Both the position numbers and the translations under genes were made by a program. From positions 1-64,000 of the forward strand of contig JAJYRQ010000009.1 of assembly GCA_021794015.1 (NCBI GenBank): 64,000 bases of DNA, written 5' to 3'. The stretch comes from Deltaproteobacteria bacterium. GTDB lineage: Bacteria > Desulfobacterota > Binatia > Binatales > Binataceae. Of the stretch, positions 1 to 64,000 are shown piece by piece. The first letter of the stretch is position 1. Each line of letters opens with the position of its first letter. The notes under the pieces were generated by a model. That model worked only from the letters and a program-made list of their open reading frames with translations, had not been told where the DNA came from and did not search any database.

Positions 1-391
1 CCCCGGTGGGGGAGAGGAATCAGGAAAAGGGGATGCGCGACGCGCGTCCCTGCCGCCATGCAATGGCCACGCGCGGGGGTGACAAGCAGGAGCCGGACGC
101 CCCACTGCCGTCATTCCCGCACGCGGTGGTGACCGCACGGCAGCTTGCCCGACCAACGGGAGCGCAATGCCACGGCGAAGCCCGTCTCCATCCCCATTGG
201 GGCGAAGGTGGGGGCCTGCTCAGCGCACGTCGGTTGTAAGCGGGGGATGGTCCGCAGACGCCGGGTCGGAGCTTGGCGCGGGGGCAGGACTTAGCCTGCC
301 GGGAAGGCCGGGAAACGGTGGATTCCAGCGTGTGCGCCGGGCATCATGGTTTGGTGCAGGCCCGGGCAATTGCCCTCAAAATTGGCCATGT
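1..391. other. Non-coding stretch before tRNA-Ser
   Basis: I see no convincing gene here. Short open frames exist on both strands, but none has a ribosome binding site or a recognisable motif. The core motif of small bacterial SRP RNA was looked for and is absent. The stretch probably holds the promoter of the tRNA gene, but no clear -35/-10 pair could be chosen. Confidence 0.5.
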
Positions 392-478
392 GGAGAGGTG
401 GCCGAGTGGTCGAAGGCACCAGATTGCTAATCTGGCATACGGGAAACCGTATCGAGGGTTCGAATCCCTCCCTCTCCG
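392..478 (+). tRNA. tRNA-Ser (anticodon GCT)
   Basis: The acceptor arms GGAGAGG (392-398) and CCTCTCC (471-477) pair perfectly and are followed by discriminator G at 478. The anticodon loop TTGCTAA carries GCT at 426-428, which reads AGC and AGU serine codons. A long variable arm (ACGGGAAACCGT region) and the T-loop GTTCGAATC are as expected for a class II serine tRNA. The 3' CCA is not fully encoded. An inverted repeat (TTTTCGGCT at 490-498, AGCCGAAAA at 521-529) lies just downstream and overlaps the end of the converging ubiD-like gene. It could terminate either transcript. Confidence 0.95.
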
Positions 479-497
479 CCGGTAAGGCGTTTTCGGC

Positions 498-1958
498 TTA
501 GCCGTCGCCCAGAAGCTTTGAGCCGAAAAAGCGCTCCGGCAAGCCACGTACCAGGGGAAGCGAGGCTTCGGCGGCGAAGTCCTCAAGCCTAAGCCCGGCA
601 TTACGCGGGCGAATCCGCTCGAAGGCGGCCCGGGCGGCAGCGTCTGCCGGCGGCGGTATGGTTGCGTCGATCAGCATCTTCGATCCCAGACGCTGCCACA
701 GCTCGGTGCCCGGCGCACCCAACTCGGCCAGGCTTGCGTCCATGGCGTGGTTGTGCGTGCCGGGAATGACCACCACGTCGCGCTGGGGGTCGACCCGGGT
801 GGTCAGCGCCCAGAGCAGCTCGGCGGGGTTGAAGATGTCGACATCGGCATCAACCGCGATGGCCAGCTTCGGATGCTGGTACTCGGAGGAGAGCGCGGCC
901 AGCAGCAGGTTCTTCGCCTCGCCGTAAGCACGCGGCGTCATCTGAACCACCAGGCCGAAAACCCCGGGCAGTACCATCACGTTGTGCAGGTTGGGGCCGC
1001 CGCCGACGTCTTTTAGACGGCGGAAGATCGCCGCGCCCATCGGCACCTTGTGGAAGACGCAACCCTCCATTTCGGAACCGTTTTGCAGGTTCTTGAAGAT
1101 CGCGTCGCGCCGGCGCGTCATGAATCGGTATTCCACCACCGGGTTGTTGCCGGTACCGGTGACGTAGTAGTCCTGGAACTCGGAAAAAGGCCCTTCCGCC
1201 TCGCGGTAATGGGGCGGGATGTGGCCCTCGAGCACGACTTCGGCGTCGGCCGGGACCTCCAGATCGACGCTTTCGCACCTGACCAGCGGCACCGGATGTC
1301 CAAGGTAGCCGCCGGCAATTTCGAACTCGTCGAGGCCGTAGGCAGCCGTGGTTGCCGCGGCGAAGTAGTAAAGCGGATGATGGCCGATGAAGATCGCCAC
1401 CGGCATCGGCTCGTTCCTGGCCTGGTACTTGGCGTAGTTTTTCCAGGTGTGGCGGGGGTAGAGCAGGATGCCCGATTTGTTTGGCCCCTTAATCTGGAGC
1501 CGGTGAAAGCTCACGTTGCGCCGGCCGGTATCGGGGTCTTTGCTCACCACCAGGCCGGAGCCGATGACCGCCCCGGCGTCGCGCCTGCCGGCCACGTGCA
1601 CCGGCAGTTCGGTCAAATCGAACTGGCCCGGTCCAAGCTTTAGCTCCTTGACCGGGCCGTCCTCGACGAGCGTGGGAGGGATCAGGCGACCCATTCGATC
1701 GGCCACGCGCGGCACCAGGGTTTCCAGCTCGGTGTCAAAGGCGAGGGCCGCCTGGCGCAGGTTGGCCGGGGCCTGGCCAAGGGAGCGCCAGTTGTGCGGC
1801 AGCTTTTCAAAGAAAAGCGCCTTGTCGCGCGAGCGGTAAAGCAACGCGCCCATCTGAGTCAGCGGATCGACCGGCTTGTCGATCCGAATCAGTTCGCCGG
1901 CTGCTTCCAGGGCGGCGATCCAGCTGCGCATGTCTTGGTTCTTCGATTCGTAAGTCAT
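498..1958 (-). CDS. UbiD-family decarboxylase
   Basis: A 486-residue protein of the UbiD family, which uses prenylated FMN to decarboxylate or carboxylate aromatic and alpha,beta-unsaturated acids. The conserved Arg-Glu-Glu triad is visible as R153 (in NVSFHRLQ) and E255/E260 (in REAEGPFSEF). The start ATG has a strong GGAGGA site about 8 bases upstream. It is the last gene of a minus-strand cluster with a CoA ligase, a crotonase and two MFS carriers. That context suggests decarboxylation of an aromatic or enoic acid rather than ubiquinone synthesis, since no ubi genes are near. No ubiX-like prenyltransferase gene is in the window. The substrate cannot be read from sequence. Confidence 0.9.
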   Translation of the reverse strand: MTYESKNQDMRSWIAALEAAGELIRIDKPVDPLTQMGALLYRSRDKALFFEKLPHNWRSLGQAPANLRQAALAFDTELETLVPRVADRMGRLIPPTLVEDGPVKELKLGPGQFDLTELPVHVAGRRDAGAVIGSGLVVSKDPDTGRRNVSFHRLQIKGPNKSGILLYPRHTWKNYAKYQARNEPMPVAIFIGHHPLYYFAAATTAAYGLDEFEIAGGYLGHPVPLVRCESVDLEVPADAEVVLEGHIPPHYREAEGPFSEFQDYYVTGTGNNPVVEYRFMTRRRDAIFKNLQNGSEMEGCVFHKVPMGAAIFRRLKDVGGGPNLHNVMVLPGVFGLVVQMTPRAYGEAKNLLLAALSSEYQHPKLAIAVDADVDIFNPAELLWALTTRVDPQRDVVVIPGTHNHAMDASLAELGAPGTELWQRLGSKMLIDATIPPPADAAARAAFERIRPRNAGLRLEDFAAEASLPLVRGLPERFFGSKLLGDG

Positions 1959-2112
1959 GTTGCAGTTCCTCCTGCAACGCCGGTTGGCCGCGGCGTCGGA
2001 TGCTTTCGGAGCGTAGTTCGAGCGCGGGCCTTGCCCGCGCCGAGCGCAAGACGAGGCCGTCCATGGGCCGCCGCCGCGCCGCGCGGCGCGCTACGCACGC
2101 GCAACGCGGCTC

Positions 2113-3366
2113 TCATCGCCTTGCCGACTCGGCCAATACGGGTTCGCTGCGGCTGCTCGCGTGCGCCGGGGTCAGCTCAAGCCGGCGGCACGCCAGCACC
2201 GTCAGCGAGGTGACGACCAGCGCCAGCACCATCCCGACGAACGCCCCGGTATAGCTGCCGCTTGCGTCGAAGGTACGACCCGCAGCCCACGGGCCCATCG
2301 CATTGCCGGCGAAAAACGCAATGTTGGTGAGGCCTGAAATCGCCCCGTAGTGCCTTAGCCCCAGAGAATAGATCGTCAAAAGCGGCAACAACGCCAGCGG
2401 CGTGCCCCAACTCAGCCCATAGCAAAAGACCGCCGGCACCAAAAAAACCGTCCGCCCGGCCCCGAGCAGAAGCGCCACGCCGATCGCTTCGGCCAAGAAG
2501 CTGAAAGCCAGGGCGCGGGCGGAGCCAATTCGGTCGGCGGCAAAGCCCAGCGCTATCTTGCCGACCGAATTCAGCCCGAGCACCACGCTCACCACGGCGG
2601 CGGTTGAGGTCGCACCGTAGCCGATGCCGGCCAGGTAGGGAGGCAGGTGAGAAAGGACGCCCCCTGCCACGCAGCCGTAGAGAAACTGGCCCAAAGCGAT
2701 GATCCAGAACTCCCGCGTCTCAAGCGCCTTGCCCAGATCGAGACCCGACACTTCCAGCGCCGCCGGCCGCTCTACCGCCGGCAAAGACGACTGCGCCGGC
2801 GGGAGACTGCGCAACAACGCCACGGTCGGTGCAACAACCAGCGCGATCGGCAGCGCCAGCAGCCCGTAGCCCGCGCGCCATCCCCACCGGCTGATGAAAA
2901 AATTGACCGCCATCACCATGGCGCTGCCGCCCAACGATGTCCCCGTCATGGCAACCGCCATCGCCACCCCCGACCCCTTCTTGAACCAGTTGCCGACGAT
3001 GAACGAGACCGGAATCAGGGCTCCGATGCCGACGCCGGCGCCAATCAAGCCATTGGCGCCCACCAGCAAGGAAAATGTCGTTGCCTGGCTGGCCAAGACG
3101 AAACTTAGGCCCTCGATGGTTGCGCCCAAAAGGATAGCCCAGCGGGCGTCGACCCAACCCAGCAGCCAGCCGGCGACGAGCGATCCCAGGCACATCCCCA
3201 CCGAGGCCGCGCTCGAAAGCAACGAGGCGCCCGCCCGGGTGGTATGAAACACCTGCGAAACCGGCTCGATATACAGGCCGCGGGGCGGAATGGCAGAGCC
3301 AAAGAGTACGACCACAACGAGCCACAGCCCCGCTACGGTCATCCAGGCGAGTTGGGAGCGCTTCAT
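2113..3366 (-). CDS. MFS transporter (NarK/OFA-like 12-TM carrier)
   Basis: Encodes about 417 residues with 12 hydrophobic segments in two halves, a major facilitator superfamily carrier of the inner membrane. The frame stays open upstream to 3612, but the hydrophobic protein begins at MKRSQLAWMTV (3366). Everything before that is arginine-rich and overlaps the neighbouring hydratase gene, so 3366 was chosen. It lies between a UbiD-like decarboxylase and an enoyl-CoA hydratase on the same strand and probably moves a substrate or product of that pathway. The substrate is unknown. The upstream ribosome binding site is weak, so the exact start is less certain than the identity. Confidence 0.82.
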   Translation of the reverse strand: MKRSQLAWMTVAGLWLVVVVLFGSAIPPRGLYIEPVSQVFHTTRAGASLLSSAASVGMCLGSLVAGWLLGWVDARWAILLGATIEGLSFVLASQATTFSLLVGANGLIGAGVGIGALIPVSFIVGNWFKKGSGVAMAVAMTGTSLGGSAMVMAVNFFISRWGWRAGYGLLALPIALVVAPTVALLRSLPPAQSSLPAVERPAALEVSGLDLGKALETREFWIIALGQFLYGCVAGGVLSHLPPYLAGIGYGATSTAAVVSVVLGLNSVGKIALGFAADRIGSARALAFSFLAEAIGVALLLGAGRTVFLVPAVFCYGLSWGTPLALLPLLTIYSLGLRHYGAISGLTNIAFFAGNAMGPWAAGRTFDASGSYTGAFVGMVLALVVTSLTVLACRRLELTPAHASSRSEPVLAESARR

Positions 3367-3479
3367 CGGTTTTCGCAACGGGTTCCCACCTGCCGGCCAG
3401 GCCGCGGCTTTTGCGGCCCCTGCTTGCGCCGCGCCGCCCGACGCGCAGACCGCGCGGCCGAAGTCCTTTGCGGTCCGGC

Positions 3480-4298
3480 TCAGTTGCCCTCGAAGCGCGG
3501 CTTTTCCCGCGCAACGAAAGCCCGGTAGGCGCGGCCGAAGTCCTTGGTTTGCATGCAGATGGCCTGCGCCTGCGCCTCGGCTTCGATGCACTCGTCGAGG
3601 CCGTGACTCCATTCCTGGTAGAGCATCGTCTTGGTCATGCCGTGAGCGAAGGCGGGACCGGCAGCGAGGCTGGTCGCCATCGCGTGCGCCTGGCGGGCGA
3701 GCTGTTCGGGCTCGACCAGCCGGTTATAGAAGCCGATACGTTCGGCCTCCTGCCCGTCGATGGCGCGGCCGGTATAGAGCAGGTCGGCGGCGCGTGACAG
3801 CCCGATAAGCCGGGGCAAAAGCGTGCAGGCGCCCATGTCGGCCCCGGCCAGTCCGACCCGCACGAAGAGGAAAGCTACCTTGCTCTGGGGAGTTCCGAAT
3901 CGCAGGTCGCAGGCACACGCGACCATCGCGCCCGCGCCGGCGCACACCCCGTCGATCGCCGCGATAATCGGCTGCGGACAGCTGCGCATCGCCTTGACCA
4001 GATCGCCGGTCATGCGGGTAAAGGCGAGCAGCCCGGTCATGTCCATCTTGACCAGCTCGCCGATGATCTCGTGGACATCGCCGCCGGAGCAGAAGTTGCC
4101 TCCCTCGCCGGTGAAGACTACGGCCTTTACGTCCGGGGCGAAGGCCAAGGCGCGAAAAACGTCGCGCAACTCCGCATAGGAGTCCAGGGTGAGCGGATTC
4201 TTGCGTTCCGGCCGGTCAAGCGTAATGGTTGCCACCTTTTCCGATACCGACCAGCCGAAATGGTTGCTCCTGTAGTTTGCCATTGCCGTTTGTTTCAC
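3480..4298 (-). CDS. Enoyl-CoA hydratase/isomerase family protein
   Basis: A 272-residue crotonase-fold protein acting on a CoA thioester. The first oxyanion-hole region is FCSGGDV (about residues 68-74) and the second is the [16 protein letters not shown] stretch. Where classical crotonases carry two catalytic glutamates, the sequence around GLAGADMGA has none, so simple water addition is not assured. An isomerase, hydrolase or lyase role remains possible. The GTG start at 4298 has a GGGAG site in front. The neighbours (CoA ligase, UbiD, MFS) suggest a step in breakdown of an activated aromatic or unsaturated acid. Confidence 0.85.
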
Positions 4299-4423
4299 GT
4301 CTTTCTCCCTCGCCTTGCGCCGGCGGGGCGTACCGCGGCCCCGGCCGGTCCGCCCGCCCGCACCTCGCGGCCGGCGCGGTCGCTTTGGTCAGGTTGTCGG
4401 TTGCTCGCAGCCGGCGGGACGGC

Positions 4424-5749
4424 TCACTCGAGACGGCCGCGGGTCTCCGGCACCACCAGCGCTCCGATCAGGAAGATGATCACCGCGCCCGCGATAGAGA
4501 ACGCAACCGAATGCGGAATCCCCGCCAGATTGCGCGCCATGGTGGTCGCGAACAGGGGCGTCATGCCCGCTATCGCGGCGCCCACATTCCAGCAGATGGC
4601 GGTTCCTGTGGCCCGGATGGCCGTTGGGAAACGTTCATTCAAGAAAATCGGTACCGGCGCATAGGAGACGTTTGCCACGATGGTCAGGGCGAGCACCACC
4701 AGCGTGATTTCGCCGAGGCTGCTTGCTCCCAGGGTGCTTAGCATGATGTATAAGAGCGGGAGCGCGATCACGTTGACCACGCCGATAGCGAGGAAAAACC
4801 GCCTTCTCCCGGTGAATTCACTGAGGTGGCCGGCCAGCGTTCCCGTGACGATAATTACCACGTTGGCCAAAGTAAGAATCCAGGCCAGTTGCGGCCGGAA
4901 CAGATGGTTGGTTACCGCCAAAAATGTCGGCAGGAAGCCCAACGTCAGGTAGTATTGCGAAAAACCGCCCATCGTGATGGCCAAATTCGCCAACACCACC
5001 AGCCGGTAACGGGGCGAAAACAATGCCCGCAGCGGGGCCCGCTCCAGCTTCTTGCCGTCGCGCCGCAGTTGGGACCAAAGCGGCGACTCCTCCAGCGCGC
5101 CGAAGATAAAAAGCCCCAGCACCGAGCTTAGAATCCCGGAGAAAAACATCACTCGCCATCCCCAGGCCGCGAAAACCGGACCGGAAAAAATCGACGAAAC
5201 CACCAGGAACACCCCGGAGGCCAGCAAACCGCCCAAGCCCGCCGCTCCTACCGCGATCGCCCCTGACAGCAGTCCGCGCCAGCGGGCACCGACGGTCTCC
5301 GTCCCGACCGTGAGCGCCGAAGCGGCCACGCCGCCGACAAAGATCCCTTGGATGAGCCGCAGCAGGAGAAACAGTATCGGCGCGGCCACGCCTATCTGCC
5401 GGATCGTCGGAACTGCTCCCATGAGCGCCGTTCCCAACCCCACGCTGATGACGGCGATCGTCATGGCTCGCCTGCGGCCGTGCCGGTCGGCGTAGGCGCC
5501 GAACAGCGCTGCCCCCGCAGGCCGCATCACCAGCGTGACGGCAAAGGCCCCGTAAACCCCTGCCAGCGAGAGCGTGGGCGACCGAGCGGGAAAGAAAAGC
5601 GGCCCGATCGTCGGCGCAAGGTAAAGAATGATAAAGAGATCGAACAGGTCCAGGGACCATCCAAAGATCGAAGCGCAGGCCGCAATCCAGACTTGCCGCC
5701 CCGAAGGCTCCTCGACCCTTACCACCCCCGCTGTGCTTTGCGCTGGCAT
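4424..5749 (-). CDS. MFS transporter (metabolite:H+ symporter-like)
   Basis: About 441 residues with 12 predicted membrane segments. The N-terminal region (GWSLDLFDLFIILYLAP) and the loop motif YADRHGRRRAM resemble sugar/metabolite:proton symporters that carry aromatic and organic acids. The ATG at 5749 was chosen because a GGGGGAG site stands just upstream, whereas the longer frame to 5806 lacks one. It lies between the CoA ligase and the enoyl-CoA hydratase on the same strand, so it probably imports the acid that the ligase activates. The exact substrate is unknown. Confidence 0.85.
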   Translation of the reverse strand: MPAQSTAGVVRVEEPSGRQVWIAACASIFGWSLDLFDLFIILYLAPTIGPLFFPARSPTLSLAGVYGAFAVTLVMRPAGAALFGAYADRHGRRRAMTIAVISVGLGTALMGAVPTIRQIGVAAPILFLLLRLIQGIFVGGVAASALTVGTETVGARWRGLLSGAIAVGAAGLGGLLASGVFLVVSSIFSGPVFAAWGWRVMFFSGILSSVLGLFIFGALEESPLWSQLRRDGKKLERAPLRALFSPRYRLVVLANLAITMGGFSQYYLTLGFLPTFLAVTNHLFRPQLAWILTLANVVIIVTGTLAGHLSEFTGRRRFFLAIGVVNVIALPLLYIMLSTLGASSLGEITLVVLALTIVANVSYAPVPIFLNERFPTAIRATGTAICWNVGAAIAGMTPLFATTMARNLAGIPHSVAFSIAGAVIIFLIGALVVPETRGRLE

Positions 5750-5930
5750 ATGCTCTCCCCCGGCGGAACTCCGCGCCTGTGCGCGCCGTCCGCCTTCGCC
5801 GCTCAAGCGGCGTAACCCCGGACTCCGGGTTACCCCTGGAGTTGCGCATCCGCCAAACTAAGGCGGCTGCGAATCGACCGTGCACAACACCCAAACCGAC
5901 AGCACAATCATCGAACTGACCGCACAATCA

Positions 5931-7532
5931 TCACGCCTGGCGCAACTTGAAGCGCTGGACCTTGCCGGTGGCAGTTTTGGGAAGTTCGCGGCGAAACTCG
6001 ACCCAACGCGGGGATTTGAAGGGCGCCAGGCGCTGCTTGACAAACTCCCTTAGCGTTTCGGCCGTGGCCGGCGACTCCAGGGAAGCCTCCTTGAGCACCA
6101 CGAATGCCTTGGCTTTGATGAGCCCGTCGTCGTCCGGTACGCCGACGACGGCCGCCTCGAGCACTTGCGGATGGGCCGCCAGAGCCGACTCGACCTCGAA
6201 CGGCGAGACCCAGATACCTCCGACCTTGAGCAGGTCGTCCACGCGGCCGGAATAATGGAAATAGCCTTGCGCGTCGCGCCAGTACTTGTCGCCGCTGCGG
6301 TACCAGGCGCCGACAAAGGCCCGTGCGGCGGCTGCCGGGTTGTTCCAGTAGCCGCAGGCGGTGGCGGGCGTGTAGACCCAAAGATCGCCTACTTCGCCGG
6401 GCGCGACCTCGCTGCCGTCGGGATTGAGCAGCCGCGCCTCGCAGCCGGGAATCGGCCTGCCGCTGGTACCGTAGCGAACGTCGTTGGGCCGGTTGCAGAT
6501 GAACATCAGCAGCGTCTCGGTTGTTCCGATGCAGTCCAGGATTTCGACGCCGAGACGCTCCTTCCAGCGCCGGGAAATCGCCTCGGGCAGCGGCTCGCCG
6601 GCCGAAAGACAGAAGCGCAAGCGATGGCCCGCAAGCGAGCGCTCGAGGTCCGGCGCGGCCAGGAGACGCCCGTAAAGGGTCGGGACCGCGCAAAAAATGG
6701 TCGGCCGGCGCTCGCCGATCAGGCGCATCACGTGCTCTGGCGTTGGCCGTTCGCGGCTCAGCGCCACCGTGGCGCCGGCGTGCGCAGGGAACGCGCCCGC
6801 GCAGCACAGGCCATAGGAGAAAGCCAGCTTGGAAGCGGAAAAAATCAGGTCTGCCTCGCCGATGCCCAGCGTCTTCTCCCCCTGCAGGAGCGCGGCCTGC
6901 TCCATGTCGGCGTGCCGGTGTATCACGCCTTTGGGCTTTCCCGTGGTGCCCGAAGTATAGAGCCAGTAGAGAGCGTCGCTGGGCCCAGTGGGTGCCGGCT
7001 CAAGCTCGTCGTCGGCCTCGGCGCTGAGCGACTCGAAGCTTTGGCAGCGGTCGTCTTTGCCGCCCGTTGCGCCGCATACCAGGACCGTTTCCAGAGCGGG
7101 GCTGGCCGCCAGATGTGGCGCAAAACGCGCAAGTAGATCGGAGGCAACCGCCAGCACCCGGGCGCGGCTATGCTGCAGCATGTAGCCGTAGTCGGATACG
7201 GCCAGCAGGGTATTCACCGGCACCGGTACGGCGCCGATCTTCGCCGCCCCCCAGAACAGGGCCAGAAAATCGACCCCGTCGTGCAGGCAGAGCATCACCC
7301 GCTCTTCCATCTTTAGCCCCAGCCGGCGCAAAACATTGCCCGCCTGGTTGACCCGGCGCGCCAACTCCGCGTAACTGTATGAGCCGCGATCGTCGATGCA
7401 GGCGATTTTGGCGCCCCGGCCTTCGCCAAGGTGCCGATCGATGAAGTGGACGGCGGCGTTGTACTGATCCGGCAACTCGGCCCAATGCGAGCGTGCCGCG
7501 ACTCCCTCCCCGCTAAGCTCGGCCAGATCCAT
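5931..7532 (-). CDS. Benzoate-CoA-ligase-like AMP-forming acid:CoA ligase
   Basis: A 533-residue ANL-superfamily enzyme that would activate a carboxylic acid to its CoA ester with ATP. The AMP-binding P-loop is YTSGTTGKPKGV, the A5 motif is CIGTTETLLMFICNRP, the hinge region is SGRVDDLLKVGGIWVSPFE, and the acylation lysine lies in PKTATGKVQRFK near the C-terminus. The A5 region and the hinge (DLLKVGGIWVSP) are typical of the benzoate/aryl-CoA ligase branch. A GGGAG site precedes the ATG. It is the first gene of the minus-strand cluster that continues with MFS, crotonase, MFS and UbiD. An aromatic acid is the likely substrate, but benzoate itself is not proven. Confidence 0.87.
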   Translation of the reverse strand: MDLAELSGEGVAARSHWAELPDQYNAAVHFIDRHLGEGRGAKIACIDDRGSYSYAELARRVNQAGNVLRRLGLKMEERVMLCLHDGVDFLALFWGAAKIGAVPVPVNTLLAVSDYGYMLQHSRARVLAVASDLLARFAPHLAASPALETVLVCGATGGKDDRCQSFESLSAEADDELEPAPTGPSDALYWLYTSGTTGKPKGVIHRHADMEQAALLQGEKTLGIGEADLIFSASKLAFSYGLCCAGAFPAHAGATVALSRERPTPEHVMRLIGERRPTIFCAVPTLYGRLLAAPDLERSLAGHRLRFCLSAGEPLPEAISRRWKERLGVEILDCIGTTETLLMFICNRPNDVRYGTSGRPIPGCEARLLNPDGSEVAPGEVGDLWVYTPATACGYWNNPAAAARAFVGAWYRSGDKYWRDAQGYFHYSGRVDDLLKVGGIWVSPFEVESALAAHPQVLEAAVVGVPDDDGLIKAKAFVVLKEASLESPATAETLREFVKQRLAPFKSPRWVEFRRELPKTATGKVQRFKLRQA

Positions 7533-7962
7533 AGGGTCTCAAGCTCCCGACTTGCCGCACGCGGCCGCTTCTCTCGGTCGCGCCATAAACGATAAGCGAG
7601 CCAAGGGCACGGCCTCAGGCCTTGTCAGCGCTCCTGCGAGGCTCTACGCGCCCAGGCACGCTGAGGCAATACCTCTTTTCGCTCTGGAACGCAAACAGAC
7701 AGCCTGACGTCTCAGACCCGCCGGGGCCGGAGAGCGCTACTTGGCTGATGCGCTCGCGCCGCTCCGGCTGCTTCCTTGGGGGCGGACGCATGCGGCGTGC
7801 CAGACTCGGGTCGAGCCATTTGGTGAAAAACGGGAGGTGTCTGTGGCCTTTGGCGACAGGCGTGGCTTCAACCGACACAGTAGCCGCGCGCGGCCTTGGC
7901 GAGTGCCTCTGCCAGGGCGCAATACGCAGCCGGACCCACGCCCTGGTGCGGGCCTTCGAAGC
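7533..7962. other. Intergenic region upstream of the CoA-ligase cluster
   Basis: A 430-base stretch with only short open frames that look like chance GC-rich readings. It should contain the promoter for the minus-strand cluster starting at 7532, but I could not pick a convincing -35/-10 pair or operator. No RNA gene or repeat was recognised. Confidence 0.4.
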
Positions 7963-8217
7963 TTACGAGGACTCGGCGGTGGCGGTTTGTACGGGGGCGC
8001 TGGCTTCAGCAGGGGCTTGGCCGCGCGAGGCGGCATAGTGGGCTTCGCAGAGGCCTCCCCGGAAACGAGGCTTGCGGCAGTTCTCGGCGGTGCAGGTCTT
8101 GTAGCGCGCCTTGGGCATCTCGCCGCGTTTCCAGAGGCGGTAATGCTTGCGGCAGTAGCGTTTGGCGAAGGCTTCGTGGTTACAATCGGTTGCCTGGCAG
8201 GTTCCTTTGTTGCTCAT
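7963..8217 (-). CDS. Small protein with two tandem C-x4-C-x9-C-x2-H motifs
   Basis: An 84-residue protein made of two copies of one putative metal-binding motif with identical spacing: C7, C12, C22, H25 and C42, C47, C57, H60. Each ends in the form YC/LC-x2-HY. A basic linker separates them, and the tail is Ala/Ser/Thr-rich and probably disordered. Similar short Cys/His motifs occur in many bacterial and phage zinc-binding proteins, often with nucleic acid contact. No enzyme domain is visible. It starts 25 bases after gpsA on the same strand and is probably co-transcribed with it. Zinc binding is inferred; the function is unknown. Confidence 0.7.
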   Translation of the reverse strand: MSNKGTCQATDCNHEAFAKRYCRKHYRLWKRGEMPKARYKTCTAENCRKPRFRGGLCEAHYAASRGQAPAEASAPVQTATAESS

Positions 8218-8242
8218 GCTCCTTCTCCGTCCGGGCCGGAGC

Positions 8243-9250
8243 TCAAAATTCCGGCTTGAGACTGCGGCTCAACAGCTCTTCGACCATAGCGCCCGGCGAG
8301 GCTCCTTCATAGAGCACCCGGCAGACCGCCGACACGATCGGCATCTCAACGCCGCACTGCTCGGCAATCCGCGCAACGGCCCGGGCCGTGGTTTGGCCTT
8401 CGGCGACCGCGGCCGGGGCTGAGTGGTCCGGTTGCGCCGCGTCCCCGGCTCTTGCGCGCGCCAAGCGCAGGCCCAGGGCGCGGTTGCGCGACAGCGCGCC
8501 GGTGCAGGTGAGGACCAAGTCGCCCAGACCGGCCAGGCCGGCGACGGTTTCGAGCTTTGCCCCTTTTGCCACGGCTAGGCGGCCAAGCTCGGCCAGCCCC
8601 CGCGTGATCAGCGCGGCGCGGGCGCTCAGACCGAGTTCGAGACCGTCGCTTATGCCGGTTGCGATGGCGATTACGTTCTTGGCGGCGGCGGCCAATTCAA
8701 CCCCGGCAACGTCGCCGCTGCGGTAGACGCGCAGAGTAGGGCTGGCGAAGAGCTTCTGAACATTCTCTGCCAACTCTGCCCGCTCAGCTGCGGCCACCAA
8801 AGCCGCAGGCTTGCGGCGCGCCACCTCGGAGGCAAAGCCCGGACCCGAGAGTACGGCCAAGCCCGCGTGCTGCGCTACCAACTCGCCCAGCACTTGCGTC
8901 ATGGTTCGCGGCGGCTCACCGTCCTCGACGCCTTTGACCACGCTCACGATGACAGTTTCCTGCCCGATGGCCGGCGCGGCCGGCGCCATGGCTGCGCGTG
9001 CAAAACGCGACGGTACGGCCATCACCACGACGTCCGCTCGCCGCGCCGCCGCCTGCCAGTCATCGCAGAGGCCGACCGTCGGCGGCAGGGTCACGCCCGG
9101 CAGATACGCTGTGTTTTGGCGGCCCAGCCGCAGCTCGGAGAGCAGGGCGCGCCGGCGCGGGCAAAGCACGACCTCGTGGCCGTTGCCCGCCAAGACAACG
9201 GCGAGCGCCGTGCCCCAGGCTCCCGCTCCCAAAACGGTTACCCGCGCCAT
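8243..9250 (-). CDS. gpsA: Glycerol-3-phosphate dehydrogenase [NAD(P)+]
   Basis: A 335-residue cytosolic enzyme that reduces dihydroxyacetone phosphate to sn-glycerol 3-phosphate for phospholipid synthesis. The N-terminal Rossmann fingerprint VTVLGAGAWGTALA, the LSGPGFASEVA motif, the catalytic-lysine region AAAAKNVIAIATG and the GLAGLGDLVLTCTG signature are all present. The length is normal for GpsA. A GAAGG site precedes the ATG. The order on the minus strand is DUF1054 gene, gpsA, small Cys/His protein, with short gaps that fit one transcript. Confidence 0.96.
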   Translation of the reverse strand: MARVTVLGAGAWGTALAVVLAGNGHEVVLCPRRRALLSELRLGRQNTAYLPGVTLPPTVGLCDDWQAAARRADVVVMAVPSRFARAAMAPAAPAIGQETVIVSVVKGVEDGEPPRTMTQVLGELVAQHAGLAVLSGPGFASEVARRKPAALVAAAERAELAENVQKLFASPTLRVYRSGDVAGVELAAAAKNVIAIATGISDGLELGLSARAALITRGLAELGRLAVAKGAKLETVAGLAGLGDLVLTCTGALSRNRALGLRLARARAGDAAQPDHSAPAAVAEGQTTARAVARIAEQCGVEMPIVSAVCRVLYEGASPGAMVEELLSRSLKPEF

Positions 9251-9303
9251 TTGACCTTCGGGCCTCTCGCCGCGCTCATCCGCGCATCAGCTTCAAGCCG
9301 CCG

Positions 9304-9927
9304 CTAGGCATGCATCGACAGAAGGCGGTAGAGCGGCGCCAGCTCCCGGTACGCGTCCAGCAGCTCCCGCGGATCCAGCCTGACGGCATCGACGCGCCGC
9401 CAGCCAAAACCGAGGTCCATGCCGCCGGTCTTCCTAGCCAGCGTCTCGGCCACGGCGCGGAAAAACTCGGCGTCGGGCCTTACCTCGGCGGGCATTTGTC
9501 GAAAGTTCCAGCGGTCGTACCGGGCAAGTCCCACCCCCTTAAGGTTGCCTGCCAGCTCGGTCGCCTCGGCTGCGACTGCCGCGCCCATCTGCGGGCGGCT
9601 TTCGGCCTCGGCCTTGACGGCGACGCGCGCATGCAGCCCCGCGGCCGATACGCACAGGGCAAGGTAGCCCCAACGCTTGTAGCCTCTGGGCGAGGGACCG
9701 AAGGCAGCCCAGGTCTCAGGGGGCGGGTTGACAAGCCGGCGCGCGTGCCTGGCGACGTGAGGATAGAGTTCGAGGCTAAGCTTGTGCCCCAGCTCGGGAG
9801 CAAGTTCGTCGGCTATGCGCACCAGCTTCGGCCGTACTTGGCGCAGTATCGCAGCCATCCGCCGGTCGAAGCCGTCGATCTCGAAGACAGCGTAGTCGGC
9901 GGGCACAAGCCCAAGTCCGCTCTTCAT
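9304..9927 (-). CDS. DUF1054 (YktB-like) family protein
   Basis: A 207-residue protein resembling the DUF1054/UPF0637 family, known from Bacillus subtilis YktB. Evidence is the opening pattern (a short strand, then IDGFDRRMAAIL and RPKLVRI), the very characteristic HVARHARRLVNPPPETW and the following RGYKRWGYLAL. The biochemical role of the family is not established. It precedes gpsA by 53 bases on the same strand and probably shares its transcript. The family is best known from Firmicutes, so its presence in this Gram-negative setting suggests transfer or a wider distribution. No signal peptide or membrane segment is visible. Confidence 0.75.
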   Translation of the reverse strand: MKSGLGLVPADYAVFEIDGFDRRMAAILRQVRPKLVRIADELAPELGHKLSLELYPHVARHARRLVNPPPETWAAFGPSPRGYKRWGYLALCVSAAGLHARVAVKAEAESRPQMGAAVAAEATELAGNLKGVGLARYDRWNFRQMPAEVRPDAEFFRAVAETLARKTGGMDLGFGWRRVDAVRLDPRELLDAYRELAPLYRLLSMHA

Positions 9928-10002
9928 GTCTCAAATTCCGGCGGTGCCCGTCGGACGGGCCGCCTCCTTCACATCGCCAGCCCTGCCTCGGGCCGGCTTT
10001 TG

Positions 10003-10152
10003 TCATATTTGCTCTCTGCGCGCGAAGGCGGCCTCCCAGTTGCGCCCGTCGAAGGGAAGCTTAGCCGGTTTGCGCGGCGTCTCGAAAGCCGATATCAAAG
10101 CGCGCTCCGCAAGCCGCGCCTGCGAAGCTCCCGCCTGCCGCGCGGGGAGCAC
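10003..10152 (-). CDS. Possible 49-residue small protein upstream of the DUF1054 gene
   Basis: The minus strand has an open stretch from 10191 to a TGA at 10003. A GTG at 10152 has an AGGAG sequence about 9 bases before it and would give 49 residues ending in FDGRNWEAAFARREQI. The C-terminal part reads like real protein rather than shadow sequence. I recognise no family. It could be a true leader gene of the DUF1054-gpsA transcript or the remnant of a longer gene whose 5' part is lost behind the TGA at 10192-10194. Confidence 0.3.
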   Translation of the reverse strand: MLPARQAGASQARLAERALISAFETPRKPAKLPFDGRNWEAAFARREQI

Positions 10153-10261
10153 GGGAACCAACTCCTGCTCCGGCGGGTTGATCGTCTTGATTCAGACGGC
10201 GCCCGCTTGCCGGCGGCCTGAGCCGGGTTAAACTGCCTGTTGTGGAGATGCAACCACTCGT

Positions 10262-11308
10262 ATGAGCGTATCGCAGTCAGCGATCCGGGTAGACGACCTC
10301 AGCGCCCAGCTTGCGGCCAACAAGGCTGAGCCCGCCCAGCCGGCGCTGCCGCCTTTCGAGGATGTGCTCAGCCTGCATGGGGTGGGGCCGCTCACGCGGG
10401 GCCGGCTTCGCACGCTGCAAATCAATGTCGGCAAGCTCTGTAACCAGGCCTGCCATCACTGCCACGTTGACGCCGGTCCCAAGCGCACCGAAACGATGGG
10501 GGCTGAGACCGCCCGCCGCCTGACCGCGTTGCTGGAGGCAAGCCCGTCGGTCGAGCGGGTCGATATCACCGGCGGAGCGCCGGAACTCAATCCCAATTTT
10601 CGTTACTTGGTTACCGAGGCGCGCCGGCAGGGCCGCGCCGTGATGGTGCGATGCAACCTGACGGTTCTTTTCGTTACGGGGATGGACTGGCTGGTTCCAT
10701 TCTACCGGGACAACGGGGTCGAGCTTGTCTGCTCACTCCCATGCTACCTTGAGGAAAACGTCGACGCCCAGCGAGGCCGGGGCGTTTTTGGCCGGAGCAT
10801 CGAAGCGCTGAACCTGCTCAACCGCGCCGGCTACGGCGAGCAAGGGCTTACGCTCGACCTGGTTTACAATCCGGTGGGCGCCTTCCTTCCGCCCGCGCAA
10901 GCGGCGCTGGAGGCCCGTTATAAGTCCGAGTTGGCGCAGAGGTTCGGCGTCCGGTTCCGCCGGCTCTACACGCTTACCAACATGCCGATCGCGCGATTTG
11001 CCCGCCAGTTGCGCCAGTGGGGTCGTTACCGCGAGTACATGGGACTGCTGGTCAACCATTTCAATCCGCGCACGGTGGACGGCGTCATGTGCCGCAGCCT
11101 TGTGAGCGCGGGCTGGGACGGCCGGCTTTATGACTGCGATTTCAACCAGATGCTCGATTTGCCCCTTGGCGCGACGACCAGAGAAGCGTTCACGGTTTGG
11201 GACGTCGCCACGCTCGAAGGGTTGGAAGGCGCTTCCATAGCTACCCGGCGGCATTGCTTCGGATGTACCGCAGGAAGCGGGTCGAGTTGCGGCGGCGTGC
11301 TCGCTTAA
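10262..11308 (+). CDS. arsS: ArsS-like radical SAM/Cys-rich protein
   Basis: A 348-residue radical SAM enzyme. The [4Fe-4S] motif is CNQACHHCHVDAGP (C-x3-C-x2-C), followed by the glycine-rich DITGGAPELNPNFR. The C-terminal domain ends in a cysteine cluster (HCFGCTAGSGSSCGG), and further cysteines lie in VMCRSL and YDCDFNQM. This architecture is that of the radical SAM/Cys-rich family (DUF3641 C-terminus) named ArsS for its role in arsenosugar synthesis. No arsM methyltransferase or other ars gene is near, so the arsenosugar role is a family-level assignment only. It stands alone between gpsA-side genes and nuoA. Confidence 0.85.
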   Translation: MSVSQSAIRVDDLSAQLAANKAEPAQPALPPFEDVLSLHGVGPLTRGRLRTLQINVGKLCNQACHHCHVDAGPKRTETMGAETARRLTALLEASPSVERVDITGGAPELNPNFRYLVTEARRQGRAVMVRCNLTVLFVTGMDWLVPFYRDNGVELVCSLPCYLEENVDAQRGRGVFGRSIEALNLLNRAGYGEQGLTLDLVYNPVGAFLPPAQAALEARYKSELAQRFGVRFRRLYTLTNMPIARFARQLRQWGRYREYMGLLVNHFNPRTVDGVMCRSLVSAGWDGRLYDCDFNQMLDLPLGATTREAFTVWDVATLEGLEGASIATRRHCFGCTAGSGSSCGGVLA

Positions 11309-11543
11309 GCTGCGCCATGCGGCCCTTGGCCTGACCGCGGCGGCAGCGAAGAAGCTTGGCCGGCGGCCGGGCAACGGCGCCGGGCCAGCTTCGCCGCCGC
11401 CTCTTGACGCTAACCCGGCCCCTAGCCGGGGCAGCCGGCCCGGGCTATGCTTGACTTCAGTGACCGAGAGAGGTCCGACCTGCCGGGCGCCAGCTTCGAC
11501 CTGACGCCGGCTGTCGAAAGTAACTGTCGCCGGGAGCGTAGCT

Positions 11544-11900
11544 TTGGCGAATGTAACGGTTCCCATTGTCGTGACCTTTGTCGTGGCCGCGGCGGTCGTC
11601 GGCCTGATGGTGACTGTCAGCCGGCTTCTGGGCCCGCGCCAGATGACTGCGGTCAAGGGCGAGGCGTTTGAGTGCGGTAATCCGGCAAGCGGCAGCGCCT
11701 GGGGGCGATTCTCAGTCCATTTTTACCTCGTAGCGCTCCTGTTTCTTGTTCTGGATGTCGAGGTTGTGCTGCTCTACCCGTGGGCGGTCGAGCTGCGCAG
11801 CAGTGGTATTGCGGGGTTGGTGGAGGCGCTCTTTTTCATCGCAGTTTTAGGGGTCGGCCTGATTTACGCTTGGCGCATCGGCGCTCTTGATTGGGACTGA
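11544..11900 (+). CDS. nuoA: NADH-quinone oxidoreductase subunit A
   Basis: A 118-residue membrane subunit of respiratory complex I with three hydrophobic segments. The diagnostic stretch runs from FECGNPASGSAWGRFSVHFY into ALLFLVLDVEVVLLYPW, which includes the conserved acidic residues of the second membrane helix. The start is TTG at 11544 with GGGAG upstream. nuoB to nuoN do not follow. The next gene, a glycosyltransferase, overlaps its 3' end by 14 bases. Either the rest of complex I is encoded elsewhere or this is an isolated extra copy. Confidence 0.93.
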   Translation: MANVTVPIVVTFVVAAAVVGLMVTVSRLLGPRQMTAVKGEAFECGNPASGSAWGRFSVHFYLVALLFLVLDVEVVLLYPWAVELRSSGIAGLVEALFFIAVLGVGLIYAWRIGALDWD

Positions 11901-13134
11901 CTGGGCGCGTATTGGAACGGCGGCCAAGTCGCGTCGCGGCCGGTCGCGCGCGCCGGATGAGCGGCTGCGGGCCGATTCCTCGCTCGCAAAGCGCGTGGTC
12001 TACTCGAAAGGATTCTGGCGGCCGAAACAGGCCGAGGCGCGGTCGGCGCCTGACCCGCCGCGGCGCATTCTTGTCGTCCTGCTTGGCTCGATCGGCGACG
12101 TGGTGCGTGCCCTTGCGCTTCTTGGCCGCCTGCGGCGCGCCCACCCCGAGGCGCACATTGCCTGGGCGGTGGAACCCAAGTCGCGCCCCATCCTCGAAGG
12201 GCATCCGTGGCTTGACGAGATTGTCGTCTTCGAGCGCGGCCGGCGGCCGGGTGCCTTCGTGGCTTTTCTAGCCCGGGTCAGGGCAGGTAAGTTTGACCTG
12301 GTGCTCGATCTCCAGCGGCATCTCAAAAGCGGCCTGGCAGCGCTTGCTTCGGGAGCGCCGGTCAGGCTCGGTTTCCCGCCGCAGAACGCGAAGGAACTGA
12401 ACCATATTTTTTCGACCCGATGGGTCGAGGCGCAGCCGCCGATGCGGCTTAAGCTTTTGCAGTACCAGGCGTTCGCCGACGCTCTTGGCATACCAGCGAG
12501 CCCGATCGAGTTCGGGCTTGAGCCGCGGCACGACGAGCTGCGGCGGGTCCGGGCGCTGCTGGAGAAGGCGCCAAGGCCGCTGGTTGGTGCTTTTTTGGGC
12601 TCGTCCTGGCCGAGCAGGCTTTATCCGGCGGACTGGACAGCGCGAGTGCTTAAGGATTTGGCCGGCGACGACCAAGCTCCTCCATTTTTCCCGGTACTAA
12701 TCGGCGCTTCCGCCGATCGGGAGCGGGCTTTGGCGGTTGCGAGTCAGCTTTCAAGGGAGGGTTTCGTGGACCTCGTCGGCCGGCTTGGGTTGCGCGAGTT
12801 GGTGGCGCTCTTTCGTGAATGTACCGCTGCCTTCGGCCCCGACTGTGGTCCGATGCATATTGCAGCGGCGGTGGGATGTCCCGTGGTTTCTCTGTGGGGA
12901 GCGACCGCGCCGCAGCGCTCCGCGCCGTGGGCTTCGGACAAGTGGACGCTGTGCGCCGATATCCCGTGCCATCCTTGCTACCTGCGCCGCTGCCCGATCG
13001 GCGGCGAGTGCATGCGCCGTATAGAGCCGGACGCGGTGGCAGCCGCGGTGCGTGAGGCAGCGCGCAGCGCCGGCGCACAGCAGCGGCCGGCTTTGCCGGC
13101 CGGCGGCCAGCTCCAGGCCGGCTCCGGGGTCTGA
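11887..13134 (+). CDS. Glycosyltransferase family 9 (ADP-heptose:LPS heptosyltransferase-like)
   Basis: Up to 415 residues; the GT9 fold starts near RRILVVLLGSIGDVVRAL (about residue 59). The conserved C-terminal donor site FGPDCGPMHIAAAVGCPVVS is followed by LWGATAPQRSAPW, as in WaaC/WaaF-type heptosyltransferases that build the LPS inner core at the cytoplasmic face. The frame begins at a TTG (11887) inside nuoA, and the first 55 or so residues are basic and not family-like. The true start is probably further in, but no ATG with a good site is visible. A kinase-like gene follows directly. A C-terminal cysteine group (CHPCYLRRCPIGGEC) is notable. Confidence 0.85.
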   Translation: MIGTDWARIGTAAKSRRGRSRAPDERLRADSSLAKRVVYSKGFWRPKQAEARSAPDPPRRILVVLLGSIGDVVRALALLGRLRRAHPEAHIAWAVEPKSRPILEGHPWLDEIVVFERGRRPGAFVAFLARVRAGKFDLVLDLQRHLKSGLAALASGAPVRLGFPPQNAKELNHIFSTRWVEAQPPMRLKLLQYQAFADALGIPASPIEFGLEPRHDELRRVRALLEKAPRPLVGAFLGSSWPSRLYPADWTARVLKDLAGDDQAPPFFPVLIGASADRERALAVASQLSREGFVDLVGRLGLRELVALFRECTAAFGPDCGPMHIAAAVGCPVVSLWGATAPQRSAPWASDKWTLCADIPCHPCYLRRCPIGGECMRRIEPDAVAAAVREAARSAGAQQRPALPAGGQLQAGSGV

Positions 13135-13136
13135 AG

Positions 13137-14039
13137 GTGGCACCGCGTCGAGGGATATCGGGCGGCTCAGGGGCTAACGGCCGAGACGAGAGTTCGTTCC
13201 AGCGGGAGTGGCGGCTGTGGATGCCGCAACAAGCGCGCAGGCTTGCAGCGCACGAGCGCGCGGCGCTGATGGAGACGGCGCTGCGGGTTGCCGCCTGCGA
13301 TCAGGGACTGCTAGTGCGCCGCTCGCGCCACGCCGCCACCTACCTTGTGAGCGGCGTGCTTGGGGGAGTCGAGGGAGACGTCTTTTTCAAGCTGTTCGAC
13401 GCGCCCGCGCGTGCCGGCCGGCGTCTGCGACGGCTATTGCTTGGCTCCCCGGCAGCTTACGTGGCCCGGCTGACGCGCCTGCTTAATGAAGCCGGTTTCG
13501 CGGCACCAGCCGTTCTCCTGGCCGGAGAGGAGCGGCGTACCGGACGCGCTTTGCTGGCAACCGAGCGAGTCGAGGCGCGTGCTCTGGCCGAATGGCTGGC
13601 ACAGGCCGGGCCCCAGCGCCTGGCGCTCAAGCGCGCGGTGCTTAGAAGCCTCGGGAGCGCGGTGGCGCGGCTTCACCGGCTCGGCTTTGTCCACGGGGAC
13701 CTGACGCCTTACAACGTTCTGCTGGCCTGCGAAGCGCCGGCGCGGTGGGTTTTCATCGACCATGAGCGAACGCTTCGGCTCATCCTTGTTCCGCGCCGGC
13801 TGAAGCTCAGAAATCTTGTCCAGTTGGGGCGCTTCGAGCTCGAGGGCGTCACCCGTTGCGACCGGTTGCGGGTGTTTGAAGCCTACGCGCGGGGACTGGG
13901 ACGAGGCCGGCGCAGGGCGTTGCTGCGTCGGCTGCTGCGCATGCTCGACCGGCGCCGGCGGCGCGACGCCGCGAAACGCTGCGCGGTGCAACTGGCGCGG
14001 CGAGGCAGCAACGTTGCGGCCGATTGCGCGCAGGGCTGA
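13137..14039 (+). CDS. LPS-core kinase-like protein (Kdo/WaaP family fold)
   Basis: About 300 residues with a reduced protein-kinase fold. The catalytic loop is HGDLTPYNVLL and the metal-binding site is FIDHERT, as in the Kdo kinase/WaaP family, which phosphorylates LPS inner-core sugars. A possible nucleotide-site lysine lies in DVFFKLFD. It starts (GTG) two bases after the GT9 stop and is followed by a family 4 glycosyltransferase, so the three look like one LPS-core operon. The C-terminus is very arginine-rich. The start could instead be ATG 13221 (MPQQARRL). The sugar target is inferred from context. Confidence 0.78.
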   Translation: MAPRRGISGGSGANGRDESSFQREWRLWMPQQARRLAAHERAALMETALRVAACDQGLLVRRSRHAATYLVSGVLGGVEGDVFFKLFDAPARAGRRLRRLLLGSPAAYVARLTRLLNEAGFAAPAVLLAGEERRTGRALLATERVEARALAEWLAQAGPQRLALKRAVLRSLGSAVARLHRLGFVHGDLTPYNVLLACEAPARWVFIDHERTLRLILVPRRLKLRNLVQLGRFELEGVTRCDRLRVFEAYARGLGRGRRRALLRRLLRMLDRRRRRDAAKRCAVQLARRGSNVAADCAQG

Positions 14040-14119
14040 GCCGGGCGGCCGCCGGCGGCGCCGGCCGGGCTCTGCCCGGCCAGGCGCCAAGCGCTGCGGT
14101 GAATCCTGAAGGACGCTCC

Positions 14120-15271
14120 TTGAAGGTGCTCGGAGTCGATCCCGAGCCCGGCTTTGGCGGGGGCGAGAGCCAGGTCCTGGGCCTTACGCTTGAGTTGAGA
14201 GGTCTGGGCCATCGCGCCGAACTGGCCTGCGCGCCGGGCAAGGCCCTGTGGCAGAAGGCGACGGCCGCGGGGGTCGTTTGCCATCCGCTGGCGATGCGCA
14301 ACGCGCTGGACTTGAGCGCCACGCTGCGGCTTCGCCGGCTGGTCGCCAAGGGGATGTTCGATGTCGTTCATCTTCACACCGCCCGCGCCCATGCCCTGGC
14401 GCCGTACCTTAAGGGCCGGGGAGCAGTGCTCGTGGTGACCCGGCGGATGGATTATCGGCCAAACCGGCTTTTTGCTCCATGGCTTTACGGCCGGGCGGTA
14501 GACGCAGCGATCGCAATTTCGGCCGGCGTCGCCCGGGCTCTGACAGAGGCCGGCGTCTCGCCGGCGGCGCTGACCGTGATCGCCAGCGGAGTTGATTGCA
14601 GGCGCTTTCACCCGCCTGACGAAGAGGAGCGCCGGCGCGCCCGGGCTGCGCTTGGCGTTGAGGACCAGGCCGTTGTGATCGGAGCGGTCGGCGCCCTGGA
14701 GCCGCGCAAGGGCCATCGCTGGCTGCTCGAGGCGCTGGCGTTGCTGGCGCGGCGCCCGCAAGCGGCCGCCCAGCGCGCGCAGGCGCTGTGCTGTAAGATC
14801 GTAGGCGAAGGCTCGCTCTGCGCGACGCTGGCGGCCCAGGCGCGCCGGCTTGGGCTGGACGCAGCGGTTGGCTTTATGGGCCGGGTGGACGATACTGCGC
14901 CGTTGCTGCACGCCTTTGACCTGTTGGTTCTGCCTTCGCTCAAGGAGGGCCTGGGAGTCGCGCTCTTGGAAGCGATGGCTTCGGGCCTGCCCGCGGTTGC
15001 CAGCCGAGTCGGCGGCGTGTGCGAGGCGGTCGAGCCAGGGCGCACTGGACTGTTGGTCGAACCCGGGGACGCCTATGCGCTCGCGCAGGCGATTGAGCGG
15101 CTGGCGGCCGACGGGCCGGGGCGGCGCGCGATGGGTCGACAAGCGCGGCTGCGCGCCGAGCAGCTCTTTTCGATCCAGGAATCGGCGCGCCGCACGCTGG
15201 AAGTTTACGCCCGATGCCTTAATGCGCGCGCGGGAAAAAGTGGGGAGATGGCCTACCGATGCAAAGCATGA
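14120..15271 (+). CDS. Glycosyltransferase family 4
   Basis: About 383 residues with a GT-B fold. The N-terminus (LKVLGVDPEPGFGGGESQV) carries the glycine-rich acceptor-domain loop. The middle has GALEPRKGHRWLLEAL, and the donor site is SLKEGLGVALLEAMASGLP with the E-x7-E pattern, then SRVGGVCEAV. A TTG at 14120 with GAAGGA in front matches the usual family start; the frame stays open back to TTG 14024, overlapping the kinase gene. The 3' end overlaps yicC by 13 bases. It probably adds a sugar to the LPS core or an exopolysaccharide. Donor and acceptor are unknown. Confidence 0.84.
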   Translation: MKVLGVDPEPGFGGGESQVLGLTLELRGLGHRAELACAPGKALWQKATAAGVVCHPLAMRNALDLSATLRLRRLVAKGMFDVVHLHTARAHALAPYLKGRGAVLVVTRRMDYRPNRLFAPWLYGRAVDAAIAISAGVARALTEAGVSPAALTVIASGVDCRRFHPPDEEERRRARAALGVEDQAVVIGAVGALEPRKGHRWLLEALALLARRPQAAAQRAQALCCKIVGEGSLCATLAAQARRLGLDAAVGFMGRVDDTAPLLHAFDLLVLPSLKEGLGVALLEAMASGLPAVASRVGGVCEAVEPGRTGLLVEPGDAYALAQAIERLAADGPGRRAMGRQARLRAEQLFSIQESARRTLEVYARCLNARAGKSGEMAYRCKA

Positions 15272-16134
15272 CGGGATTCGGACGCGCCGAGGCGCGGCGC
15301 GGAGCGCTAAGGGCCGTGGCCGAGGTGCGCGCACTTAACCAACGTTTCTTCGAGCTTAAGTCTTCGCTGCCCAGGGGATGGGCACGGTGCGAACCGCAGG
15401 TGCGGGAGCTGGTCCAGAAGAAAGTGGCCCGCGGCAGGGTGGAAGTCTCCCTCCGAATCGAGGCGGGGCCGCTGGCGGCGCCCAACCTGCGAATCAACGA
15501 GCGGCTGGCGCGGGCCTACGTCGACGGTCTGAGAAAGCTGGCGGCCAAACTCAAGCTCGACGGCATGCTGCGGGTTGACGCTTTGCTGGCGCGGCCGGAA
15601 ATTTTCGAGCTGGTCGAGACCGACGGCTTTGACCAACGGGCCGAGCCGGTCGCCTTCGCCGCCTTGGGCGGGGCGCTAAGCGCGCTCGAGGCGGAGCGGC
15701 GGCGCGAAGGTGCGGCGCTTCGCAAGGACTTCATCGCGCGGCTCAAAAAACTCGCCCGGCTCGCCCGGCAGATCGAGAAAAGAACCGCCGAGGTCCGCCG
15801 GACGATCGTCGCAGCGTTCAAGGCGCGCCTGGCCGAGATGCTGCAGGGCGCCCCGGTCGACGAAAAGCGGCTAATCGAGGAGGCTGCCGCGGTCGCCGAG
15901 CGCGCCGATATCACCGAGGAGCTGACCCGCCTGCGCTCGCACATGGCGCGGGTGCGCCAGTTGCTGGACGCCGCCGGGCCGTCGGGCAAGGCGATGGAAT
16001 TTCTCCTCCAGGAGATCGGGCGGGAAATCAATACCGCCGGCGCCAAGTCGCCCGATGCCACCCTGGCCCAGCTTGCGGTGGCGGCCAAGAGCGAGATCGA
16101 AAAGATGCGCGAACAGGTGCAAAATATAGAGTAA
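15259..16134 (+). CDS. yicC: YicC-family endoribonuclease
   Basis: A 291-residue protein of the YicC family. Evidence is the N-terminal MQSMTGFGRAEA and ALNQRFFELK signatures and the C-terminal acidic/basic motifs RADITEELTRLRSHM and GRKAMEF-like SGKAMEFLLQEIGREI. The E. coli member is an endoribonuclease, and the C-terminal DUF1732 part carries the most conserved residues. The length is typical. It overlaps the preceding glycosyltransferase by 13 bases and lies 52 bases before gmk, the common yicC-gmk pairing. Confidence 0.93.
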   Translation: MQSMTGFGRAEARRGALRAVAEVRALNQRFFELKSSLPRGWARCEPQVRELVQKKVARGRVEVSLRIEAGPLAAPNLRINERLARAYVDGLRKLAAKLKLDGMLRVDALLARPEIFELVETDGFDQRAEPVAFAALGGALSALEAERRREGAALRKDFIARLKKLARLARQIEKRTAEVRRTIVAAFKARLAEMLQGAPVDEKRLIEEAAAVAERADITEELTRLRSHMARVRQLLDAAGPSGKAMEFLLQEIGREINTAGAKSPDATLAQLAVAAKSEIEKMREQVQNIE

Positions 16135-16186
16135 GATTGGCATTGAGACCGGCGCTTCATTGTTCACCGCCTGGCGGTAGCGAGTC

Positions 16187-16807
16187 GTGAATTCCGACGC
16201 TCGGCGCAGAGGTATTCTTTTCATCATTTCCGGGCCTTCCGGCGCGGGTAAGACTACTCTTTTTCGCCGCCTGCTCGAAGTTGCCGATCGGCTCGAGCCG
16301 TCGGTGTCGCTGACCACGCGCGCGCTGCGCCCGGGCGAAATCGACGGCCGCGATTACCATTTCCTGGATGCCGAGGAGTTCGCGCGCCGGCGCGAGGCAG
16401 GGGATCTGCTCGAATGGGTGCGGGTCGACGGCGTCTTTTACGGGACTACACGCGCGCCGCTGGACGAGGCGGTTGGCGCGGGGCGAGACCTTCTCCTTAA
16501 TGTTGATATTCACGGCGCTCGCAAGCTGAGAGACGCCTTCGGCAGCGCGGTCGTCAGCGTCTTCGTGATTGCGCCCAACAAGGCTGAATTGGAAAAACGG
16601 CTGCGCCAGCGCGCAACCGAAAGCGAGGAAAGAATCAGACGCCGCCTTGCCAGAGGAAACGAAGAAATCACCGCCTGGCGCGAGTACGACTACCTGGTGG
16701 TAAACGCCGACGTGGGTAGAGCGGTTGCCGATCTGCAGGCGGTCGTGCGGGCCGAGCGGATGCGCGCCAGCCGCTTTGGCGCAAGGACCGTCCCATGGGA
16801 GGGCTAG
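16187..16807 (+). CDS. gmk: Guanylate kinase
   Basis: A 206-residue cytosolic kinase that converts GMP to GDP with ATP. The P-loop is SGPSGAGKTTLFRRLL, and the GMP-binding region includes TTRALRPGEIDGRDYHF. The DLLLNVDIHGARKLR stretch matches the family Walker-B-like region, with D and H where most members have DVQGA. The start is GTG 16187. The last 13 bases overlap the rel gene. rpoZ, often found between gmk and rel/spoT, is absent from the gap. Confidence 0.95.
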   Translation: MNSDARRRGILFIISGPSGAGKTTLFRRLLEVADRLEPSVSLTTRALRPGEIDGRDYHFLDAEEFARRREAGDLLEWVRVDGVFYGTTRAPLDEAVGAGRDLLLNVDIHGARKLRDAFGSAVVSVFVIAPNKAELEKRLRQRATESEERIRRRLARGNEEITAWREYDYLVVNADVGRAVADLQAVVRAERMRASRFGARTVPWEG

Positions 16808-19005
16808 ACCCGGGCCATCCGGCGCAGTTGGACGAACTTCTGGACGCGGTTGCTGCCGTCAATCCCAACGCCGATTCTGCCGCGATCGTGCGCGCCTATG
16901 AATTCTCGGCCCGGATGCATGCCGAGCAGAAGCGCCGCTCGGGCGAGCCCTACGTCACCCACCCGCTGAGCGTTGCCCTGATCATCGCCAAGCTCAAGCT
17001 CGACACCGCCTCCGTTATCACCGGCCTTTTGCACGACGTGGTCGAAGACACGGCCGCCTCGCTGCAGGAGGTGGCCGCGCTGTTCGGCGACGAGGTGGCA
17101 ACCCTGGTCGACGGCGCCACCAAGGTTTCCCGGCTTTCCTTCCAAAGCCGCCAGGAGAAGCAGGCGGAAAACTTCCGCAAGATGATCATCGCCATGACCC
17201 GCGATATCCGGGTCGTGCTCATCAAGCTCGCCGACCGCCTGCACAACATGCGTACGTTGAGCCACCTGCCCCCCGAGCAACAGCGGGAGGTGGCGCGCGA
17301 AACGCTGGAAATATACGCCGCGATCGCCCATCGGCTCGGTATCTACTGGCTTAAGTCGGAGCTGGAAGATATTGCCTTTCGCTACCTCAATCCCCCGGCC
17401 TATGACGCGCTCGAGGCGATGGTCGCCAAAACCCGGGTGGCGCGCAAGGAGTACGTCGAAGCGGTCGTCGAGCTGCTCAAGCGGCGGCTGGCCGAAAGCG
17501 GCCTGGAGGCGGAAATTACCGGCCGGCCCAAGAGCTTTTATTCGATTCACTGCAAGATGCGCGAGGAGGGACTCAGCTTTGACGAAGTTTACGACGCCAT
17601 CGCCTTTCGCGTCATTGTCGGCACGCTGCGCGAGTGCTACGAGGTCCTGGGCCTGGTGCATGCGAGCTGGAAGCCGGTGCCCGGACGCTTCAAGGACTAT
17701 GTGGCGCTGCCCAAGGTCAACGGCTACCAGTCGCTCCACACCACGGTGATCGGACCCGGCGGACAACGCATGGAGGTGCAGATAAGGACCCGCGAGATGC
17801 ACCGGGTCGCCGAAGAGGGAATTGCCGCCCACTGGAACTACAAGGAGGGCTTCGCCGGAGGCCTCGAAGATGCCCAGCGTTTCGCCTGGCTGCGCCGCCT
17901 CCTGGAGTGGCAGCAGAACCTCAACGACCCGCAGGAGTTCCTCTCGACCCTGAAAGACGACCTGTTTCCCGAGCAGGTCTTTGTCTTCACCCCCAAGGGC
18001 GACGTGCTCGACTTCCCGCGCGGCGCCACCGCAATTGACTTCGCCTACCGGATACACTCCGAAGTCGGCCATCACCTTTACGGCGCCCGGATCAACAGCC
18101 GCCTGGTTCCGCTCCGCTATGCGCTTAAATCGGGCGACCGCGTCGAGGTGATAACCAGCGAGCGCGCGGGGCCGAACCGCGACTGGTTGAACTATGTCGT
18201 CACCGCCAGAGCCAAGAACAAGATCCGGCAGTGGCTGCGCGCGCGCGAGGCTGAGCGCTCGGTCAAACTGGGCTTAAGCCTGCTGGACCGCGAGCTCGAG
18301 CCGCTCGGGCTCAGCGCCGGCCAGCTCAGAGCGGGGCATCGCTTCGCCGCGGCGCTCAAGGAGTTTTCCTACAAGGACGTCGATGCGCTGCTGGCGAGCG
18401 TCGGCTACGGGGTCATCACCGCGGCCCAGGTGCTGGCCAAGGTGCTCGGCCCCGAGGAGTTGGCGCGCTACCGCGCGGCAAAGCGTCCGGCGCCCGTCCG
18501 GCACGCCGGGCGGGAGGGCCGTAGCGCGGCCGAGCAGGCGGTGACCGTCTCCGGCGTCGACGGCGTGCTGGTGCGCTTTGCCGGGTGCTGCAGCCCGGTG
18601 GCGGGCGACGAGATTACCGGCTTTATCACTCGCGGCCGGGGCGTTACCATCCACCAGGCGGGATGCCCGGTGGGGCTTTTGGCCGAGCCGGCGCGGCGCG
18701 TTCCGGTGGTATGGCGGGAAACGGCCGAGGTGCTGCGGCCGGTCAAGCTGGAAGTCGTATGCCTTGACCAGCCCGGCTTATTGGCCGCGATCACCAATCC
18801 AATTGCCGCGGCCGGAGTCAATATCTCGCACGCTGAAGTCAAACCGCTCGGCGCTGACGGGCGCGCACAGTTGTTCCTCGAGATACGCGTCGCCGGCGCG
18901 CGCCAGCTCAACGAACTGATGGGCAGAATCGCGGCAACCCAAGGCGTGATGCGTGTCGAACGGCTCGGCCTGGCCAACGGCAGAAGGCTCAGGTCCCGCC
19001 GCTAA
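16795..19005 (+). CDS. Bifunctional (p)ppGpp synthetase/hydrolase (Rel/SpoT)
   Basis: A 736-residue stringent-response enzyme. Domains in order: an HD hydrolase with intact YVTHPLSVA and LLHDVVEDT (residues about 60-85); a synthetase with RPKSFYSIHCKM and KVNGYQSLHTTV; a TGS domain (FVFTPKGDVLDFPRGATAIDF start); a cysteine-rich conserved region (VRFAGCCSPVAGDEI); and a C-terminal ACT domain. The synthetase carries RFKD, the RXKD form linked to bifunctional enzymes, not the EXDD form of synthesis-only RelA. It overlaps gmk by 13 bases. No second Rel homologue is in the window. Confidence 0.96.
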   Translation: MGGLDPGHPAQLDELLDAVAAVNPNADSAAIVRAYEFSARMHAEQKRRSGEPYVTHPLSVALIIAKLKLDTASVITGLLHDVVEDTAASLQEVAALFGDEVATLVDGATKVSRLSFQSRQEKQAENFRKMIIAMTRDIRVVLIKLADRLHNMRTLSHLPPEQQREVARETLEIYAAIAHRLGIYWLKSELEDIAFRYLNPPAYDALEAMVAKTRVARKEYVEAVVELLKRRLAESGLEAEITGRPKSFYSIHCKMREEGLSFDEVYDAIAFRVIVGTLRECYEVLGLVHASWKPVPGRFKDYVALPKVNGYQSLHTTVIGPGGQRMEVQIRTREMHRVAEEGIAAHWNYKEGFAGGLEDAQRFAWLRRLLEWQQNLNDPQEFLSTLKDDLFPEQVFVFTPKGDVLDFPRGATAIDFAYRIHSEVGHHLYGARINSRLVPLRYALKSGDRVEVITSERAGPNRDWLNYVVTARAKNKIRQWLRAREAERSVKLGLSLLDRELEPLGLSAGQLRAGHRFAAALKEFSYKDVDALLASVGYGVITAAQVLAKVLGPEELARYRAAKRPAPVRHAGREGRSAAEQAVTVSGVDGVLVRFAGCCSPVAGDEITGFITRGRGVTIHQAGCPVGLLAEPARRVPVVWRETAEVLRPVKLEVVCLDQPGLLAAITNPIAAAGVNISHAEVKPLGADGRAQLFLEIRVAGARQLNELMGRIAATQGVMRVERLGLANGRRLRSRR

Positions 19006-19313
19006 GCCGGCGCGGCGGCGGCGCAAGAGCGCAAGCCGAGCGCAATTGAAATGCCCCAGCGCTGACTGCGCCCGCCGCGCGGGGGCAAGGAGAACCCTGC
19101 GGTGCTGTTGCGCGCTGAGAGCCCGGGGGTAGTCTTCCGGATTGGCGGCCCTACCGCCGCGGGTCTCAGGCCCTGCGCACCGCTGGGCCAGCCGCTGTGA
19201 GCGCTGCTCCCGAGGCGGTTTGCGCGCCATAAGTCCCGCGGAGAAGCGCCACGAATGTCCCACGCGAAAGGGTGGGCTTGTGGCGGGTATTTTATTAGCG
19301 CTATAGTCATATC
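19006..19313. other. Intergenic region between rel and the iclR-type gene
   Basis: About 308 bases rich in GC hairpins near the rel end, with no convincing coding frame. The right end holds the candidate promoter described separately. No RNA family was recognised. Confidence 0.45.
19278..19307 (+). promoter_or_regulatory. Candidate sigma70-type promoter for the iclR-ABC operon
   Basis: TTGTGG (19278-19283) and TATAGT (19302-19307) are separated by 18 bases in a locally AT-rich patch. Transcription would begin around the ATG at 19314, so the message may be leaderless, or translation may start at a later ATG (19323 or the following ones). It was judged by eye only. Confidence 0.4.
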
Positions 19314-20222
19314 ATGGGCGCAATGATGATGGCACCACGGGAAGGTGCTTCATGCCTGTCGACGCAGGTGCCCGCGGTGACGCGAGCCGTCGCCATTCTT
19401 CAGTTGCTCGCCAGGAGCGGCGAGCCGCTCGGCGTCAACGCTGTGGCGCGGGCGCTGAATGTGCAGCCCAGCACGTGTCTTCACATTTTGCGTGCTCTGG
19501 CGGCGGAGACGCTGGTTGCCGTGGACCCGGCAACCAAGCGTTACGCTCTCGGTTTGGGCCTGGTTACCCTGGCGCGGCGGGCATTGGCCACCAACGACTT
19601 TCCTGAGCGCGCGCAGCCGATGATCGAGCGCTTGGCCACCGCGTACGGCGTAACGGCAGTGGCCCTCGAGCTGGACGGCCGGGAGCACATGGTATTTGTC
19701 GCAATGGCGCGTGCTTGCGCCGCCTTCAGCATCCATGTGAGTGTCGGGAGCCGTCTACCGGCCTTGCTCAGTGCCACGGGTCGTTGCGTGGCCGCATTTA
19801 GCGGACTGTCCGTGGGTGAGCTGGAGCGCCGCTTCCGCAGGCTCCGCTGGGAGTCGCCGCCCTCGTTCGAGCAGTGGCTGAAGCAGGTGGAAACCGCTCG
19901 CCGCGAGGGCATAGGCATCGATAAAGGCCAGTACGCGCGCGGGATTACGGTTGTATCGGCGCCTGTCTTTGACTTGAGCGGCAGGGTTCGCCGCGCGCTC
20001 TCGGTTGTCGGCTTGAGCGGCAGGCTTAGGGGAGCGACCCTCGAACGGCTGAAGCGTGATCTCAGGCAAGCCGCCGGTGAACTGAGCGAAAGAAGCACGC
20101 CTTCGCCGCGCCCGGCAGGAGCCGGTGGCCCGCCGCGCGCTTCCTGCCGCCCGCTGTTGGGGCTGGCTGGTTCTAAAGGGCCCTCGGCTTCTGCAGGTCC
20201 GGAGCGTGCGAGTCTTGCCTAG
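19314..20222 (+). CDS. IclR-family transcriptional regulator
   Basis: Up to 302 residues. An N-terminal winged helix-turn-helix (LGVNAVARALNVQPSTCLHILRAL, split over about residues 37-61) is followed by an IclR effector domain with the typical RYALGLGLVTLARRAL link and the C-terminal region ARGITVVSAPVFDLSG. The last 45 or so residues are Pro/Ser/Gly-rich and beyond the usual family length. Several in-frame ATGs near the start make the exact N-terminus uncertain. It stands 23 bases before the binding-protein gene and is likely the local regulator of the ABC/acyl-CoA operon, responding to its substrate or a CoA ester. Confidence 0.9.
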   Translation: MGAMMMAPREGASCLSTQVPAVTRAVAILQLLARSGEPLGVNAVARALNVQPSTCLHILRALAAETLVAVDPATKRYALGLGLVTLARRALATNDFPERAQPMIERLATAYGVTAVALELDGREHMVFVAMARACAAFSIHVSVGSRLPALLSATGRCVAAFSGLSVGELERRFRRLRWESPPSFEQWLKQVETARREGIGIDKGQYARGITVVSAPVFDLSGRVRRALSVVGLSGRLRGATLERLKRDLRQAAGELSERSTPSPRPAGAGGPPRASCRPLLGLAGSKGPSASAGPERASLA

Positions 20223-20245
20223 TCCCCTAACGTAGGAGGAGAGGG

Positions 20246-21784
20246 ATGCTCGCGAGGAGCAGGTTCTGGGCCGTCTGGGCGCTGCTAGTTGTCTCATTGC
20301 TAATCTCTGCGGCAGTGCCCGCACGCGTTTTGGCGGATTCACTGCGCGTGGCCATCGGCGAAGACCTTGAGAGCACCGATCCTCAGCGCATTCGGGGGGC
20401 AGCCTCACGGTTTTTTCAGGTCAACGTTTTTGAGAGCCTCTACCGCCGCGAGGCCGACGGCCAGCTCGCGCCGGCCTTGGCAACCCGATCCAGAATGAGC
20501 CCCGACGGCAGGCGCGTTGAGTTCACGTTGCGACGAGGCGTTCGCTTCCATGACGGCGGACCCTTCACCGCGCGAGACGTTAAGTTCAGCCTTGATCGCG
20601 CTCGCGACCCGAGCATCGGGGCGCCCGGGGCCGCGGCCTTAAGAAACATCGTAGCTGTCGAAGTCTTGGGCCCCTATCGCGTGGTTTTCACCCTTGGCAA
20701 GCCCGATGCTGCCTTTCTCAGTACTCTCGAATATCGCCTGAGCATCGTGCCGGAGCAGTACATCCGTAGAGTCGGCGACGACGAGTTCGCCCGCAGGCCG
20801 GTTGGCACCGGTCCATTCCGTTTTATCTCGCGTTCGGTCAACGAGGAGGTAAGGCTGGAGCGATTCGACAGCTACTGGGGGAGCAAGCCCTCATTCCGGA
20901 CTCTCGTCTTTCGGATCGTTCCGGAGCCCGCGAGCCGCGAGGCGCTGCTGGAGCGAGGCGACGTCGATATCGCCGCAGACTTGCCCTTCGAGGACGTTGA
21001 CGCGATCAGGAAGAACCCCGCGCTCAAGGTCATGACACTGCGCACCAACGAGCGAACCTTCATCAAAATTAACGCGCTCCATCCCCACTCGCCGCTCGAC
21101 GATACGCGCGTTCGCCAAGCCCTCAATTATGCGATCGACAAGCGCGCCATCATCGACGGCCTGCTCAACGGCTTTGCCGTCGAGACCGCAAGCGGGGTGA
21201 CCCAAGGAATCGCGGGCTACGACCCGAGCGTCAAACCGTACCCCTACGATCCGGCCAAGGCGAAGACGCTCCTGGCGCAAGCCGGGTTCGCGGCCGGGTT
21301 CGACGGCGGAGAGTTGTTGTTTCCGGGCACCGATCGGGTTCCCAAGCTCAAAGATGTCATGGAAGCGGTGGCGGCTTTCTGGTCGGATGTGGGCGTCACA
21401 GTGAGGCTGCACGCCGTTGAATATTCCGCGTGGCTTGCAGCCGTCAGCAGGCATCGGGCCTACGGCTTCGCCTGGATGGTTCGGCACGAAACTACATGGG
21501 ACCCGGAGGAGAGACTGTTAGCGCACGACCGTTGCGGCGGATTCTACTCGCTGTTCTGTGCCAATCCGGAGATGGATCGGATGATCGACGGTGCTGCGGT
21601 ACTCCTCGACCCCAGGGCACGCCAAGCATACTTTCGGCGCTTTTTTAGGCTCTTCCACGACGATCCGCCCGAGGTCTTTCTCTACGAGACCGTTCAGGTC
21701 TACGGACTGCGCAGGGCCGTGCAGTGGCATCCGGGGGACGGCAATGTTTTCCTTGACCTTTCGTCGGCACGGATCGGGAAGTAG
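20246..21784 (+). CDS. Dipeptide-type ABC transporter substrate-binding protein (SBP_bac_5)
   Basis: A 512-residue periplasmic binding protein. A Sec signal peptide (basic start, hydrophobic core LLVVSLLISAAVP, likely cut after ARVLA) leads into the family 5 fold. Family marks are LESTDPQR, FESLYRREADGQLAPALAT, RRGVRFHDGGPFTARDVKFS, VGTGPFRFI and TRVRQALNYAIDKRAI-like DTRVRQALNYAIDKRAII. A very strong AGGAGGAGAGGG site precedes the ATG. It leads the transporter genes. The family binds peptides but also nickel, opines, glutathione and other solutes. The downstream acyl-CoA genes hint at a carboxylic-acid-containing ligand. Confidence 0.94.
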   Translation: MLARSRFWAVWALLVVSLLISAAVPARVLADSLRVAIGEDLESTDPQRIRGAASRFFQVNVFESLYRREADGQLAPALATRSRMSPDGRRVEFTLRRGVRFHDGGPFTARDVKFSLDRARDPSIGAPGAAALRNIVAVEVLGPYRVVFTLGKPDAAFLSTLEYRLSIVPEQYIRRVGDDEFARRPVGTGPFRFISRSVNEEVRLERFDSYWGSKPSFRTLVFRIVPEPASREALLERGDVDIAADLPFEDVDAIRKNPALKVMTLRTNERTFIKINALHPHSPLDDTRVRQALNYAIDKRAIIDGLLNGFAVETASGVTQGIAGYDPSVKPYPYDPAKAKTLLAQAGFAAGFDGGELLFPGTDRVPKLKDVMEAVAAFWSDVGVTVRLHAVEYSAWLAAVSRHRAYGFAWMVRHETTWDPEERLLAHDRCGGFYSLFCANPEMDRMIDGAAVLLDPRARQAYFRRFFRLFHDDPPEVFLYETVQVYGLRRAVQWHPGDGNVFLDLSSARIGK

Positions 21785-21793
21785 GCAGCGACG

Positions 21794-22720
21794 ATGGTAC
21801 GCTTGATGATCGCCCGTGCCGGGCAATTGGTCATCTATCTGACGTGCCTAACTGTTGTGGTGTTCGGGCTCACGCGACTGTCGGGCGATCCGCTGGTGCT
21901 GTTGCTACCGCCTAACGCCACGCAGCAAGACTACGATCAGCTCGCCCGCCGCATGGGCTTGGACCGACCGCTGGTCGAGCAATACGTGGTGTTTGCCCGC
22001 GACCTGCTGCACGGCGACATCGGACGGTCCTACAAGTGGGGTGTGCCGGCGAGCCGGCTCCTCCTGGAGCGCCTGCCGGCGACGCTCGAACTCGCGGCTG
22101 CGGCGATGGGGATTGCGACCGTGCTGGGCATGAGCGCGGGTGTGATCGCGGCAATCCGCCCCGACTCAATGGTGGATGCCGTCTTCGCTGGGCTTGCTCT
22201 GGTTGGCCAGTCGATACCGGTTTTTTGGCTGGGCCTCATGCTGATCCTGGTCTTTGCCGTCAAATGGCCGGTTCTGCCTGTTGGTGGGCGGGGCGGCCTG
22301 GCGCACTTGGTCCTGCCGGCGATAACGCTTAGCTGGTACTCGACCGCGGTCGTGAGCCGGGTGACGCGTTCGTCGATGATCGATGTGCTTCACTCGGACT
22401 ACGTGAAGCTGGCCCGCATCAAGGGCGTGCCGGAACGCGTCGTCGTGCTCAGGCATGCTCTGCGCAACGCGCTGGTCCCCATCGTCACCGTCAGCTCTCT
22501 GGAGTTCGCCATCCTGCTTAGCGGAGCTGTGGTTACGGAGACGGTTTTCGCGTGGCCCGGCGTTGGCAGCCTCGTGGTCGAAGCGGTGCTGGCAAAGGAC
22601 TACCCGGTAATCGAGGCAGCCGTGTTGCTCGTTTCCGCCGTGTTCTTCACGGTCAACTTTTTTACGGACTTGCTCTGCAATCTGATCGACCCACGGCTGG
22701 CGGCTGGGCGGACCCCGTGA
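21794..22720 (+). CDS. ABC transporter permease, DppB/OppB type
   Basis: A 308-residue inner-membrane protein with six hydrophobic segments. The N-terminal helix and PPNATQQDYDQLARRMGLD loop are typical of DppB-type permeases. The cytoplasmic EAA loop that contacts the ATPase is DYVKLARIKGVPERVVVLRH, followed by ALRNALVPIVTV. It starts 9 bases after the binding-protein stop. The 3' end overlaps the second permease by four bases (GTGA). Confidence 0.94.
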   Translation: MVRLMIARAGQLVIYLTCLTVVVFGLTRLSGDPLVLLLPPNATQQDYDQLARRMGLDRPLVEQYVVFARDLLHGDIGRSYKWGVPASRLLLERLPATLELAAAAMGIATVLGMSAGVIAAIRPDSMVDAVFAGLALVGQSIPVFWLGLMLILVFAVKWPVLPVGGRGGLAHLVLPAITLSWYSTAVVSRVTRSSMIDVLHSDYVKLARIKGVPERVVVLRHALRNALVPIVTVSSLEFAILLSGAVVTETVFAWPGVGSLVVEAVLAKDYPVIEAAVLLVSAVFFTVNFFTDLLCNLIDPRLAAGRTP

Positions 22721-23574
22721 ACTTTACGCCCGTCATGCTTCGTTGGCTAGGCTCAAAGCACGTCCCGTGGGCGGCGCTCACCATGGGGACCGGTGTGGTC
22801 ATGGTCGCTGCCGCTCCCCGGTTGTTTGCTCCCTATGACCCGACGCGAATCGACATCCTCCACCGTCTCGCGCCGCCACTTGGCTGGGGTGGCAACGCGG
22901 CCCACCTTTTGGGAACAGACCAACTCGGCCGCGATGTGCTAAGCCGGCTTATCTATGGGGCACAGGTATCGGTGGCCGTCGGCTTGGCGGGCGCGCTCGG
23001 CGCGGCGGCCATAGGGCTACTTCTTGGGATGTCTGCTGGCTACTTCGGGGGCAGCTGCGACGCAGCCGTAATGCGGGTGGCCGAGCTGATCCTGTCAATC
23101 CCCGTAATGCTTCTCGCGCTTGGGGTGATCGGCGCGCTCGGGCCGAGCCTTGGCCATCTTCTTTTGGTGCTGGTGCTGGTTAGCTGGGCGCGCTACGCGC
23201 GCTTGGTGCGTGCAGAGGTGATGCGTCTTCGCGGCCGCGCCTTCGTGGAGCTGGCGCGGGTCGCGGGCTGTGGGGCGATTCGCATCATAACGGTGCATAT
23301 CCTGCCCAACGTCCTTAATCCCACGTTGGTTCTTCTGGCACTTGACATCGGACGGCTCATCGTTCTAGAGGCGTCGCTTTCTTTTCTGGGCGTCGGTGTG
23401 CAGCCGCCCGCGCCGTCCTGGGGTCTCATGATGGCGAGTGGGCGCGAGTATCTTAGGACCGCCTGGTGGTTAGCGACCATGCCTGGCCTTGCGGTCCTCC
23501 TGACATGCTTGGCTGCTAACCGGATGGGCGATTGGATGCGAGATCGTCTCGATCCGCATCGGAGGACCGACTGA
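22717..23574 (+). CDS. ABC transporter permease, DppC/OppC type
   Basis: About 285 residues with six hydrophobic segments. The DppC-type markers are LLGTDQLGRDVLSRLIYGAQ near residue 65 and the EAA loop region AFVELARVAGCGAIRIITVH, then ILPNVLNPTLV and SFLGVGVQPPAPSWGLMM. The GTG at 22717 overlaps the previous stop, which suits translational coupling; an ATG at 22735 is an alternative. It forms the membrane channel with the preceding permease. Confidence 0.93.
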   Translation: MNFTPVMLRWLGSKHVPWAALTMGTGVVMVAAAPRLFAPYDPTRIDILHRLAPPLGWGGNAAHLLGTDQLGRDVLSRLIYGAQVSVAVGLAGALGAAAIGLLLGMSAGYFGGSCDAAVMRVAELILSIPVMLLALGVIGALGPSLGHLLLVLVLVSWARYARLVRAEVMRLRGRAFVELARVAGCGAIRIITVHILPNVLNPTLVLLALDIGRLIVLEASLSFLGVGVQPPAPSWGLMMASGREYLRTAWWLATMPGLAVLLTCLAANRMGDWMRDRLDPHRRTD

Positions 23575-23588
23575 GCAGCAGCCGTCCG

Positions 23589-24545
23589 ATGCTCCAAGTA
23601 AGAGACCTCCAGGTTGCATTCGGGCGCGGGCCGGCCCTGGTCCGGGTGCTTAACGGCGTATCGCTGTCGCTGCGTTCCGGAGAGCTCTGCGGCTTGGTGG
23701 GCGAGTCTGGTTCAGGTAAGACGGTTCTGGCGCTTTCAATTCTCCGACTGCTGCCTCAGGATGCGGCGATCCGAGGCTCAATACGGTTGGGCGGCGAGGA
23801 CTTGCTGACGGCCTCCGCGGCGCGGCTCCGTGCGCTTCGCGGGGCAGTGGTATCAATGATCCTTCAGGACCCGATGACGGCGCTCAACCCGCTTTTGACC
23901 GTCGAGTGCCAGGTGGGAGAGCCTCTTACCTATCATTGCGGGCTGCGCGGGCACCTTCGGCGCGAGCAGGTCGTGGCTTTACTTGAAAAAGTGCGTTTGC
24001 CTGGGGCTCGCCAGCTACTGCACGCTTACCCCCACCAGCTCTCGGGTGGGACGCGCCAGCGCGTCGCGGCGGCTGCTGCGATCGCGGGCGGTGCTCGGCT
24101 GCTGATCGCGGACGAACCCACAACGGCCCTCGATGCTAGCACCCAGGCGGACTTCGTCCGCCTCCTGCATCGGTTGGCGCGTGAAACAGGCATGGCGGTG
24201 CTCTTCATTTCCCACGACCTGCACTTGGTCCTTGAACTGGTGAAGCGCGTGGTCGTTCTCTACGCCGGCCATATTCTGGAGGACGGTCCGGCAGCCGACG
24301 CACTTCGTTCCCCTAAGCATCCTTACACGCAGGCGCTTGCGGCGTGCGTTCCTACCCTCGAGCGGCGCGGCGAGCGACTGCCGACGGTGGGCGGAACGCC
24401 GGCGGATCCCGCGCGACTGCTGCCCGGATGCCCTTTTGCCCCGCGCTGCCCCGAGGTGGCGCCGGCATGCTCGATGATGCCGCCCTTGGTTGAAGCCGAG
24501 ACCGGTCACTCGGTGCGGTGTTGGCTACGGCTCGCCCGACGATGA
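23589..24545 (+). CDS. ABC transporter ATP-binding protein, DppD/OppD type
   Basis: About 318 residues. Walker A is GESGSGKT, the signature is LSGGTRQRV, Walker B is LLIADEPTTALD and the H-loop is ISHDLHL. The C-terminus has the CPFAPRCPEVAPAC motif found in peptide-type ATPases of this family. The ATG at 23589 begins the ABC fold (MLQVRDLQVAFG) 14 bases after the permease stop; upstream codons lack a good start. It overlaps the next ATPase gene by four bases. Confidence 0.93.
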   Translation: MLQVRDLQVAFGRGPALVRVLNGVSLSLRSGELCGLVGESGSGKTVLALSILRLLPQDAAIRGSIRLGGEDLLTASAARLRALRGAVVSMILQDPMTALNPLLTVECQVGEPLTYHCGLRGHLRREQVVALLEKVRLPGARQLLHAYPHQLSGGTRQRVAAAAAIAGGARLLIADEPTTALDASTQADFVRLLHRLARETGMAVLFISHDLHLVLELVKRVVVLYAGHILEDGPAADALRSPKHPYTQALAACVPTLERRGERLPTVGGTPADPARLLPGCPFAPRCPEVAPACSMMPPLVEAETGHSVRCWLRLARR

Positions 24546-25462
24546 TCCGGCTGGACCAGGTTTCCAAACGTTACGCGCCAGCGGTCGTTGCGGCCGTGCG
24601 GAACGTCTCGCTGACGGTCGAGGCTGGAGAGGCCTATGGTTTGGTCGGCGAATCGGGCAGCGGTAAAACTACGATCGGGCGCATGCTGCTCGCCCTGGAA
24701 GTCCCAAGCTCGGGACGAGTGCTGTTCCGGGGAGAAGAGGTATCAAGCTTGCGTGGTGGCCGGCTGCGTGAGTACCGTAGGCACGTTCAAGCCGTCTTTC
24801 AGGACCCCTACGAGGCGTTGTCGCCACGCCAGCGCGTCGAAAAGATCGTTGGTGAGCCGCTCAGCGTTCACCGCCTTTGCGGCGCAAGCGCACGAGCGCG
24901 GCGCGTTGCTGAACTGTTGAGAAGCGTCGGCCTGCCCGAGGAGGCTGCCGCTCGCTTCCCGCACCAGTTCAGCGGGGGCCAACGTCAGCGCATTGCAATC
25001 GCCCGCGCTCTTGCGCTTGAGCCGGATTTCCTAGTGCTTGACGAGCCGGTCTCCGCGCTGGACGTTTCGATTCAATCGCAGGTCATCAACCTCCTGCGCG
25101 ACCTGCGTAGCGAGCGCCGGCTCGGTTACCTGTTCATCTCGCACAACCTGGCGGTCGTGGCCTACCTGTGCGACCGGATTGGCGTCATGTACGCGGGGTG
25201 CCTGGTCGAAGAGGGATGGCGAGAGGATGTCCTCTGCCAGCCGCAACACCCCTATACGCGCGAGTTACTCGATGCGCTCCCCGGCTCCGGCCGGTTGCTG
25301 GCAGTCCCCGGCCCGACTCTCGCGCCGCCGGCTGCCGTGGGCTGCCCGTTTCGTCACCGCTGCCCGTACATGATGGAGATTTGCTGTACCATGGAGCCGC
25401 GGATCCGACCGTCGGGGGCCGGACATCGTGTGGCTTGTCACCTTTACGAGGAGGCTTCATGA
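24542..25462 (+). CDS. ABC transporter ATP-binding protein, DppF/OppF type
   Basis: About 306 residues. Walker A GESGSGKT, signature FSGGQRQRIAIARAL, Walker B FLVLDEPVSALDVS and H-loop ISHNLAVV are intact. The C-terminal cysteine motif is CPFRHRCPYMMEIC. The start ATG (24542) overlaps the stop of the DppD-type gene as ATGA, and its own stop overlaps the ATG of the acyl-CoA synthetase in the same way. This tight coupling ties the catabolic genes to the importer. Confidence 0.93.
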   Translation: MIRLDQVSKRYAPAVVAAVRNVSLTVEAGEAYGLVGESGSGKTTIGRMLLALEVPSSGRVLFRGEEVSSLRGGRLREYRRHVQAVFQDPYEALSPRQRVEKIVGEPLSVHRLCGASARARRVAELLRSVGLPEEAAARFPHQFSGGQRQRIAIARALALEPDFLVLDEPVSALDVSIQSQVINLLRDLRSERRLGYLFISHNLAVVAYLCDRIGVMYAGCLVEEGWREDVLCQPQHPYTRELLDALPGSGRLLAVPGPTLAPPAAVGCPFRHRCPYMMEICCTMEPRIRPSGAGHRVACHLYEEAS

Positions 25463-26979
25463 ACTTTGGCGCGGCATTGTCCCATGGGGCACGTACGTTT
25501 AGAGATCGACCAGCCTTGTCCTTTGAAGGCCACATTCTTACTTACTGGGAGTTCAATGGTCGCGTGAATCGGCTGGCCAACGCGCTGTTAAAGGCTGGTC
25601 TGCGCAAGGGAGACCACGTAGCGTTTGCAACGCACAATATACCCCAGGGCATAGAAGTTTACTGGGCCGCCGCCAAGGCGGGACTGGTGGCTGTCCCGCT
25701 CAACATAATCCTCAGGAGGCCGGAAATCGCACGTGTTTTCGCGTCCGCACGGGTACGAGCCTGCATCGTTGAGAAGAAGCTCCTCGACCGTTTGCCTGTT
25801 CCCAATGCCGCGCGGATCGACCTGGTTATTGATCCCGACAATCATGGGACGGACTCGTACGAAACTTTTCTTGCCGCGGCGGATCCTGCCGAACCGGCGG
25901 TTGACGTGGATCCCGAGGAACCGTGCACCGTCATGTTTTCCTCTGGTACCACCTCGCGTCCCAAAGGGATTGTCAGCAGCCATCGCGCCCGCGCCCTCGC
26001 CTGCCTCATCTATGCTGCGGAGTTTGGCCTAAGCTTTGAAGCTCGCACTCTGCACACAACGCCGCTATATCACAACAGTACATTGATCCTGTGCTTATCG
26101 ACTCTGGCCGTTGGCGGCTGTGTCGTGCTCGACAGGCATTTCGATGCGCGGCGAACGCTCGCTTTGTGTCATCAGGAGCGGATTACCCACGCGCTCCTGG
26201 TACCGACCCAACTCAACCGGATCCTTGGTTCCGCCTCTGCTGCATCCAGCCGCATGCCTGCCACGCTGCGCTGCCTGGTCTCGGTCGGTGAGCCCCTGGC
26301 GGAGCCCATCCGCCAACGGGTTTTGTCCGAGATGACATCACGCTTGTACATCTTGTACGGGACATCTGAAGGTCTGGCGACGGTCTTGCGACCGGAGCAA
26401 CAGCCGTCTCACGGGTCCAGCGTTGGGCTCCCAGTTCTGCATACCGAGATTCGCGTCGTAGGCGACGCCGGAGCCGAGATGCCTCCGGACACGATCGGGG
26501 AAATCGTCGGCCGCAGCGCCCGTCAAATGAGCGGCTACTATGGCGACCCGCAAGCGACGGCCGCGACGGTGCGCAACGGCTGGATTTACACCGGCGACCT
26601 GGGCGTGATCGATCCTCAGGGGTTTCTACGCGTCGTCGGGCGCAAGAAAGAGATGATCATCAGCGGCGGCGTCAACATCTACCCGTTCGATATCGAGCAG
26701 GTGGTTATGACTCATGATGCGGTCGCTGAAGCAGCGGTCGTGGGCATACCCGATGAGCATTGGGGCGAGGCGGTTAAGTTAGTCGTAGCTCTGCGTCCCG
26801 GGGCCATCTTGACGGCGGAGGAGCTAATGAGCTGGTGCCGAGAGCAGCTTCCTGGGTATCAGCGACCAAAAGTCGTGGAAATCCGAGCCGTGTTGCCCCG
26901 CAATGCCGCCGGCAAACTGCTCAAAAATGCCCTGGCCGATCCCACAGAGCAAGGAAGGAGCGGAACTCATGGATTTTAG
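25459..26979 (+). CDS. AMP-forming acyl-CoA synthetase
   Basis: About 506 residues of the ANL superfamily. The P-loop is FSSGTTSRPKGIV, A5 is LYGTSEG, the ATP-binding aspartate lies in YTGDLGVID, the hinge is GRKKEMIISGGVNIYPFDIE, and the acylation lysine lies in PRNAAGKLLKNAL. It starts at ATGA overlapping the importer ATPase stop. It would activate an imported or derived carboxylic acid to its CoA ester. The acyl-CoA dehydrogenase that follows overlaps by 11 bases. The sequence resembles crotonobetaine/long-chain/aryl-CoA ligases broadly, so chain length is not assigned. Confidence 0.93.
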   Translation: MNFGAALSHGARTFRDRPALSFEGHILTYWEFNGRVNRLANALLKAGLRKGDHVAFATHNIPQGIEVYWAAAKAGLVAVPLNIILRRPEIARVFASARVRACIVEKKLLDRLPVPNAARIDLVIDPDNHGTDSYETFLAAADPAEPAVDVDPEEPCTVMFSSGTTSRPKGIVSSHRARALACLIYAAEFGLSFEARTLHTTPLYHNSTLILCLSTLAVGGCVVLDRHFDARRTLALCHQERITHALLVPTQLNRILGSASAASSRMPATLRCLVSVGEPLAEPIRQRVLSEMTSRLYILYGTSEGLATVLRPEQQPSHGSSVGLPVLHTEIRVVGDAGAEMPPDTIGEIVGRSARQMSGYYGDPQATAATVRNGWIYTGDLGVIDPQGFLRVVGRKKEMIISGGVNIYPFDIEQVVMTHDAVAEAAVVGIPDEHWGEAVKLVVALRPGAILTAEELMSWCREQLPGYQRPKVVEIRAVLPRNAAGKLLKNALADPTEQGRSGTHGF

Positions 26980-28129
26980 CCTGCCACAGGAAGTCGAGAC
27001 GCTTCGTGAGCGGGTCGCGGCGCTCGCCAAGCTAAGACTCATTCCCGCGGCTCGCCAAGCGAGTGAGGTCGAGGGTCCTAACCGGGAAATCCAGAAGATC
27101 CTCGGCGACGTAACGCCCGAAATCTACCCGGTAAGCGCCGGCGGGCGCCTCACTCACGCCTATCGCGCGCTCGCCATATGCGTAATTCGCGAGGAGTTGT
27201 CGCGCTTGTGTCCTGAGGCCGATCACATGTTCGCCCAGCAGGGTCTTTGCGGGTCGGCCATCTTATTCGGGGGTACGGACCTGCAGAAGCAGCGTTTCGT
27301 TCCTGCCCTTGCAAAAATGGAGCGACTCGGGTCGTTTGCCCTCACGGAGGAGGGGGCCGGCTCTGACGCCGGTAGCATTCGTACCACCGCCGCGCTGCGG
27401 GAGAACGAGTGGGTGCTCAACGGCAGCAAACACCTGATCTCCCACGCAGGGTACGCGGGCACCTACGTGGTCTTTGCCTCCACCGACCTGTCAAGGCGCG
27501 CCAAGGGAGTGTCGGCTTTCATCGTTGAGAGCGATAATCCGGGGCTCTCGGCTCAGCCGCTGCGCTTCCTGGCTCCCTATGTCGTGGGCAGGCTCAAGCT
27601 TGACGACTGTCGGATACCTCGGGAAAACATTCTTGGTTCGCCGGGCGACGGCTTCCGTTGGGCGATGCAGACCCTTGACGTTTTTCGGGCTGCGGTGGGC
27701 GCTCACTCCGTAGGATTTGCCCAGGCGGCGCTCGATCTGGCGCTGGCTTATGCACGTGTCCATCAGCAGTTCGGCAAGCCGCTGGCAGAGCACCAGGCTA
27801 TACAGTTCAAGCTTGCCGAGATGGCCACGGAGATCCAGGCCGGGCGGCTCCTCGTTTTGTACGCCGCTTGGCAGAAGGACTACGGCCTCGACCGCCAGGC
27901 CTCTGTGGCCTGTGCCATGGCCAAGATGTACGCGTCCGAAATGGCCAACCGTGTTGTCAACCACGGGGTCCAGATCATGGGCGGCAATGGCCTTAGCAAA
28001 GAGTTTCACATGGAGCGCCTGTACCGCGAAGTCCGCGGCACGATGATCTATGAAGGCACCTCCGAAATCCAGCGCCTGGTCATCGCTCGTCAGTTGGTCC
28101 GGGCGGCACGACCGTACGAGGGACCATAA
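26969..28129 (+). CDS. Acyl-CoA dehydrogenase
   Basis: About 386 residues, a flavoenzyme that makes an alpha,beta-double bond in a CoA ester. Family signatures are FALTEEGAGSDAGSIRTTA (FAD/substrate site), GVQIMGGNGLSKEFHMERLYR and the C-terminal MIYEGTSEIQRLVIAR, where the Glu of YEGTSEIQ is the usual catalytic base of short/medium-chain enzymes. The ATG at 26969 has AAGGAAGGAG in front and overlaps the synthetase gene. It is the last gene of the operon. The following hydratase and thiolase steps of beta-oxidation are not encoded here. Confidence 0.94.
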   Translation: MDFSLPQEVETLRERVAALAKLRLIPAARQASEVEGPNREIQKILGDVTPEIYPVSAGGRLTHAYRALAICVIREELSRLCPEADHMFAQQGLCGSAILFGGTDLQKQRFVPALAKMERLGSFALTEEGAGSDAGSIRTTAALRENEWVLNGSKHLISHAGYAGTYVVFASTDLSRRAKGVSAFIVESDNPGLSAQPLRFLAPYVVGRLKLDDCRIPRENILGSPGDGFRWAMQTLDVFRAAVGAHSVGFAQAALDLALAYARVHQQFGKPLAEHQAIQFKLAEMATEIQAGRLLVLYAAWQKDYGLDRQASVACAMAKMYASEMANRVVNHGVQIMGGNGLSKEFHMERLYREVRGTMIYEGTSEIQRLVIARQLVRAARPYEGP

Positions 28130-28136
28130 GCGAACG

Positions 28137-28155
28137 GCGCGGGCTGCGCCCGCGC
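28137..28155 (+). terminator. Hairpin after the acyl-CoA dehydrogenase gene
   Basis: A perfect 8-bp stem (GCGCGGGC / GCCCGCGC) with a TGC loop begins 8 bases after the operon's last stop. There is no T-run, so it may only stabilise the 3' end or assist Rho-dependent termination. Confidence 0.35.
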
Positions 28156-28409
28156 GCGGGCGGTACGAATTAGGCTCGTACGCGCCGTTGGGGGCGCTAG
28201 ATTTCACAGCCTATGGGTGCAAGGTGGGCAGGCCCGTGGGCGAGCCCGAAGCCTCTAAGCCGGGCGCTGCCCAAGGCCCTGCCGGCGTAGACTTGCCGCC
28301 CGGTGCCGGGTAGGCGCAGACTGGCTTGGCCGGGACGAGGTCTGGCAGCTCGCCCGCTCACCGGGCGTCGCCGGCGAGCGCCGGCTTATCAACTACGGGA
28401 GCGCCTTTG

Positions 28410-29273
28410 ATGAACGTGGTACGAGCAGGCCTGCTTCAGGTAAGTCTCAAGGCCGGTGCCAGCCAAAGTGTAGACGACATTCGACGCGCCATGATCGAGG
28501 CGCACCTGCCTTTTATCGAGCGGGCGGGCAAAGGCGGCGTCAACGTGCTCTGCCTGCAGGAGCTTTTCACCCAGCCCTACTTCTGTCCGAGCCAGGACCC
28601 GCGCTGGTACGCCGCGGCCGAGCCGGTTCCCGGGGGGCCGACCGTAAGCTTGATGTCGGAGCTGGCCGGGAAATACGCGATGGTGATCGTCGTGCCGGTC
28701 TACGAGCAGGAAATGCCCGGGGTTTACTACAACACCGCGGCGGTCATCGACGCCGACGGAAAGTATCTCGGCAAGTACCGTAAAACGCACATTCCTCAGG
28801 TCGCCGGCTTTTACGAGAAGTTCTTCTTCCGGCCCGGCAACTCGGGATGGCCCGTGTTCACGACCGCCTACCTCAAGCTCGGCGTCTACATCTGCTATGA
28901 CCGTCATTTCCCGGAAGGATGGCGCGCGCTGGCGCTCGGCGGCGCGCAGTACGTGGTCAATCCGTCGGCGACCGTGGAGGGCCTCAGCCGTTACCTCTGG
29001 AAGCTGGAGCAGCCGGCTGCGGCGGTTGCCAACGGCATCTTCGTCGGCGCGGTCAATCGCCCGGGCGTGGAGGCGCCCTGGAATATCGGCCGCTTCTACG
29101 GCAACTCCTACATTGTCGATCCGGGCGGCCGGGTGCTGGCCGAAGCGGGCGAGGATGGCGACGAGCTGGTCGTCGCCGATCTCGACCTCGAGCTTATTGC
29201 CGAGGCGCGAAACCGCTGGCAGTTCTTCCGCGACCGGCGTCCCGAGACCTACGATGTTCTCACCCGACCTTGA
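28410..29273 (+). CDS. Nitrilase-superfamily amidohydrolase (beta-ureidopropionase-like)
   Basis: A 287-residue carbon-nitrogen hydrolase. The Glu-Lys-Cys catalytic triad is E51 (LQELF), K125 (YRKTHIP) and C162 (YICYDRHFPE). The overall pattern (TQPYFCPSQDPRWY, GFYEKFFFRPGNSGWPVF, PWNIGRFYGNSYIVDPGG) is that of the beta-ureidopropionase / N-carbamoyl-amine amidohydrolase branch, which releases ammonia and CO2 from N-carbamoyl compounds. The ATG at 28410 starts the fold; upstream in-frame codons look non-coding. It converges with an amidohydrolase on the other strand, which may act on related amides. Confidence 0.88.
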   Translation: MNVVRAGLLQVSLKAGASQSVDDIRRAMIEAHLPFIERAGKGGVNVLCLQELFTQPYFCPSQDPRWYAAAEPVPGGPTVSLMSELAGKYAMVIVVPVYEQEMPGVYYNTAAVIDADGKYLGKYRKTHIPQVAGFYEKFFFRPGNSGWPVFTTAYLKLGVYICYDRHFPEGWRALALGGAQYVVNPSATVEGLSRYLWKLEQPAAAVANGIFVGAVNRPGVEAPWNIGRFYGNSYIVDPGGRVLAEAGEDGDELVVADLDLELIAEARNRWQFFRDRRPETYDVLTRP

Positions 29274-29324
29274 GGGTCGGCGAGGGTCGGTCCGAGGCAA
29301 GCGAGATTGCCTGCTCGGCTGCGT

Positions 29325-30929
29325 TCAGGTTTCAGGCCAGACCTTCTTGCCGCCGAGGTAGGTGGCCCGTACCGCAACCGCGCCCAGGCGCCCGGGCTCG
29401 ACGGTGAGCGGGTCCTCGCCCAGAACCACGAAGTCGGCCAGGTATCCCGGCGCCAGTCGGCCCTTGATCTCCTCTTCGCCGGCCAGGTAGGCGGCGCCCG
29501 TGGTGTAGAGCGCCAGCGCCTCAAGCGGCGAGATGCGCTGGTTTTCGCCCATCACCGGGCCGTCGAAGCCGCGCCGCGTGGTGCAGCTCTGCATCGCCAG
29601 AAGCGGCTCGTAGGGGCCGCACGGGTAGTCGGAGGAGCCGGCCACGGCGATCCCCGAATCGTAAAACCAGCGATGGGCGAACATCCGCTCCAGCCGCCGG
29701 CGCCCGTACCACTCCAAGAGCTTGCTGCCGTGGTAGTGGACGTAGCTGCCGAAGGGTGCCGCGCCGATTCCGAGCCGCTTCATCCGCGCCACAATCTCGC
29801 CGTTGACCACCGTGCAGTGCTCGATACGATGGCGCGCGTCCGGGCGCGGGGCGGCCGCCTGCACCGCTTCGAACTGGTCGAGCAGGAGCGAGATCGCGCG
29901 GTCGCCGTTGGCGTGAACGCAGAGCCGACTCCCTCCTTCGTGGACCATTCGCACGATCTCTCGCAACTCGCCGGTGGGCGTGGTCTGAACGCCGTAATCC
30001 TCGCTGCTCCCCTCAAACGGCTCCTCCAGAAGGCAGGTGCGGCCGCCGATCGCTCCGTCGACAAACGCCTTGAAGCCGGCGATGCGCAGCCGCTCGCCGC
30101 CGAAGCCGCTGGCCAGACCCAGCCGGCGCGCGAGGTCGAAATGGTGATGGGTGACCATCATGTTGACCCGCAGCGTGAGCAGGCCCCGGCCTTCGGCCTG
30201 CTGGAAGAGCGCGATCTCCTGCGGGCCAACCAGGGCGTCGCCAATCGAGGTAAGGCCGGCGGCGTTGAACATCCGGCAGGCCCGCGCAAGGCCGGCTGCG
30301 CGCTCCTCGGGTGTACCGGGCGGAACAACGGTCCTCTCGCGCTTGCAGGCGGCAGGATAGGCAAAGTCGAAAAGCGCCTGCTCGTAGATGATCCCGTTTA
30401 GACGCCCTGCAGCGTCGCGCCCGTAAATGCCTCCGGCCGGCGCCGGCGTCGCCTCGTCAATCCCGCCGAGCGCAAGCGCGCGCGAGTTGATCACCCCCCA
30501 ATGACCGGCCACGTGGACGACCAGCACCGGGTGTTCGGGCGCAGCCTCGTCCAGGTCCCACCGGTTGAGCACCCGGCCTTCGGTCATCTTGGCGTCGTCG
30601 TAGCGGCTGGCGCGAATCCAGGTTCCCGGCGGGCGGCGTCCAGCCTCGGCCAACAGCCCCGCCTTGAGCTCGGCCAGCGAGTGCACGGCGCCGGCCGAAG
30701 CGTCGAGGTGAAGAAGGTCCTCCGCAGCCATCGCAAGATGCATGTGCGCGTCGTGAAACCCGGGCGCCACGACGTTGCTTGCGAAGTCGGTGACCGCCGC
30801 CTCGGGAAAGCGCCGGCGAAGCTCGTCGAGCGGCCCGAGCGCGACGACCCGGCCGCCCAGCACGGCGAACGCCTCGGCGTCGGCACCGTTCATAGTTATC
30901 ACCCGTCGCGCCCGAAAAATGGCAACCAT
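29325..30929 (-). CDS. Amidohydrolase family 3 protein (YtcJ-like)
   Basis: A 534-residue metal-dependent amidohydrolase. The N-terminal strands are followed by the metal ligands HDAHMHL. Further family marks are KAFVDGAIGGRTCLL, VHANGDRAISLLLDQFE, RHRIEHCTVV and GSSDYPCGPYEPL, then the C-terminal beta-sandwich (GRLAPGYLADFVVLGEDPL). YtcJ-like enzymes hydrolyse amides or related C-N bonds, but physiological substrates are mostly unknown. An AGAGGTG site precedes the ATG. It is downstream of, and on the same strand as, the liv-type importer, 258 bases after the binding-protein gene, so the imported solute may be its substrate. Confidence 0.9.
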   Translation of the reverse strand: MVAIFRARRVITMNGADAEAFAVLGGRVVALGPLDELRRRFPEAAVTDFASNVVAPGFHDAHMHLAMAAEDLLHLDASAGAVHSLAELKAGLLAEAGRRPPGTWIRASRYDDAKMTEGRVLNRWDLDEAAPEHPVLVVHVAGHWGVINSRALALGGIDEATPAPAGGIYGRDAAGRLNGIIYEQALFDFAYPAACKRERTVVPPGTPEERAAGLARACRMFNAAGLTSIGDALVGPQEIALFQQAEGRGLLTLRVNMMVTHHHFDLARRLGLASGFGGERLRIAGFKAFVDGAIGGRTCLLEEPFEGSSEDYGVQTTPTGELREIVRMVHEGGSRLCVHANGDRAISLLLDQFEAVQAAAPRPDARHRIEHCTVVNGEIVARMKRLGIGAAPFGSYVHYHGSKLLEWYGRRRLERMFAHRWFYDSGIAVAGSSDYPCGPYEPLLAMQSCTTRRGFDGPVMGENQRISPLEALALYTTGAAYLAGEEEIKGRLAPGYLADFVVLGEDPLTVEPGRLGAVAVRATYLGGKKVWPET

Positions 30930-31187
30930 CGCGCTGCACCTCTTTGCTGCGAGCCCCCGCGCGGGGGCAGGGCCCGGGAGCGGGCGAGCACCCGCGCTCA
31001 GCCGTCTTTCTCAACTCTGGCGTTCCCGCTCTGGCCGCGTCAATCCGATGAGCGCGGCAGCCGCGCCGCGGCCTGTTGTAGCCGCCTGTTGCCCGGAGCG
31101 TCCGGCATGCGGGGCCGCGCCCGCGCGCTCCCGCAAGGACGCGGCCCGGCGCGTCTGTCGCGCGGCAGCCGGCGGGCCAGGGGGCCG

Positions 31188-32408
31188 TTACATTCGGCAG
31201 AGGCTCTCCTTCTCCGGCACCGGGTACGAGCTTACGGCCAGCGTATCGACGTAGTCCCACTGGTCGCGCATGGCGGCGCGCTTCTTGCCTAGGAGCAGGT
31301 AGTAGGGTTTGAGCACCTGATGGTCAAAAGCGCGAATCACCTCGGGTCCGGTTGGGCCGACGTACTGGAAGCCTTCCAGCGCCTGCGCCACGCGCGCGGG
31401 ATCGGCAGAGCCGGCCTTGGCGATGCCGTCGATTATCAGCCGGAACTCGATCCAGGCGCTGCCGCCGACGTAGCCCATCGGCTCGCCGTAGGCCGCCTGG
31501 TAAGGCTTGCTGGCGGCGCGGGTGGCGGGCGTTGCGTCATGCCAGTACTGGCAGCCGACGTAGACGCCCTCGAGCGCCTCGGCTCCGATCGCCTTGTAGT
31601 CGGAAAGTCCGCCGCTCCAGACGTAGAGCAGCTTGCTGTGTTTCTTGAGTCCGTACTCGGCCGCGGTTTTGACGCTGCGGATCGCGTCGCCGCCGAAGTT
31701 GAGCAGCGCAACCACGTCGGGGCGCGCCTCGATCGCCCTGGTGATGTAGCTCGAAAAGTCGGTGGTACCCAGCGGGTGGACGGCGTTGCCGACCAGCTCG
31801 ATCCCTTTTTCGCGCGCCACCTGGCGAACGTTGTTGAGCAGCGAGGTGCCGAATACGTAGGCCGGCGTTATCGTGTACCAGCGGCGGGCGGCGGGAAAGC
31901 GTTCGATAAAGGGGTACATCGTCGAGCGCACGGCCGCGTAGGTCGGTACCGACCAGCGGAAGGTGAACCGGTTGCAGTCCTTGCCGGTGACCTCGTCGGC
32001 GCCCACGCTGGTGAAAAAGAGGGACTTTTTCTCCTTGGCGATCGGTTCCAACGCCAGGGCGACGGCGCTCGAGGCGCATCCGGCGAAAAAGCGCGCGCCG
32101 TCGTGCTCGATGGCGTCGCCGACGCGCTGCACGGCAACGCCCGGCTTGGTTTCGGAATCCCGGCTTATGTAACGCAGCGGCCGGTCCAGGACGCCGGCGC
32201 GCGCCTGCTCGATCGCCAGCCTAAAGCCGCGGTTGGTGTCGCGGCCAAACTCGGCGTAGGCGCCGCTGGAGGGGAATATCCCGAGCAGCGTTATCGGTTC
32301 GCCGGCCGCCCACGCCCGGGGCAGCCGCGCAAAAACGGGTGCTCCAGCCAGCGCCAGCCCCAACTTGAGCAGGTCGCGTCGTCCCAATGCGCTCAATTGT
32401 CTGTTCAT
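31188..32408 (-). CDS. Branched-chain-amino-acid-type ABC substrate-binding protein
   Basis: A 406-residue periplasmic binding protein of the type I (LivJ/LivK-like) family. The N-terminus has a Tat-like signal (GRRDLLKLGLALAGAPV, likely cut after AWAA), after which TLLGIFPSSGAYAEFGRDT begins the mature fold. Typical inner segments are FFAGCASSAVALALEPI, YVFGTSLLNNVRQVA and DVVALLNFGGDA. It is the last gene of the minus-strand livHMGF-type set. Amides, urea and aromatic compounds are also carried by this family, and the flanking amidohydrolases make an amide-like ligand plausible but unproven. Confidence 0.92.
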   Translation of the reverse strand: MNRQLSALGRRDLLKLGLALAGAPVFARLPRAWAAGEPITLLGIFPSSGAYAEFGRDTNRGFRLAIEQARAGVLDRPLRYISRDSETKPGVAVQRVGDAIEHDGARFFAGCASSAVALALEPIAKEKKSLFFTSVGADEVTGKDCNRFTFRWSVPTYAAVRSTMYPFIERFPAARRWYTITPAYVFGTSLLNNVRQVAREKGIELVGNAVHPLGTTDFSSYITRAIEARPDVVALLNFGGDAIRSVKTAAEYGLKKHSKLLYVWSGGLSDYKAIGAEALEGVYVGCQYWHDATPATRAASKPYQAAYGEPMGYVGGSAWIEFRLIIDGIAKAGSADPARVAQALEGFQYVGPTGPEVIRAFDHQVLKPYYLLLGKKRAAMRDQWDYVDTLAVSSYPVPEKESLCRM

Positions 32409-32447
32409 CGTTGTTCCATCCTCATTACGGCCGTCAAGGGCGACCGG

Positions 32448-33143
32448 TCAAGTCTCCACCCCCAGGTAGCGCGCCTGCAAATCGGCGCGCATTCGCAACT
32501 CCCGGCCCGACCCGGAAAAAACGATGTTGCCCTGGTCGATAAGGTAGACAGAATCGGCCAGGTCGAGCGCCACCTCGAGGTTCTGTTCGACCAGCAGGAT
32601 GCTTAGCCCGCCGCTCCTCATCTCGGCTATCGAATCCACTACTGCATCCACTATCGAAGGCGCAAGCCCCTGCGAGGGCTCGTCGAGCAGCAAGAGCCGC
32701 GGGCCGGTGGCCAAGGCGCGGGCGATGGCGAGCATCTGCTGCTCGCCGCCGCTAAGCGTGCCTGCGCGTTGGCGCATCAACGCTGCCAGGCGGGGAAACA
32801 TTTCGCACAGCCGCGCCACGCTCCAGGCGCTCTGGGGGCGCTCTGCGATGCTCAGGTTTTCGCGCACCGTCAGGTAAGAAAAGATGCGCCGCTGCTCGGG
32901 AACGTAGGCTACTCCAAGCCGGCTTATGCGGGAAGGCGGCAGGCCGTCGATGCGCCGGCCTTCGAGCAGGACCGCGCCGCGCCGGGGCGGCACCAGGCCC
33001 ATGATCGTCTTGACCGTGGTGCTCTTGCCGGCGCCGTTGCGGCCCAGCAAGGCGGCGACCTGGCCATCGGCCAGTTCCAGGCTGATGCCCTTGAGGACCT
33101 GGCTCTGGCCGTAGCCGCTGTGCACGTCGTCGAGCCTGAGCAT
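32448..33143 (-). CDS. livF: ABC transporter ATP-binding protein LivF type
   Basis: About 231 residues. Walker A GRNGAGKST, signature LSGGEQQMLAIARAL and Walker B LLLDEPSQGLAP are intact, with the LivF-like ending LRADLQARYLGVE. The ATG at 33143 overlaps the livG stop by four bases and begins MLRLDDVHSGYG. The longer open frame to 33548 is the shadow of livG. It energises uptake together with LivG. The specificity is set by the binding protein. Confidence 0.92.
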   Translation of the reverse strand: MLRLDDVHSGYGQSQVLKGISLELADGQVAALLGRNGAGKSTTVKTIMGLVPPRRGAVLLEGRRIDGLPPSRISRLGVAYVPEQRRIFSYLTVRENLSIAERPQSAWSVARLCEMFPRLAALMRQRAGTLSGGEQQMLAIARALATGPRLLLLDEPSQGLAPSIVDAVVDSIAEMRSGGLSILLVEQNLEVALDLADSVYLIDQGNIVFSGSGRELRMRADLQARYLGVET

Positions 33144-33883
33144 CAGCCGCGCCGTCCCAGGTAGGCCTCGCGCACCCGCGCGTCGGCCCGAATCTCGGCC
33201 GGTGTGCCGCGCGCGAGCACCGCGCCGAAGTTCATCACGGTGATCTCGTCGGAAAGCTCCATGACCAGGGCCATGTTGTGCTCGATGAGCAGCACCGTGT
33301 AGCGCGCGGCCAGCGCTCTTATCCGGGCGATAAGCCGGCGCGCATCCTCCGGCGAGAGCCCCTGCGAGGGTTCGTCGAGCAGGAGCATTACGGGCGCGGT
33401 CGCCAGGGCAACGCCGAGCTCGAGCAGGCGTTGGTCTCCGCCGGCCAGCTCGCGCGCCGGCTTGTGAGCCATCTCGGACAGGCTCGTCTCTTCGAGCACC
33501 CGCTCGGCCCGCGCCGATACCTCGCCGAGCGAGTCCGCGCGCCGCCACAGCGCGGCCCTTTTAGCCGAGCGCGCCTGGGCCGCGATGCGTAGGTTTTCGA
33601 AGACGCTCAGTCCCGGGAAGATGTTGGTTCGCTGGAAGGTGCGCCCAATTCCCGCCCGCACGCGCGCGGTGATGTCGAGTTCGGTCACTGCGCAGCCGTC
33701 AAAAAGAATCGCCCCGGCACTCGGCTTGAGCTCGCCGCTCAACAGGTTGAAGAGCGTCGTCTTGCCGGCCCCGTTGGGCCCGATAATCGCATGCAGCGTC
33801 CCACCCCGCACGCTCAAGTCAACGTTGTTGACCGCCACGTGGCCGCCGAAGCGGCGGGTCAGTCCGCGCGCCTCAAGCAGCAC
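33143..33883 (-). CDS. livG: ABC transporter ATP-binding protein LivG type
   Basis: About 246 residues. Walker A GPNGAGKTTLFN, the family insert GRTFQRTNIFPGLSVFENL, signature region LAGGDQRLLELGVAL and Walker B LLLDEPSQGLSP are visible, ending in VREAYLGRRG. A GTG at 33883 has GGAGG about 6 bases upstream and matches the usual N-terminus (LLEARGLTRRFGG). The longer frame to 33952 lacks such a site. It overlaps livM by 11 bases and livF by one base. Confidence 0.92.
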   Translation of the reverse strand: MLLEARGLTRRFGGHVAVNNVDLSVRGGTLHAIIGPNGAGKTTLFNLLSGELKPSAGAILFDGCAVTELDITARVRAGIGRTFQRTNIFPGLSVFENLRIAAQARSAKRAALWRRADSLGEVSARAERVLEETSLSEMAHKPARELAGGDQRLLELGVALATAPVMLLLDEPSQGLSPEDARRLIARIRALAARYTVLLIEHNMALVMELSDEITVMNFGAVLARGTPAEIRADARVREAYLGRRG

Positions 33884-34877
33884 CGCGGTCCTCCAGCCGA
33901 GCCGCGCGCCGGCCTCCCGCGTCGGAATTGCGCCGCCCTGACCGCGGCACAAGGGCGCCCAGGCGGCGCCAAACGGCGGCGCAAAGCTCCCATAGGCCGC
34001 CCCGCAGGAACATCACCAGCGAACAGAAAAGCAGACCGAGAATAAGCGGCCAGCGCGCCCAGAGGTTGCTCAGAAAGTTCGCCATCAGGGTGTAGACCGC
34101 CGCTCCCAGCAGCGGCCCGTAAACCGACCCCGTGCCGCCCAAAAGCCCCATGATTACGATGTCCGTCGAGGTGTTGAAGTCGATGGCCTGCAGCGGAACA
34201 AACTGGTAGAGCATCGCGAACAGCCCGCCCGCAAGCCCGCTCAGCGCTCCCGACAAGGCGAACGCCGCCACCTTGTAGCGCCGCACCCGGTAACCGACCG
34301 CGCGCGCCCGATGCTCATTCTCGCGAATCGCCCTCAGAACATGGCCAAACGGCGAGGCGGTCAGCCGCAGCACCAGAAAAAAACCGACGAGAAAAACCGC
34401 CGCTACCAGGTAGTAGTAACGGCGCGGGTCGGCCAGCCCAACGCCCCAAAGCGCGGGACGCGCCAGGCCGCGCAGACCGTTGTCGCCCCCCGTAAGATCG
34501 CTCCACTCAAAGGCAGCGTAGTAAGCCATCTCGTTGAACGCAAAGGTCAGCATCACGGCGTAAATGCCCGTGCCCTGCGTGGAGAGCGCTCCCACCACAA
34601 GCGCGGCCAAAGCCGCGCTACCCGCGCTCGCGCCTAACGCCGCAAGCAACGGCCAGCCCGACTTTATCAGCAGCCCCGTGCAATAGGCGCCGATCCCGTT
34701 GAACGTCGCCTGGCCAAACGACAGAAACCCCATCTCGCCCAGCAGCAGGTTGAAGCCAAGCGCTAAAAGCGCGGCGATCAATACCTGGGCCTCGAGCGTC
34801 GGGTAATTCACCGCGGCCGGCGCCGCCAACACCACCAGCGCCAGCACGGCGAACCCTGTGCGCTGTCCGGGCCTCAT
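33873..34877 (-). CDS. livM: ABC transporter permease LivM type
   Basis: A 334-residue inner-membrane protein with about nine hydrophobic segments. Family marks are LGFNLLLGEMGFLSFGQATFNGIGAY near residue 40 (read in parts) and the C-terminal LFAMLYQFVPLQAIDFNTSTDI. The ATG at 34877 overlaps the livH stop by four bases. The last 40 residues are arginine-rich and charged, probably cytoplasmic. It forms the translocation channel with LivH. Confidence 0.92.
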   Translation of the reverse strand: MRPGQRTGFAVLALVVLAAPAAVNYPTLEAQVLIAALLALGFNLLLGEMGFLSFGQATFNGIGAYCTGLLIKSGWPLLAALGASAGSAALAALVVGALSTQGTGIYAVMLTFAFNEMAYYAAFEWSDLTGGDNGLRGLARPALWGVGLADPRRYYYLVAAVFLVGFFLVLRLTASPFGHVLRAIRENEHRARAVGYRVRRYKVAAFALSGALSGLAGGLFAMLYQFVPLQAIDFNTSTDIVIMGLLGGTGSVYGPLLGAAVYTLMANFLSNLWARWPLILGLLFCSLVMFLRGGLWELCAAVWRRLGALVPRSGRRNSDAGGRRAARLEDRGAA

Positions 34878-35734
34878 CGGATGCCGAAAAGCCCCTGCGG
34901 GCGTACCAGCAGCACCGCCGCCATCGCCGCAAAAACACCGACCTGGGAGGCCGGCGGGTAGAAAACCGTCATCAGCGCCTGCGTAACGCCTACCAGCAGG
35001 CCGCCTGCCACGGCGCCCGCGAAACTGCCCATGCCTCCGATGACCACCACGACGAAGCTTAGGCCGGTGAGCTGCGTACCCATTGCAGGCTGGCCGCCTC
35101 GAACCGGCACAATCAGCGCGCCCGCCAGACCGGCCAGCGCCACGCCAAGGCCGAAGACCACCATGAACAGGCGCGCCACGTCGATTCCGAGGCAGCTCAC
35201 CATGTCCGGGTCTTCGATGCCGGCCCGGATTATCGCGCCGTAACGCGTGCGCTCGAGCGCCAGCCAGACCGCGGCAATCGTCAGCGCGCCCACCGCCACC
35301 AGAAAAAGACGGTAGTAAGGGAACAGAACCAGCCCCACCTCAACGCCGCCCGCGAAGTAAGACGGAACGTCCACGCTCAGCGAGTCGGCGCCCCACAGGA
35401 GAACGATCGTTTCCTGGATAACCAAAACGGCGCCCAAGGTGAACAGGATTTGGTAGACATGACCCGCGCGCGCCAGCCGGCGCAGGAAAAACGTGTCCAC
35501 CGCAAGGCCCAGGACGCCTACCGCGATGGGCGCCAGCACAAAGGCAAGCGCGACGCTGCCGCTCTTCTCGGCGACGGTATACGCAAGGTAGGCTCCCAGC
35601 GCGTAAAACGCGCCGTGCGCAAAATTTGGTATGTCGAGCATGCCGAAGATGAGCGTCAGGCCCGCCGCCGCCAGCGCGTAGATCATTCCCAGCACAAGGC
35701 CGTTCAAAAGCTGGACCGTAAGCAATGACCACAC
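34874..35734 (-). CDS. livH: ABC transporter permease LivH type
   Basis: About 286 residues with eight or so membrane segments. The N-terminal LLNGLVLGMIYALAAAGLTL and DIPNFAHGAFYALGAY are typical of LivH, as is the C-terminal VVIGGMGSFAGAVAGGLLVG. The GTG at 35734 has GGGAGAAGG upstream and starts just before the first membrane helix; the frame open to 35827 begins with a polar Pro/Arg-rich stretch unlike the family. It is the first gene of the minus-strand operon livH-livM-livG-livF-binding protein. Confidence 0.91.
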   Translation of the reverse strand: MWSLLTVQLLNGLVLGMIYALAAAGLTLIFGMLDIPNFAHGAFYALGAYLAYTVAEKSGSVALAFVLAPIAVGVLGLAVDTFFLRRLARAGHVYQILFTLGAVLVIQETIVLLWGADSLSVDVPSYFAGGVEVGLVLFPYYRLFLVAVGALTIAAVWLALERTRYGAIIRAGIEDPDMVSCLGIDVARLFMVVFGLGVALAGLAGALIVPVRGGQPAMGTQLTGLSFVVVVIGGMGSFAGAVAGGLLVGVTQALMTVFYPPASQVGVFAAMAAVLLVRPQGLFGIR

Positions 35735-36100
35735 CTGCAGACCTTCTCCCGGCGGCCGTGGCCGTTCCTGCGGCCTCGCCGCTGTCGCCGCTGGCGCGCC
35801 CGCGATCGGCTCGCGGACTCGGTCCACGGCTCACGCCGGGCCGCCGCGCCTTTGACCCCGGGGACAACAGGGTAGGGCGAGCGCAGTCGCCTCTGACTCA
35901 TAGTTGCTAAGCGGCGTCAGGCGCGCAAGCGCGCGAGGTCGGCGGCCTGCCTCTCCGGCTTCTCGACAGTCCAGCGGGATGCCCGACCTGGCGAAGCCTT
36001 CGGTTAGCAGCGCGAAGGCTTCGCCCGCGCTGTTTGCCGGCTGAACCTGCCAGGCTGGTACAATTAAGTCTCAGGCGCGCGCTGCGCCGCTTGGGTAAAG
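35735..36100. other. Divergent intergenic region between livH and the kinase pseudogene
   Basis: A 366-base non-coding stretch between divergent genes. The right side has a candidate promoter for the kinase gene, listed separately. A livH promoter must lie on the other strand but could not be picked out. The DNA is rich in short GCGCG runs. No RNA gene was recognised. Confidence 0.45.
36034..36064 (+). promoter_or_regulatory. Candidate promoter of the sensor kinase gene
   Basis: TTGCCG (36034-36039) and a good -10 TACAAT (36059-36064) are separated by 19 bases, 37 bases ahead of the kinase ATG. The spacing is slightly long, and the call was made by eye. Confidence 0.4.
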
Positions 36101-37425
36101 ATGAACCTTCGCGTAAAGCTGGGAGCGGTCCTGTTCGCGGTGCTGTTGGCCAGTACGGTTGCGCTGGCGTGGGTCGAGGCACATCGCACCCTGCGCCTGA
36201 TGGTGGACAGCCTGTCCGCGTCGGGAAGGCTGGTCATCGACCAGACTTTCGAGTTGATGAGGACCTCGCTCGGGCAGGCCCGGGGCGACCTTTTGGACGC
36301 CTTGCGCGGCGACCGGGAAGTGCGGGCTTTTCTGCAGTCTTCGCAGGCGCTGGGCCAGGGCGTGCTCTACGTTCGCATCGAAAAGCCCGGCGGCGCCGCA
36401 GTGGCGGGCACCAACGGGGGCGTGTCGAGCGGCCGCGAGCCCAGGCCGTTTGCCCTGCTCGAGCGCGAGCTGGGGGCGCTTTCGCCGTTTGCGGTTGTCC
36501 GCGCGCTTTCCTCGAACCGAATTTACGAAATGAGCCGCGAGGTCCAGGTCAACGACCGTCCGTTTGTCACCATCAAGGTGGGCTTGTCCACGGTGCTAAT
36601 CGCAAGCCGCGTCAGACGCGAGCTGGTGCAAATCGCCCGAGTGGCTGGGGGCGCGCTGGCCGCCAGTCTCGTTGTTAGCATCGTGTTTGTCGGATTCGTG
36701 CTCCGGCCCGTCGCGGCGATCACCTTGGGGGTCGAGCGGCTGTCGACGGGCGAGGATGCCGTGGCGCTGCGCGTAAAGACGCACGACGAACTGGGCGCAT
36801 TGGCCGAGAAATTCAACCAGCTTTCGCAGCGGATACGGTCTGACCGCACCCGGTGGGAAAGCGAACGCGGCCAGTTCCTGAATGTTTTCCGCTCCATAAC
36901 CGACGGTGTTGTCCTGCTGGACTCGGGCGGTACGGTCTTGTTCGCCAACGCCGAGGCGCAGGGGCGCCTGGGTCTTCCGGCCGGGGGCCTTGCCGAGGGG
37001 AAATCGCTGCGCACCCTGCTGGGTGCCGAGCACCCGGTGTTGCGGCTGGTGGACGCCGTTTGGGGAGCCGGCAGCGAGGTGCATGACGTTCCGGTGGAGA
37101 TCGGCCGGCAGGGCTCGGCCGGCCGACTGCTGGTCTCAGTCTCCGCGCTGGGGCAGGGGGCGAATCCGCCGGGCTTGCTGATCGTGCTGCGCGATTTGGA
37201 ACCGGTGCAGGAATTGGGACGGGCGCTCGATTAGTCGGGGCGGCTGGCTCGCCTGGGCGGCCTCATCTCGGGCATCGGGCATCAACTGCGCGGACCGCTC
37301 AACGCAATAAGCCTGAAGCTGGAGCTGCTCGGCAACGACGTGACAGAGCGTAGACCCATCGAGCGCCGCCTTGCCTCGATACGCGAAGACATCAGGCGCC
37401 TGGAAAAATCGCTTAGCGCCATCCG
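36101..37425 (+). pseudogene. Sensor histidine kinase, interrupted and truncated
   Basis: The intact part (377 residues, stop TAG at 37232-37234) has an N-terminal membrane helix (residues 7-25), a periplasmic sensor region, a second helix (about 180-205, ASLVVSIVFVGFVLRPV), a HAMP linker and a PAS-like domain (ITDGVVLLDSGGTVLFANA). After the TAG the same frame goes on with SGRLARLGGLISGIGHQLR, then GPLNAISLKLELL, which is a HisKA dimerisation/H-box region with the histidine codon at 37280-37282. That reading stops resembling a kinase at about 37420, where DUF433 sequence begins. The ATPase domain is missing. The ATG at 36101 and an upstream promoter-like site look normal, so the gene probably decayed recently. 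Confidence 0.85.
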
Positions 37426-37617
37426 GAAATCCTGGGGGGCACCCCGGTGTTCGTGGGGACACGGGTGCCATTGCGCAACCTAATCGATTATTTGGAGCGG
37501 GGACACAGCTTGGACCAGTTCTTCGATGCGTTTGCGTCGGTCCCACGCGAGCAGGCAATCGCGGCGCTCGAGGCCGCGCATGAGGTTTTGACGGCACGTG
37601 CGCATGCTGCTCGATGA
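37420..37617 (+). pseudogene. DUF433 antitoxin, 5'-truncated
   Basis: The frame from 37420 reads HPEILGGTPVFVGTRVP, then LRNLIDYLERGHSLDQFF and ends with EQAIAALEAAHEVLTARA before TGA 37615-37617. This is the DUF433 antitoxin fold, with the conserved GG-P-x-x-x-GTR-V-P motif. The usual 10-15 residues before the Pro-Glu are absent: a TAG stands at 37414-37416 and no ATG occurs before the motif. It overlaps the toxin gene by 20 bases as normal for these pairs. It may be unexpressed or may start at a non-standard codon such as CTG 37432 or GTG 37447, which would delete part of the motif. Confidence 0.75.
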
Positions 37618-37921
37618 GCAACTCCCGCGCCATCTGGCGCGTGAGCTGACCAGGCACGACGTGCGCACGGTGCAGCAGCAGGGTTGGGCTGGCCTCAAGA
37701 ACGGTGAACTCTTGCGGCGGGCGGCCAACGAGGATTCCGAGGTCTTTCTTACCGCCGACCAGAATCCTGAGTACCAGCAGAATCTCGCCCGTGCGCCGCT
37801 TCGCGTGGTGGTTCTGGTTGCGGTGAGTCACGCGCTCGAAGATCTGCTCCCCCTCGTTCCTGGTGCGCTCGCGGCCATCTCCGGCAGCCGTCCCGGCCAA
37901 GTTGTGCGCGTTGCGCGATGA
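37598..37921 (+). CDS. DUF5615 PIN-like toxin
   Basis: A 107-residue protein starting MRMLLDEQLPRHLARELTRH, the typical DUF5615 opening with the acidic LLDE motif. A second acidic site is FLTADQNPEYQQNL, and VSHALEDLLPLVPGAL lies near the C-terminus. DUF5615 proteins are PIN-like RNase candidates encoded just after DUF433 antitoxins. The GTG start at 37598 lies within the end of the DUF433 frame (ATG 37604 is the alternative). The length appears complete. Toxicity is inferred from the family. Confidence 0.82.
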   Translation: MRMLLDEQLPRHLARELTRHDVRTVQQQGWAGLKNGELLRRAANEDSEVFLTADQNPEYQQNLARAPLRVVVLVAVSHALEDLLPLVPGALAAISGSRPGQVVRVAR

Positions 37922-38007
37922 CCCGGCTCTTTGAGTTAACGTCGGGAAATCCGGCTAATGTGGGAAATTCCGGGCGATTGCTCCAGCCGGGGATAATGGG
38001 GATAAAC

Positions 38008-38442
38008 ATGAAGCGCACACAGACGTTGGGTGCGGCGCTTGTGCTGGCGACGATGATCACCGGGTGCGGCAGCAGCTCGGGGGTGTCGACCGGCGCTGCG
38101 TTGTCGGGCGAGGTTGTAGGCGGGGGCGCGCACAACCCCGTCAGCGGCGCGGCTATCACCCTCTACGCGATGGGGAGCAGCGGCTACGGTGTGGGAAACA
38201 CTTCGCTGGGCACGGCGACCTCGGACAGTTCGGGTGCGTGGACGACCAACTATAGCTGTCCGTCGGGCAATTCCGGGGTGCAGACCTACGTTACCGCGAT
38301 TGGCGGGGATGCCGGCAGCGGAACGAACAGCGCCATCGGCCTGACGGCGCTTGCCGGGCCGTGCAACGCGCTTAGCTCTTCGAGCTTCGTCATGGTGAAC
38401 GAGCTTGCCACGGTGGCAGCAGAGTGGGCGCTCGCGCAGTGA
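38008..38442 (+). CDS. Short lipoprotein, probably a truncated copy
   Basis: 144 residues. A lipoprotein signal (MKRTQTLGAALVLATMITGC) puts the lipidated cysteine at residue 20, preceding GSSSG. The mature part is Gly/Ser-rich with a carboxypeptidase-regulatory-like beta pattern (LSGEVVGGGAHNPVSGAAIT), and it ends FVMVNELATVAAEWALAQ. I recognise this ending, from general knowledge of large bacterial surface lipoproteins (for example from Acidobacteria), as an internal segment after which many more residues normally follow. The TGA directly after ALAQ therefore suggests truncation. A GGGGAT site precedes the ATG. It may still be exported and anchored. Confidence 0.6.
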   Translation: MKRTQTLGAALVLATMITGCGSSSGVSTGAALSGEVVGGGAHNPVSGAAITLYAMGSSGYGVGNTSLGTATSDSSGAWTTNYSCPSGNSGVQTYVTAIGGDAGSGTNSAIGLTALAGPCNALSSSSFVMVNELATVAAEWALAQ

Positions 38443-39027
38443 ATATTGCAGACCGTTCCCCGATGAGGAGGAGATTTGTTGCGCCCCTGCCGGCCAGGCC
38501 GAGTTGCTGGTTGCACTGACCATCCCTGCCCCCCCTAGGTCGTCCTACTCGGCTGCCTTCCCACCTGCCGGGCCGCGGCCGCGCCGCTTGGATAGCGACG
38601 CGCGGAGGCCCGCGCGAGGTCCTTCGACTGCGCTCGCAGACTCACTTCGCTCAGGATGACGGAAGGAGGGGATCACAGCGGGCGGAGGCGGGCGGCGCGG
38701 GCGTTTGGACGATCAGGATTCCCGCGCGCGCGATCGCGGGACTCGATCTGATTGACGATGATCCGGCGCCGCGGTTGGCGGCGCTGCTCACGAAGGCTGG
38801 CATCGAGGATTACAGTGTCGTCTATTCCGGCCTACAGGTGGGGTGAGCAGGAAATTCAGGTTGAGTATCGTAACGCAGAGTGTGCTACGCTTTGGTTTTT
38901 GCCCGCTCGGCCAATCCCGACAGGAAGTAGTTGAGATTTTTCGCGGAGAGCCGCGCGAACAGGGCGGGTTCAATTATTGATACCTGCACAATATAGTTAC
39001 ACGGTCCTCCTCGCTGCGCACTCTCTT

Positions 39028-39132
39028 TGTCATTCCTGCGCGCGCGGCAGCCGCCGTCCGCGGCGTCCCTTCGGCTTCGCTCAGGGCGGGCTCTGAGGGC
39101 CGCCGAAGGACCCTCTGCGGGCGGGAATGACA
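39028..39132. repeat. MITE/REP-like element with TGTCATTCC inverted ends
   Basis: A 105-base element bounded by TGTCATTCC (39028-39036) and its exact reverse complement GGAATGACA (39124-39132), with GC-rich inner parts that can also pair. It contains a CTTCGGCTTCGCTCAGGG segment shared with other dispersed repeats in the window. No coding capacity. Confidence 0.5.
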
Positions 39133-39310
39133 GAAGCGCCCGGGCGGAGCCGAACTGCTGCCACTATATTATGCAATAACCAATAAGTGGAATCTCGAAT
39201 AAGAAATAAAGGACAGTTGTGGACCGCGGCGCATACCGGGTGTTCGCGCTCCGGGCAGTTTTCTTATTCGGCTGCAGATCCGGTCAATCATCCAGCTGCA
39301 GCCCCGCGCC

Positions 39311-39433
39311 GTCGATACAACCTTCAACTCGCCCTTCGGTTTCGCCACCTTCTCTCCGCAAGCCGGCAGCGACGCAGGCGCAACGAGAATGGTTGTCCAG
39401 CCAGACGACAAGATCGTCCTGGCGGGATGGGCT
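39311..39433 (+). pseudogene. Delta-60 repeat protein remnant
   Basis: The frame from 39311 reads VDTTFNSPFGFATFSPQAG, then MVVQPDDKIVLAGW. This matches the delta-60 repeat found in large secreted beta-propeller-like proteins (LDxSF...GG...VQPDGKIVVAG). Only one repeat is recognisable, with no start codon in place and no second repeat, so this is a fragment of a lost gene. Confidence 0.6.
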
Positions 39434-39705
39434 AGACCAACTATAAGAGCGCCCGCCTGGGTGAGGCGCTTGCGCCGAGGTATGTCACTTTCGGTCTGCG
39501 TCACGTCAGTGAAAAGCGGAGGGCCGCCGCGCTAAGGTAGGAGCGCTTCTTTTTCGCGGCTCGTACTGGCGGGGCGTACAAAAGATGCCGGCTTGGGGGA
39601 GCGTTTTGCACAAAACTTGGCATCTATTTGGCGCCGGCGGCGCAAACGCGGCTTGGCGCTTGCAGCCCGCTTGGCGAAAAAGCCTTGATTTAGGCGAGGC
39701 TTTGC

Positions 39706-39780
39706 TGGTGGGCGGTGCAGGGTTCGAACCTGCGACCCCCGGCTTGTAAGGCCGATGCTCTCCCACTGAGCTAACCGCCC
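39706..39780 (-). tRNA. tRNA-Val (anticodon TAC)
   Basis: Read on the minus strand, the acceptor arm GGGCGGT pairs with ACCGCCC, followed by discriminator A and an encoded CCA (complement of 39706-39708). The anticodon loop has TAC (complement of 39746-39748), reading GUA and other valine codons by wobble. The T-loop GTTCGAACC and D-loop are canonical. It lies downstream of the HU gene on the same strand, a common lon-hup-tRNA-Val arrangement. Confidence 0.96.
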
Positions 39781-39840
39781 TGGAAACGCGGCTTCACGCC
39801 GGGGATCGGAAGGCGCCGGCCCTTGCGCGGCCGCGAAGTT

Positions 39841-40152
39841 TTAGCCCGGCGGCTTTGGCTCAGCCGCGCCGCGTGGTCCTTGGTTCAGAGCGTCACGAAG
39901 CTGCTTGCCGGGCCTAAAACGCGCCGAGCGGCTGGCCGAAATTTCGATCGAGACACCGGTGCGCGGGTTGCGTCCGGTCCGCGCCCGGCGGGTAGAGACC
40001 GCGAAACTGCCGAAGCCCGAGATATTGACGCGCTCGCCCTGCTTGAGCGCCGATACGATTTCGTCGACCACCGTATCGATGATCCCCTCGGCTTCGGACC
40101 GGTTAACTTGGTGCTTGCGCGTCAGGCTTTCGACCAGCTCTGTCTTTGTCAT
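39841..40152 (-). CDS. HU/IHF-family DNA-binding protein (IHF-alpha-like)
   Basis: 103 residues. The N-terminal helices (MTKTELVESLTRKHQVNRSE) and the beta-arm signature GFGSFAVSTRRARTGRNPRTG region (read GFGSFAVSTRRARTGRNPR) identify a bacterial DNA-bending protein. Arm and helix residues look nearest to IHF alpha/HU. The ATG at 40152 starts the family fold; a longer frame to 40179 adds nine residues. It follows lon by 80 bases on the same strand, as hupB does in proteobacteria. Confidence 0.92.
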   Translation of the reverse strand: MTKTELVESLTRKHQVNRSEAEGIIDTVVDEIVSALKQGERVNISGFGSFAVSTRRARTGRNPRTGVSIEISASRSARFRPGKQLRDALNQGPRGAAEPKPPG

Positions 40153-40232
40153 GGAACCCTTGGCGCCGGCGGCCATCACGCCCGCGCATCCGTTAAACGC
40201 CCGTCGCCTTGAGCCTCTGCTCCGGACGACCC

Positions 40233-42710
40233 TCAGGAAAGCCCGGGCGAGACCGAGGAGTCATCATCGTCGCGGTCCTGCAGTTCGCCGTTTGCGCCGG
40301 CCTTTTCCTCTTCGCCGTCAAAAACCGTCCGGTCGGCGGGAAACCCTATCCTGAAGAAAGCGTCAGGGTCGGCCAGCACCAGGGCATGGCGCAGCACCTG
40401 GTCCATATGTTCGACCTGTACCAGGGTAAGCTTTTTCAGAATCGACGGAGCGATTTCCGGGATGTCTTTGGCGTTTTCCTTGGGGATCAAGACGGTGCTG
40501 ATCCCGCCGCGATGGGCGGCCAGCACTTTTTCCTTGAGGCCGCCGATCGGCAGGACCCGGCCGCGCAAGGTGACCTCGCCCGTCATCGCCACCTCGTTGC
40601 GCACCGGGGTGCGGCAGAGCGCCGACACCAGGGCGGTTGCCAGTGTGATGCCCGCCGAGGGGCCGTCCTTGGGTGTTGCGCCCTCGGGCACGTGAATGTG
40701 CAGGTCAACCTTCTGGTAGAAACCCGGCTTAAGCCCGAACACCTGGGCGCGCGAACGGACGTAGGAGAGCGCCGCTTGCGCGCTCTCCCGCATCACTTCG
40801 CCCAACTGGCCGGTAATGATGAGCTTGCCTCGGCCGGGGACGATTGTTACCTCGCAAGTTAGCAGCTCGCCGCCCATCTCGGTCCACGCCAGCCCCGTAG
40901 CCACGCCCACCTGCGGCGAGGTCTCGGCCTGGCCGTAGCGGAAACGCGCAGGTCCCAGGTAACGCGCGGTGTTGGCGCTCGAGACCGTCACCCGGCCGGG
41001 GTGGTCCGACTTGACGACTTCCACCGCCACCTTGCGGCAAATGGTGGCGATCTCCCGCTCCAGGTTGCGCACGCCCGCCTCGCGCGTGTAGCAGCAAATG
41101 ATCTTTCGGATGGCGTTGTCGGAAACCTCGATGTGCTCGGGCGTAAGGCCGTTGGCCTCCCGCTGCTTCCTGACCAGGTAGCGCCGCGCGATGTGGAGCT
41201 TCTCCACCTCGGTGTAGCCCGGAATCCGTATGATCTCCATCCGGTCCTGCAGCGGGCGCGGAATACGGTCCAGGGTGTTGGCTGTGGTGATGAACATCAC
41301 CTTGGAAAGGTCGTAGTCGCAGTCCAGGTAGTGGTCGTTGAAAGCGCAGTTCTGCTCCGGGTCAAGCACTTCGAGAAGCGCCGAAGCGGGGTCGCCCCGG
41401 AAGTCGGACGACATCTTGTCGACCTCGTCCAGCAGCATCACCGGGTTGCTGGTCCCTGCCCGCCTTAGCGACTGAACGATCTTGCCCGGCAGCGCGCCGA
41501 TGTAAGTGCGCCGATGGCCGCGCACCTCGGCTTCGTCGCGCACTCCGCCAAACGAGACGCGCACGAACTTCCTGCCGGTGGCCCGGGCGATCGACTTGCC
41601 GAGCGAGGTCTTGCCCACCCCGGGCGGCCCGACCAGGCACAGGATGGGCCCTTTCATCTGGCCCACCAAGCTTTGCACGGCGAGGTACTCGAGGATGCGT
41701 TCCTTGACCTTCTCCAGGCCGTAGTGGTCCTCTTCCAGCACCCGCTCGGCCTCGCGGATGTCGAGCCGGTCCTCCGAGTAGTGGAGCCAGGGCAGCGCCA
41801 GGAACCAGTCGAGGTAGTTGCGCACCACGGTGGCCTCGGCCGACATCGGCGACATCATCTTGAGCTTCTTGATTTCGCGCTCGCACTTTTCGCGCGCCTC
41901 GGCCGGCATTTTCTTGGCGCGCAGCTTTTCTTCGAGCTCCTGGATCTCGTTCTTGAACTCGTCCTTTTCGCCCAGCTCCTTCTGGATGGCGCGCATCTGC
42001 TCGTTGAGGTAGTACTCCTTCTGGCTCTTCTCCATCTGCTTCTTGACGCGGGAGCGGATCCGTTTTTCCACTTCCAGGATTTCCAGCTCCGAGCGCATGA
42101 AGCCGAGGATTTTCTCCAGCCGCTCGGCGGGATCGGCGCACTCGAGCAGGGCCTGCTTGTCTTCCAGCTTGATGTTCAGATGGCCGACCAGCTTGTCGGC
42201 CAGGTATCCGGGATCGTCGAGCACGCCGACCGAGGCGGCGACTTCCGGCGGGATGCGCCGGTTAAGCCGCACGTAGTTCTCGAAGGCGGAGTTGACCGAG
42301 CGAATAAGCGCTTCAATTTCGCTGCCGTGCTCGTAGGACTCGTCGATCTCCTCGGCTTCGACCACGAAGTGGTCGCTCTGCGCCAGGTAGCGGACGACGC
42401 GCGCCCGGGCTTTTCCTTCAAGCAGCGCCTTGACGGTTCCGTCGGGCAGACGCAAAAGCTGGACTACGGTGCCCAGGGTGCCGAGCGGGTAGATGTCGGC
42501 GGGCGTGGGCTCGGTTACCCGCGCGTCCTTCTGTGCCGCCAGCAGGATCGGGCGGGCTTGCGCTTCAGCCACTTCCAGCGCCCGGATCGATCTCGGGCGC
42601 CCGACGAAGATGGGATAAACCTCGTGGGGGAAAACGATCAGTTCACGCAGCGGCAGGAGCGGAGCGGTAACGGTCCGACCCTGGCCCCCGCTGTTCTTGC
42701 GAAAAACCAT
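40233..42710 (-). CDS. lon: ATP-dependent Lon protease
   Basis: An 825-residue AAA+ protease that degrades damaged and regulatory proteins in the cytosol. Domains in order: the N-terminal LON substrate domain ([20 protein letters not shown]), a coiled-coil region with [20 protein letters not shown], the AAA+ module with Walker [14 protein letters not shown] and Walker [10 protein letters not shown], and the C-terminal peptidase with the catalytic Ser in [12 protein letters not shown] and Lys in [15 protein letters not shown]. The length is typical. It lies 22 bases after clpX on the same strand. Confidence 0.97.
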
Positions 42711-42732
42711 CGCCCAACCCAGACCCGGCCGC

Positions 42733-43983
<1,251 letters not shown>

Positions 43984-44300
43984 AGCGTTTCCTGTACCCG
44001 AATCGCTCCGGCTGCAGGCCCCATTTAAAAGGCTACCGCATCGCCAAAGCTGTCACAAACGGCTCGGCGACGGTGCGTCTTGCAAGGACCAGTGCTGCCC
44101 CCTATGGCTCGACCGAGCGGCTGCAGGCCATGATACCGGCGTGGCGCGCCTAGGACCGCAAACTCCCCGACTGCCGACTGTCGCCTGACCCTCATCGGAA
44201 AACACGCCGGACCGACTCAGCAAGCGGCGGCGCCGAACCCGCCGGCCTGACCCGAGCCACCCCTACCTCATGCTAACGGGTTTGTGCCATTGCGGCAACG
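43984..44300. other. Gap between tig and clpX where clpP is usually found
   Basis: 317 bases with no coding frame resembling ClpP: neither a serine-site motif nor the C-terminal helix sequence can be read in the minus-strand frames. At about 320 bases it is too short for a clpP gene of roughly 600 bases. It must carry the clpX promoter or a read-through region. Confidence 0.6.
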
Positions 44301-45662
44301 TCAGATGGGGTCAGCCGGGGCCGGCGCGGGCCTGTCTGCCGGCGCCTGCGATGGCGCGGGGGGGTCGGCGCCGCCCGGCCTCAGCAGCGCGTCCAGCGCC
44401 TTTTCCCGGCGCATCGCGCCACGCAAGCGGGCGCGGTTCTCCTCCCGTGCGTAGTAATCAGCCACCGCCTGGCGCTCGCGTCCGGCGGCTCGCACGATCT
44501 CGGCTACCCGCCCTGCCAGCTCGTCGTCACTTACCTCGACATTCAACTCGCGCGCCAGGGCGTCCACGATCAGCGCGCGGCGCGCCTGTTTCTCGGCCTG
44601 CGACCGCAGTTCGCCTTGGCGCTCCGGAGCGATGGCGGTGGCGTCTGCGGCTGGCTGGCGGGCTTGTTCGCGGTCCTCAGCCTGCTGCTCGCGCTCGCGC
44701 ACCAGCACGGCCAGCTCCATCTCGACCAGCGATTCGGGCAGCTCGACCGGGTTGCGCTCGACGATGCGGTCCAGCAACTCCAGCCGCGCGCGAGAGAGGG
44801 CCGCGGCCTCTGCCTGCTCGGCCAGCCGTTGGCGCGTGGCCGCGCGCAGTTCCGCCACGCTCTGGTAGGCGCCGAGGTCGCGGGCGAAGGCGTCGTCGAG
44901 TTCGGGAAGCTCGCGCCCAAACAGCTCGTTGACCTCGACCGACCAGGCGACAGTTTTGCCCGCCAGCGCCGCCACCGGATGGCCGGCGGGGTGGCTCATG
45001 ACTCGCTCAAACGGCTGGTTGCGCTGCGCGCCGGTGAGCAGGTCTGCCAGGTCGGCGGGCAGAGCCGTTGGCGAAACCTCGATAAGCTTCGGCTCGGACC
45101 CGAAACCGGGCAGCGGTTTGTCCCCGACCCGCGCCTCCAGCCTGGCCAGGACGAAATCTCCGGGCTCGACACTCTCGCGGCCTTGCACCTTTCTCAGCGT
45201 TGCCTGGCGCTGCCTCAGTTCCAGCAGTGCCGCCTCGACCTCCTGTTCGGCGGGCTGCGCCGCCTCGAGCGTTACGTTGAGGTCGCGATAATCCTTAAGC
45301 GCGATCTCGGGCATCACGTCGAACACGGCGCTGAAACGCAAGCCGTCGGCCAGCGCGGCCTGTTCGGTGATGATCTGCGGTGCGGCAACCGGCTGCAGGC
45401 CGACCTCTTTTAGCGCCTTGTCGGTGTACTCCCTGATGAGCTGCGCGGTCACGTCGGCCCGCACCTGGTCGCCGAAGAAGCGCTGGATGAGCTTTTGCGG
45501 CACGCGGCCGGGGCGGAAGCCCTTGAGGCGTACGGTCCGTCTCAATTCGTCGTAGGCCGAGCTAAGTTTTTGCGCCACTTCCTCGCGTCCGAGGTCAACG
45601 ATGACTCGCCGGCGCAGGGTTGAGGCGGATTCATTTGAGGCGGATTCTACTGTCACGTTCAT
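44301..45662 (-). CDS. tig: Trigger factor (ribosome-associated chaperone and prolyl isomerase)
   Basis: 453 residues. The N-terminal ribosome-binding domain carries GFRPGRVPQKLIQRFFGDQV, matching the GFRxGKxP ribosome contact. A divergent PPIase domain follows (FVLARLEARVGDKPLPGFGS region to VAWSVEVNELFGRELPEL), then the helical chaperone arms. The C-terminal tail is Pro/Ala/Asp-rich and probably disordered. It acts on nascent chains at the ribosome exit. It is upstream of clpX on the same strand, but with a 317-base gap. Confidence 0.94.
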   Translation of the reverse strand: MNVTVESASNESASTLRRRVIVDLGREEVAQKLSSAYDELRRTVRLKGFRPGRVPQKLIQRFFGDQVRADVTAQLIREYTDKALKEVGLQPVAAPQIITEQAALADGLRFSAVFDVMPEIALKDYRDLNVTLEAAQPAEQEVEAALLELRQRQATLRKVQGRESVEPGDFVLARLEARVGDKPLPGFGSEPKLIEVSPTALPADLADLLTGAQRNQPFERVMSHPAGHPVAALAGKTVAWSVEVNELFGRELPELDDAFARDLGAYQSVAELRAATRQRLAEQAEAAALSRARLELLDRIVERNPVELPESLVEMELAVLVREREQQAEDREQARQPAADATAIAPERQGELRSQAEKQARRALIVDALARELNVEVSDDELAGRVAEIVRAAGRERQAVADYYAREENRARLRGAMRREKALDALLRPGGADPPAPSQAPADRPAPAPADPI

Positions 45663-45920
45663 GGTTCAGCGTCGGGTTCCTCCCCGTTCTTACAGGAAAG
45701 CACGTGCACGCCGGGAATAAAAGGCGGCCGCCCGGCACGGCCGGCGCGAGGACGCCGGCGGGCCGACCGGTGCTGGACTTTTCGCAGAAAAGGTCGTAGG
45801 CTTACCCGTCGGCCGGTTGGCCCTGTCCGAGCGCGGCACGAAGGCCGCGCCCTCGCGGTGGCTTGCCTGCGAACGTTTGCCTTGGCGCGAGTCTTTAATA
45901 AGTTGGCGGGGAGTTGAGTA

Positions 45921-48200
45921 ATGAGCGAATCGAATATCATTCTGCCGCGGCTTGCCGGCAGCGAAGTCCTAATCCTGTGGCTCGTGCTCTTGTCGGCGGT
46001 TGTCGCGCTGGGCTACGGCCTGTACCTGGTGCGGATCGTGCTGGCGGCGCCGGCCGGGGCGAAATCGCTGGTCGATGTTGCCGAGGCGATCGAAGAAGGC
46101 GCGATGGCCTACCTCAAGCGCCAGGTTCGCACGATGCGCTGGTTCGTCCTGGTGATAACAATCGGGCTGTTCGTGATGTACCGCAGGGTTTATCCCGGCT
46201 GGACCCTGCCGCTGGGGATCGCGCTGGCCTTCTTGATGGGCGTGAGCGCCTCGTACGGCGCCGGCTTTGTCGGCATGTGGCTGGCGGTCAGGGGCAACGT
46301 GCGCAGCGCCAACGCCGCGCTGGGCAGTTTCAAGAACGCCATGGAGTTGGCCTTTAAGGCGGGCGGCGTCTCCGGGATGTTCACCGTCGGGCTGGGCCTT
46401 TTGGGCGCGACCATCATCTTTCTCATTTTCCAGGAGAATGCGATGAAGGTGCTGGTCGGTTTCGGCTTCGGCGGGTCGCTGGCCGCCTTGTTCATGCGGG
46501 TGGGCGGCGGAATCTACACCAAGGCGGCCGACGTCGGCGGCGACCTGGTCGGCAAGGTTGAGGCGGGCATTCCCGAGGACGATCCGCGCAACGCGGCAAC
46601 CATCGCCGACAACGTGGGCGACAACGTCGGCGACTGCGCCGGGATGGCGGCCGACGTTTTCGAGTCGTACGAGGTGACGCTGGTGGCGGCGATCATCCTG
46701 GCGGCCTATGCGCTGAACGACGCCCAGTTCACCGCGATGTACGGCGCTTTTGCCGGCGGCTTTGCGCTCAAGCTCATCATTTTCGCGCTGATTTTGCGGG
46801 CGGTCGGGGTGTTCTCCTCGATCCTGGGCATAATGGCGGTGCGGGTGCCGGCGGGCAGCGCGATGCGCGACCCGATGCGGCCGATAAACGTCGGCTATGT
46901 GACCTCGGCGGTCACCTCGGTGATCGGCTTTTTCGTGGTGAATTACTTTTACCTTACCGATCCTCATACCGGGGCGCCCGACTGGCGCTTCGCCTTTGCC
47001 GCCACGCTGGGGATCGTTCTGGCCGTGGTGACGCTCTGGCTGACCAACTATTTCACCCATCCGGATCGCGGCCCGGTTACCGAGACGGCCTGGGCGGCGC
47101 GCACCGGACCGGCCACGCTTTTGCTTTCCGGGATGGCCGAGGGACTCGAGTCTTCGGTCTGGGCGCTGCTGATGATCGCGCTAGCCATCATGGGCGCGAT
47201 GGTCATCTTTCGCGGTTCGCTTGCCCTGCAGTTTTACGGCATCGCGCTTACCGGCCTGGGCCTTTTGACCACCACCGGGTTCATCCTGGCGATGGACACC
47301 TACGGCCCGATAACCGACAACGCCCACGGCATCTTCGAAATGGGCGGCATCCACCAGGAAGAGGCCTCGCGCACGCTTTCCTGGATGGACGCGATCGGCA
47401 ACACCACCAAGGCGCTGACCAAGGGGCTGGCGATTGCGACGGCCGTGATTGCCGCGGTTTCGCTCTTCCGTTCGTTCATCGATGAGGCGCACCTGGGCGA
47501 GCTTGGCGTGCAGATCAATATGCCCACGGTCTTTGTCGGGTTGATGATCGGCGGTGCGGTGCCGTTTCTGTTCAGTTCGTTTGCCATCAAGGCGGTCAGC
47601 CGCGCTGCCTACCAGGTGGTGCTCGAAGTGCGCAACCAGTTCAAGCTTCATCCCGGCATCATGGAAGGCAAGGAGAAGCCGGATTACGGCCGCTGCGTCG
47701 ATATCGTGACGGCGACGGCCCAGAAGGAGCTGCTGGGCCCGGGCATTCTGGCGGTCTTCTCGCCGCTGCTGGTCGCTTTCGGACTGGGAGCGGGAGCACT
47801 GGGAGGTTTTCTCGGCGGCACCATCCTGACCGGCCAGCTCCTTGCGGTCTTCATGGCCAACACCGGGGCCAATTGGGATAACGCCAAGAAAAAGATCGAA
47901 GACGGCTTTCTGGGCGGCAAGGGCACCGAGGTCCACAAGGCCGCGGTCGTGGGAGACACGGTCGGCGATCCGTTCAAGGACACTGCGGGTCCGGCGCTCA
48001 ACCCGATGATTAAGGTCATGAACCTGGTCGCGATTCTGGCCGCGCCGTTTACGCCCGCCTCGATCTCGCACCCGACCGCCGGCCGGATCGTCGTGGTCCT
48101 GCTCTCCATCGCGCTCTTGGCGATCGCCGTTGCGTTTTCCAAGCGCGGCTCGATTGCCGACGAGCAGGGGAGCGAGCAGCGGGCCCGGGTCGCCGCCTGA
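45921..48200 (+). CDS. hppA: Membrane-bound K+-independent proton-pumping pyrophosphatase
   Basis: 759 residues, about 16 membrane helices, inner membrane. It couples hydrolysis of pyrophosphate to proton export. Substrate-binding motifs are YTKAADVGGDLVGKVEAGIP, EDDPRNAATIADNVGDNVGD and GDTVGDPFKDTAGPALN. The K+ dependence site reads GNTTKA with Lys at residue 497; K+-independent H+-PPases have Lys here and K+-dependent ones Ala. The start ATG has GGGGAG upstream. It is divergent from tig and stands alone as a transcription unit. It likely recycles the energy of the pyrophosphate made by the CoA ligases and biosynthesis. Confidence 0.96.
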   Translation: MSESNIILPRLAGSEVLILWLVLLSAVVALGYGLYLVRIVLAAPAGAKSLVDVAEAIEEGAMAYLKRQVRTMRWFVLVITIGLFVMYRRVYPGWTLPLGIALAFLMGVSASYGAGFVGMWLAVRGNVRSANAALGSFKNAMELAFKAGGVSGMFTVGLGLLGATIIFLIFQENAMKVLVGFGFGGSLAALFMRVGGGIYTKAADVGGDLVGKVEAGIPEDDPRNAATIADNVGDNVGDCAGMAADVFESYEVTLVAAIILAAYALNDAQFTAMYGAFAGGFALKLIIFALILRAVGVFSSILGIMAVRVPAGSAMRDPMRPINVGYVTSAVTSVIGFFVVNYFYLTDPHTGAPDWRFAFAATLGIVLAVVTLWLTNYFTHPDRGPVTETAWAARTGPATLLLSGMAEGLESSVWALLMIALAIMGAMVIFRGSLALQFYGIALTGLGLLTTTGFILAMDTYGPITDNAHGIFEMGGIHQEEASRTLSWMDAIGNTTKALTKGLAIATAVIAAVSLFRSFIDEAHLGELGVQINMPTVFVGLMIGGAVPFLFSSFAIKAVSRAAYQVVLEVRNQFKLHPGIMEGKEKPDYGRCVDIVTATAQKELLGPGILAVFSPLLVAFGLGAGALGGFLGGTILTGQLLAVFMANTGANWDNAKKKIEDGFLGGKGTEVHKAAVVGDTVGDPFKDTAGPALNPMIKVMNLVAILAAPFTPASISHPTAGRIVVVLLSIALLAIAVAFSKRGSIADEQGSEQRARVAA

Positions 48201-48479
48201 AGCGGGCAAGCAGCCGCGAGCCCGCCAGCCAGCACTACGCGGGCTGGGGAGCCCGACTTGAGAGCGGATGCGGGGCGCTCAGACTGTGGGATGCGCCGCG
48301 TGGGCAACGGCACCGACCGCGGCGCCAGAGTTCCAGGCTCAAGCCGGGTTGCGGCGTGAGGCCCGCCCCTCTTCTTTTTTGCGACCGCTGGTTCTGACAG
48401 CCTAAGGCTGGCGCTTGCGCCGGCCTTCCGGACGACAGCCGTGGCTGCGTGCAAGAATTCAGAGCTGCGGGGTAAGACC

Positions 48480-49343
48480 ATGGAGATCGCCTGGATCGGA
48501 ACGGGGATCATGGGCGCGCCGATGGCGCGCCGTCTGCTCGCAGCCGGTCATCGGCTGCGGGTCTATAACCGCACCGCGGCCAGGGCTCAGGCGCTTGCCG
48601 GCGCAGGCGCAGTCGTCGCCTCAAGCGCGGCCGAGGCGGCGCGCGGCGCCGAGTTCGTCTTCATCATGGTGCCCGATACGGCGGACGTCGAGGCGGTCGC
48701 CGCCGGCATCCGGCCGGTGCTCAGCCCGGGGCAGCTTGTGGTCGACATGAGCACGGTGGCGCCGGCCGCCGAGCGCCGGATCGCCGAAGAGCTCAAGCCG
48801 CTCGGCGTCGAATACCTCGACGCGCCGGTTTCCGGCGGCGATAAGGGCGCGGTCGAGGGCACGCTCACCATTATGGTTGGGGCAAGCCTGCCGGGGTTTG
48901 CGCGCGTCGAGCCGCTGCTGGCCTGTCTTGGCCGGCGTATCACGCACATGGGCCCGGTCGGCGCGGGACAAACCACCAAGCTGGCAAACCAGATCGCCGT
49001 TGCCTTGACGCTGCAGGCGGCCGCCGAGGCCCTGCTGCTGGCAAAGAGCGGCGGCCTTGATCCGGCCCGCGTGCTGGACGCGATCGGCGCCGGCGCCGCG
49101 GCCTCGTGGCAACTGAGCAATCTCGGTCCCAAAATAATCGACCGGGATTATCGGCCCGGCTTCTTTATCAAGCTAATGCGCAAGGACCTGAGACTGGTCG
49201 GCGAGGCCGCCGCCCAAGGCGGAGTGGCGCTGCCCGGCCACGCGCTGATGACGATGATGTTTAACGCCGCCAGAAGCCTCGGTCACGACGACGACGGCAC
49301 GCAAGCGGTCGCCGCGGCATTGCAGAAGCTAGCCCAGGCTTGA
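48480..49343 (+). CDS. Beta-hydroxyacid dehydrogenase (3-hydroxyisobutyrate / tartronate semialdehyde reductase family)
   Basis: 287 residues. The N-terminal Rossmann motif IAWIGTGIMGAPMARRL, the substrate-binding DAPVSGGDKGAVEGTLTIMVG and the catalytic-lysine motif GAGQTTKLANQ are all present. A C-terminal all-helical domain contains FFIKLMRKDLRL. The family oxidises 3-hydroxyacids or reduces semialdehydes with NAD(P). The exact substrate (3-hydroxyisobutyrate, tartronate semialdehyde, succinic semialdehyde) cannot be told from sequence. ATG 48480 begins the fold. The gene stands between hppA and mrp with no clear pathway neighbours. Confidence 0.9.
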   Translation: MEIAWIGTGIMGAPMARRLLAAGHRLRVYNRTAARAQALAGAGAVVASSAAEAARGAEFVFIMVPDTADVEAVAAGIRPVLSPGQLVVDMSTVAPAAERRIAEELKPLGVEYLDAPVSGGDKGAVEGTLTIMVGASLPGFARVEPLLACLGRRITHMGPVGAGQTTKLANQIAVALTLQAAAEALLLAKSGGLDPARVLDAIGAGAAASWQLSNLGPKIIDRDYRPGFFIKLMRKDLRLVGEAAAQGGVALPGHALMTMMFNAARSLGHDDDGTQAVAAALQKLAQA

Positions 49344-49485
49344 GGTTGCGCGCGCGCCCGGCCTTGCCGCCTGCGAAGTCGCCTGCTTTGGCCGGCTTGG
49401 CAGTCCCTTGGGGCAGGTGTCGTGGCGCGCCGGCCGGTTGGTCGCTCGGCGGTCGTCTGCGATAATTGAAAACAGAGGTTGCAAG

Positions 49486-50535
49486 ATGGCCGACGATCCG
49501 CTGATCGAGGCGGCGCTCGAGGAATTGGGCCGCCTGCCGTTTCCCGGTTACGACGCCGACATCGTCAGCCTCGGCGTGGTTGCGGAAGTGGCGCGCGGCG
49601 CGGCCGGAGGTGTGGTCGTCACCCTTAGGCAGGCTTCGGCGCGGCCGGAGGTGATGCGAGAGCTCGATGGCGCGGTCGAAGGCGCCTTGAGGCGGCGCCT
49701 TGGCGGCGCGGCGGTCGAACTCAAGGTGCAGAGCCTGGCGCCGGAGTTGGGCGAGAAAACCGGCCGCGCCCGGCTCGAAGGAACACGCCACGTCGTGGCC
49801 GTGGCCAGCGGCAAGGGAGGCGTCGGCAAGTCGACGGTGGCGGCCAACCTGGCGCTGGCGCTGAGCGCGCTCGGGGCGCGCACGGGACTGCTCGACGCGG
49901 ACATTTACGGTCCGTCGGTGCCGATGCTTTTCGGCGTGGGCGACGCCAAGCCCTCTCAAGCCGGCGGCCAGAATTTTTTCCCGGTGGAGCGCTACGGAGT
50001 CAAGCTCATCTCCATCGGCTTTTTTCTCACCGAGAGGTCGCCGGTCATCTGGCGCGGACCGCTGGTGGCGGGCGCAGTGCAGCAGTTTCTCAAGGACACG
50101 CTGTGGGGCACGCAGGACTTCCTGCTGGTCGACCTGCCGCCTGGCACGGGCGACGCCCAGCTCACCCTGGCGCAGCAGGTGGCGCTCGACGGCGTGGTGA
50201 TCGTTACCACGCCCCAGGAGGTGGCGCTGCTGGATGCGCGGCGCGCACTGGCGATGTTCCGGCAGGTGCATTGCCCGCTGCTCGGGGTGATCGAGAACAT
50301 GAGCGATTTCGTTTGTCCCCAGTGCGGCGAAAGCGAGGCGCTGTTCGGCAGCGGCGGCGGCGAGCGGCTGGCCCAGAGCGAAGGGACGCGGCTTCTCGGC
50401 CGCGTGCCGCTTTACCCGGAACTATGCGAAGCGGGGGACGCCGGGATGCCGATAACGCTGGCCGACCCGGACCATCCGGCCAGCAAGGCGTTCGTCGCCA
50501 TTGCCCGAACGCTGATGGAGACGATTCCCGATTAA
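49486..50535 (+). CDS. mrp: Mrp/ApbC/NBP35-type iron-sulfur cluster carrier ATPase
   Basis: About 349 residues. An N-terminal MIP18/DUF59-like domain (residues 1-80, LGVVAEVARGAAGGVVVTL) precedes a deviant Walker A P-loop GKGGVGKST. Family marks are LLDADIYGPSVPMLFG, WRGPLVAGAVQQFL, DLPPGTGDAQLTLAQ and the C-x2-C cluster-binding pair FVCPQCG. It carries or inserts [4Fe-4S] clusters in the cytosol. ATG 49486 follows an AGAGG-type site. A ferredoxin gene follows after 144 bases, which suits a joint role in Fe-S metabolism. Confidence 0.95.
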   Translation: MADDPLIEAALEELGRLPFPGYDADIVSLGVVAEVARGAAGGVVVTLRQASARPEVMRELDGAVEGALRRRLGGAAVELKVQSLAPELGEKTGRARLEGTRHVVAVASGKGGVGKSTVAANLALALSALGARTGLLDADIYGPSVPMLFGVGDAKPSQAGGQNFFPVERYGVKLISIGFFLTERSPVIWRGPLVAGAVQQFLKDTLWGTQDFLLVDLPPGTGDAQLTLAQQVALDGVVIVTTPQEVALLDARRALAMFRQVHCPLLGVIENMSDFVCPQCGESEALFGSGGGERLAQSEGTRLLGRVPLYPELCEAGDAGMPITLADPDHPASKAFVAIARTLMETIPD

Positions 50536-50679
50536 GCGCGGTGAGATTGTGGCGGCACGCCGCCCTCTTTGGTATGGTCGAAAAGCGCACCAGGCCGGGG
50601 TCTCAGCGCCTGACAGCGCAGGGCGCTCGCCCTGCTGCCGGCAGACACACCGTGCCGGCGCGCATAGTCGCCCGGTGAG

Positions 50680-51036
50680 ATGGCCACGATAATCACCGAA
50701 GAATGCATCAATTGCGGCGCTTGCGAGTCGGCGTGTCCCAACACCGCCATCTACCCGGGCGGCAGGCCCTGGGAAATGAACGGCCGGCGCTATCCGGCGC
50801 TGCAGGAAGACATCTTCTACATCGCTGCCGACAAGTGCAGCGAATGCGTGGGCTTCTTCGACCAGGAGCAGTGCGCGGCGGTCTGCCCGGTCGACTGCTG
50901 CCTTCCCGACCCCGGCCGTCCGGAGGGCGAACCGGTGCTGTTGGAACGGGCCCGGCGACTTCATCCCGGGCGGCCCTTTTCCGAGCCGGCGCCGTCGCGC
51001 TTTGCGCGGTTGCCGGCAGAGGTCCCGCCGCCGTGA
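50680..51036 (+). CDS. YfhL-like 2[4Fe-4S] ferredoxin
   Basis: 118 residues. Cluster motif one is CINCGACESACP; cluster motif two is CSECVGFFDQEQCAAVCPVDCC, which has the eight-residue insert typical of YfhL/Allochromatium-type low-potential ferredoxins. The C-terminal 35 residues are extra and Pro/Arg-rich. It is a cytosolic electron carrier. It sits between mrp and coaBC on the same strand. Confidence 0.93.
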   Translation: MATIITEECINCGACESACPNTAIYPGGRPWEMNGRRYPALQEDIFYIAADKCSECVGFFDQEQCAAVCPVDCCLPDPGRPEGEPVLLERARRLHPGRPFSEPAPSRFARLPAEVPPP

Positions 51037-51093
51037 GACGGGCCGGCTTTGCGCCGCGCAGCCCCGCGCCGGCCGATCCGAGGGGGTGCCTCG

Positions 51094-52317
51094 ATGAGCG
51101 TTCTCCGCGATAAGACCGTAGTCGTCGGCGTCAGCGGAGGGATCGCCGCGTACAAAGCGGCCGAACTGGTGCGGCTGCTCGTTCGCGCCGGCGCCAGGGT
51201 CAGGGTCATGATGACCCGCGCCGCCCCGCAGTTTATCACCCCGCTTACCCTTCAGACCTTGAGCGGCGCTCCGGTTGCCACCGATGTCCTCAGCCTGGTC
51301 GAGGAGGCACAAATCGGACACATCAGGATCGCGGACAGCGCCGACGCCATCGTAATTGCGCCCGCCAGCGCCGACTTGCTTGCCCGGATGGCGCTCGGGA
51401 TGGCCGACGACGTGGTGACCGCGGTGCTGCTTGCCGCCCGCTGCCCGGTGGCGGTCGCCCCGGCCATGAACGTCCACATGTACGAGCATCCGGCAGTGCG
51501 AGAAAATCTCGCGCGCCTGGCGGCCCGGGGCGTGGTCGTCATCGAACCCGAGGAAGGAGAGTTGGCCTGCGGTTACGAGGGCAAGGGTCGGCTGCCCGAC
51601 CCTCGCGCAATCGTCGAGGAGGTCGAGCGGATGCTCTCCCGGCACGACCTTGCCGGCGAACGGGTGCTGGTGAGCGCCGGGCCGACGCAGGAGGCGATCG
51701 ATCCGGTGCGCTACGTCTCCAACCGCTCGTCGGGCAAGATGGGCTTTGCCCTGGCCGCGGCCGCCTGGCGGCGCGGCGCCTCGGTCAGGCTGGTCAGCGG
51801 GCCGTCGGCGCTGTCCGCGCCGCCAGGCGTCGAGCGTATCGACACGGTGAGCGCGGGCCAGATGCTTTCGGCGGTGGCGGAAAGTTTCTCCTGGTGTTCC
51901 ATCCTGGTGATGGCCGCGGCGGTCGCCGACTTCCGCCCCGCCCAGCCGGCCGCGCAAAAGCTTAAGAAAAGCGGCCGCGCAATGACGCTCGAACTGGCTC
52001 CCGTGGCGGACGAACTGCCGGCCCTTGCGGCCGGCAAAGAGGACCGGCTGATCGTCGGCTTTGCTGCCGAGACACGCGACCTTGAAGCGCAGGCGCTCGC
52101 CAAGCTCGAGCGCAAGCGCCTTGACCTGATTTGCGCCAATGACGTAACAGTGCCCGGCGCCGGCTTTGCGACCGACACCAACGTGGTGACGCTGCTGGAT
52201 GCAACCGGGCGCGTGGAACGGCTGCCGCTGCTCTCCAAAGAGGAGGTGGCCGACCGTATTTTCGACCGCGTACTGGAGCTGAAAAACGCCCAAGGCGCAA
52301 GCGCCGCCAACCGCTGA
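51094..52317 (+). CDS. coaBC: Bifunctional phosphopantothenoylcysteine decarboxylase / phosphopantothenate-cysteine ligase
   Basis: About 407 residues catalysing two successive steps of coenzyme A synthesis. The FMN-dependent CoaC domain has VVGVSGGIAAYKA, the active His in IGHIRIA, APAMNVHMYEHPA and the active Cys in ACGYEGKGRL. The CoaB domain begins RVLVSAGPTQEAIDPVRYVS, followed by SGKMGFALA and VAAETRDLE-like FAAETRDLE. ATG 51094 has a GAGGGGG site. A demand for CoA fits the many CoA-ester enzymes in the window. Confidence 0.96.
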   Translation: MSVLRDKTVVVGVSGGIAAYKAAELVRLLVRAGARVRVMMTRAAPQFITPLTLQTLSGAPVATDVLSLVEEAQIGHIRIADSADAIVIAPASADLLARMALGMADDVVTAVLLAARCPVAVAPAMNVHMYEHPAVRENLARLAARGVVVIEPEEGELACGYEGKGRLPDPRAIVEEVERMLSRHDLAGERVLVSAGPTQEAIDPVRYVSNRSSGKMGFALAAAAWRRGASVRLVSGPSALSAPPGVERIDTVSAGQMLSAVAESFSWCSILVMAAAVADFRPAQPAAQKLKKSGRAMTLELAPVADELPALAAGKEDRLIVGFAAETRDLEAQALAKLERKRLDLICANDVTVPGAGFATDTNVVTLLDATGRVERLPLLSKEEVADRIFDRVLELKNAQGASAANR

Positions 52318-52449
52318 CCGGTTTCCAGCCGGCGCCACCGCGGCTTCCAACCCTTGTGCCGGGGCGCGATGGCTTGCGGGCCGAAGCCGCAGCGGCCGGG
52401 GGCCGACCGGGGGCAAGAACGAGCCGCTTGCCGAGGTGGCAACGAATCG

Positions 52450-53283
52450 ATGACTTTGGAGCGCGACCTGCTGCTCGCCTCGATCAGCGACTACCTTGAA
52501 CAGCTTGGCGAGGAAGGGCTGGACGGGCTTGAGACGCGGCCTCAGCCGGCACGGCCGGCAGCGCCGGAAAGCTTCCCGGTGTCGGCCGAGAATGCAGGCT
52601 CGCCTCGACCCGCAGCCGGCGCCTTGCCGGTATCGCCGGTCTCGGCGCCGGCTGCGGCTGCGGGCTTTTCGGGCGCGCTTTTCAGCCCTTACCCCGGCCT
52701 TGCCAAGACCTGTACGCTTGAGGAGCTGCGCGAATTCATCGGCGATTGCAAGCGCTGCAAGCTCGCCCAGTATCGAACCCATCTGGTCTTCGGTACCGGC
52801 AACCCGCGCGCCCGGCTGATGTTCGTTGGCGAAGGGCCGGGGGCCGAAGAAGATGCCCAGGGCGAGCCGTTCGTGGGCCGTGCCGGCCGCCTTCTGACCG
52901 ACATCATTGAGCGCGGGATGGGCCTCAGAAGGGCCGACGTCTATATCTGCAACGTGATCAAGTGCCGTCCCCCCGAGAACCGCAACCCCGAGCCCGACGA
53001 GGTGGCGGCCTGCCAGCCTTTTTTGGACCGACAGATCGACTTGGTGAGCCCGGAGGTGATCGTTGCGCTCGGAACATTCGCGGCCCAGGCGCTCTTCAAC
53101 GAGCGCACGCCGATCAGCCGGATGCGCGGCCAGTGGCGCGAAGTCAGGGGAATCAAGGCAATGCCGACGTTTCATCCCGCCTACCTGTTGCGCAGTCCTG
53201 CCGACAAGCGGCTGGTCTGGATCGATATCCGCGAGGTGATGAAAGTGCTGGGCCTTGTGTCGCCACGCGGCAGCGGGGGATGA
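52450..53283 (+). CDS. Family 4 (thermophilic-type) uracil-DNA glycosylase
   Basis: 277 residues. A poorly conserved N-terminal linker of about 90 residues (Pro/Ala-rich) is followed by the catalytic core: the [4Fe-4S] cysteines start with DCKRCKLAQ, motif A is [20 protein letters not shown], the conserved [18 protein letters not shown] follows, and motif B is HPAYLLR. It removes uracil from DNA to start base-excision repair. ATG 52450 was chosen because it follows a purine-rich GAGG and has no family-like sequence before it. It lies between coaBC and nfeD. Confidence 0.94.
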
Positions 53284-53290
53284 GCGCGCA

Positions 53291-54628
53291 GTGAGCACGG
53301 CGGGCCAACTGCGCCGCGGCGGCCAAGCGGCTGTCTTGGCCGGCACTTTCTTGAGCGCGGCGCTTTTCGGCGGCTTGGGCGCGCCGGTTGCGCGCGCCGG
53401 GCCGAGGCGCCCGCAAGTGGCCCTGGTCGCCGTGAAAGGCCCGATAACTCCGCCGCTGGCTGATTTCATCCATGGCGCGCTCGACCGGGCGGCCAGGGAG
53501 CATCTGGATGCGGTCCTGCTTACGGTTGACACCCCGGGCGGTCTGCTGGCCTCGGCGCGCCGGATCGTCGAGGACCTGCTGAACGCTCCGCTGCCCGTAA
53601 TCGCCTATGTGGCGCCTTCCGGCGCCAGCGCCGCCTCGGCCGGGACGTTCATCGTCGAGGCGGCTAATATCGCGGCGATGGCGCCCGGCACTACCATCGG
53701 CGCGGCCCATCCCGTCGAGATTGGCGGCGAGCTCAAGGGCGCGATCGCAACCAAGATGGAAAACTTCACCGCCTCGCTGGCCAAGAGCATCGCCCGCGCG
53801 CGCGGCCGCAACGAGCAATGGATCGAAAAGGCGGTGCGCAAGAGCGCGGCCATCGACGAGCAGCAGGCGCTCAACCTGCGGGTAATTGACCTGGTAGCGC
53901 CCGACCAGGCCGCGCTCCTGACCCTGGTCTCTGGACGCGTGGTCAAGGTCGGCACGCGCCCGGTGCGCCTTGCGCTTGGAGGCGCGGCGGTCGTTCCCTA
54001 CCGGATGAGCGTGGCCGAGCGGTTTCTCGACGCGCTTGCCAACCCCGACCTGGTCTACCTGCTGATGGCTGCGGGCGTGCTCGGGCTCTATTTTGAGCTG
54101 GCGCATCCGGGGGTTTTTCTTCCCGGCGTGGTCGGTGCGACCTGTCTTTTGCTGGCGCTGGCCTCGTTCGAGGTGCTGCCGGTCAGTCTGGCCGGAGCGT
54201 TGCTGGTGATTCTGGGGCTGGTGCTCATCGGCTCGGAGGCGTTTGTCACGAGTTACGGCGTTCTGGGCTTGGGCGGCGTGGTGGCCTTTTCGCTCGGCTC
54301 GCTCATCCTGATTGACCGCAGCGAGAGCGACCTGGGCGTGAGCTGGTCGCTGGTCTGGCCGATGGCCTCGGCGATGGCCGCGCTGGTGGTTTCGGTGGCC
54401 TACGTGGCCTTCGGTGTGAGGCGGCGTCCGGCGCGCACCGGGCGCGAGGGGCTGGTCGGCCAGCTTGCCGAAGTTCACGCGACGATCGCGCCGGACCGAC
54501 CGGGCTGGGTACTTGTCCACGGGGAGCGCTGGCGGGCGCGCTGCGGCGAATTTGTCGAGCCTGGGGAGCAGGTCCGGGTGATAGGGGTCACGGGGCTGGA
54601 ACTCGAAGTACGGCCGGAGCGCGCCTAG
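53291..54628 (+). CDS. NfeD-type membrane-bound serine protease (ClpP-class)
   Basis: About 445 residues. A signal peptide/anchor ([21 protein letters not shown]) leads to a SppA/ClpP-fold protease domain with [18 protein letters not shown] and the active-site serine in [13 protein letters not shown], with a likely lysine base in KNFTAS-like [17 protein letters not shown]. Four to five membrane helices follow, then a C-terminal OB-fold ([31 protein letters not shown]). This is the long NfeD1 type. GTG 53291 starts 8 bases after the glycosylase stop. The partner slipin gene follows after 34 bases, the conserved nfeD-slipin pair. Confidence 0.92.
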
Positions 54629-54662
54629 GCGGGCGCCGCTTCTTGGGCCGGGGAGGGGAGCC

Positions 54663-55469
54663 GTGGAAACTGTTTTCATCGTGATCGTGGTGGTCGCCGC
54701 GCTTTTCCTGGTCAGCGGGCTTAAGATTCTCAACGAGTACGAGCGCGCGGTAATCTTCCGCCTCGGCCGGCTGGTGCCGTACCGGGGTCCCGGCCTGATT
54801 TTCGTCAACCCGCTAATCGAGAAGTCGGTGCGTGTCGACCTGCGCACCATCACGCTCGACATCCCGCCGCAGGACGTAATCACCCGCGACAACGTCTCGG
54901 TCAAGGTAAGCGCGGTGCTCTACTTCCGGGTGATCGACCCGTCGCGCGCGGTGACCGAGGTCGCCAACTACCTTTTTGCCACGACGCAACTGGCGCAAAC
55001 CACCGTGCGCTCGGTAGGCGGCCAGAGCGAACTTGACGAACTGCTCGGCCAGCGCGAGAAGCTTAATACGCGTATCCAGGAGATCATCGACACCCAGACC
55101 GAGCCTTGGGGAATCAAGGTGACCCTGGTCGAGCTGAAGAACATCGACCTGCCCCAAGACATGCAGCGCGCGATCGCGGCGCAGGCCGAGGCCGAACGCG
55201 AGCGGCGCGCCAAGGTAATCGCCGCCGAGGCCGAGTACCAGGCGGCCGAGAAGCTGGCCGCAGCGGCCGAGATCATGAGCCACAACCCGATAACGCTGCA
55301 GCTTCGCTACTTGCAGACCCTGGCCGAGATCGCCGTCGAGCACAACTCAACCACCGTTTTCCCGGTCCCGATCGACATGCTGCGCCCGTTCTTCCAGGTC
55401 GCCGCCAAGGAACCGAACGCGCCACATCCGACAAACCCGACCGACCCGGCCGCGGCGCACAAGAGCTAA
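54663..55469 (+). CDS. Slipin (SPFH/Band 7 stomatin-like protein)
   Basis: 268 residues. A single N-terminal membrane helix ([19 protein letters not shown]) is followed by the SPFH domain ([39 protein letters not shown]) and a coiled coil rich in Ala/Glu ([20 protein letters not shown]). The length fits the family. It forms membrane microdomain oligomers, and in archaeal examples is cleaved by the partner NfeD protease. The GTG start has a GGGGAGGGG site. It is the second gene of the nfeD-slipin pair. Confidence 0.94.
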
Positions 55470-55509
55470 GTCCGACCCGCAGCGCCTTCAGACCGGGGTT
55501 GCCACTGTT

Positions 55510-56097
55510 ATGGGCAAACTGATTCTGGTGCGCCACGCCGAGAGCGTGGGCAACCGCACGCGACGCTTTACGATGGACGGCGGCTCGCCGCTTACCGAGC
55601 TGGGACGCGAGCAGGCGCGGCAGGCGGCCGCGCTCATCCGCGCGCGTTTTAAGCCGGAGCTGCTGGTAAGCAGCCCCTACCGGCGCGCGCTTGAGACCGC
55701 GGCGATCATCGGGCGCGAGATCGCCTATGCCAGGCCGCCGCTGGTCGTGGTCGAGCTCTGCGAGCGCGACTTCGGCCAGCTCAAGGGCAGACCGTACGAC
55801 GCGGTCCACGACGACCCGGCCTTCCGCTCGGCGGTCGAGCCGCTCTGGAAGCCGCCCGGCGGAGAAAGCCTGGAAGAGGTGCGCCTTAGGACAGCTCCGG
55901 CGCTGGAGAAACTTGCGCGCGACTTTCCCGATATCGAGGTCGTGGTGGTGAGCCACGGCGGCGTGATGACCGCGCTTTGCGCCCATCTCAACGGCGGCTG
56001 GGAGGGCGTCACGGTACCCGAGAACTGCGCCGTGCTGCTGGTGGAAAATTTCCAGGGACGCCTGTCGGCACCGACGCCTGTGGCGCCGCTCAAATAA
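55510..56097 (+). CDS. Histidine phosphatase family protein (phosphoglycerate-mutase-like)
   Basis: 195 residues. The N-terminal active site is LVRHAESVGNRT, the second Arg is in SSPYRRALETA, the acidic proton donor is probably in ELCERDFGQLKGR, and the second His is in VVVSHGGVMTALC. The pattern is the cofactor-dependent phosphoglycerate mutase / broad phosphatase type. It is a single-domain cytosolic protein whose substrate cannot be assigned. It follows the slipin gene by 40 bases on the same strand and may be co-transcribed. Confidence 0.9.
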   Translation: MGKLILVRHAESVGNRTRRFTMDGGSPLTELGREQARQAAALIRARFKPELLVSSPYRRALETAAIIGREIAYARPPLVVVELCERDFGQLKGRPYDAVHDDPAFRSAVEPLWKPPGGESLEEVRLRTAPALEKLARDFPDIEVVVVSHGGVMTALCAHLNGGWEGVTVPENCAVLLVENFQGRLSAPTPVAPLK

Positions 56098-56597
56098 GCG
56101 GGACGTGAGCGGCTTGCGCATCATCCGGAGCGCAGCGCGTCGCGCGCCCCGTCTGCGTGCGGACTTGCCTGCGCCGCGCCCGGCGCGACCAGCAGGCACG
56201 CACAGCCAGGCGCGGCCAGGAGGGGGCCCGCGGTGCAAGCCGCGCACTCTGCCGTAGCGCGAGAAGCGAGAACGGGGCAGGGATAAGAAAAAAGGCCTCT
56301 CACCCGGCGCTTCGCACCGCCCTTGTATGTTGTCGGCGAGTGCGCCAGGAGATTTGAGGAATGGGCGCGCCAGCTCCGCTCCCCTCGCCTCGCCCGCGCC
56401 GGACATGCGCTTTTCCTGCCCCTTGCCCGCGCCAGTGGGAGAGAGCCTGCCCTGAGCCTGTCGAAGGGGCAAGCGGCGTGGCGGTTGCGCTCTCCTGCGC
56501 AACCGCCGTGACGCGCGGGTGAGGGTGCAGGCCTACGGCATCGGCACCCCCCATCCTTTCCCGGCGGGGAGAGGGACGTAAGCGCGCCGCCGGCGCC
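56098..56597. other. Convergent intergenic region with repeats and a hairpin
   Basis: A 500-base gap between converging genes. It contains a CCTGAGCCTGTCGAAGGGGC segment (about 56451-56470) of the dispersed repeat type, a strong hairpin (56480-56507) and GGTGAGGG / GGGGAGAGGG runs typical of REP-like DNA. No convincing gene is visible on either strand. Confidence 0.5.
56480..56507. terminator. Perfect 11-bp hairpin between converging genes
   Basis: GGCGGTTGCGC (56480-56490) and GCGCAACCGCC (56497-56507) form a perfect 11-bp stem with a TCTCCT loop. It lies between the phosphatase and recO 3' ends and could terminate both. A T-run is lacking on either side. Confidence 0.4.
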
Positions 56598-57359
56598 TCA
56601 CAATGTGTCTGCCAGCACCGTGGCCAGGAACAAGGCGCTGCGCGGCGGCCGGCCGAGCAGCGAGGCGATGAACCTTTCCAGCGCCGCCTGACCGTCGCTG
56701 GGCGCCGCGTCGGCGGCGCCAACCTCGGCCAGCGGGTGGGCGGCAAGAGCGCTCAAGGCTTGCGCGCTCGCCGCGCCAAGGCGCAGGCCGCTTACATTGG
56801 AGCGGGCAAGGCAGTTGGGGCAGAGAACCCCTCCCATCGACTCGACGAAGAAGACCGCGCCTTCGCCCGGCGCCGCGTGGCATCGCCGGCAGCTTGCGAA
56901 ATCGAGTTGGTAGCCGGCCCAGGCGAGCAGCCGAAGTTCGAAAACCTGGCGCAGGCCGGCCCCGGCCGGCCCGCGGTCGACTACGGTCAGGCTTTCCGTC
57001 AGCAGATGGTAACAGCCGGCGGCCTCGGCATGCTCCGGGGTGAAAGCTTCGGCCAACTCAAGCATGTAGCATCCCAGGGCGAACTTGGTCAGCTCGTCAA
57101 AGGGGCCGTAACTTGGCAGGCCGGCGGCCTCGGCGCGGGTGAGGAAGACCAACTCGCTGCTTGGGCGGCGCCGAAAGTAGACCAGCGCGTGGGTGAACGG
57201 CTCGAGCCGGCGCTCGAAGCGGCGCAGCGAGGTCCTGATCCCCTTGGCAATTCCGGTCAGCCGTCCGGCGGTTTGCGTGAGCAGGGTGACGATCCGGTCC
57301 GCCTCGCCGTAGGCGCGGGCGCGCAGCACTACGGCTGGGCTGCTTTCCTCAGCGGGCAT
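56598..57359 (-). CDS. recO: DNA repair protein RecO
   Basis: 253 residues. The N-terminal OB-fold (VVLRARAYGEADRIVTLLTQ) and the KGIRTSLRRFERRLEPFTH stretch are typical. The zinc-binding module is CRRCHA ... CPNC. RecO loads RecA on SSB-coated gaps with RecR in recombinational repair. The start ATG at 57359 lies 21 bases after the RavA-like ATPase stop, so both may be one transcript. Confidence 0.93.
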   Translation of the reverse strand: MPAEESSPAVVLRARAYGEADRIVTLLTQTAGRLTGIAKGIRTSLRRFERRLEPFTHALVYFRRRPSSELVFLTRAEAAGLPSYGPFDELTKFALGCYMLELAEAFTPEHAEAAGCYHLLTESLTVVDRGPAGAGLRQVFELRLLAWAGYQLDFASCRRCHAAPGEGAVFFVESMGGVLCPNCLARSNVSGLRLGAASAQALSALAAHPLAEVGAADAAPSDGQAALERFIASLLGRPPRSALFLATVLADTL

Positions 57360-57380
57360 TGCTTTATCGTTCGGCTGCGC

Positions 57381-58526
57381 TCAGAGCCGCTTGAGCATCT
57401 GCTGCTGGATGGCGGCGGCCTGCTCGCGCATCGCGCGCACCTGGGCGAGGCCGTCCGGGTTTTCGGCCGCCTCGCGCACGAGCGCGTCGAAGCGGGCCAT
57501 GATTTGGCGCAGCTTGGTATGGGCCTCGACCAGGGCGCGGTCTTTGAGTGTTTGGTCCGCCCAGGCGCGCGCTGCGTAGTCGGCGAGTTCCTGGCTCTCG
57601 ATTAGCAGAGCGCGGGCCTCGTCCTCGTGGCGGCGGACGATTGCGCGCAGGGTCTGGCGGACCCGTTCCCGTTCGCCCGGGTCCTTCCAGAGCGCGTGTT
57701 CGAGGAAGCAGAGATCGTCGTCGGCGGCGCTGAGCCGTCCGGACAAAAGCGCATGGGCGCGCACGATTGCCAGGCAGTTGCGCCAGCGCCGGTCGGAGAC
57801 GGTGAGCCCGAGCTTTTTCAGCTCGCGCCGCATCCGGGCGACCACCGCCAGCGCTGCGCCGGGCACTTCGACGGTTGCGGCCAGCGCGCAAAGCGTCTGA
57901 AACTCGGCAAAGGTCAGCGCCGTCCGGCTTTCGCTGCGGGGCCCCTCGAGCATCTTGAGAAAGCGGAACTCCTCCTCGATGTAGTCAACGACGAAACGCA
58001 GCATGAAGCGGTCGTAGAGCGCCACCAGTTCGTCTTCCTCGGGCAGTTCGTTGGAGGCCGCAAACAGCGCGACCAGCGGCACCGCCAGCCGGTGGCGGCC
58101 GTTAAAGAAGATACGCTCGTTGATGATCGCCAGAAGGGCGTTGAGAATCGAGGAGTTGGCCTTGAAGATTTCGTCGAGAAAGGCGATGTGCGCCTCGGGC
58201 AGCTTGCCGGTCGTCACGCGCCGGTAGTCGTCTTCCTCGAGTCCTTTCAGACTGACCGCGCCGAAAAGCTCCTCAGGCGTGGTGAACTTGGTGAGCAGCC
58301 ACTGGAAGTAGACGGCGCCTTCGACCCGGCGGCACAGCTCGTCGGCCAGCATCGACTTGGCCGTGCCGGGCGGCCCGATGATGAGCACGTGGCTGGCCGA
58401 CAGCAGCGCGCAAAGTGCGCCGTCGATAAGCTCGGCTCGCTCGAGGAAGAGCCGGTTCATCTCCTCGCGAATCGCCACGAGCTTGCGCTTGGCGCTTTCG
58501 ACGACGGCCGGTGGGAAGGCTGACAC
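57381..58526 (-). CDS. MoxR-type AAA+ ATPase, RavA-like
   Basis: 381 residues. Walker A is GPPGTAKSMLADEL, Walker B is IAFLDEIFKANSSILNALL, sensor 1 is LFAASNELPEEDELVALYDRF, and the LFGAVSLKGLEEDDYRR loop is the RavA/MoxR marker. The C-terminal part is helical with a long arm (AARAWADQTLKDRALVEAH). RavA ATPases normally work with a VWA-domain partner (ViaA); no such gene is adjacent. The upstream neighbour is an enoyl-CoA hydratase and the downstream one is recO. Confidence 0.9.
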   Translation of the reverse strand: MSAFPPAVVESAKRKLVAIREEMNRLFLERAELIDGALCALLSASHVLIIGPPGTAKSMLADELCRRVEGAVYFQWLLTKFTTPEELFGAVSLKGLEEDDYRRVTTGKLPEAHIAFLDEIFKANSSILNALLAIINERIFFNGRHRLAVPLVALFAASNELPEEDELVALYDRFMLRFVVDYIEEEFRFLKMLEGPRSESRTALTFAEFQTLCALAATVEVPGAALAVVARMRRELKKLGLTVSDRRWRNCLAIVRAHALLSGRLSAADDDLCFLEHALWKDPGERERVRQTLRAIVRRHEDEARALLIESQELADYAARAWADQTLKDRALVEAHTKLRQIMARFDALVREAAENPDGLAQVRAMREQAAAIQQQMLKRL

Positions 58527-58675
58527 GGTTGGTCCGCGGGGAGGTTTATCAGGCTGTCGAAGTCAAAGCAAGCGTGCAGGCACGCATCGTCTTTTTCAGG
58601 TCCGCGCGCAAGCTGCCCCGATGACCCGGCCGCCTCGCCAACGTTTACAGGGCTTTGCCGCCAAGCGGCGAGATC

Positions 58676-59488
58676 TCACCGCTTGGCCGGCGGCCGGGCC
58701 GAGGCAAAGGCCGGCGCGCGCTTCTCCTTGAGCGCCTCGATTCCCTCGGCGATGTCGTTGCCCAGAAAGCCGAGCATCTCAAAGGCCAGCGAGGCGTCGA
58801 AGGCGGGGGCGGTGAGATGCAGCCAGTTGTTAAGCGCACGCTTGGTCAGCCTGAGCGCCCACTGCGGCATCTGGGCAAGCTTGCGCGCGGTTTCCATCGC
58901 CCGGGCCAGCACCTGGTCGGCCGGCACGCAGAGGCTCACCAGCCCGATCCGCTCGGCCTCGCGCCCGTCGAGGAAGTCGCAGGTGAGCAGGTAGTACTTG
59001 GCCTTGGCCATCCCGCACAAAAGCGGCCATACGATAACCGCATGGTCTCCGGCCGCTACGCCGAGCCTGAGATGGCCGTCGGTCAGGCGAACGTTCTCGG
59101 CGATAATCGAGATATCCGCCATCAGGGCGACGGCGAGCCCGGCGCCGACGGCCACGCCGTTTATCGCCGAGATGACGGGCTTCTCGAGATTGATCATGTT
59201 GTAGACGAGATCGCCGGCCTCCTTGAGCGTGCGCTCGACGGCAGCCGGATTGCCGCGCGTGCGTTCGATCATGCCGAGGTCGCCGCCGGCCGAGAAGGCG
59301 CGGCCCGCGCCGGTAATCACGACCACGTTGGTTTCGGGGTCTTCGCCGACATCTTTCCAAACTTCGCTTAGTTCCTTGTGGAGCGGCTCGTGCGCGGCGT
59401 TGAGCAGCTCGGGCCGGTTGATGGTTATCAGCAGGATGCCCGGCTCGGGCCGCTCGAAAAGAAGATGCTTGTAGCGCTCGTAGCTCAT
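58676..59488 (-). CDS. Enoyl-CoA hydratase/isomerase family protein
   Basis: 270 residues with the crotonase fold. The first oxyanion region is [13 protein letters not shown] and the second is [19 protein letters not shown]. The catalytic Glu positions of classical hydratases are not both present ([16 protein letters not shown]), so the reaction may differ from simple hydration. ATG 59488 has GGGAGG in front; a longer frame upstream is GC-rich noise. It stands alone with no CoA-pathway neighbours. Confidence 0.88.
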
Positions 59489-60049
59489 GGATTGCCTCCC
59501 GCGATGCCGAAGTTGTTGGCAAGATGATCGCGCGCCTTGCCGCACGCCGCAAGCCGCCATCGCAGCCGCTGCGCCCTTCGCCCCACGCCGCCCATGCCGC
59601 GCCTCGCCTTGCTGCTCAGCCTTGCGCGGGAAGAAGCGCCGCGCTGTGGCCCAATCGGCATCGCGCTCATGGGCGACAAACGCACATTGACTGACTGGTG
59701 AAACGGGGGAAAAGATCGAGGCGCGCGTTACGAAACACCTGAGCGAAGCCGAAGGTAGCGCGCGGGGTCCTTCACTTCGTTCAGGATGACAGAAGAGTTG
59801 CGACCCTCGGTTCAGGATGTCGCGACGCTCGACGAAGCCCGAAAACACTTCAAGAAAGCGCTTGCGCTGGTGTCCGAACCCGACCAGGTTCTGGCGAGCG
59901 AATCCAACCCATAACAACTAACAGCGCGGCGAATTGCTCGATGGTGGGGCCGGCCTCGGGAATAATCGACCGCAGTGTGCTGCATCCGCTTTCTTTGGCG
60001 GCGGTAGGAGCTCGGCCGGCGCTCCAGGTTTCTCGGTTTTAACCGCGCG
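59489..60049. other. Gene-poor region left of the tandem repeat array
   Basis: 561 bases with no established gene. It includes a copy of the dispersed repeat (GAGCGAAGCCGAAGGTAGCG, then CTTCACTTCGTTCAGGATGA, about 59741-59788) and a possible 42-residue open frame described separately. The remainder shows only short frames. Confidence 0.45.
59786..59914 (+). CDS. Possible 42-residue protein or gene remnant
   Basis: A short frame from ATG 59786 to TAA 59912-59914 reads TLDEARKHFKKALALVSEP in its middle, an amphipathic helix like part of a TPR-type protein. The ATG lies in a dispersed CAGGATGACAG repeat and there is no good ribosome site. It is probably a remnant rather than a working gene. No family was recognised. 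Confidence 0.25.
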   Translation: MTEELRPSVQDVATLDEARKHFKKALALVSEPDQVLASESNP

Positions 60050-60270
60050 CAAGGCGCCACGCCTCTGGTTCCCTCGCCCCCACCGGGGGATGGCAAGGCG
60101 CCGCGCCTCTGGTTCCCTCGCCCCGACCGGGAGATGGCAAGGCGCCGCGCCTCTGGTTCCCTCGCCCTCACCGGGAGATGGCAAGGCGCCGCGCCTCTGG
60201 TTCCCCTCGCCCTCACCGGGAGACGGCAAGGCGCCACGCCTCTGGTTCCCTCGCCCCCACCGGGGGCGAG
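60050..60270. repeat. 44-bp tandem repeat array, five copies
   Basis: Units begin CAAGGCGCC at 60050, 60094, 60138, 60182 and 60227. The first three are 44 bp and the fourth is 45 bp (one extra C). They differ at few positions (for example GCCACG/GCCGCG, CCCCCACC/CCTCACC). Each contains the core CTCTGGTTCCCTCGCCC and a short CCCACCGGGGG palindrome. The fifth copy continues into the left inverted repeat of the DUF559 gene. A further partial copy lies near 60972-61030. No gene spans it convincingly. Confidence 0.9.
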
Positions 60271-60287
60271 GGCTAGGGTGAGGGGGG
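60248..60287 (+). repeat. Left inverted repeat flanking the DUF559 gene
   Basis: 40 bases ending directly before the DUF559 ATG. It has an internal 11-bp hairpin (CCCTCGCCCCC 60248-60258 with GGGGGCGAGGG 60262-60272) and then CTAGGGTGAGGGGGG. Its inner 21 bases match the reverse complement of the right repeat at 19 positions. Confidence 0.85.
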
Positions 60288-60656
60288 ATGACTTCAAAGC
60301 GAAGCCACCTTGTAATCTCGCGTGCTCGCCAGTTGCGCCACGATGAAACCGCGGCCGAAAGGTTTTTGTGGAGCCGCCTGCGCCGTAGGCAGCTCGAAGG
60401 GGTCAGTTTCCGCCGCCAGCATCCGCTCGGGGGATTGGTGGTTGATTTCTGTGCGCCCCAGGAAAAGCTGGTCATCGAACTGGATGGTGGGCAGCATAAT
60501 GAAGCGGAAAATCGGCGTGCGGACGAGCAGCGTACCGGGTTACTGGCTAGGCGCGGCTACCGCGTTATACGTTTCTGGAACCACGACGTACTACAGAACC
60601 CGGAAGGAGTGCTGCTGGTGATTCGTGGGGCGTTAAGTCGTCCCCCCTCTCCCTAA
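60288..60656 (+). CDS. DUF559 (Vsr-like/restriction-type nuclease fold) protein
   Basis: 122 residues. The DUF559 pattern is complete: ARQLRHDETAAERFLWSRLR, GVSFRRQHPLGGLVVDFCAP, the catalytic-type KLVIELDGGQHNEAENR and the terminal YRVIRFWNHDVLQNPEGVL. The E-x-D/Q-H cluster resembles the active site of the Vsr/restriction endonuclease-like fold. The gene begins at the inner edge of one inverted repeat and its TAA stop lies inside the other, so it fits the repeats exactly. No ribosome site is visible apart from the G-run of the repeat. Nuclease activity is inferred. Confidence 0.85.
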   Translation: MTSKRSHLVISRARQLRHDETAAERFLWSRLRRRQLEGVSFRRQHPLGGLVVDFCAPQEKLVIELDGGQHNEAENRRADEQRTGLLARRGYRVIRFWNHDVLQNPEGVLLVIRGALSRPPSP

Positions 60657-60681
60657 CCCTCGCCCCCCGAGGGGCGAGGGG
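60642..60681 (-). repeat. Right inverted repeat flanking the DUF559 gene
   Basis: 40 bases that contain the gene's stop codon. CCCTCGCCCC (60657-60666) and GGGGCGAGGG (60671-60680) form a 10-bp hairpin. The reverse complement matches the left repeat closely, so the pair behaves like terminal inverted repeats about 394 bp apart measured outer hairpin to outer hairpin. Confidence 0.82.
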
Positions 60682-60854
60682 ACCAGAAGGGGCTCGCGGC
60701 TTTGCCGAGGCGAGGTGACGGGAGAAAGGGATTTTGTCTTTGTCGCGGCAGGAGAACCGGAGAAGGGGCTCTTCGCCGCCGAGGGGCGAGGGGACCAGAA
60801 GGGGCTCGCGGCTTTGCCGAGGCGAGGTGACGGGAGAAAGGGATTTTGTCTTTG
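60669..60854. repeat. Two direct copies of a 74-bp sequence, 112-bp period
   Basis: The blocks 60669-60742 and 60781-60854 are identical or nearly so, both containing GACCAGAAGGGGCTCGCGGC and ending GGGATTTTGTCTTTG. The first copy begins in the right inverted repeat of the DUF559 element. A 38-base spacer separates them. They likely arose by duplication within the repeat island. Confidence 0.85.
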
Positions 60855-61214
60855 CCGAGCGGCAGAGCCCGCAGAAGAAGCCTTCGCCTTTGCCGGGGGG
60901 GGACCGGGAGCTGTGGGTGCCGGCAGCGGGGACATGGGGCGGATCTCTCACTCCCTTGCTCAGGGGGGCTTTCTGTTCCCCTCGCCCCCACCGGGGGATG
61001 GCAAGGCGCCACGCCTCTGGTTCCCTCGCCCCCCAAGGGGCGAGGGCTAGGGTGAGGGGGGAACGGTTCCGAAGCGGAACCGCCAGGTGACCTTGCGTGT
61101 GGAGGTTCGAGGCGACCCGATAGACGTCGTCGGCCCTGCTGCAGAGTTCTGTGAATCATCCTCGAGTCAGCCGTTCGCGGGTGATCCAAGCGATCAAGTT
61201 TCTCAATCGGCCCA
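60855..61214. other. Remainder of the repeat island
   Basis: The 60855-60971 part is GC-rich DNA with no established gene. After the repeat unit at 60972-61061, the segment 61062-61214 shows faint similarity to the DUF559 gene start and otherwise nothing recognisable. Confidence 0.45.
60972..61061 (+). repeat. Second copy of tandem unit plus left inverted repeat, without the gene
   Basis: A partial 44-bp unit (60972-61001), a further unit from 61002 and then the hairpin CCCTCGCCCC/GGGGCGAGGG (61023-61032, 61037-61046) with CTAGGGTGAGGGGGG repeat the left boundary of the DUF559 gene in the same orientation. After it, TTCCGAAGCGG and TTGCGTGT faintly match the first bases of the DUF559 gene, suggesting a decayed second copy. 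Confidence 0.65.
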
Positions 61215-61421
61215 ATGGGGCGCGGTCAGATCGGTGAGTTGCGGCGGGCCTACAGGGAGTTCCAGTGCCGGGGTGATGTGGATGCGCTGTTGGCTGCGGT
61301 CGAGGATCTCGGCCGGTGTTTCGGCGACCCGCAGCGCGAGGCTGCAGTGCGTCGGGCGCGCCCGCCTATCGGACGCCAGGAGCTGCGGCTTGTCGGCTTC
61401 GACTTGGTGTCGGGCGGTTAG
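61215..61421 (+). CDS. Small hypothetical protein (68 residues)
   Basis: ATG 61215 to TAG 61419-61421 encodes 68 residues with two helices and a compact ending REAAVRRARPPIGRQELRLV and GFDLVSGG. The sequence looks protein-like (balanced hydrophobic and charged residues), but I do not recognise a family. There is no good ribosome site. It converges with glk, the two stops overlapping by a few bases. It could be a remnant of a larger gene carried in the repeat island. Confidence 0.4.
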   Translation: MGRGQIGELRRAYREFQCRGDVDALLAAVEDLGRCFGDPQREAAVRRARPPIGRQELRLVGFDLVSGG

Positions 61422-62455
61422 GCTCGCTGGAGCATGGCGGCGGCAACGTGGGCCGCTCCCAGGACCGCAGCGGCCGGCTCGAGGCAGACTCGCACCGGGA
61501 TTCGGCGCAGCATCGCGGAGAGCCGGCCGCTGTCGTTGAAGGCTTCTATGAAGGTGCCGCGGCGCAGCGCGGGCAGAATCTTGGGCGCGATTCCACCGGC
61601 TACGAAGACTCCGCCTAGCGCCATCGTCTTGAGCGCCAGGTTGGCCGCCTCGGCGCCGTAGACCGCAACAAAAATCTCCAGCGCCCGCACGCATACCGGG
61701 TCCGTGCCGGCAAGCGCCGCCTCGCCAATCACGTGCGCGTGGTCTTCTTCGGCCGCCAGCCGCTCGGCAAGCCAGGGCGGCTCGCTGCTTGCCGCGCGCT
61801 GGCGCAAGAAGCGGTAGACGTTCATGAGCCCCGGACCTGAGAGCACCCGCTCGAAGCTGACATGGCCGAGCTCGCGGGCGAGGAACTCAAGCAGCGCTAC
61901 TTGTTCGGCGTTGCGCGGGGCAAAATCGCAGTGGCCGCCCTCGGAGGCGACGGCCCGGTAGCCGTTTTGCTCCGGCACCAGCATCGCTTCGCCCAGGCCC
62001 GTGCCTGCGGCGATGACCGCGATGTTCGCCCTGAGCGCGGGATTTGCCCCGGCCTGCAACACCTCGCACTGAGAATCGTCAAGGCGCAGCACGCCGTAGG
62101 CGGTTACCTCGAGATCGTTGAGCAGCTTCACGCGCGGTGCCGAAAGCGCCCGCTTAAGCGACGCTTCGTCGATCTCCCACGGGATGTTCACCGGGCGGCT
62201 GTGCCCGTCGATGACCGGGCCGGGCACGCCGAAGCAGGCCGCGGCAATGGACGGTCCGGAGCGGAGAAAGTCCTGGCAGAGCTCTTCGAGGCTTGAGAAG
62301 TCGCGGGTGGCGTATACCTGATCGCGCAGCGGTTTGAGCGCTTCGCCAAGAGCGCCGTAGAGCGCCAGATGTACCTTGGTGCCCCCGACATCAGCGGCGA
62401 GCACCACTGGCGGATGAGCGCTGTGCGAGGAAGCCATCGACGACTGCGCGGCCAA
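61418..62455 (-). CDS. glk: Glucokinase
   Basis: Up to 345 residues (MASSHS at 62437 is an alternative start). The ATP-binding phosphate loop is LAADVGGTKVHLALYG, the sugar-binding LLNDLEVTAYG holds the catalytic Asp, and AAGTGLGEAML and SEGGHCDFAPRN follow, as in E. coli-type glucokinases. The C-terminal GGVFVAGGIAPKILPAL completes the fold. It phosphorylates glucose to glucose 6-phosphate in the cytosol. It follows zwf by 77 bases on the same strand, so both feed the oxidative pentose phosphate or Entner-Doudoroff route. Confidence 0.93.
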   Translation of the reverse strand: MAAQSSMASSHSAHPPVVLAADVGGTKVHLALYGALGEALKPLRDQVYATRDFSSLEELCQDFLRSGPSIAAACFGVPGPVIDGHSRPVNIPWEIDEASLKRALSAPRVKLLNDLEVTAYGVLRLDDSQCEVLQAGANPALRANIAVIAAGTGLGEAMLVPEQNGYRAVASEGGHCDFAPRNAEQVALLEFLARELGHVSFERVLSGPGLMNVYRFLRQRAASSEPPWLAERLAAEEDHAHVIGEAALAGTDPVCVRALEIFVAVYGAEAANLALKTMALGGVFVAGGIAPKILPALRRGTFIEAFNDSGRLSAMLRRIPVRVCLEPAAAVLGAAHVAAAMLQRA

Positions 62456-62532
62456 TCAATGGCCCAAAGTGCCTGGCCGGTGCCGGCGCGGCCGGCGCCA
62501 GGCGACGGTTTCGGCCGCCTGGGCTGCCATTC

Positions 62533-64000
62533 TCAGAGGGTGCGCCAGGCGCGCCCGTCGGCGGCTATCATGAGCGCGGCCTCGATCGGGCCCCATGACC
62601 CGGCGGCGTAGCTCGCCGGATCGGTGGGATTGTCGCGCCAGGTTTCGACGATCTGCTCGACAAAGCGCCAGGACGCCTCGACCGTATCGCGGCGCATGAA
62701 AAGCGTCTGGTCGCCCGCGATGACGTCGCGCAAGAGCGTTTCGTACGCCTCGGGCGAGGCCGAGGCGTACTGGAAATCAACCATCACGGGATTTAGCCGA
62801 AGCTGCTGGCCCGGCACCTTGGAAATTATCCGCAAGGAAAGGCCCTCCTCGGGCTGGATGCGGATGAGCAGCACGTTGGGCTCGAGCGGCGGGCGCGGAC
62901 TTGAATTGAACAGGATGCGCGGGACGGCGTTGAAGTAGATGCCGATCTCGCTGGCCCGCTTGGCCATCCGCTTGCCGGTGCGCAGATAGAAGGGGACGCC
63001 CGCCCAGCGCCAGTTTTCCACGAAGCACTTGAGCGCGACGAAGGTTTCGGTGGTGGACTCGGGGTCGACGCCGGCTTCCTCGCGGTAGGCTTTGGCTTTT
63101 TCGCCGCGCACCAGACCCTCGCCGTACTGGCCGCGCACCACCCAGCGCGAGACCTCTTCGGGGCTCAGGGGGCGCAGCGTGCGGACGACGTCGAGCTTCG
63201 CGTCGCGCACGGCGTCGGCCTCGGTGCTGCGCGGCGGCTCCATCGCGATCAGGCAGAGCACCTGCAGCAGGTGGCTTTGCACCATATCGCACAGGGCGCC
63301 GGCCTTCTCGTAGTAAGGCGCGCGGGTGCCCACCCCTTCCTCTTCGGCGACCGTTATCTGGACGTGGTCGATGAAGCGGGTGCTCCACAGCGGCTCGAAG
63401 AACGAGTTGGCAAAACGCAGCACCAGCAGATTCTCCACGCTCTCCTTGCCCAGGTAGTGGTCGATGCGGAAAAGCTGACTTTCGTCAAAGTACCGGGCGA
63501 GCTGATCGTTGATCGCGCGCGCGCTGGCCAGGTCGTGGCCGATCGGCTTCTCGACCACCACCCGGGTGAAAGGGCCGTCGGGACGGGCCGGGCGGACCAG
63601 CGCGGCCTGTCCCAGTCCGCTGGCCGCGGCCTCGATGAACTGGGGCGGGATGCCGAAGTAGAAAAGCCGGTTGCCGCCCGTGCCGAACTGCGCCTCGAGC
63701 TGGGACAGCCGCTGGGCCATCGCCGCGTAGTCCTGGCCGCGCCCCAGGTTGCCGCGAAAGTAGTGCAGCATCCGCGCGAACTTCGCCCAGTTCTCCTCGT
63801 CGGGCGGGCGGCGCGAGAACTGCTGCACCCCCTCGCGGGCGAGTTCCCGGTAGGACTCGTCGTTCAGCTCCTCCAGCGAAAAGGCCTGGACCGCGAACTG
63901 CTCGGGCAGCCCGGAATCCAGCATCAGGTTGTACAACGCCGGCAAAAGCTTGCGCCGGCTTAAGTCGCCGGCGCCACCCAGAATCACCAGGGCGCAGGGC
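62533..64000 (-). CDS. zwf: Glucose-6-phosphate 1-dehydrogenase (partial at window edge)
   Basis: At least 489 codons are visible; the N-terminus continues past position 64000 (the frame stays open as PCALVILGGAGDLSRRK). The NADP-binding GGAGDLSRRKLLPALY corresponds to the family G-x-x-GDLAKRKL motif. The substrate-binding RIDHYLGKESVENLLVLRF contains the conserved RIDHYLGKE. FANSFFEPLW and QNH-like DHVQITVAEEEGVG follow. The C-terminus is complete. The enzyme oxidises glucose 6-phosphate to 6-phosphogluconolactone. It precedes glk on the same strand. Confidence 0.95.
   Translation of the reverse strand, partial: PCALVILGGAGDLSRRKLLPALYNLMLDSGLPEQFAVQAFSLEELNDESYRELAREGVQQFSRRPPDEENWAKFARMLHYFRGNLGRGQDYAAMAQRLSQLEAQFGTGGNRLFYFGIPPQFIEAAASGLGQAALVRPARPDGPFTRVVVEKPIGHDLASARAINDQLARYFDESQLFRIDHYLGKESVENLLVLRFANSFFEPLWSTRFIDHVQITVAEEEGVGTRAPYYEKAGALCDMVQSHLLQVLCLIAMEPPRSTEADAVRDAKLDVVRTLRPLSPEEVSRWVVRGQYGEGLVRGEKAKAYREEAGVDPESTTETFVALKCFVENWRWAGVPFYLRTGKRMAKRASEIGIYFNAVPRILFNSSPRPPLEPNVLLIRIQPEEGLSLRIISKVPGQQLRLNPVMVDFQYASASPEAYETLLRDVIAGDQTLFMRRDTVEASWRFVEQIVETWRDNPTDPASYAAGSWGPIEAALMIAADGRAWRTL

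Follow-up and report, generated by a model that had tools for sequence, protein, structure and literature searches.

What kind of genetic unit is formed when a small nuclease gene lies exactly between two hairpin-forming inverted repeats? The question is raised by a locus near the end of the window analyzed here, a 64-kb stretch of one contig of a deltaproteobacterial genome (family Binataceae). An earlier note on this DNA had suggested a small mobile element or REP-like system in which a DUF559 nuclease, instead of a Y1 transposase, is linked to the hairpins. The unit and its immediate surroundings comprise the following features.

60248..60272, + strand: left terminal hairpin, 11-bp stem, 3-nt loop
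60276..60287, + strand: left inner box GGGTGAGGGGGG, abutting the ATG; the same box is found in other loci
60288..60656, + strand: DUF559 (PF04480) gene with ATG at 60288, 122 amino acids, PD-(D/E)XK nuclease fold
60642..60653, + strand: right inner box CCCCCCTCTCCC, inverted partner of the left box, encoding the last codons
60657..60680, + strand: right terminal hairpin, 10-bp stem, 4-nt loop, immediately 3' of the TAA stop
61023..61046, + strand: third hairpin of the window family, gene-less, in left-end orientation, with its inner box at 61050-61061

The order is thus hairpin, inner box, DUF559, inner box, hairpin. The two 40-bp arms (60255-60294 and 60635-60674) are inverted copies of each other, complementary at 35 of 40 positions, and counted inward, 19 of 21 inner positions match. 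The ATG at 60288 is placed right at the left repeat's inner edge, and the TAA at 60654-60656 serves both as stop codon and as the 3-nt spacer between CCCCCCTCTCCC and the right hairpin. The geometry described in the earlier note, including the stop codon inside the right repeat and a separate hairpin of 10 to 11 bp in each, is therefore borne out. Both terminal hairpins are perfect, with single-stranded folding energies of -14.6 (left) and -14.4 (right) kcal/mol and z-scores of -3.0 and -3.3, and the 64-kb window holds exactly three hairpins of this family.

The surroundings are rich in direct repeats. An array of about four 44-bp copies (GCAAGGCGCCRCGCCTCTGGTTCCCTCGCCC..) at 60049-60250 continues into the left hairpin, two more copies at 60957-61025 terminate in the third hairpin, and an 82-bp repeat at 60664-60857 (two copies, 98% identity, 112 bp apart) starts inside the right hairpin. 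Across 59491-61418, a class I fructose-bisphosphate aldolase gene present in 16 relatives is missing, and the stretch with the repeats and DUF559 stands in its place.

The product of the window gene is a DUF559 protein by profile search (126.2 bits against a gathering cut-off of 20.6), which confirms the nuclease-like assignment made earlier. Its structure model (pLDDT 89) has as fold neighbors, in order, the gonococcal DUF559 protein 3HRL, the catalytic domain of the homing endonuclease I-Bth0305I (3R3P listed), and Vsr. In an alignment of 30 DUF559 sequences, E24, D53, E64, and D66 are invariant and H70 is nearly so; model and residue conservation together identify a PD-(D/E)XK fold with a conserved acidic core. 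DUF559 shares this fold and conserved acidic residues with Vsr and the EDxHD homing endonuclease I-Bth0305I. However, it is not phage- or intron-borne, and no hairpin ends are described for those two enzymes in the literature found. Phages are carriers in almost no case (2 matches in 50,697 phage records), and with the Vsr profile TIGR00632 the window protein scores 15 bits, below the cut-off of 97.85. The DUF559 phylogeny is poorly resolved. A defense-system identity of the unit was considered and set aside, as PADLOC gave weak matches to other nucleases only. In Caulobacter, the DUF559 protein VsrA triggers the SOS response if a methylase is absent, and a function as a repair enzyme has been suggested for it (PMC12907096). 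VsrA acts on DNA (PMC12907096), which makes DNA cutting by the family credible.

To see how far the arrangement recurs, we compared sixty DUF559 loci of other species and about twenty of relatives by an inverted-repeat score between the two gene flanks, with a threshold of 16 or more. Measured against 1310 same-locus controls, 40 of 59 DUF559 loci score beyond the 99th percentile, and 54/79 loci (relatives included) reach the threshold versus 2/140 neighboring open reading frames (p=4.5e-22). The pairing of DUF559 with matched hairpin ends is real and widespread, and the recurrence that the earlier note had asked for is found across phyla. The same plan of stem-loop, short spacer, C/G-rich inner box, gene, and mirror image is seen in sphingomonads, Devosia, Thiocapsa, Planctomycetota, Gastranaerophilales, Flavobacteriales, and others. 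The host genome itself has two DUF559 genes, both within hairpins of this class (the second at locus L001). Clear end hairpins are absent from four Rhizobiaceae loci (L038, L047, L048, and L055).

End sequences vary from locus to locus (CCCTCTCCC, CCCCTCCCGC, CCTCCCCCG, CCCCTTCCCC, and CCCCCCCC), while left and right agree within a locus. Similarity among DUF559 proteins is paralleled by similarity among their repeats (Mantel r=0.35, p=2e-4, with host kinship not removed). Over the outer 14 nt beyond the hairpins, flanks of the same locus share 6.3 matches versus 5.8 between loci (p=0.08); left/right similarity ends at the outer hairpin edge, so that the hairpins are the ends of the unit.

Hairpins of this class are also found away from any DUF559 gene. 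With the pattern CCTCTCCC-N(2-10)-GGGAGAGG, and the reversed pattern as control, we find 132 hairpins in the 3.33-Mb host genome and 0 with the control. Many copies lie at contig ends, as is typical of repeats. At least 28 gene-less dimers are arranged head to head (inward facing), most with a conserved 32-bp center. Dimers of a second family, each exactly 37 bp long (GGTGAGGGTGCA..GCACCCTCACC), occur in seven places, at G000 C1:118-154 and on six more contigs, and are perhaps linked to the host's other DUF559 gene on C8. Copies without the gene, a further expectation of the earlier note, are thus abundant in the host as single hairpins and as dimers of both families.

The ends are GC-rich and of low complexity, and GC-rich intergenic DNA might yield hairpins anywhere by base composition. 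The same-locus and neighboring-gene controls, together with reversed-pattern counts near 0 against 132 in the host, refute chance as an explanation, and matched ends are present in AT-rich hosts too (Gastranaerophilales, Flavobacteriales, and Legionellaceae); we give this reading practically no weight.

The number of hairpins shows a statistical dependence on the gene. We surveyed 297 genomes of the host's phylum, scoring those with only a fragment or a fused domain as lacking DUF559. The 63 genomes with a full DUF559 gene have a median of 7 and a mean of 21.5 hairpins, compared to a median of 0 and a mean of 3.2 in the 234 genomes without (p=1e-16). The difference persists when hairpin counts are permuted within families (p=2e-4), with 17 of 22 families showing the same direction. 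Exceptions occur on both sides: 9/63 DUF559 genomes are without the searched hairpin and may carry another version of it, and 15 or more hairpins occur in 17 genomes that lack a full DUF559 gene.

In some lineages the unit is kept at one place, between nrdA and nrdB in Sphingobium and near carA or dnaG in sphingomonads, behavior that would be expected of a domesticated gene. We also observe that the DUF559 units of L015 (Devosia) and L066 (Rhizobium) adjoin the same downstream gene, and that several sphingomonads have units near carA/carB or before dnaG; these positions reflect either common preferred sites or old vertical inheritance. Conserved placement in Sphingobium and other sphingomonads, together with the Vsr-like fold and the DNA-acting VsrA discussed as a repair protein (PMC12907096), speaks for a housekeeping or repair nuclease in repeat-rich intergenic slots, with hairpins that merely end or stabilize transcripts. 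However, the hairpins flank the gene on both sides, also 5' of the start codon, and form inverted copies that share a conserved inner box; more than a hundred others are scattered through the host genome. Transcript termination would explain neither the matching of ends within each locus nor the link between hairpin number and gene, and we consider this explanation improbable.

A counterpart of the system is present in Escherichia coli, where the DUF559 protein is YcjD (b1289), encoded between sapF and fabI. The 3' end of ycjD, including its stop codon, lies inside a hairpin, and a second, inverted copy follows about 170 bp further on. Inner box, spacer, and stem of this repeat agree with those of the window ends (approximately 30/32 non-loop positions). 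BoxC repeats of E. coli are 50 to 56 bp long and present in 22 to 32 copies (PMC2267715), and the ycjD-end repeat fits BoxC by sequence class, length, and copy number rather than by an annotated BoxC coordinate. Several gene-less inverted dimers also occur in E. coli. In ycjD-less strains, an efflux cluster adjoins sapF instead.

Counting the places matched by a query of ycjD plus BoxC, we find 14 to 31 in every one of 37 sampled ycjD-positive records, while among 22 chromosome-size records without ycjD, 14 have 2 to 5 places and 8 have 13 to 25, a contrast that is confounded with strain phylogeny. The low BoxC numbers in ycjD-negative records resemble the slow loss of REPINs after loss of a RAYT, and long-orphaned BoxC repeats may be the product of a ycjD-type system. 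Two E. coli records of 4.8 to 4.9 Mb that carry sapF-ycjD (NZ_OL790696.1 and NZ_CP141089.1) are labeled as plasmids and are evidently chromosomes. In alignments, BoxC is found in some strains and missing from others at argE-ppc, tkt-ypfG, and wzxC-wcaK; at dolP-yraQ and flgF-flgG, variation is seen in match lengths. BoxC slots (L151, L154, and L145) hold other sequence in other strains, often REP/BIME, as if the two kinds of repeat exchanged in the same intergenic slots.

The closest parallel to this organization is the REPtron of REPIN-RAYT systems, in which a nuclease gene lies between inverted hairpins and gives rise to REPIN-like derivatives (PMC3116915, PMC2817692). As in REPtrons, one small nuclease gene is flanked by two inverted hairpins in most DUF559 loci, gene-less inverted dimers of REPIN-like plan and singlets are spread across the genome, nuclease and hairpins covary, with few hairpins where the gene is absent, and the gene is usually single-copy. 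Unlike in REPtrons, the enzyme is of the PD-(D/E)XK type and not a Y1 HUH transposase, and at the ends the stem is preceded by an inner box rich in C (CCCTCACCC-TAA). The GTAG tag is found at the hairpin foot of 0/92 DUF559 ends, and any of the tags GTAG, GGAG, and CGTC at no more than 1/92. No homolog of E. coli RayT was detected in the 242 loci examined, a search that covered the host genome at its DUF559 loci. CGTC-tagged REPs, which are said to lack a transposase (PMC3733652), are likewise dispersed palindromes, but DUF559 ends are without their tag. BoxC, for which the papers found give no gene link, is here tied to ycjD, and within the open-access literature (i.e., outside subscription papers and preprints) we found no link of DUF559 or ycjD to repeats. 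In REPtrons, hairpin DNA is the substrate of the enzyme; for the DUF559 enzyme it is a candidate substrate.

Gene-bearing copies at unrelated sites, as expected of a classical insertion sequence, are seen in two genomes, G296 and G276, and not for the window's own copy. G296 contains at least four right ends (L245, L246, L265, and L268) and two left ends (L266 and L267) of one DUF559 unit, 95 to 100% identical, and beyond the same last base of each right end a different gene follows directly, placing the unit in at least four unrelated positions. In G276, several DUF559 paralogs are 78 to 89% identical from hairpin to hairpin only, with unrelated flanks. Outer terminal inverted repeats with target duplication are not a general feature, the exceptions being these same two genomes. 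In G296 an 11- to 13-bp inverted repeat, TATTGTCAAAAGT, lies beyond the hairpins. Two G276 copies (L251 and L252) are nested in elements with GGTTCTTCCG ends, which we take to be reminiscent of ISL3-family termini, and a possible 8-bp duplication, TTAAAAAG, surrounds L251. A different transposase may have mobilized the G296 copies and these two G276 copies.

These outer repeats, the possible duplication, and the alternation of E. coli BoxC slots with RAYT-type REP/BIME in other strains are what a passenger model would predict, in which DUF559 and its hairpins ride on MITEs, ISL3-like or other insertion sequences, or RAYT-type REPs moved by other transposases, and the nuclease has a different job. 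Yet the outer repeats differ between G296 and G276 and are generally absent, whereas DUF559 and the hairpins are the constant part; the searched loci are devoid of RayT homologs and their ends of GTAG; and other neighboring genes are without bracketing repeats. We regard a passenger role as unlikely, though less so than a housekeeping one.

No clean pair of insertion and empty site was found at the window locus in relatives, among G014 congeners, or at E. coli BoxC sites, and the empty sites anticipated by the earlier note did not materialize in related genomes. Sixteen relatives have the aldolase gene between enoyl-CoA hydratase and glucokinase at the window locus, evidence only that the ancestral state there lacked DUF559. 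Among the G014 congeners, G026 has a right-end hairpin only at the orthologous site and two others have none, with unlike left flanks. At E. coli BoxC sites the alternative content is other DNA, often REP, and not a bare site.

The mobile or REP-like system first suggested is partly supported: the association, the gene-less copies, the dependence of hairpin number on the gene, the lack of a RAYT in the loci, and multi-copy units have stood, and DUF559 is a candidate for the mover. We think it probable that the window unit, a single gene with hairpin ends, is a DUF559 representative of a REP-like system that is widespread and run by a PD-(D/E)XK nuclease. Co-occurrence and matched ends suggest that the nuclease mobilizes or maintains the hairpins. 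In such a scheme, the Vsr/homing-type DUF559 nuclease would recognize its own hairpin and inner-box ends, as a cruciform or in single-stranded form during replication, and would nick or cut at these ends or at a target. Host repair would then copy the unit, or a gene-less dimer, into a new intergenic site, or keep existing copies alike. Hairpins would decay once the gene is lost, and in most lineages the gene would now be single-copy and fixed in place, like domesticated RAYTs. A broader version is possible, and we put it forward tentatively: DUF559/YcjD could be the dedicated mobilizing enzyme of a second pan-bacterial REP-like superfamily that includes E. coli BoxC. A single Vsr/homing-type nuclease of the PD-(D/E)XK kind would then work on the hairpin ends and achieve transposition or gene drive without recourse to HUH, DDE, or recombinase chemistry.

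Few repeats are as common in bacterial genomes as REP-like ones, and to our knowledge those without a GTAG tag, including BoxC of E. coli, have had no known enzyme so far. The DUF559-hairpin unit appears to be a REP-type repeat system of a second kind, previously unlinked. It provides DUF559 as a candidate enzyme for these repeats and the hairpins as a candidate substrate for an abundant protein family of unknown job, and both proposals can be tested in E. coli K-12. Should they hold, the place of the HUH transposase would be taken by a restriction-type nuclease in a system that is parallel in other respects, and selfish elements would have converged.
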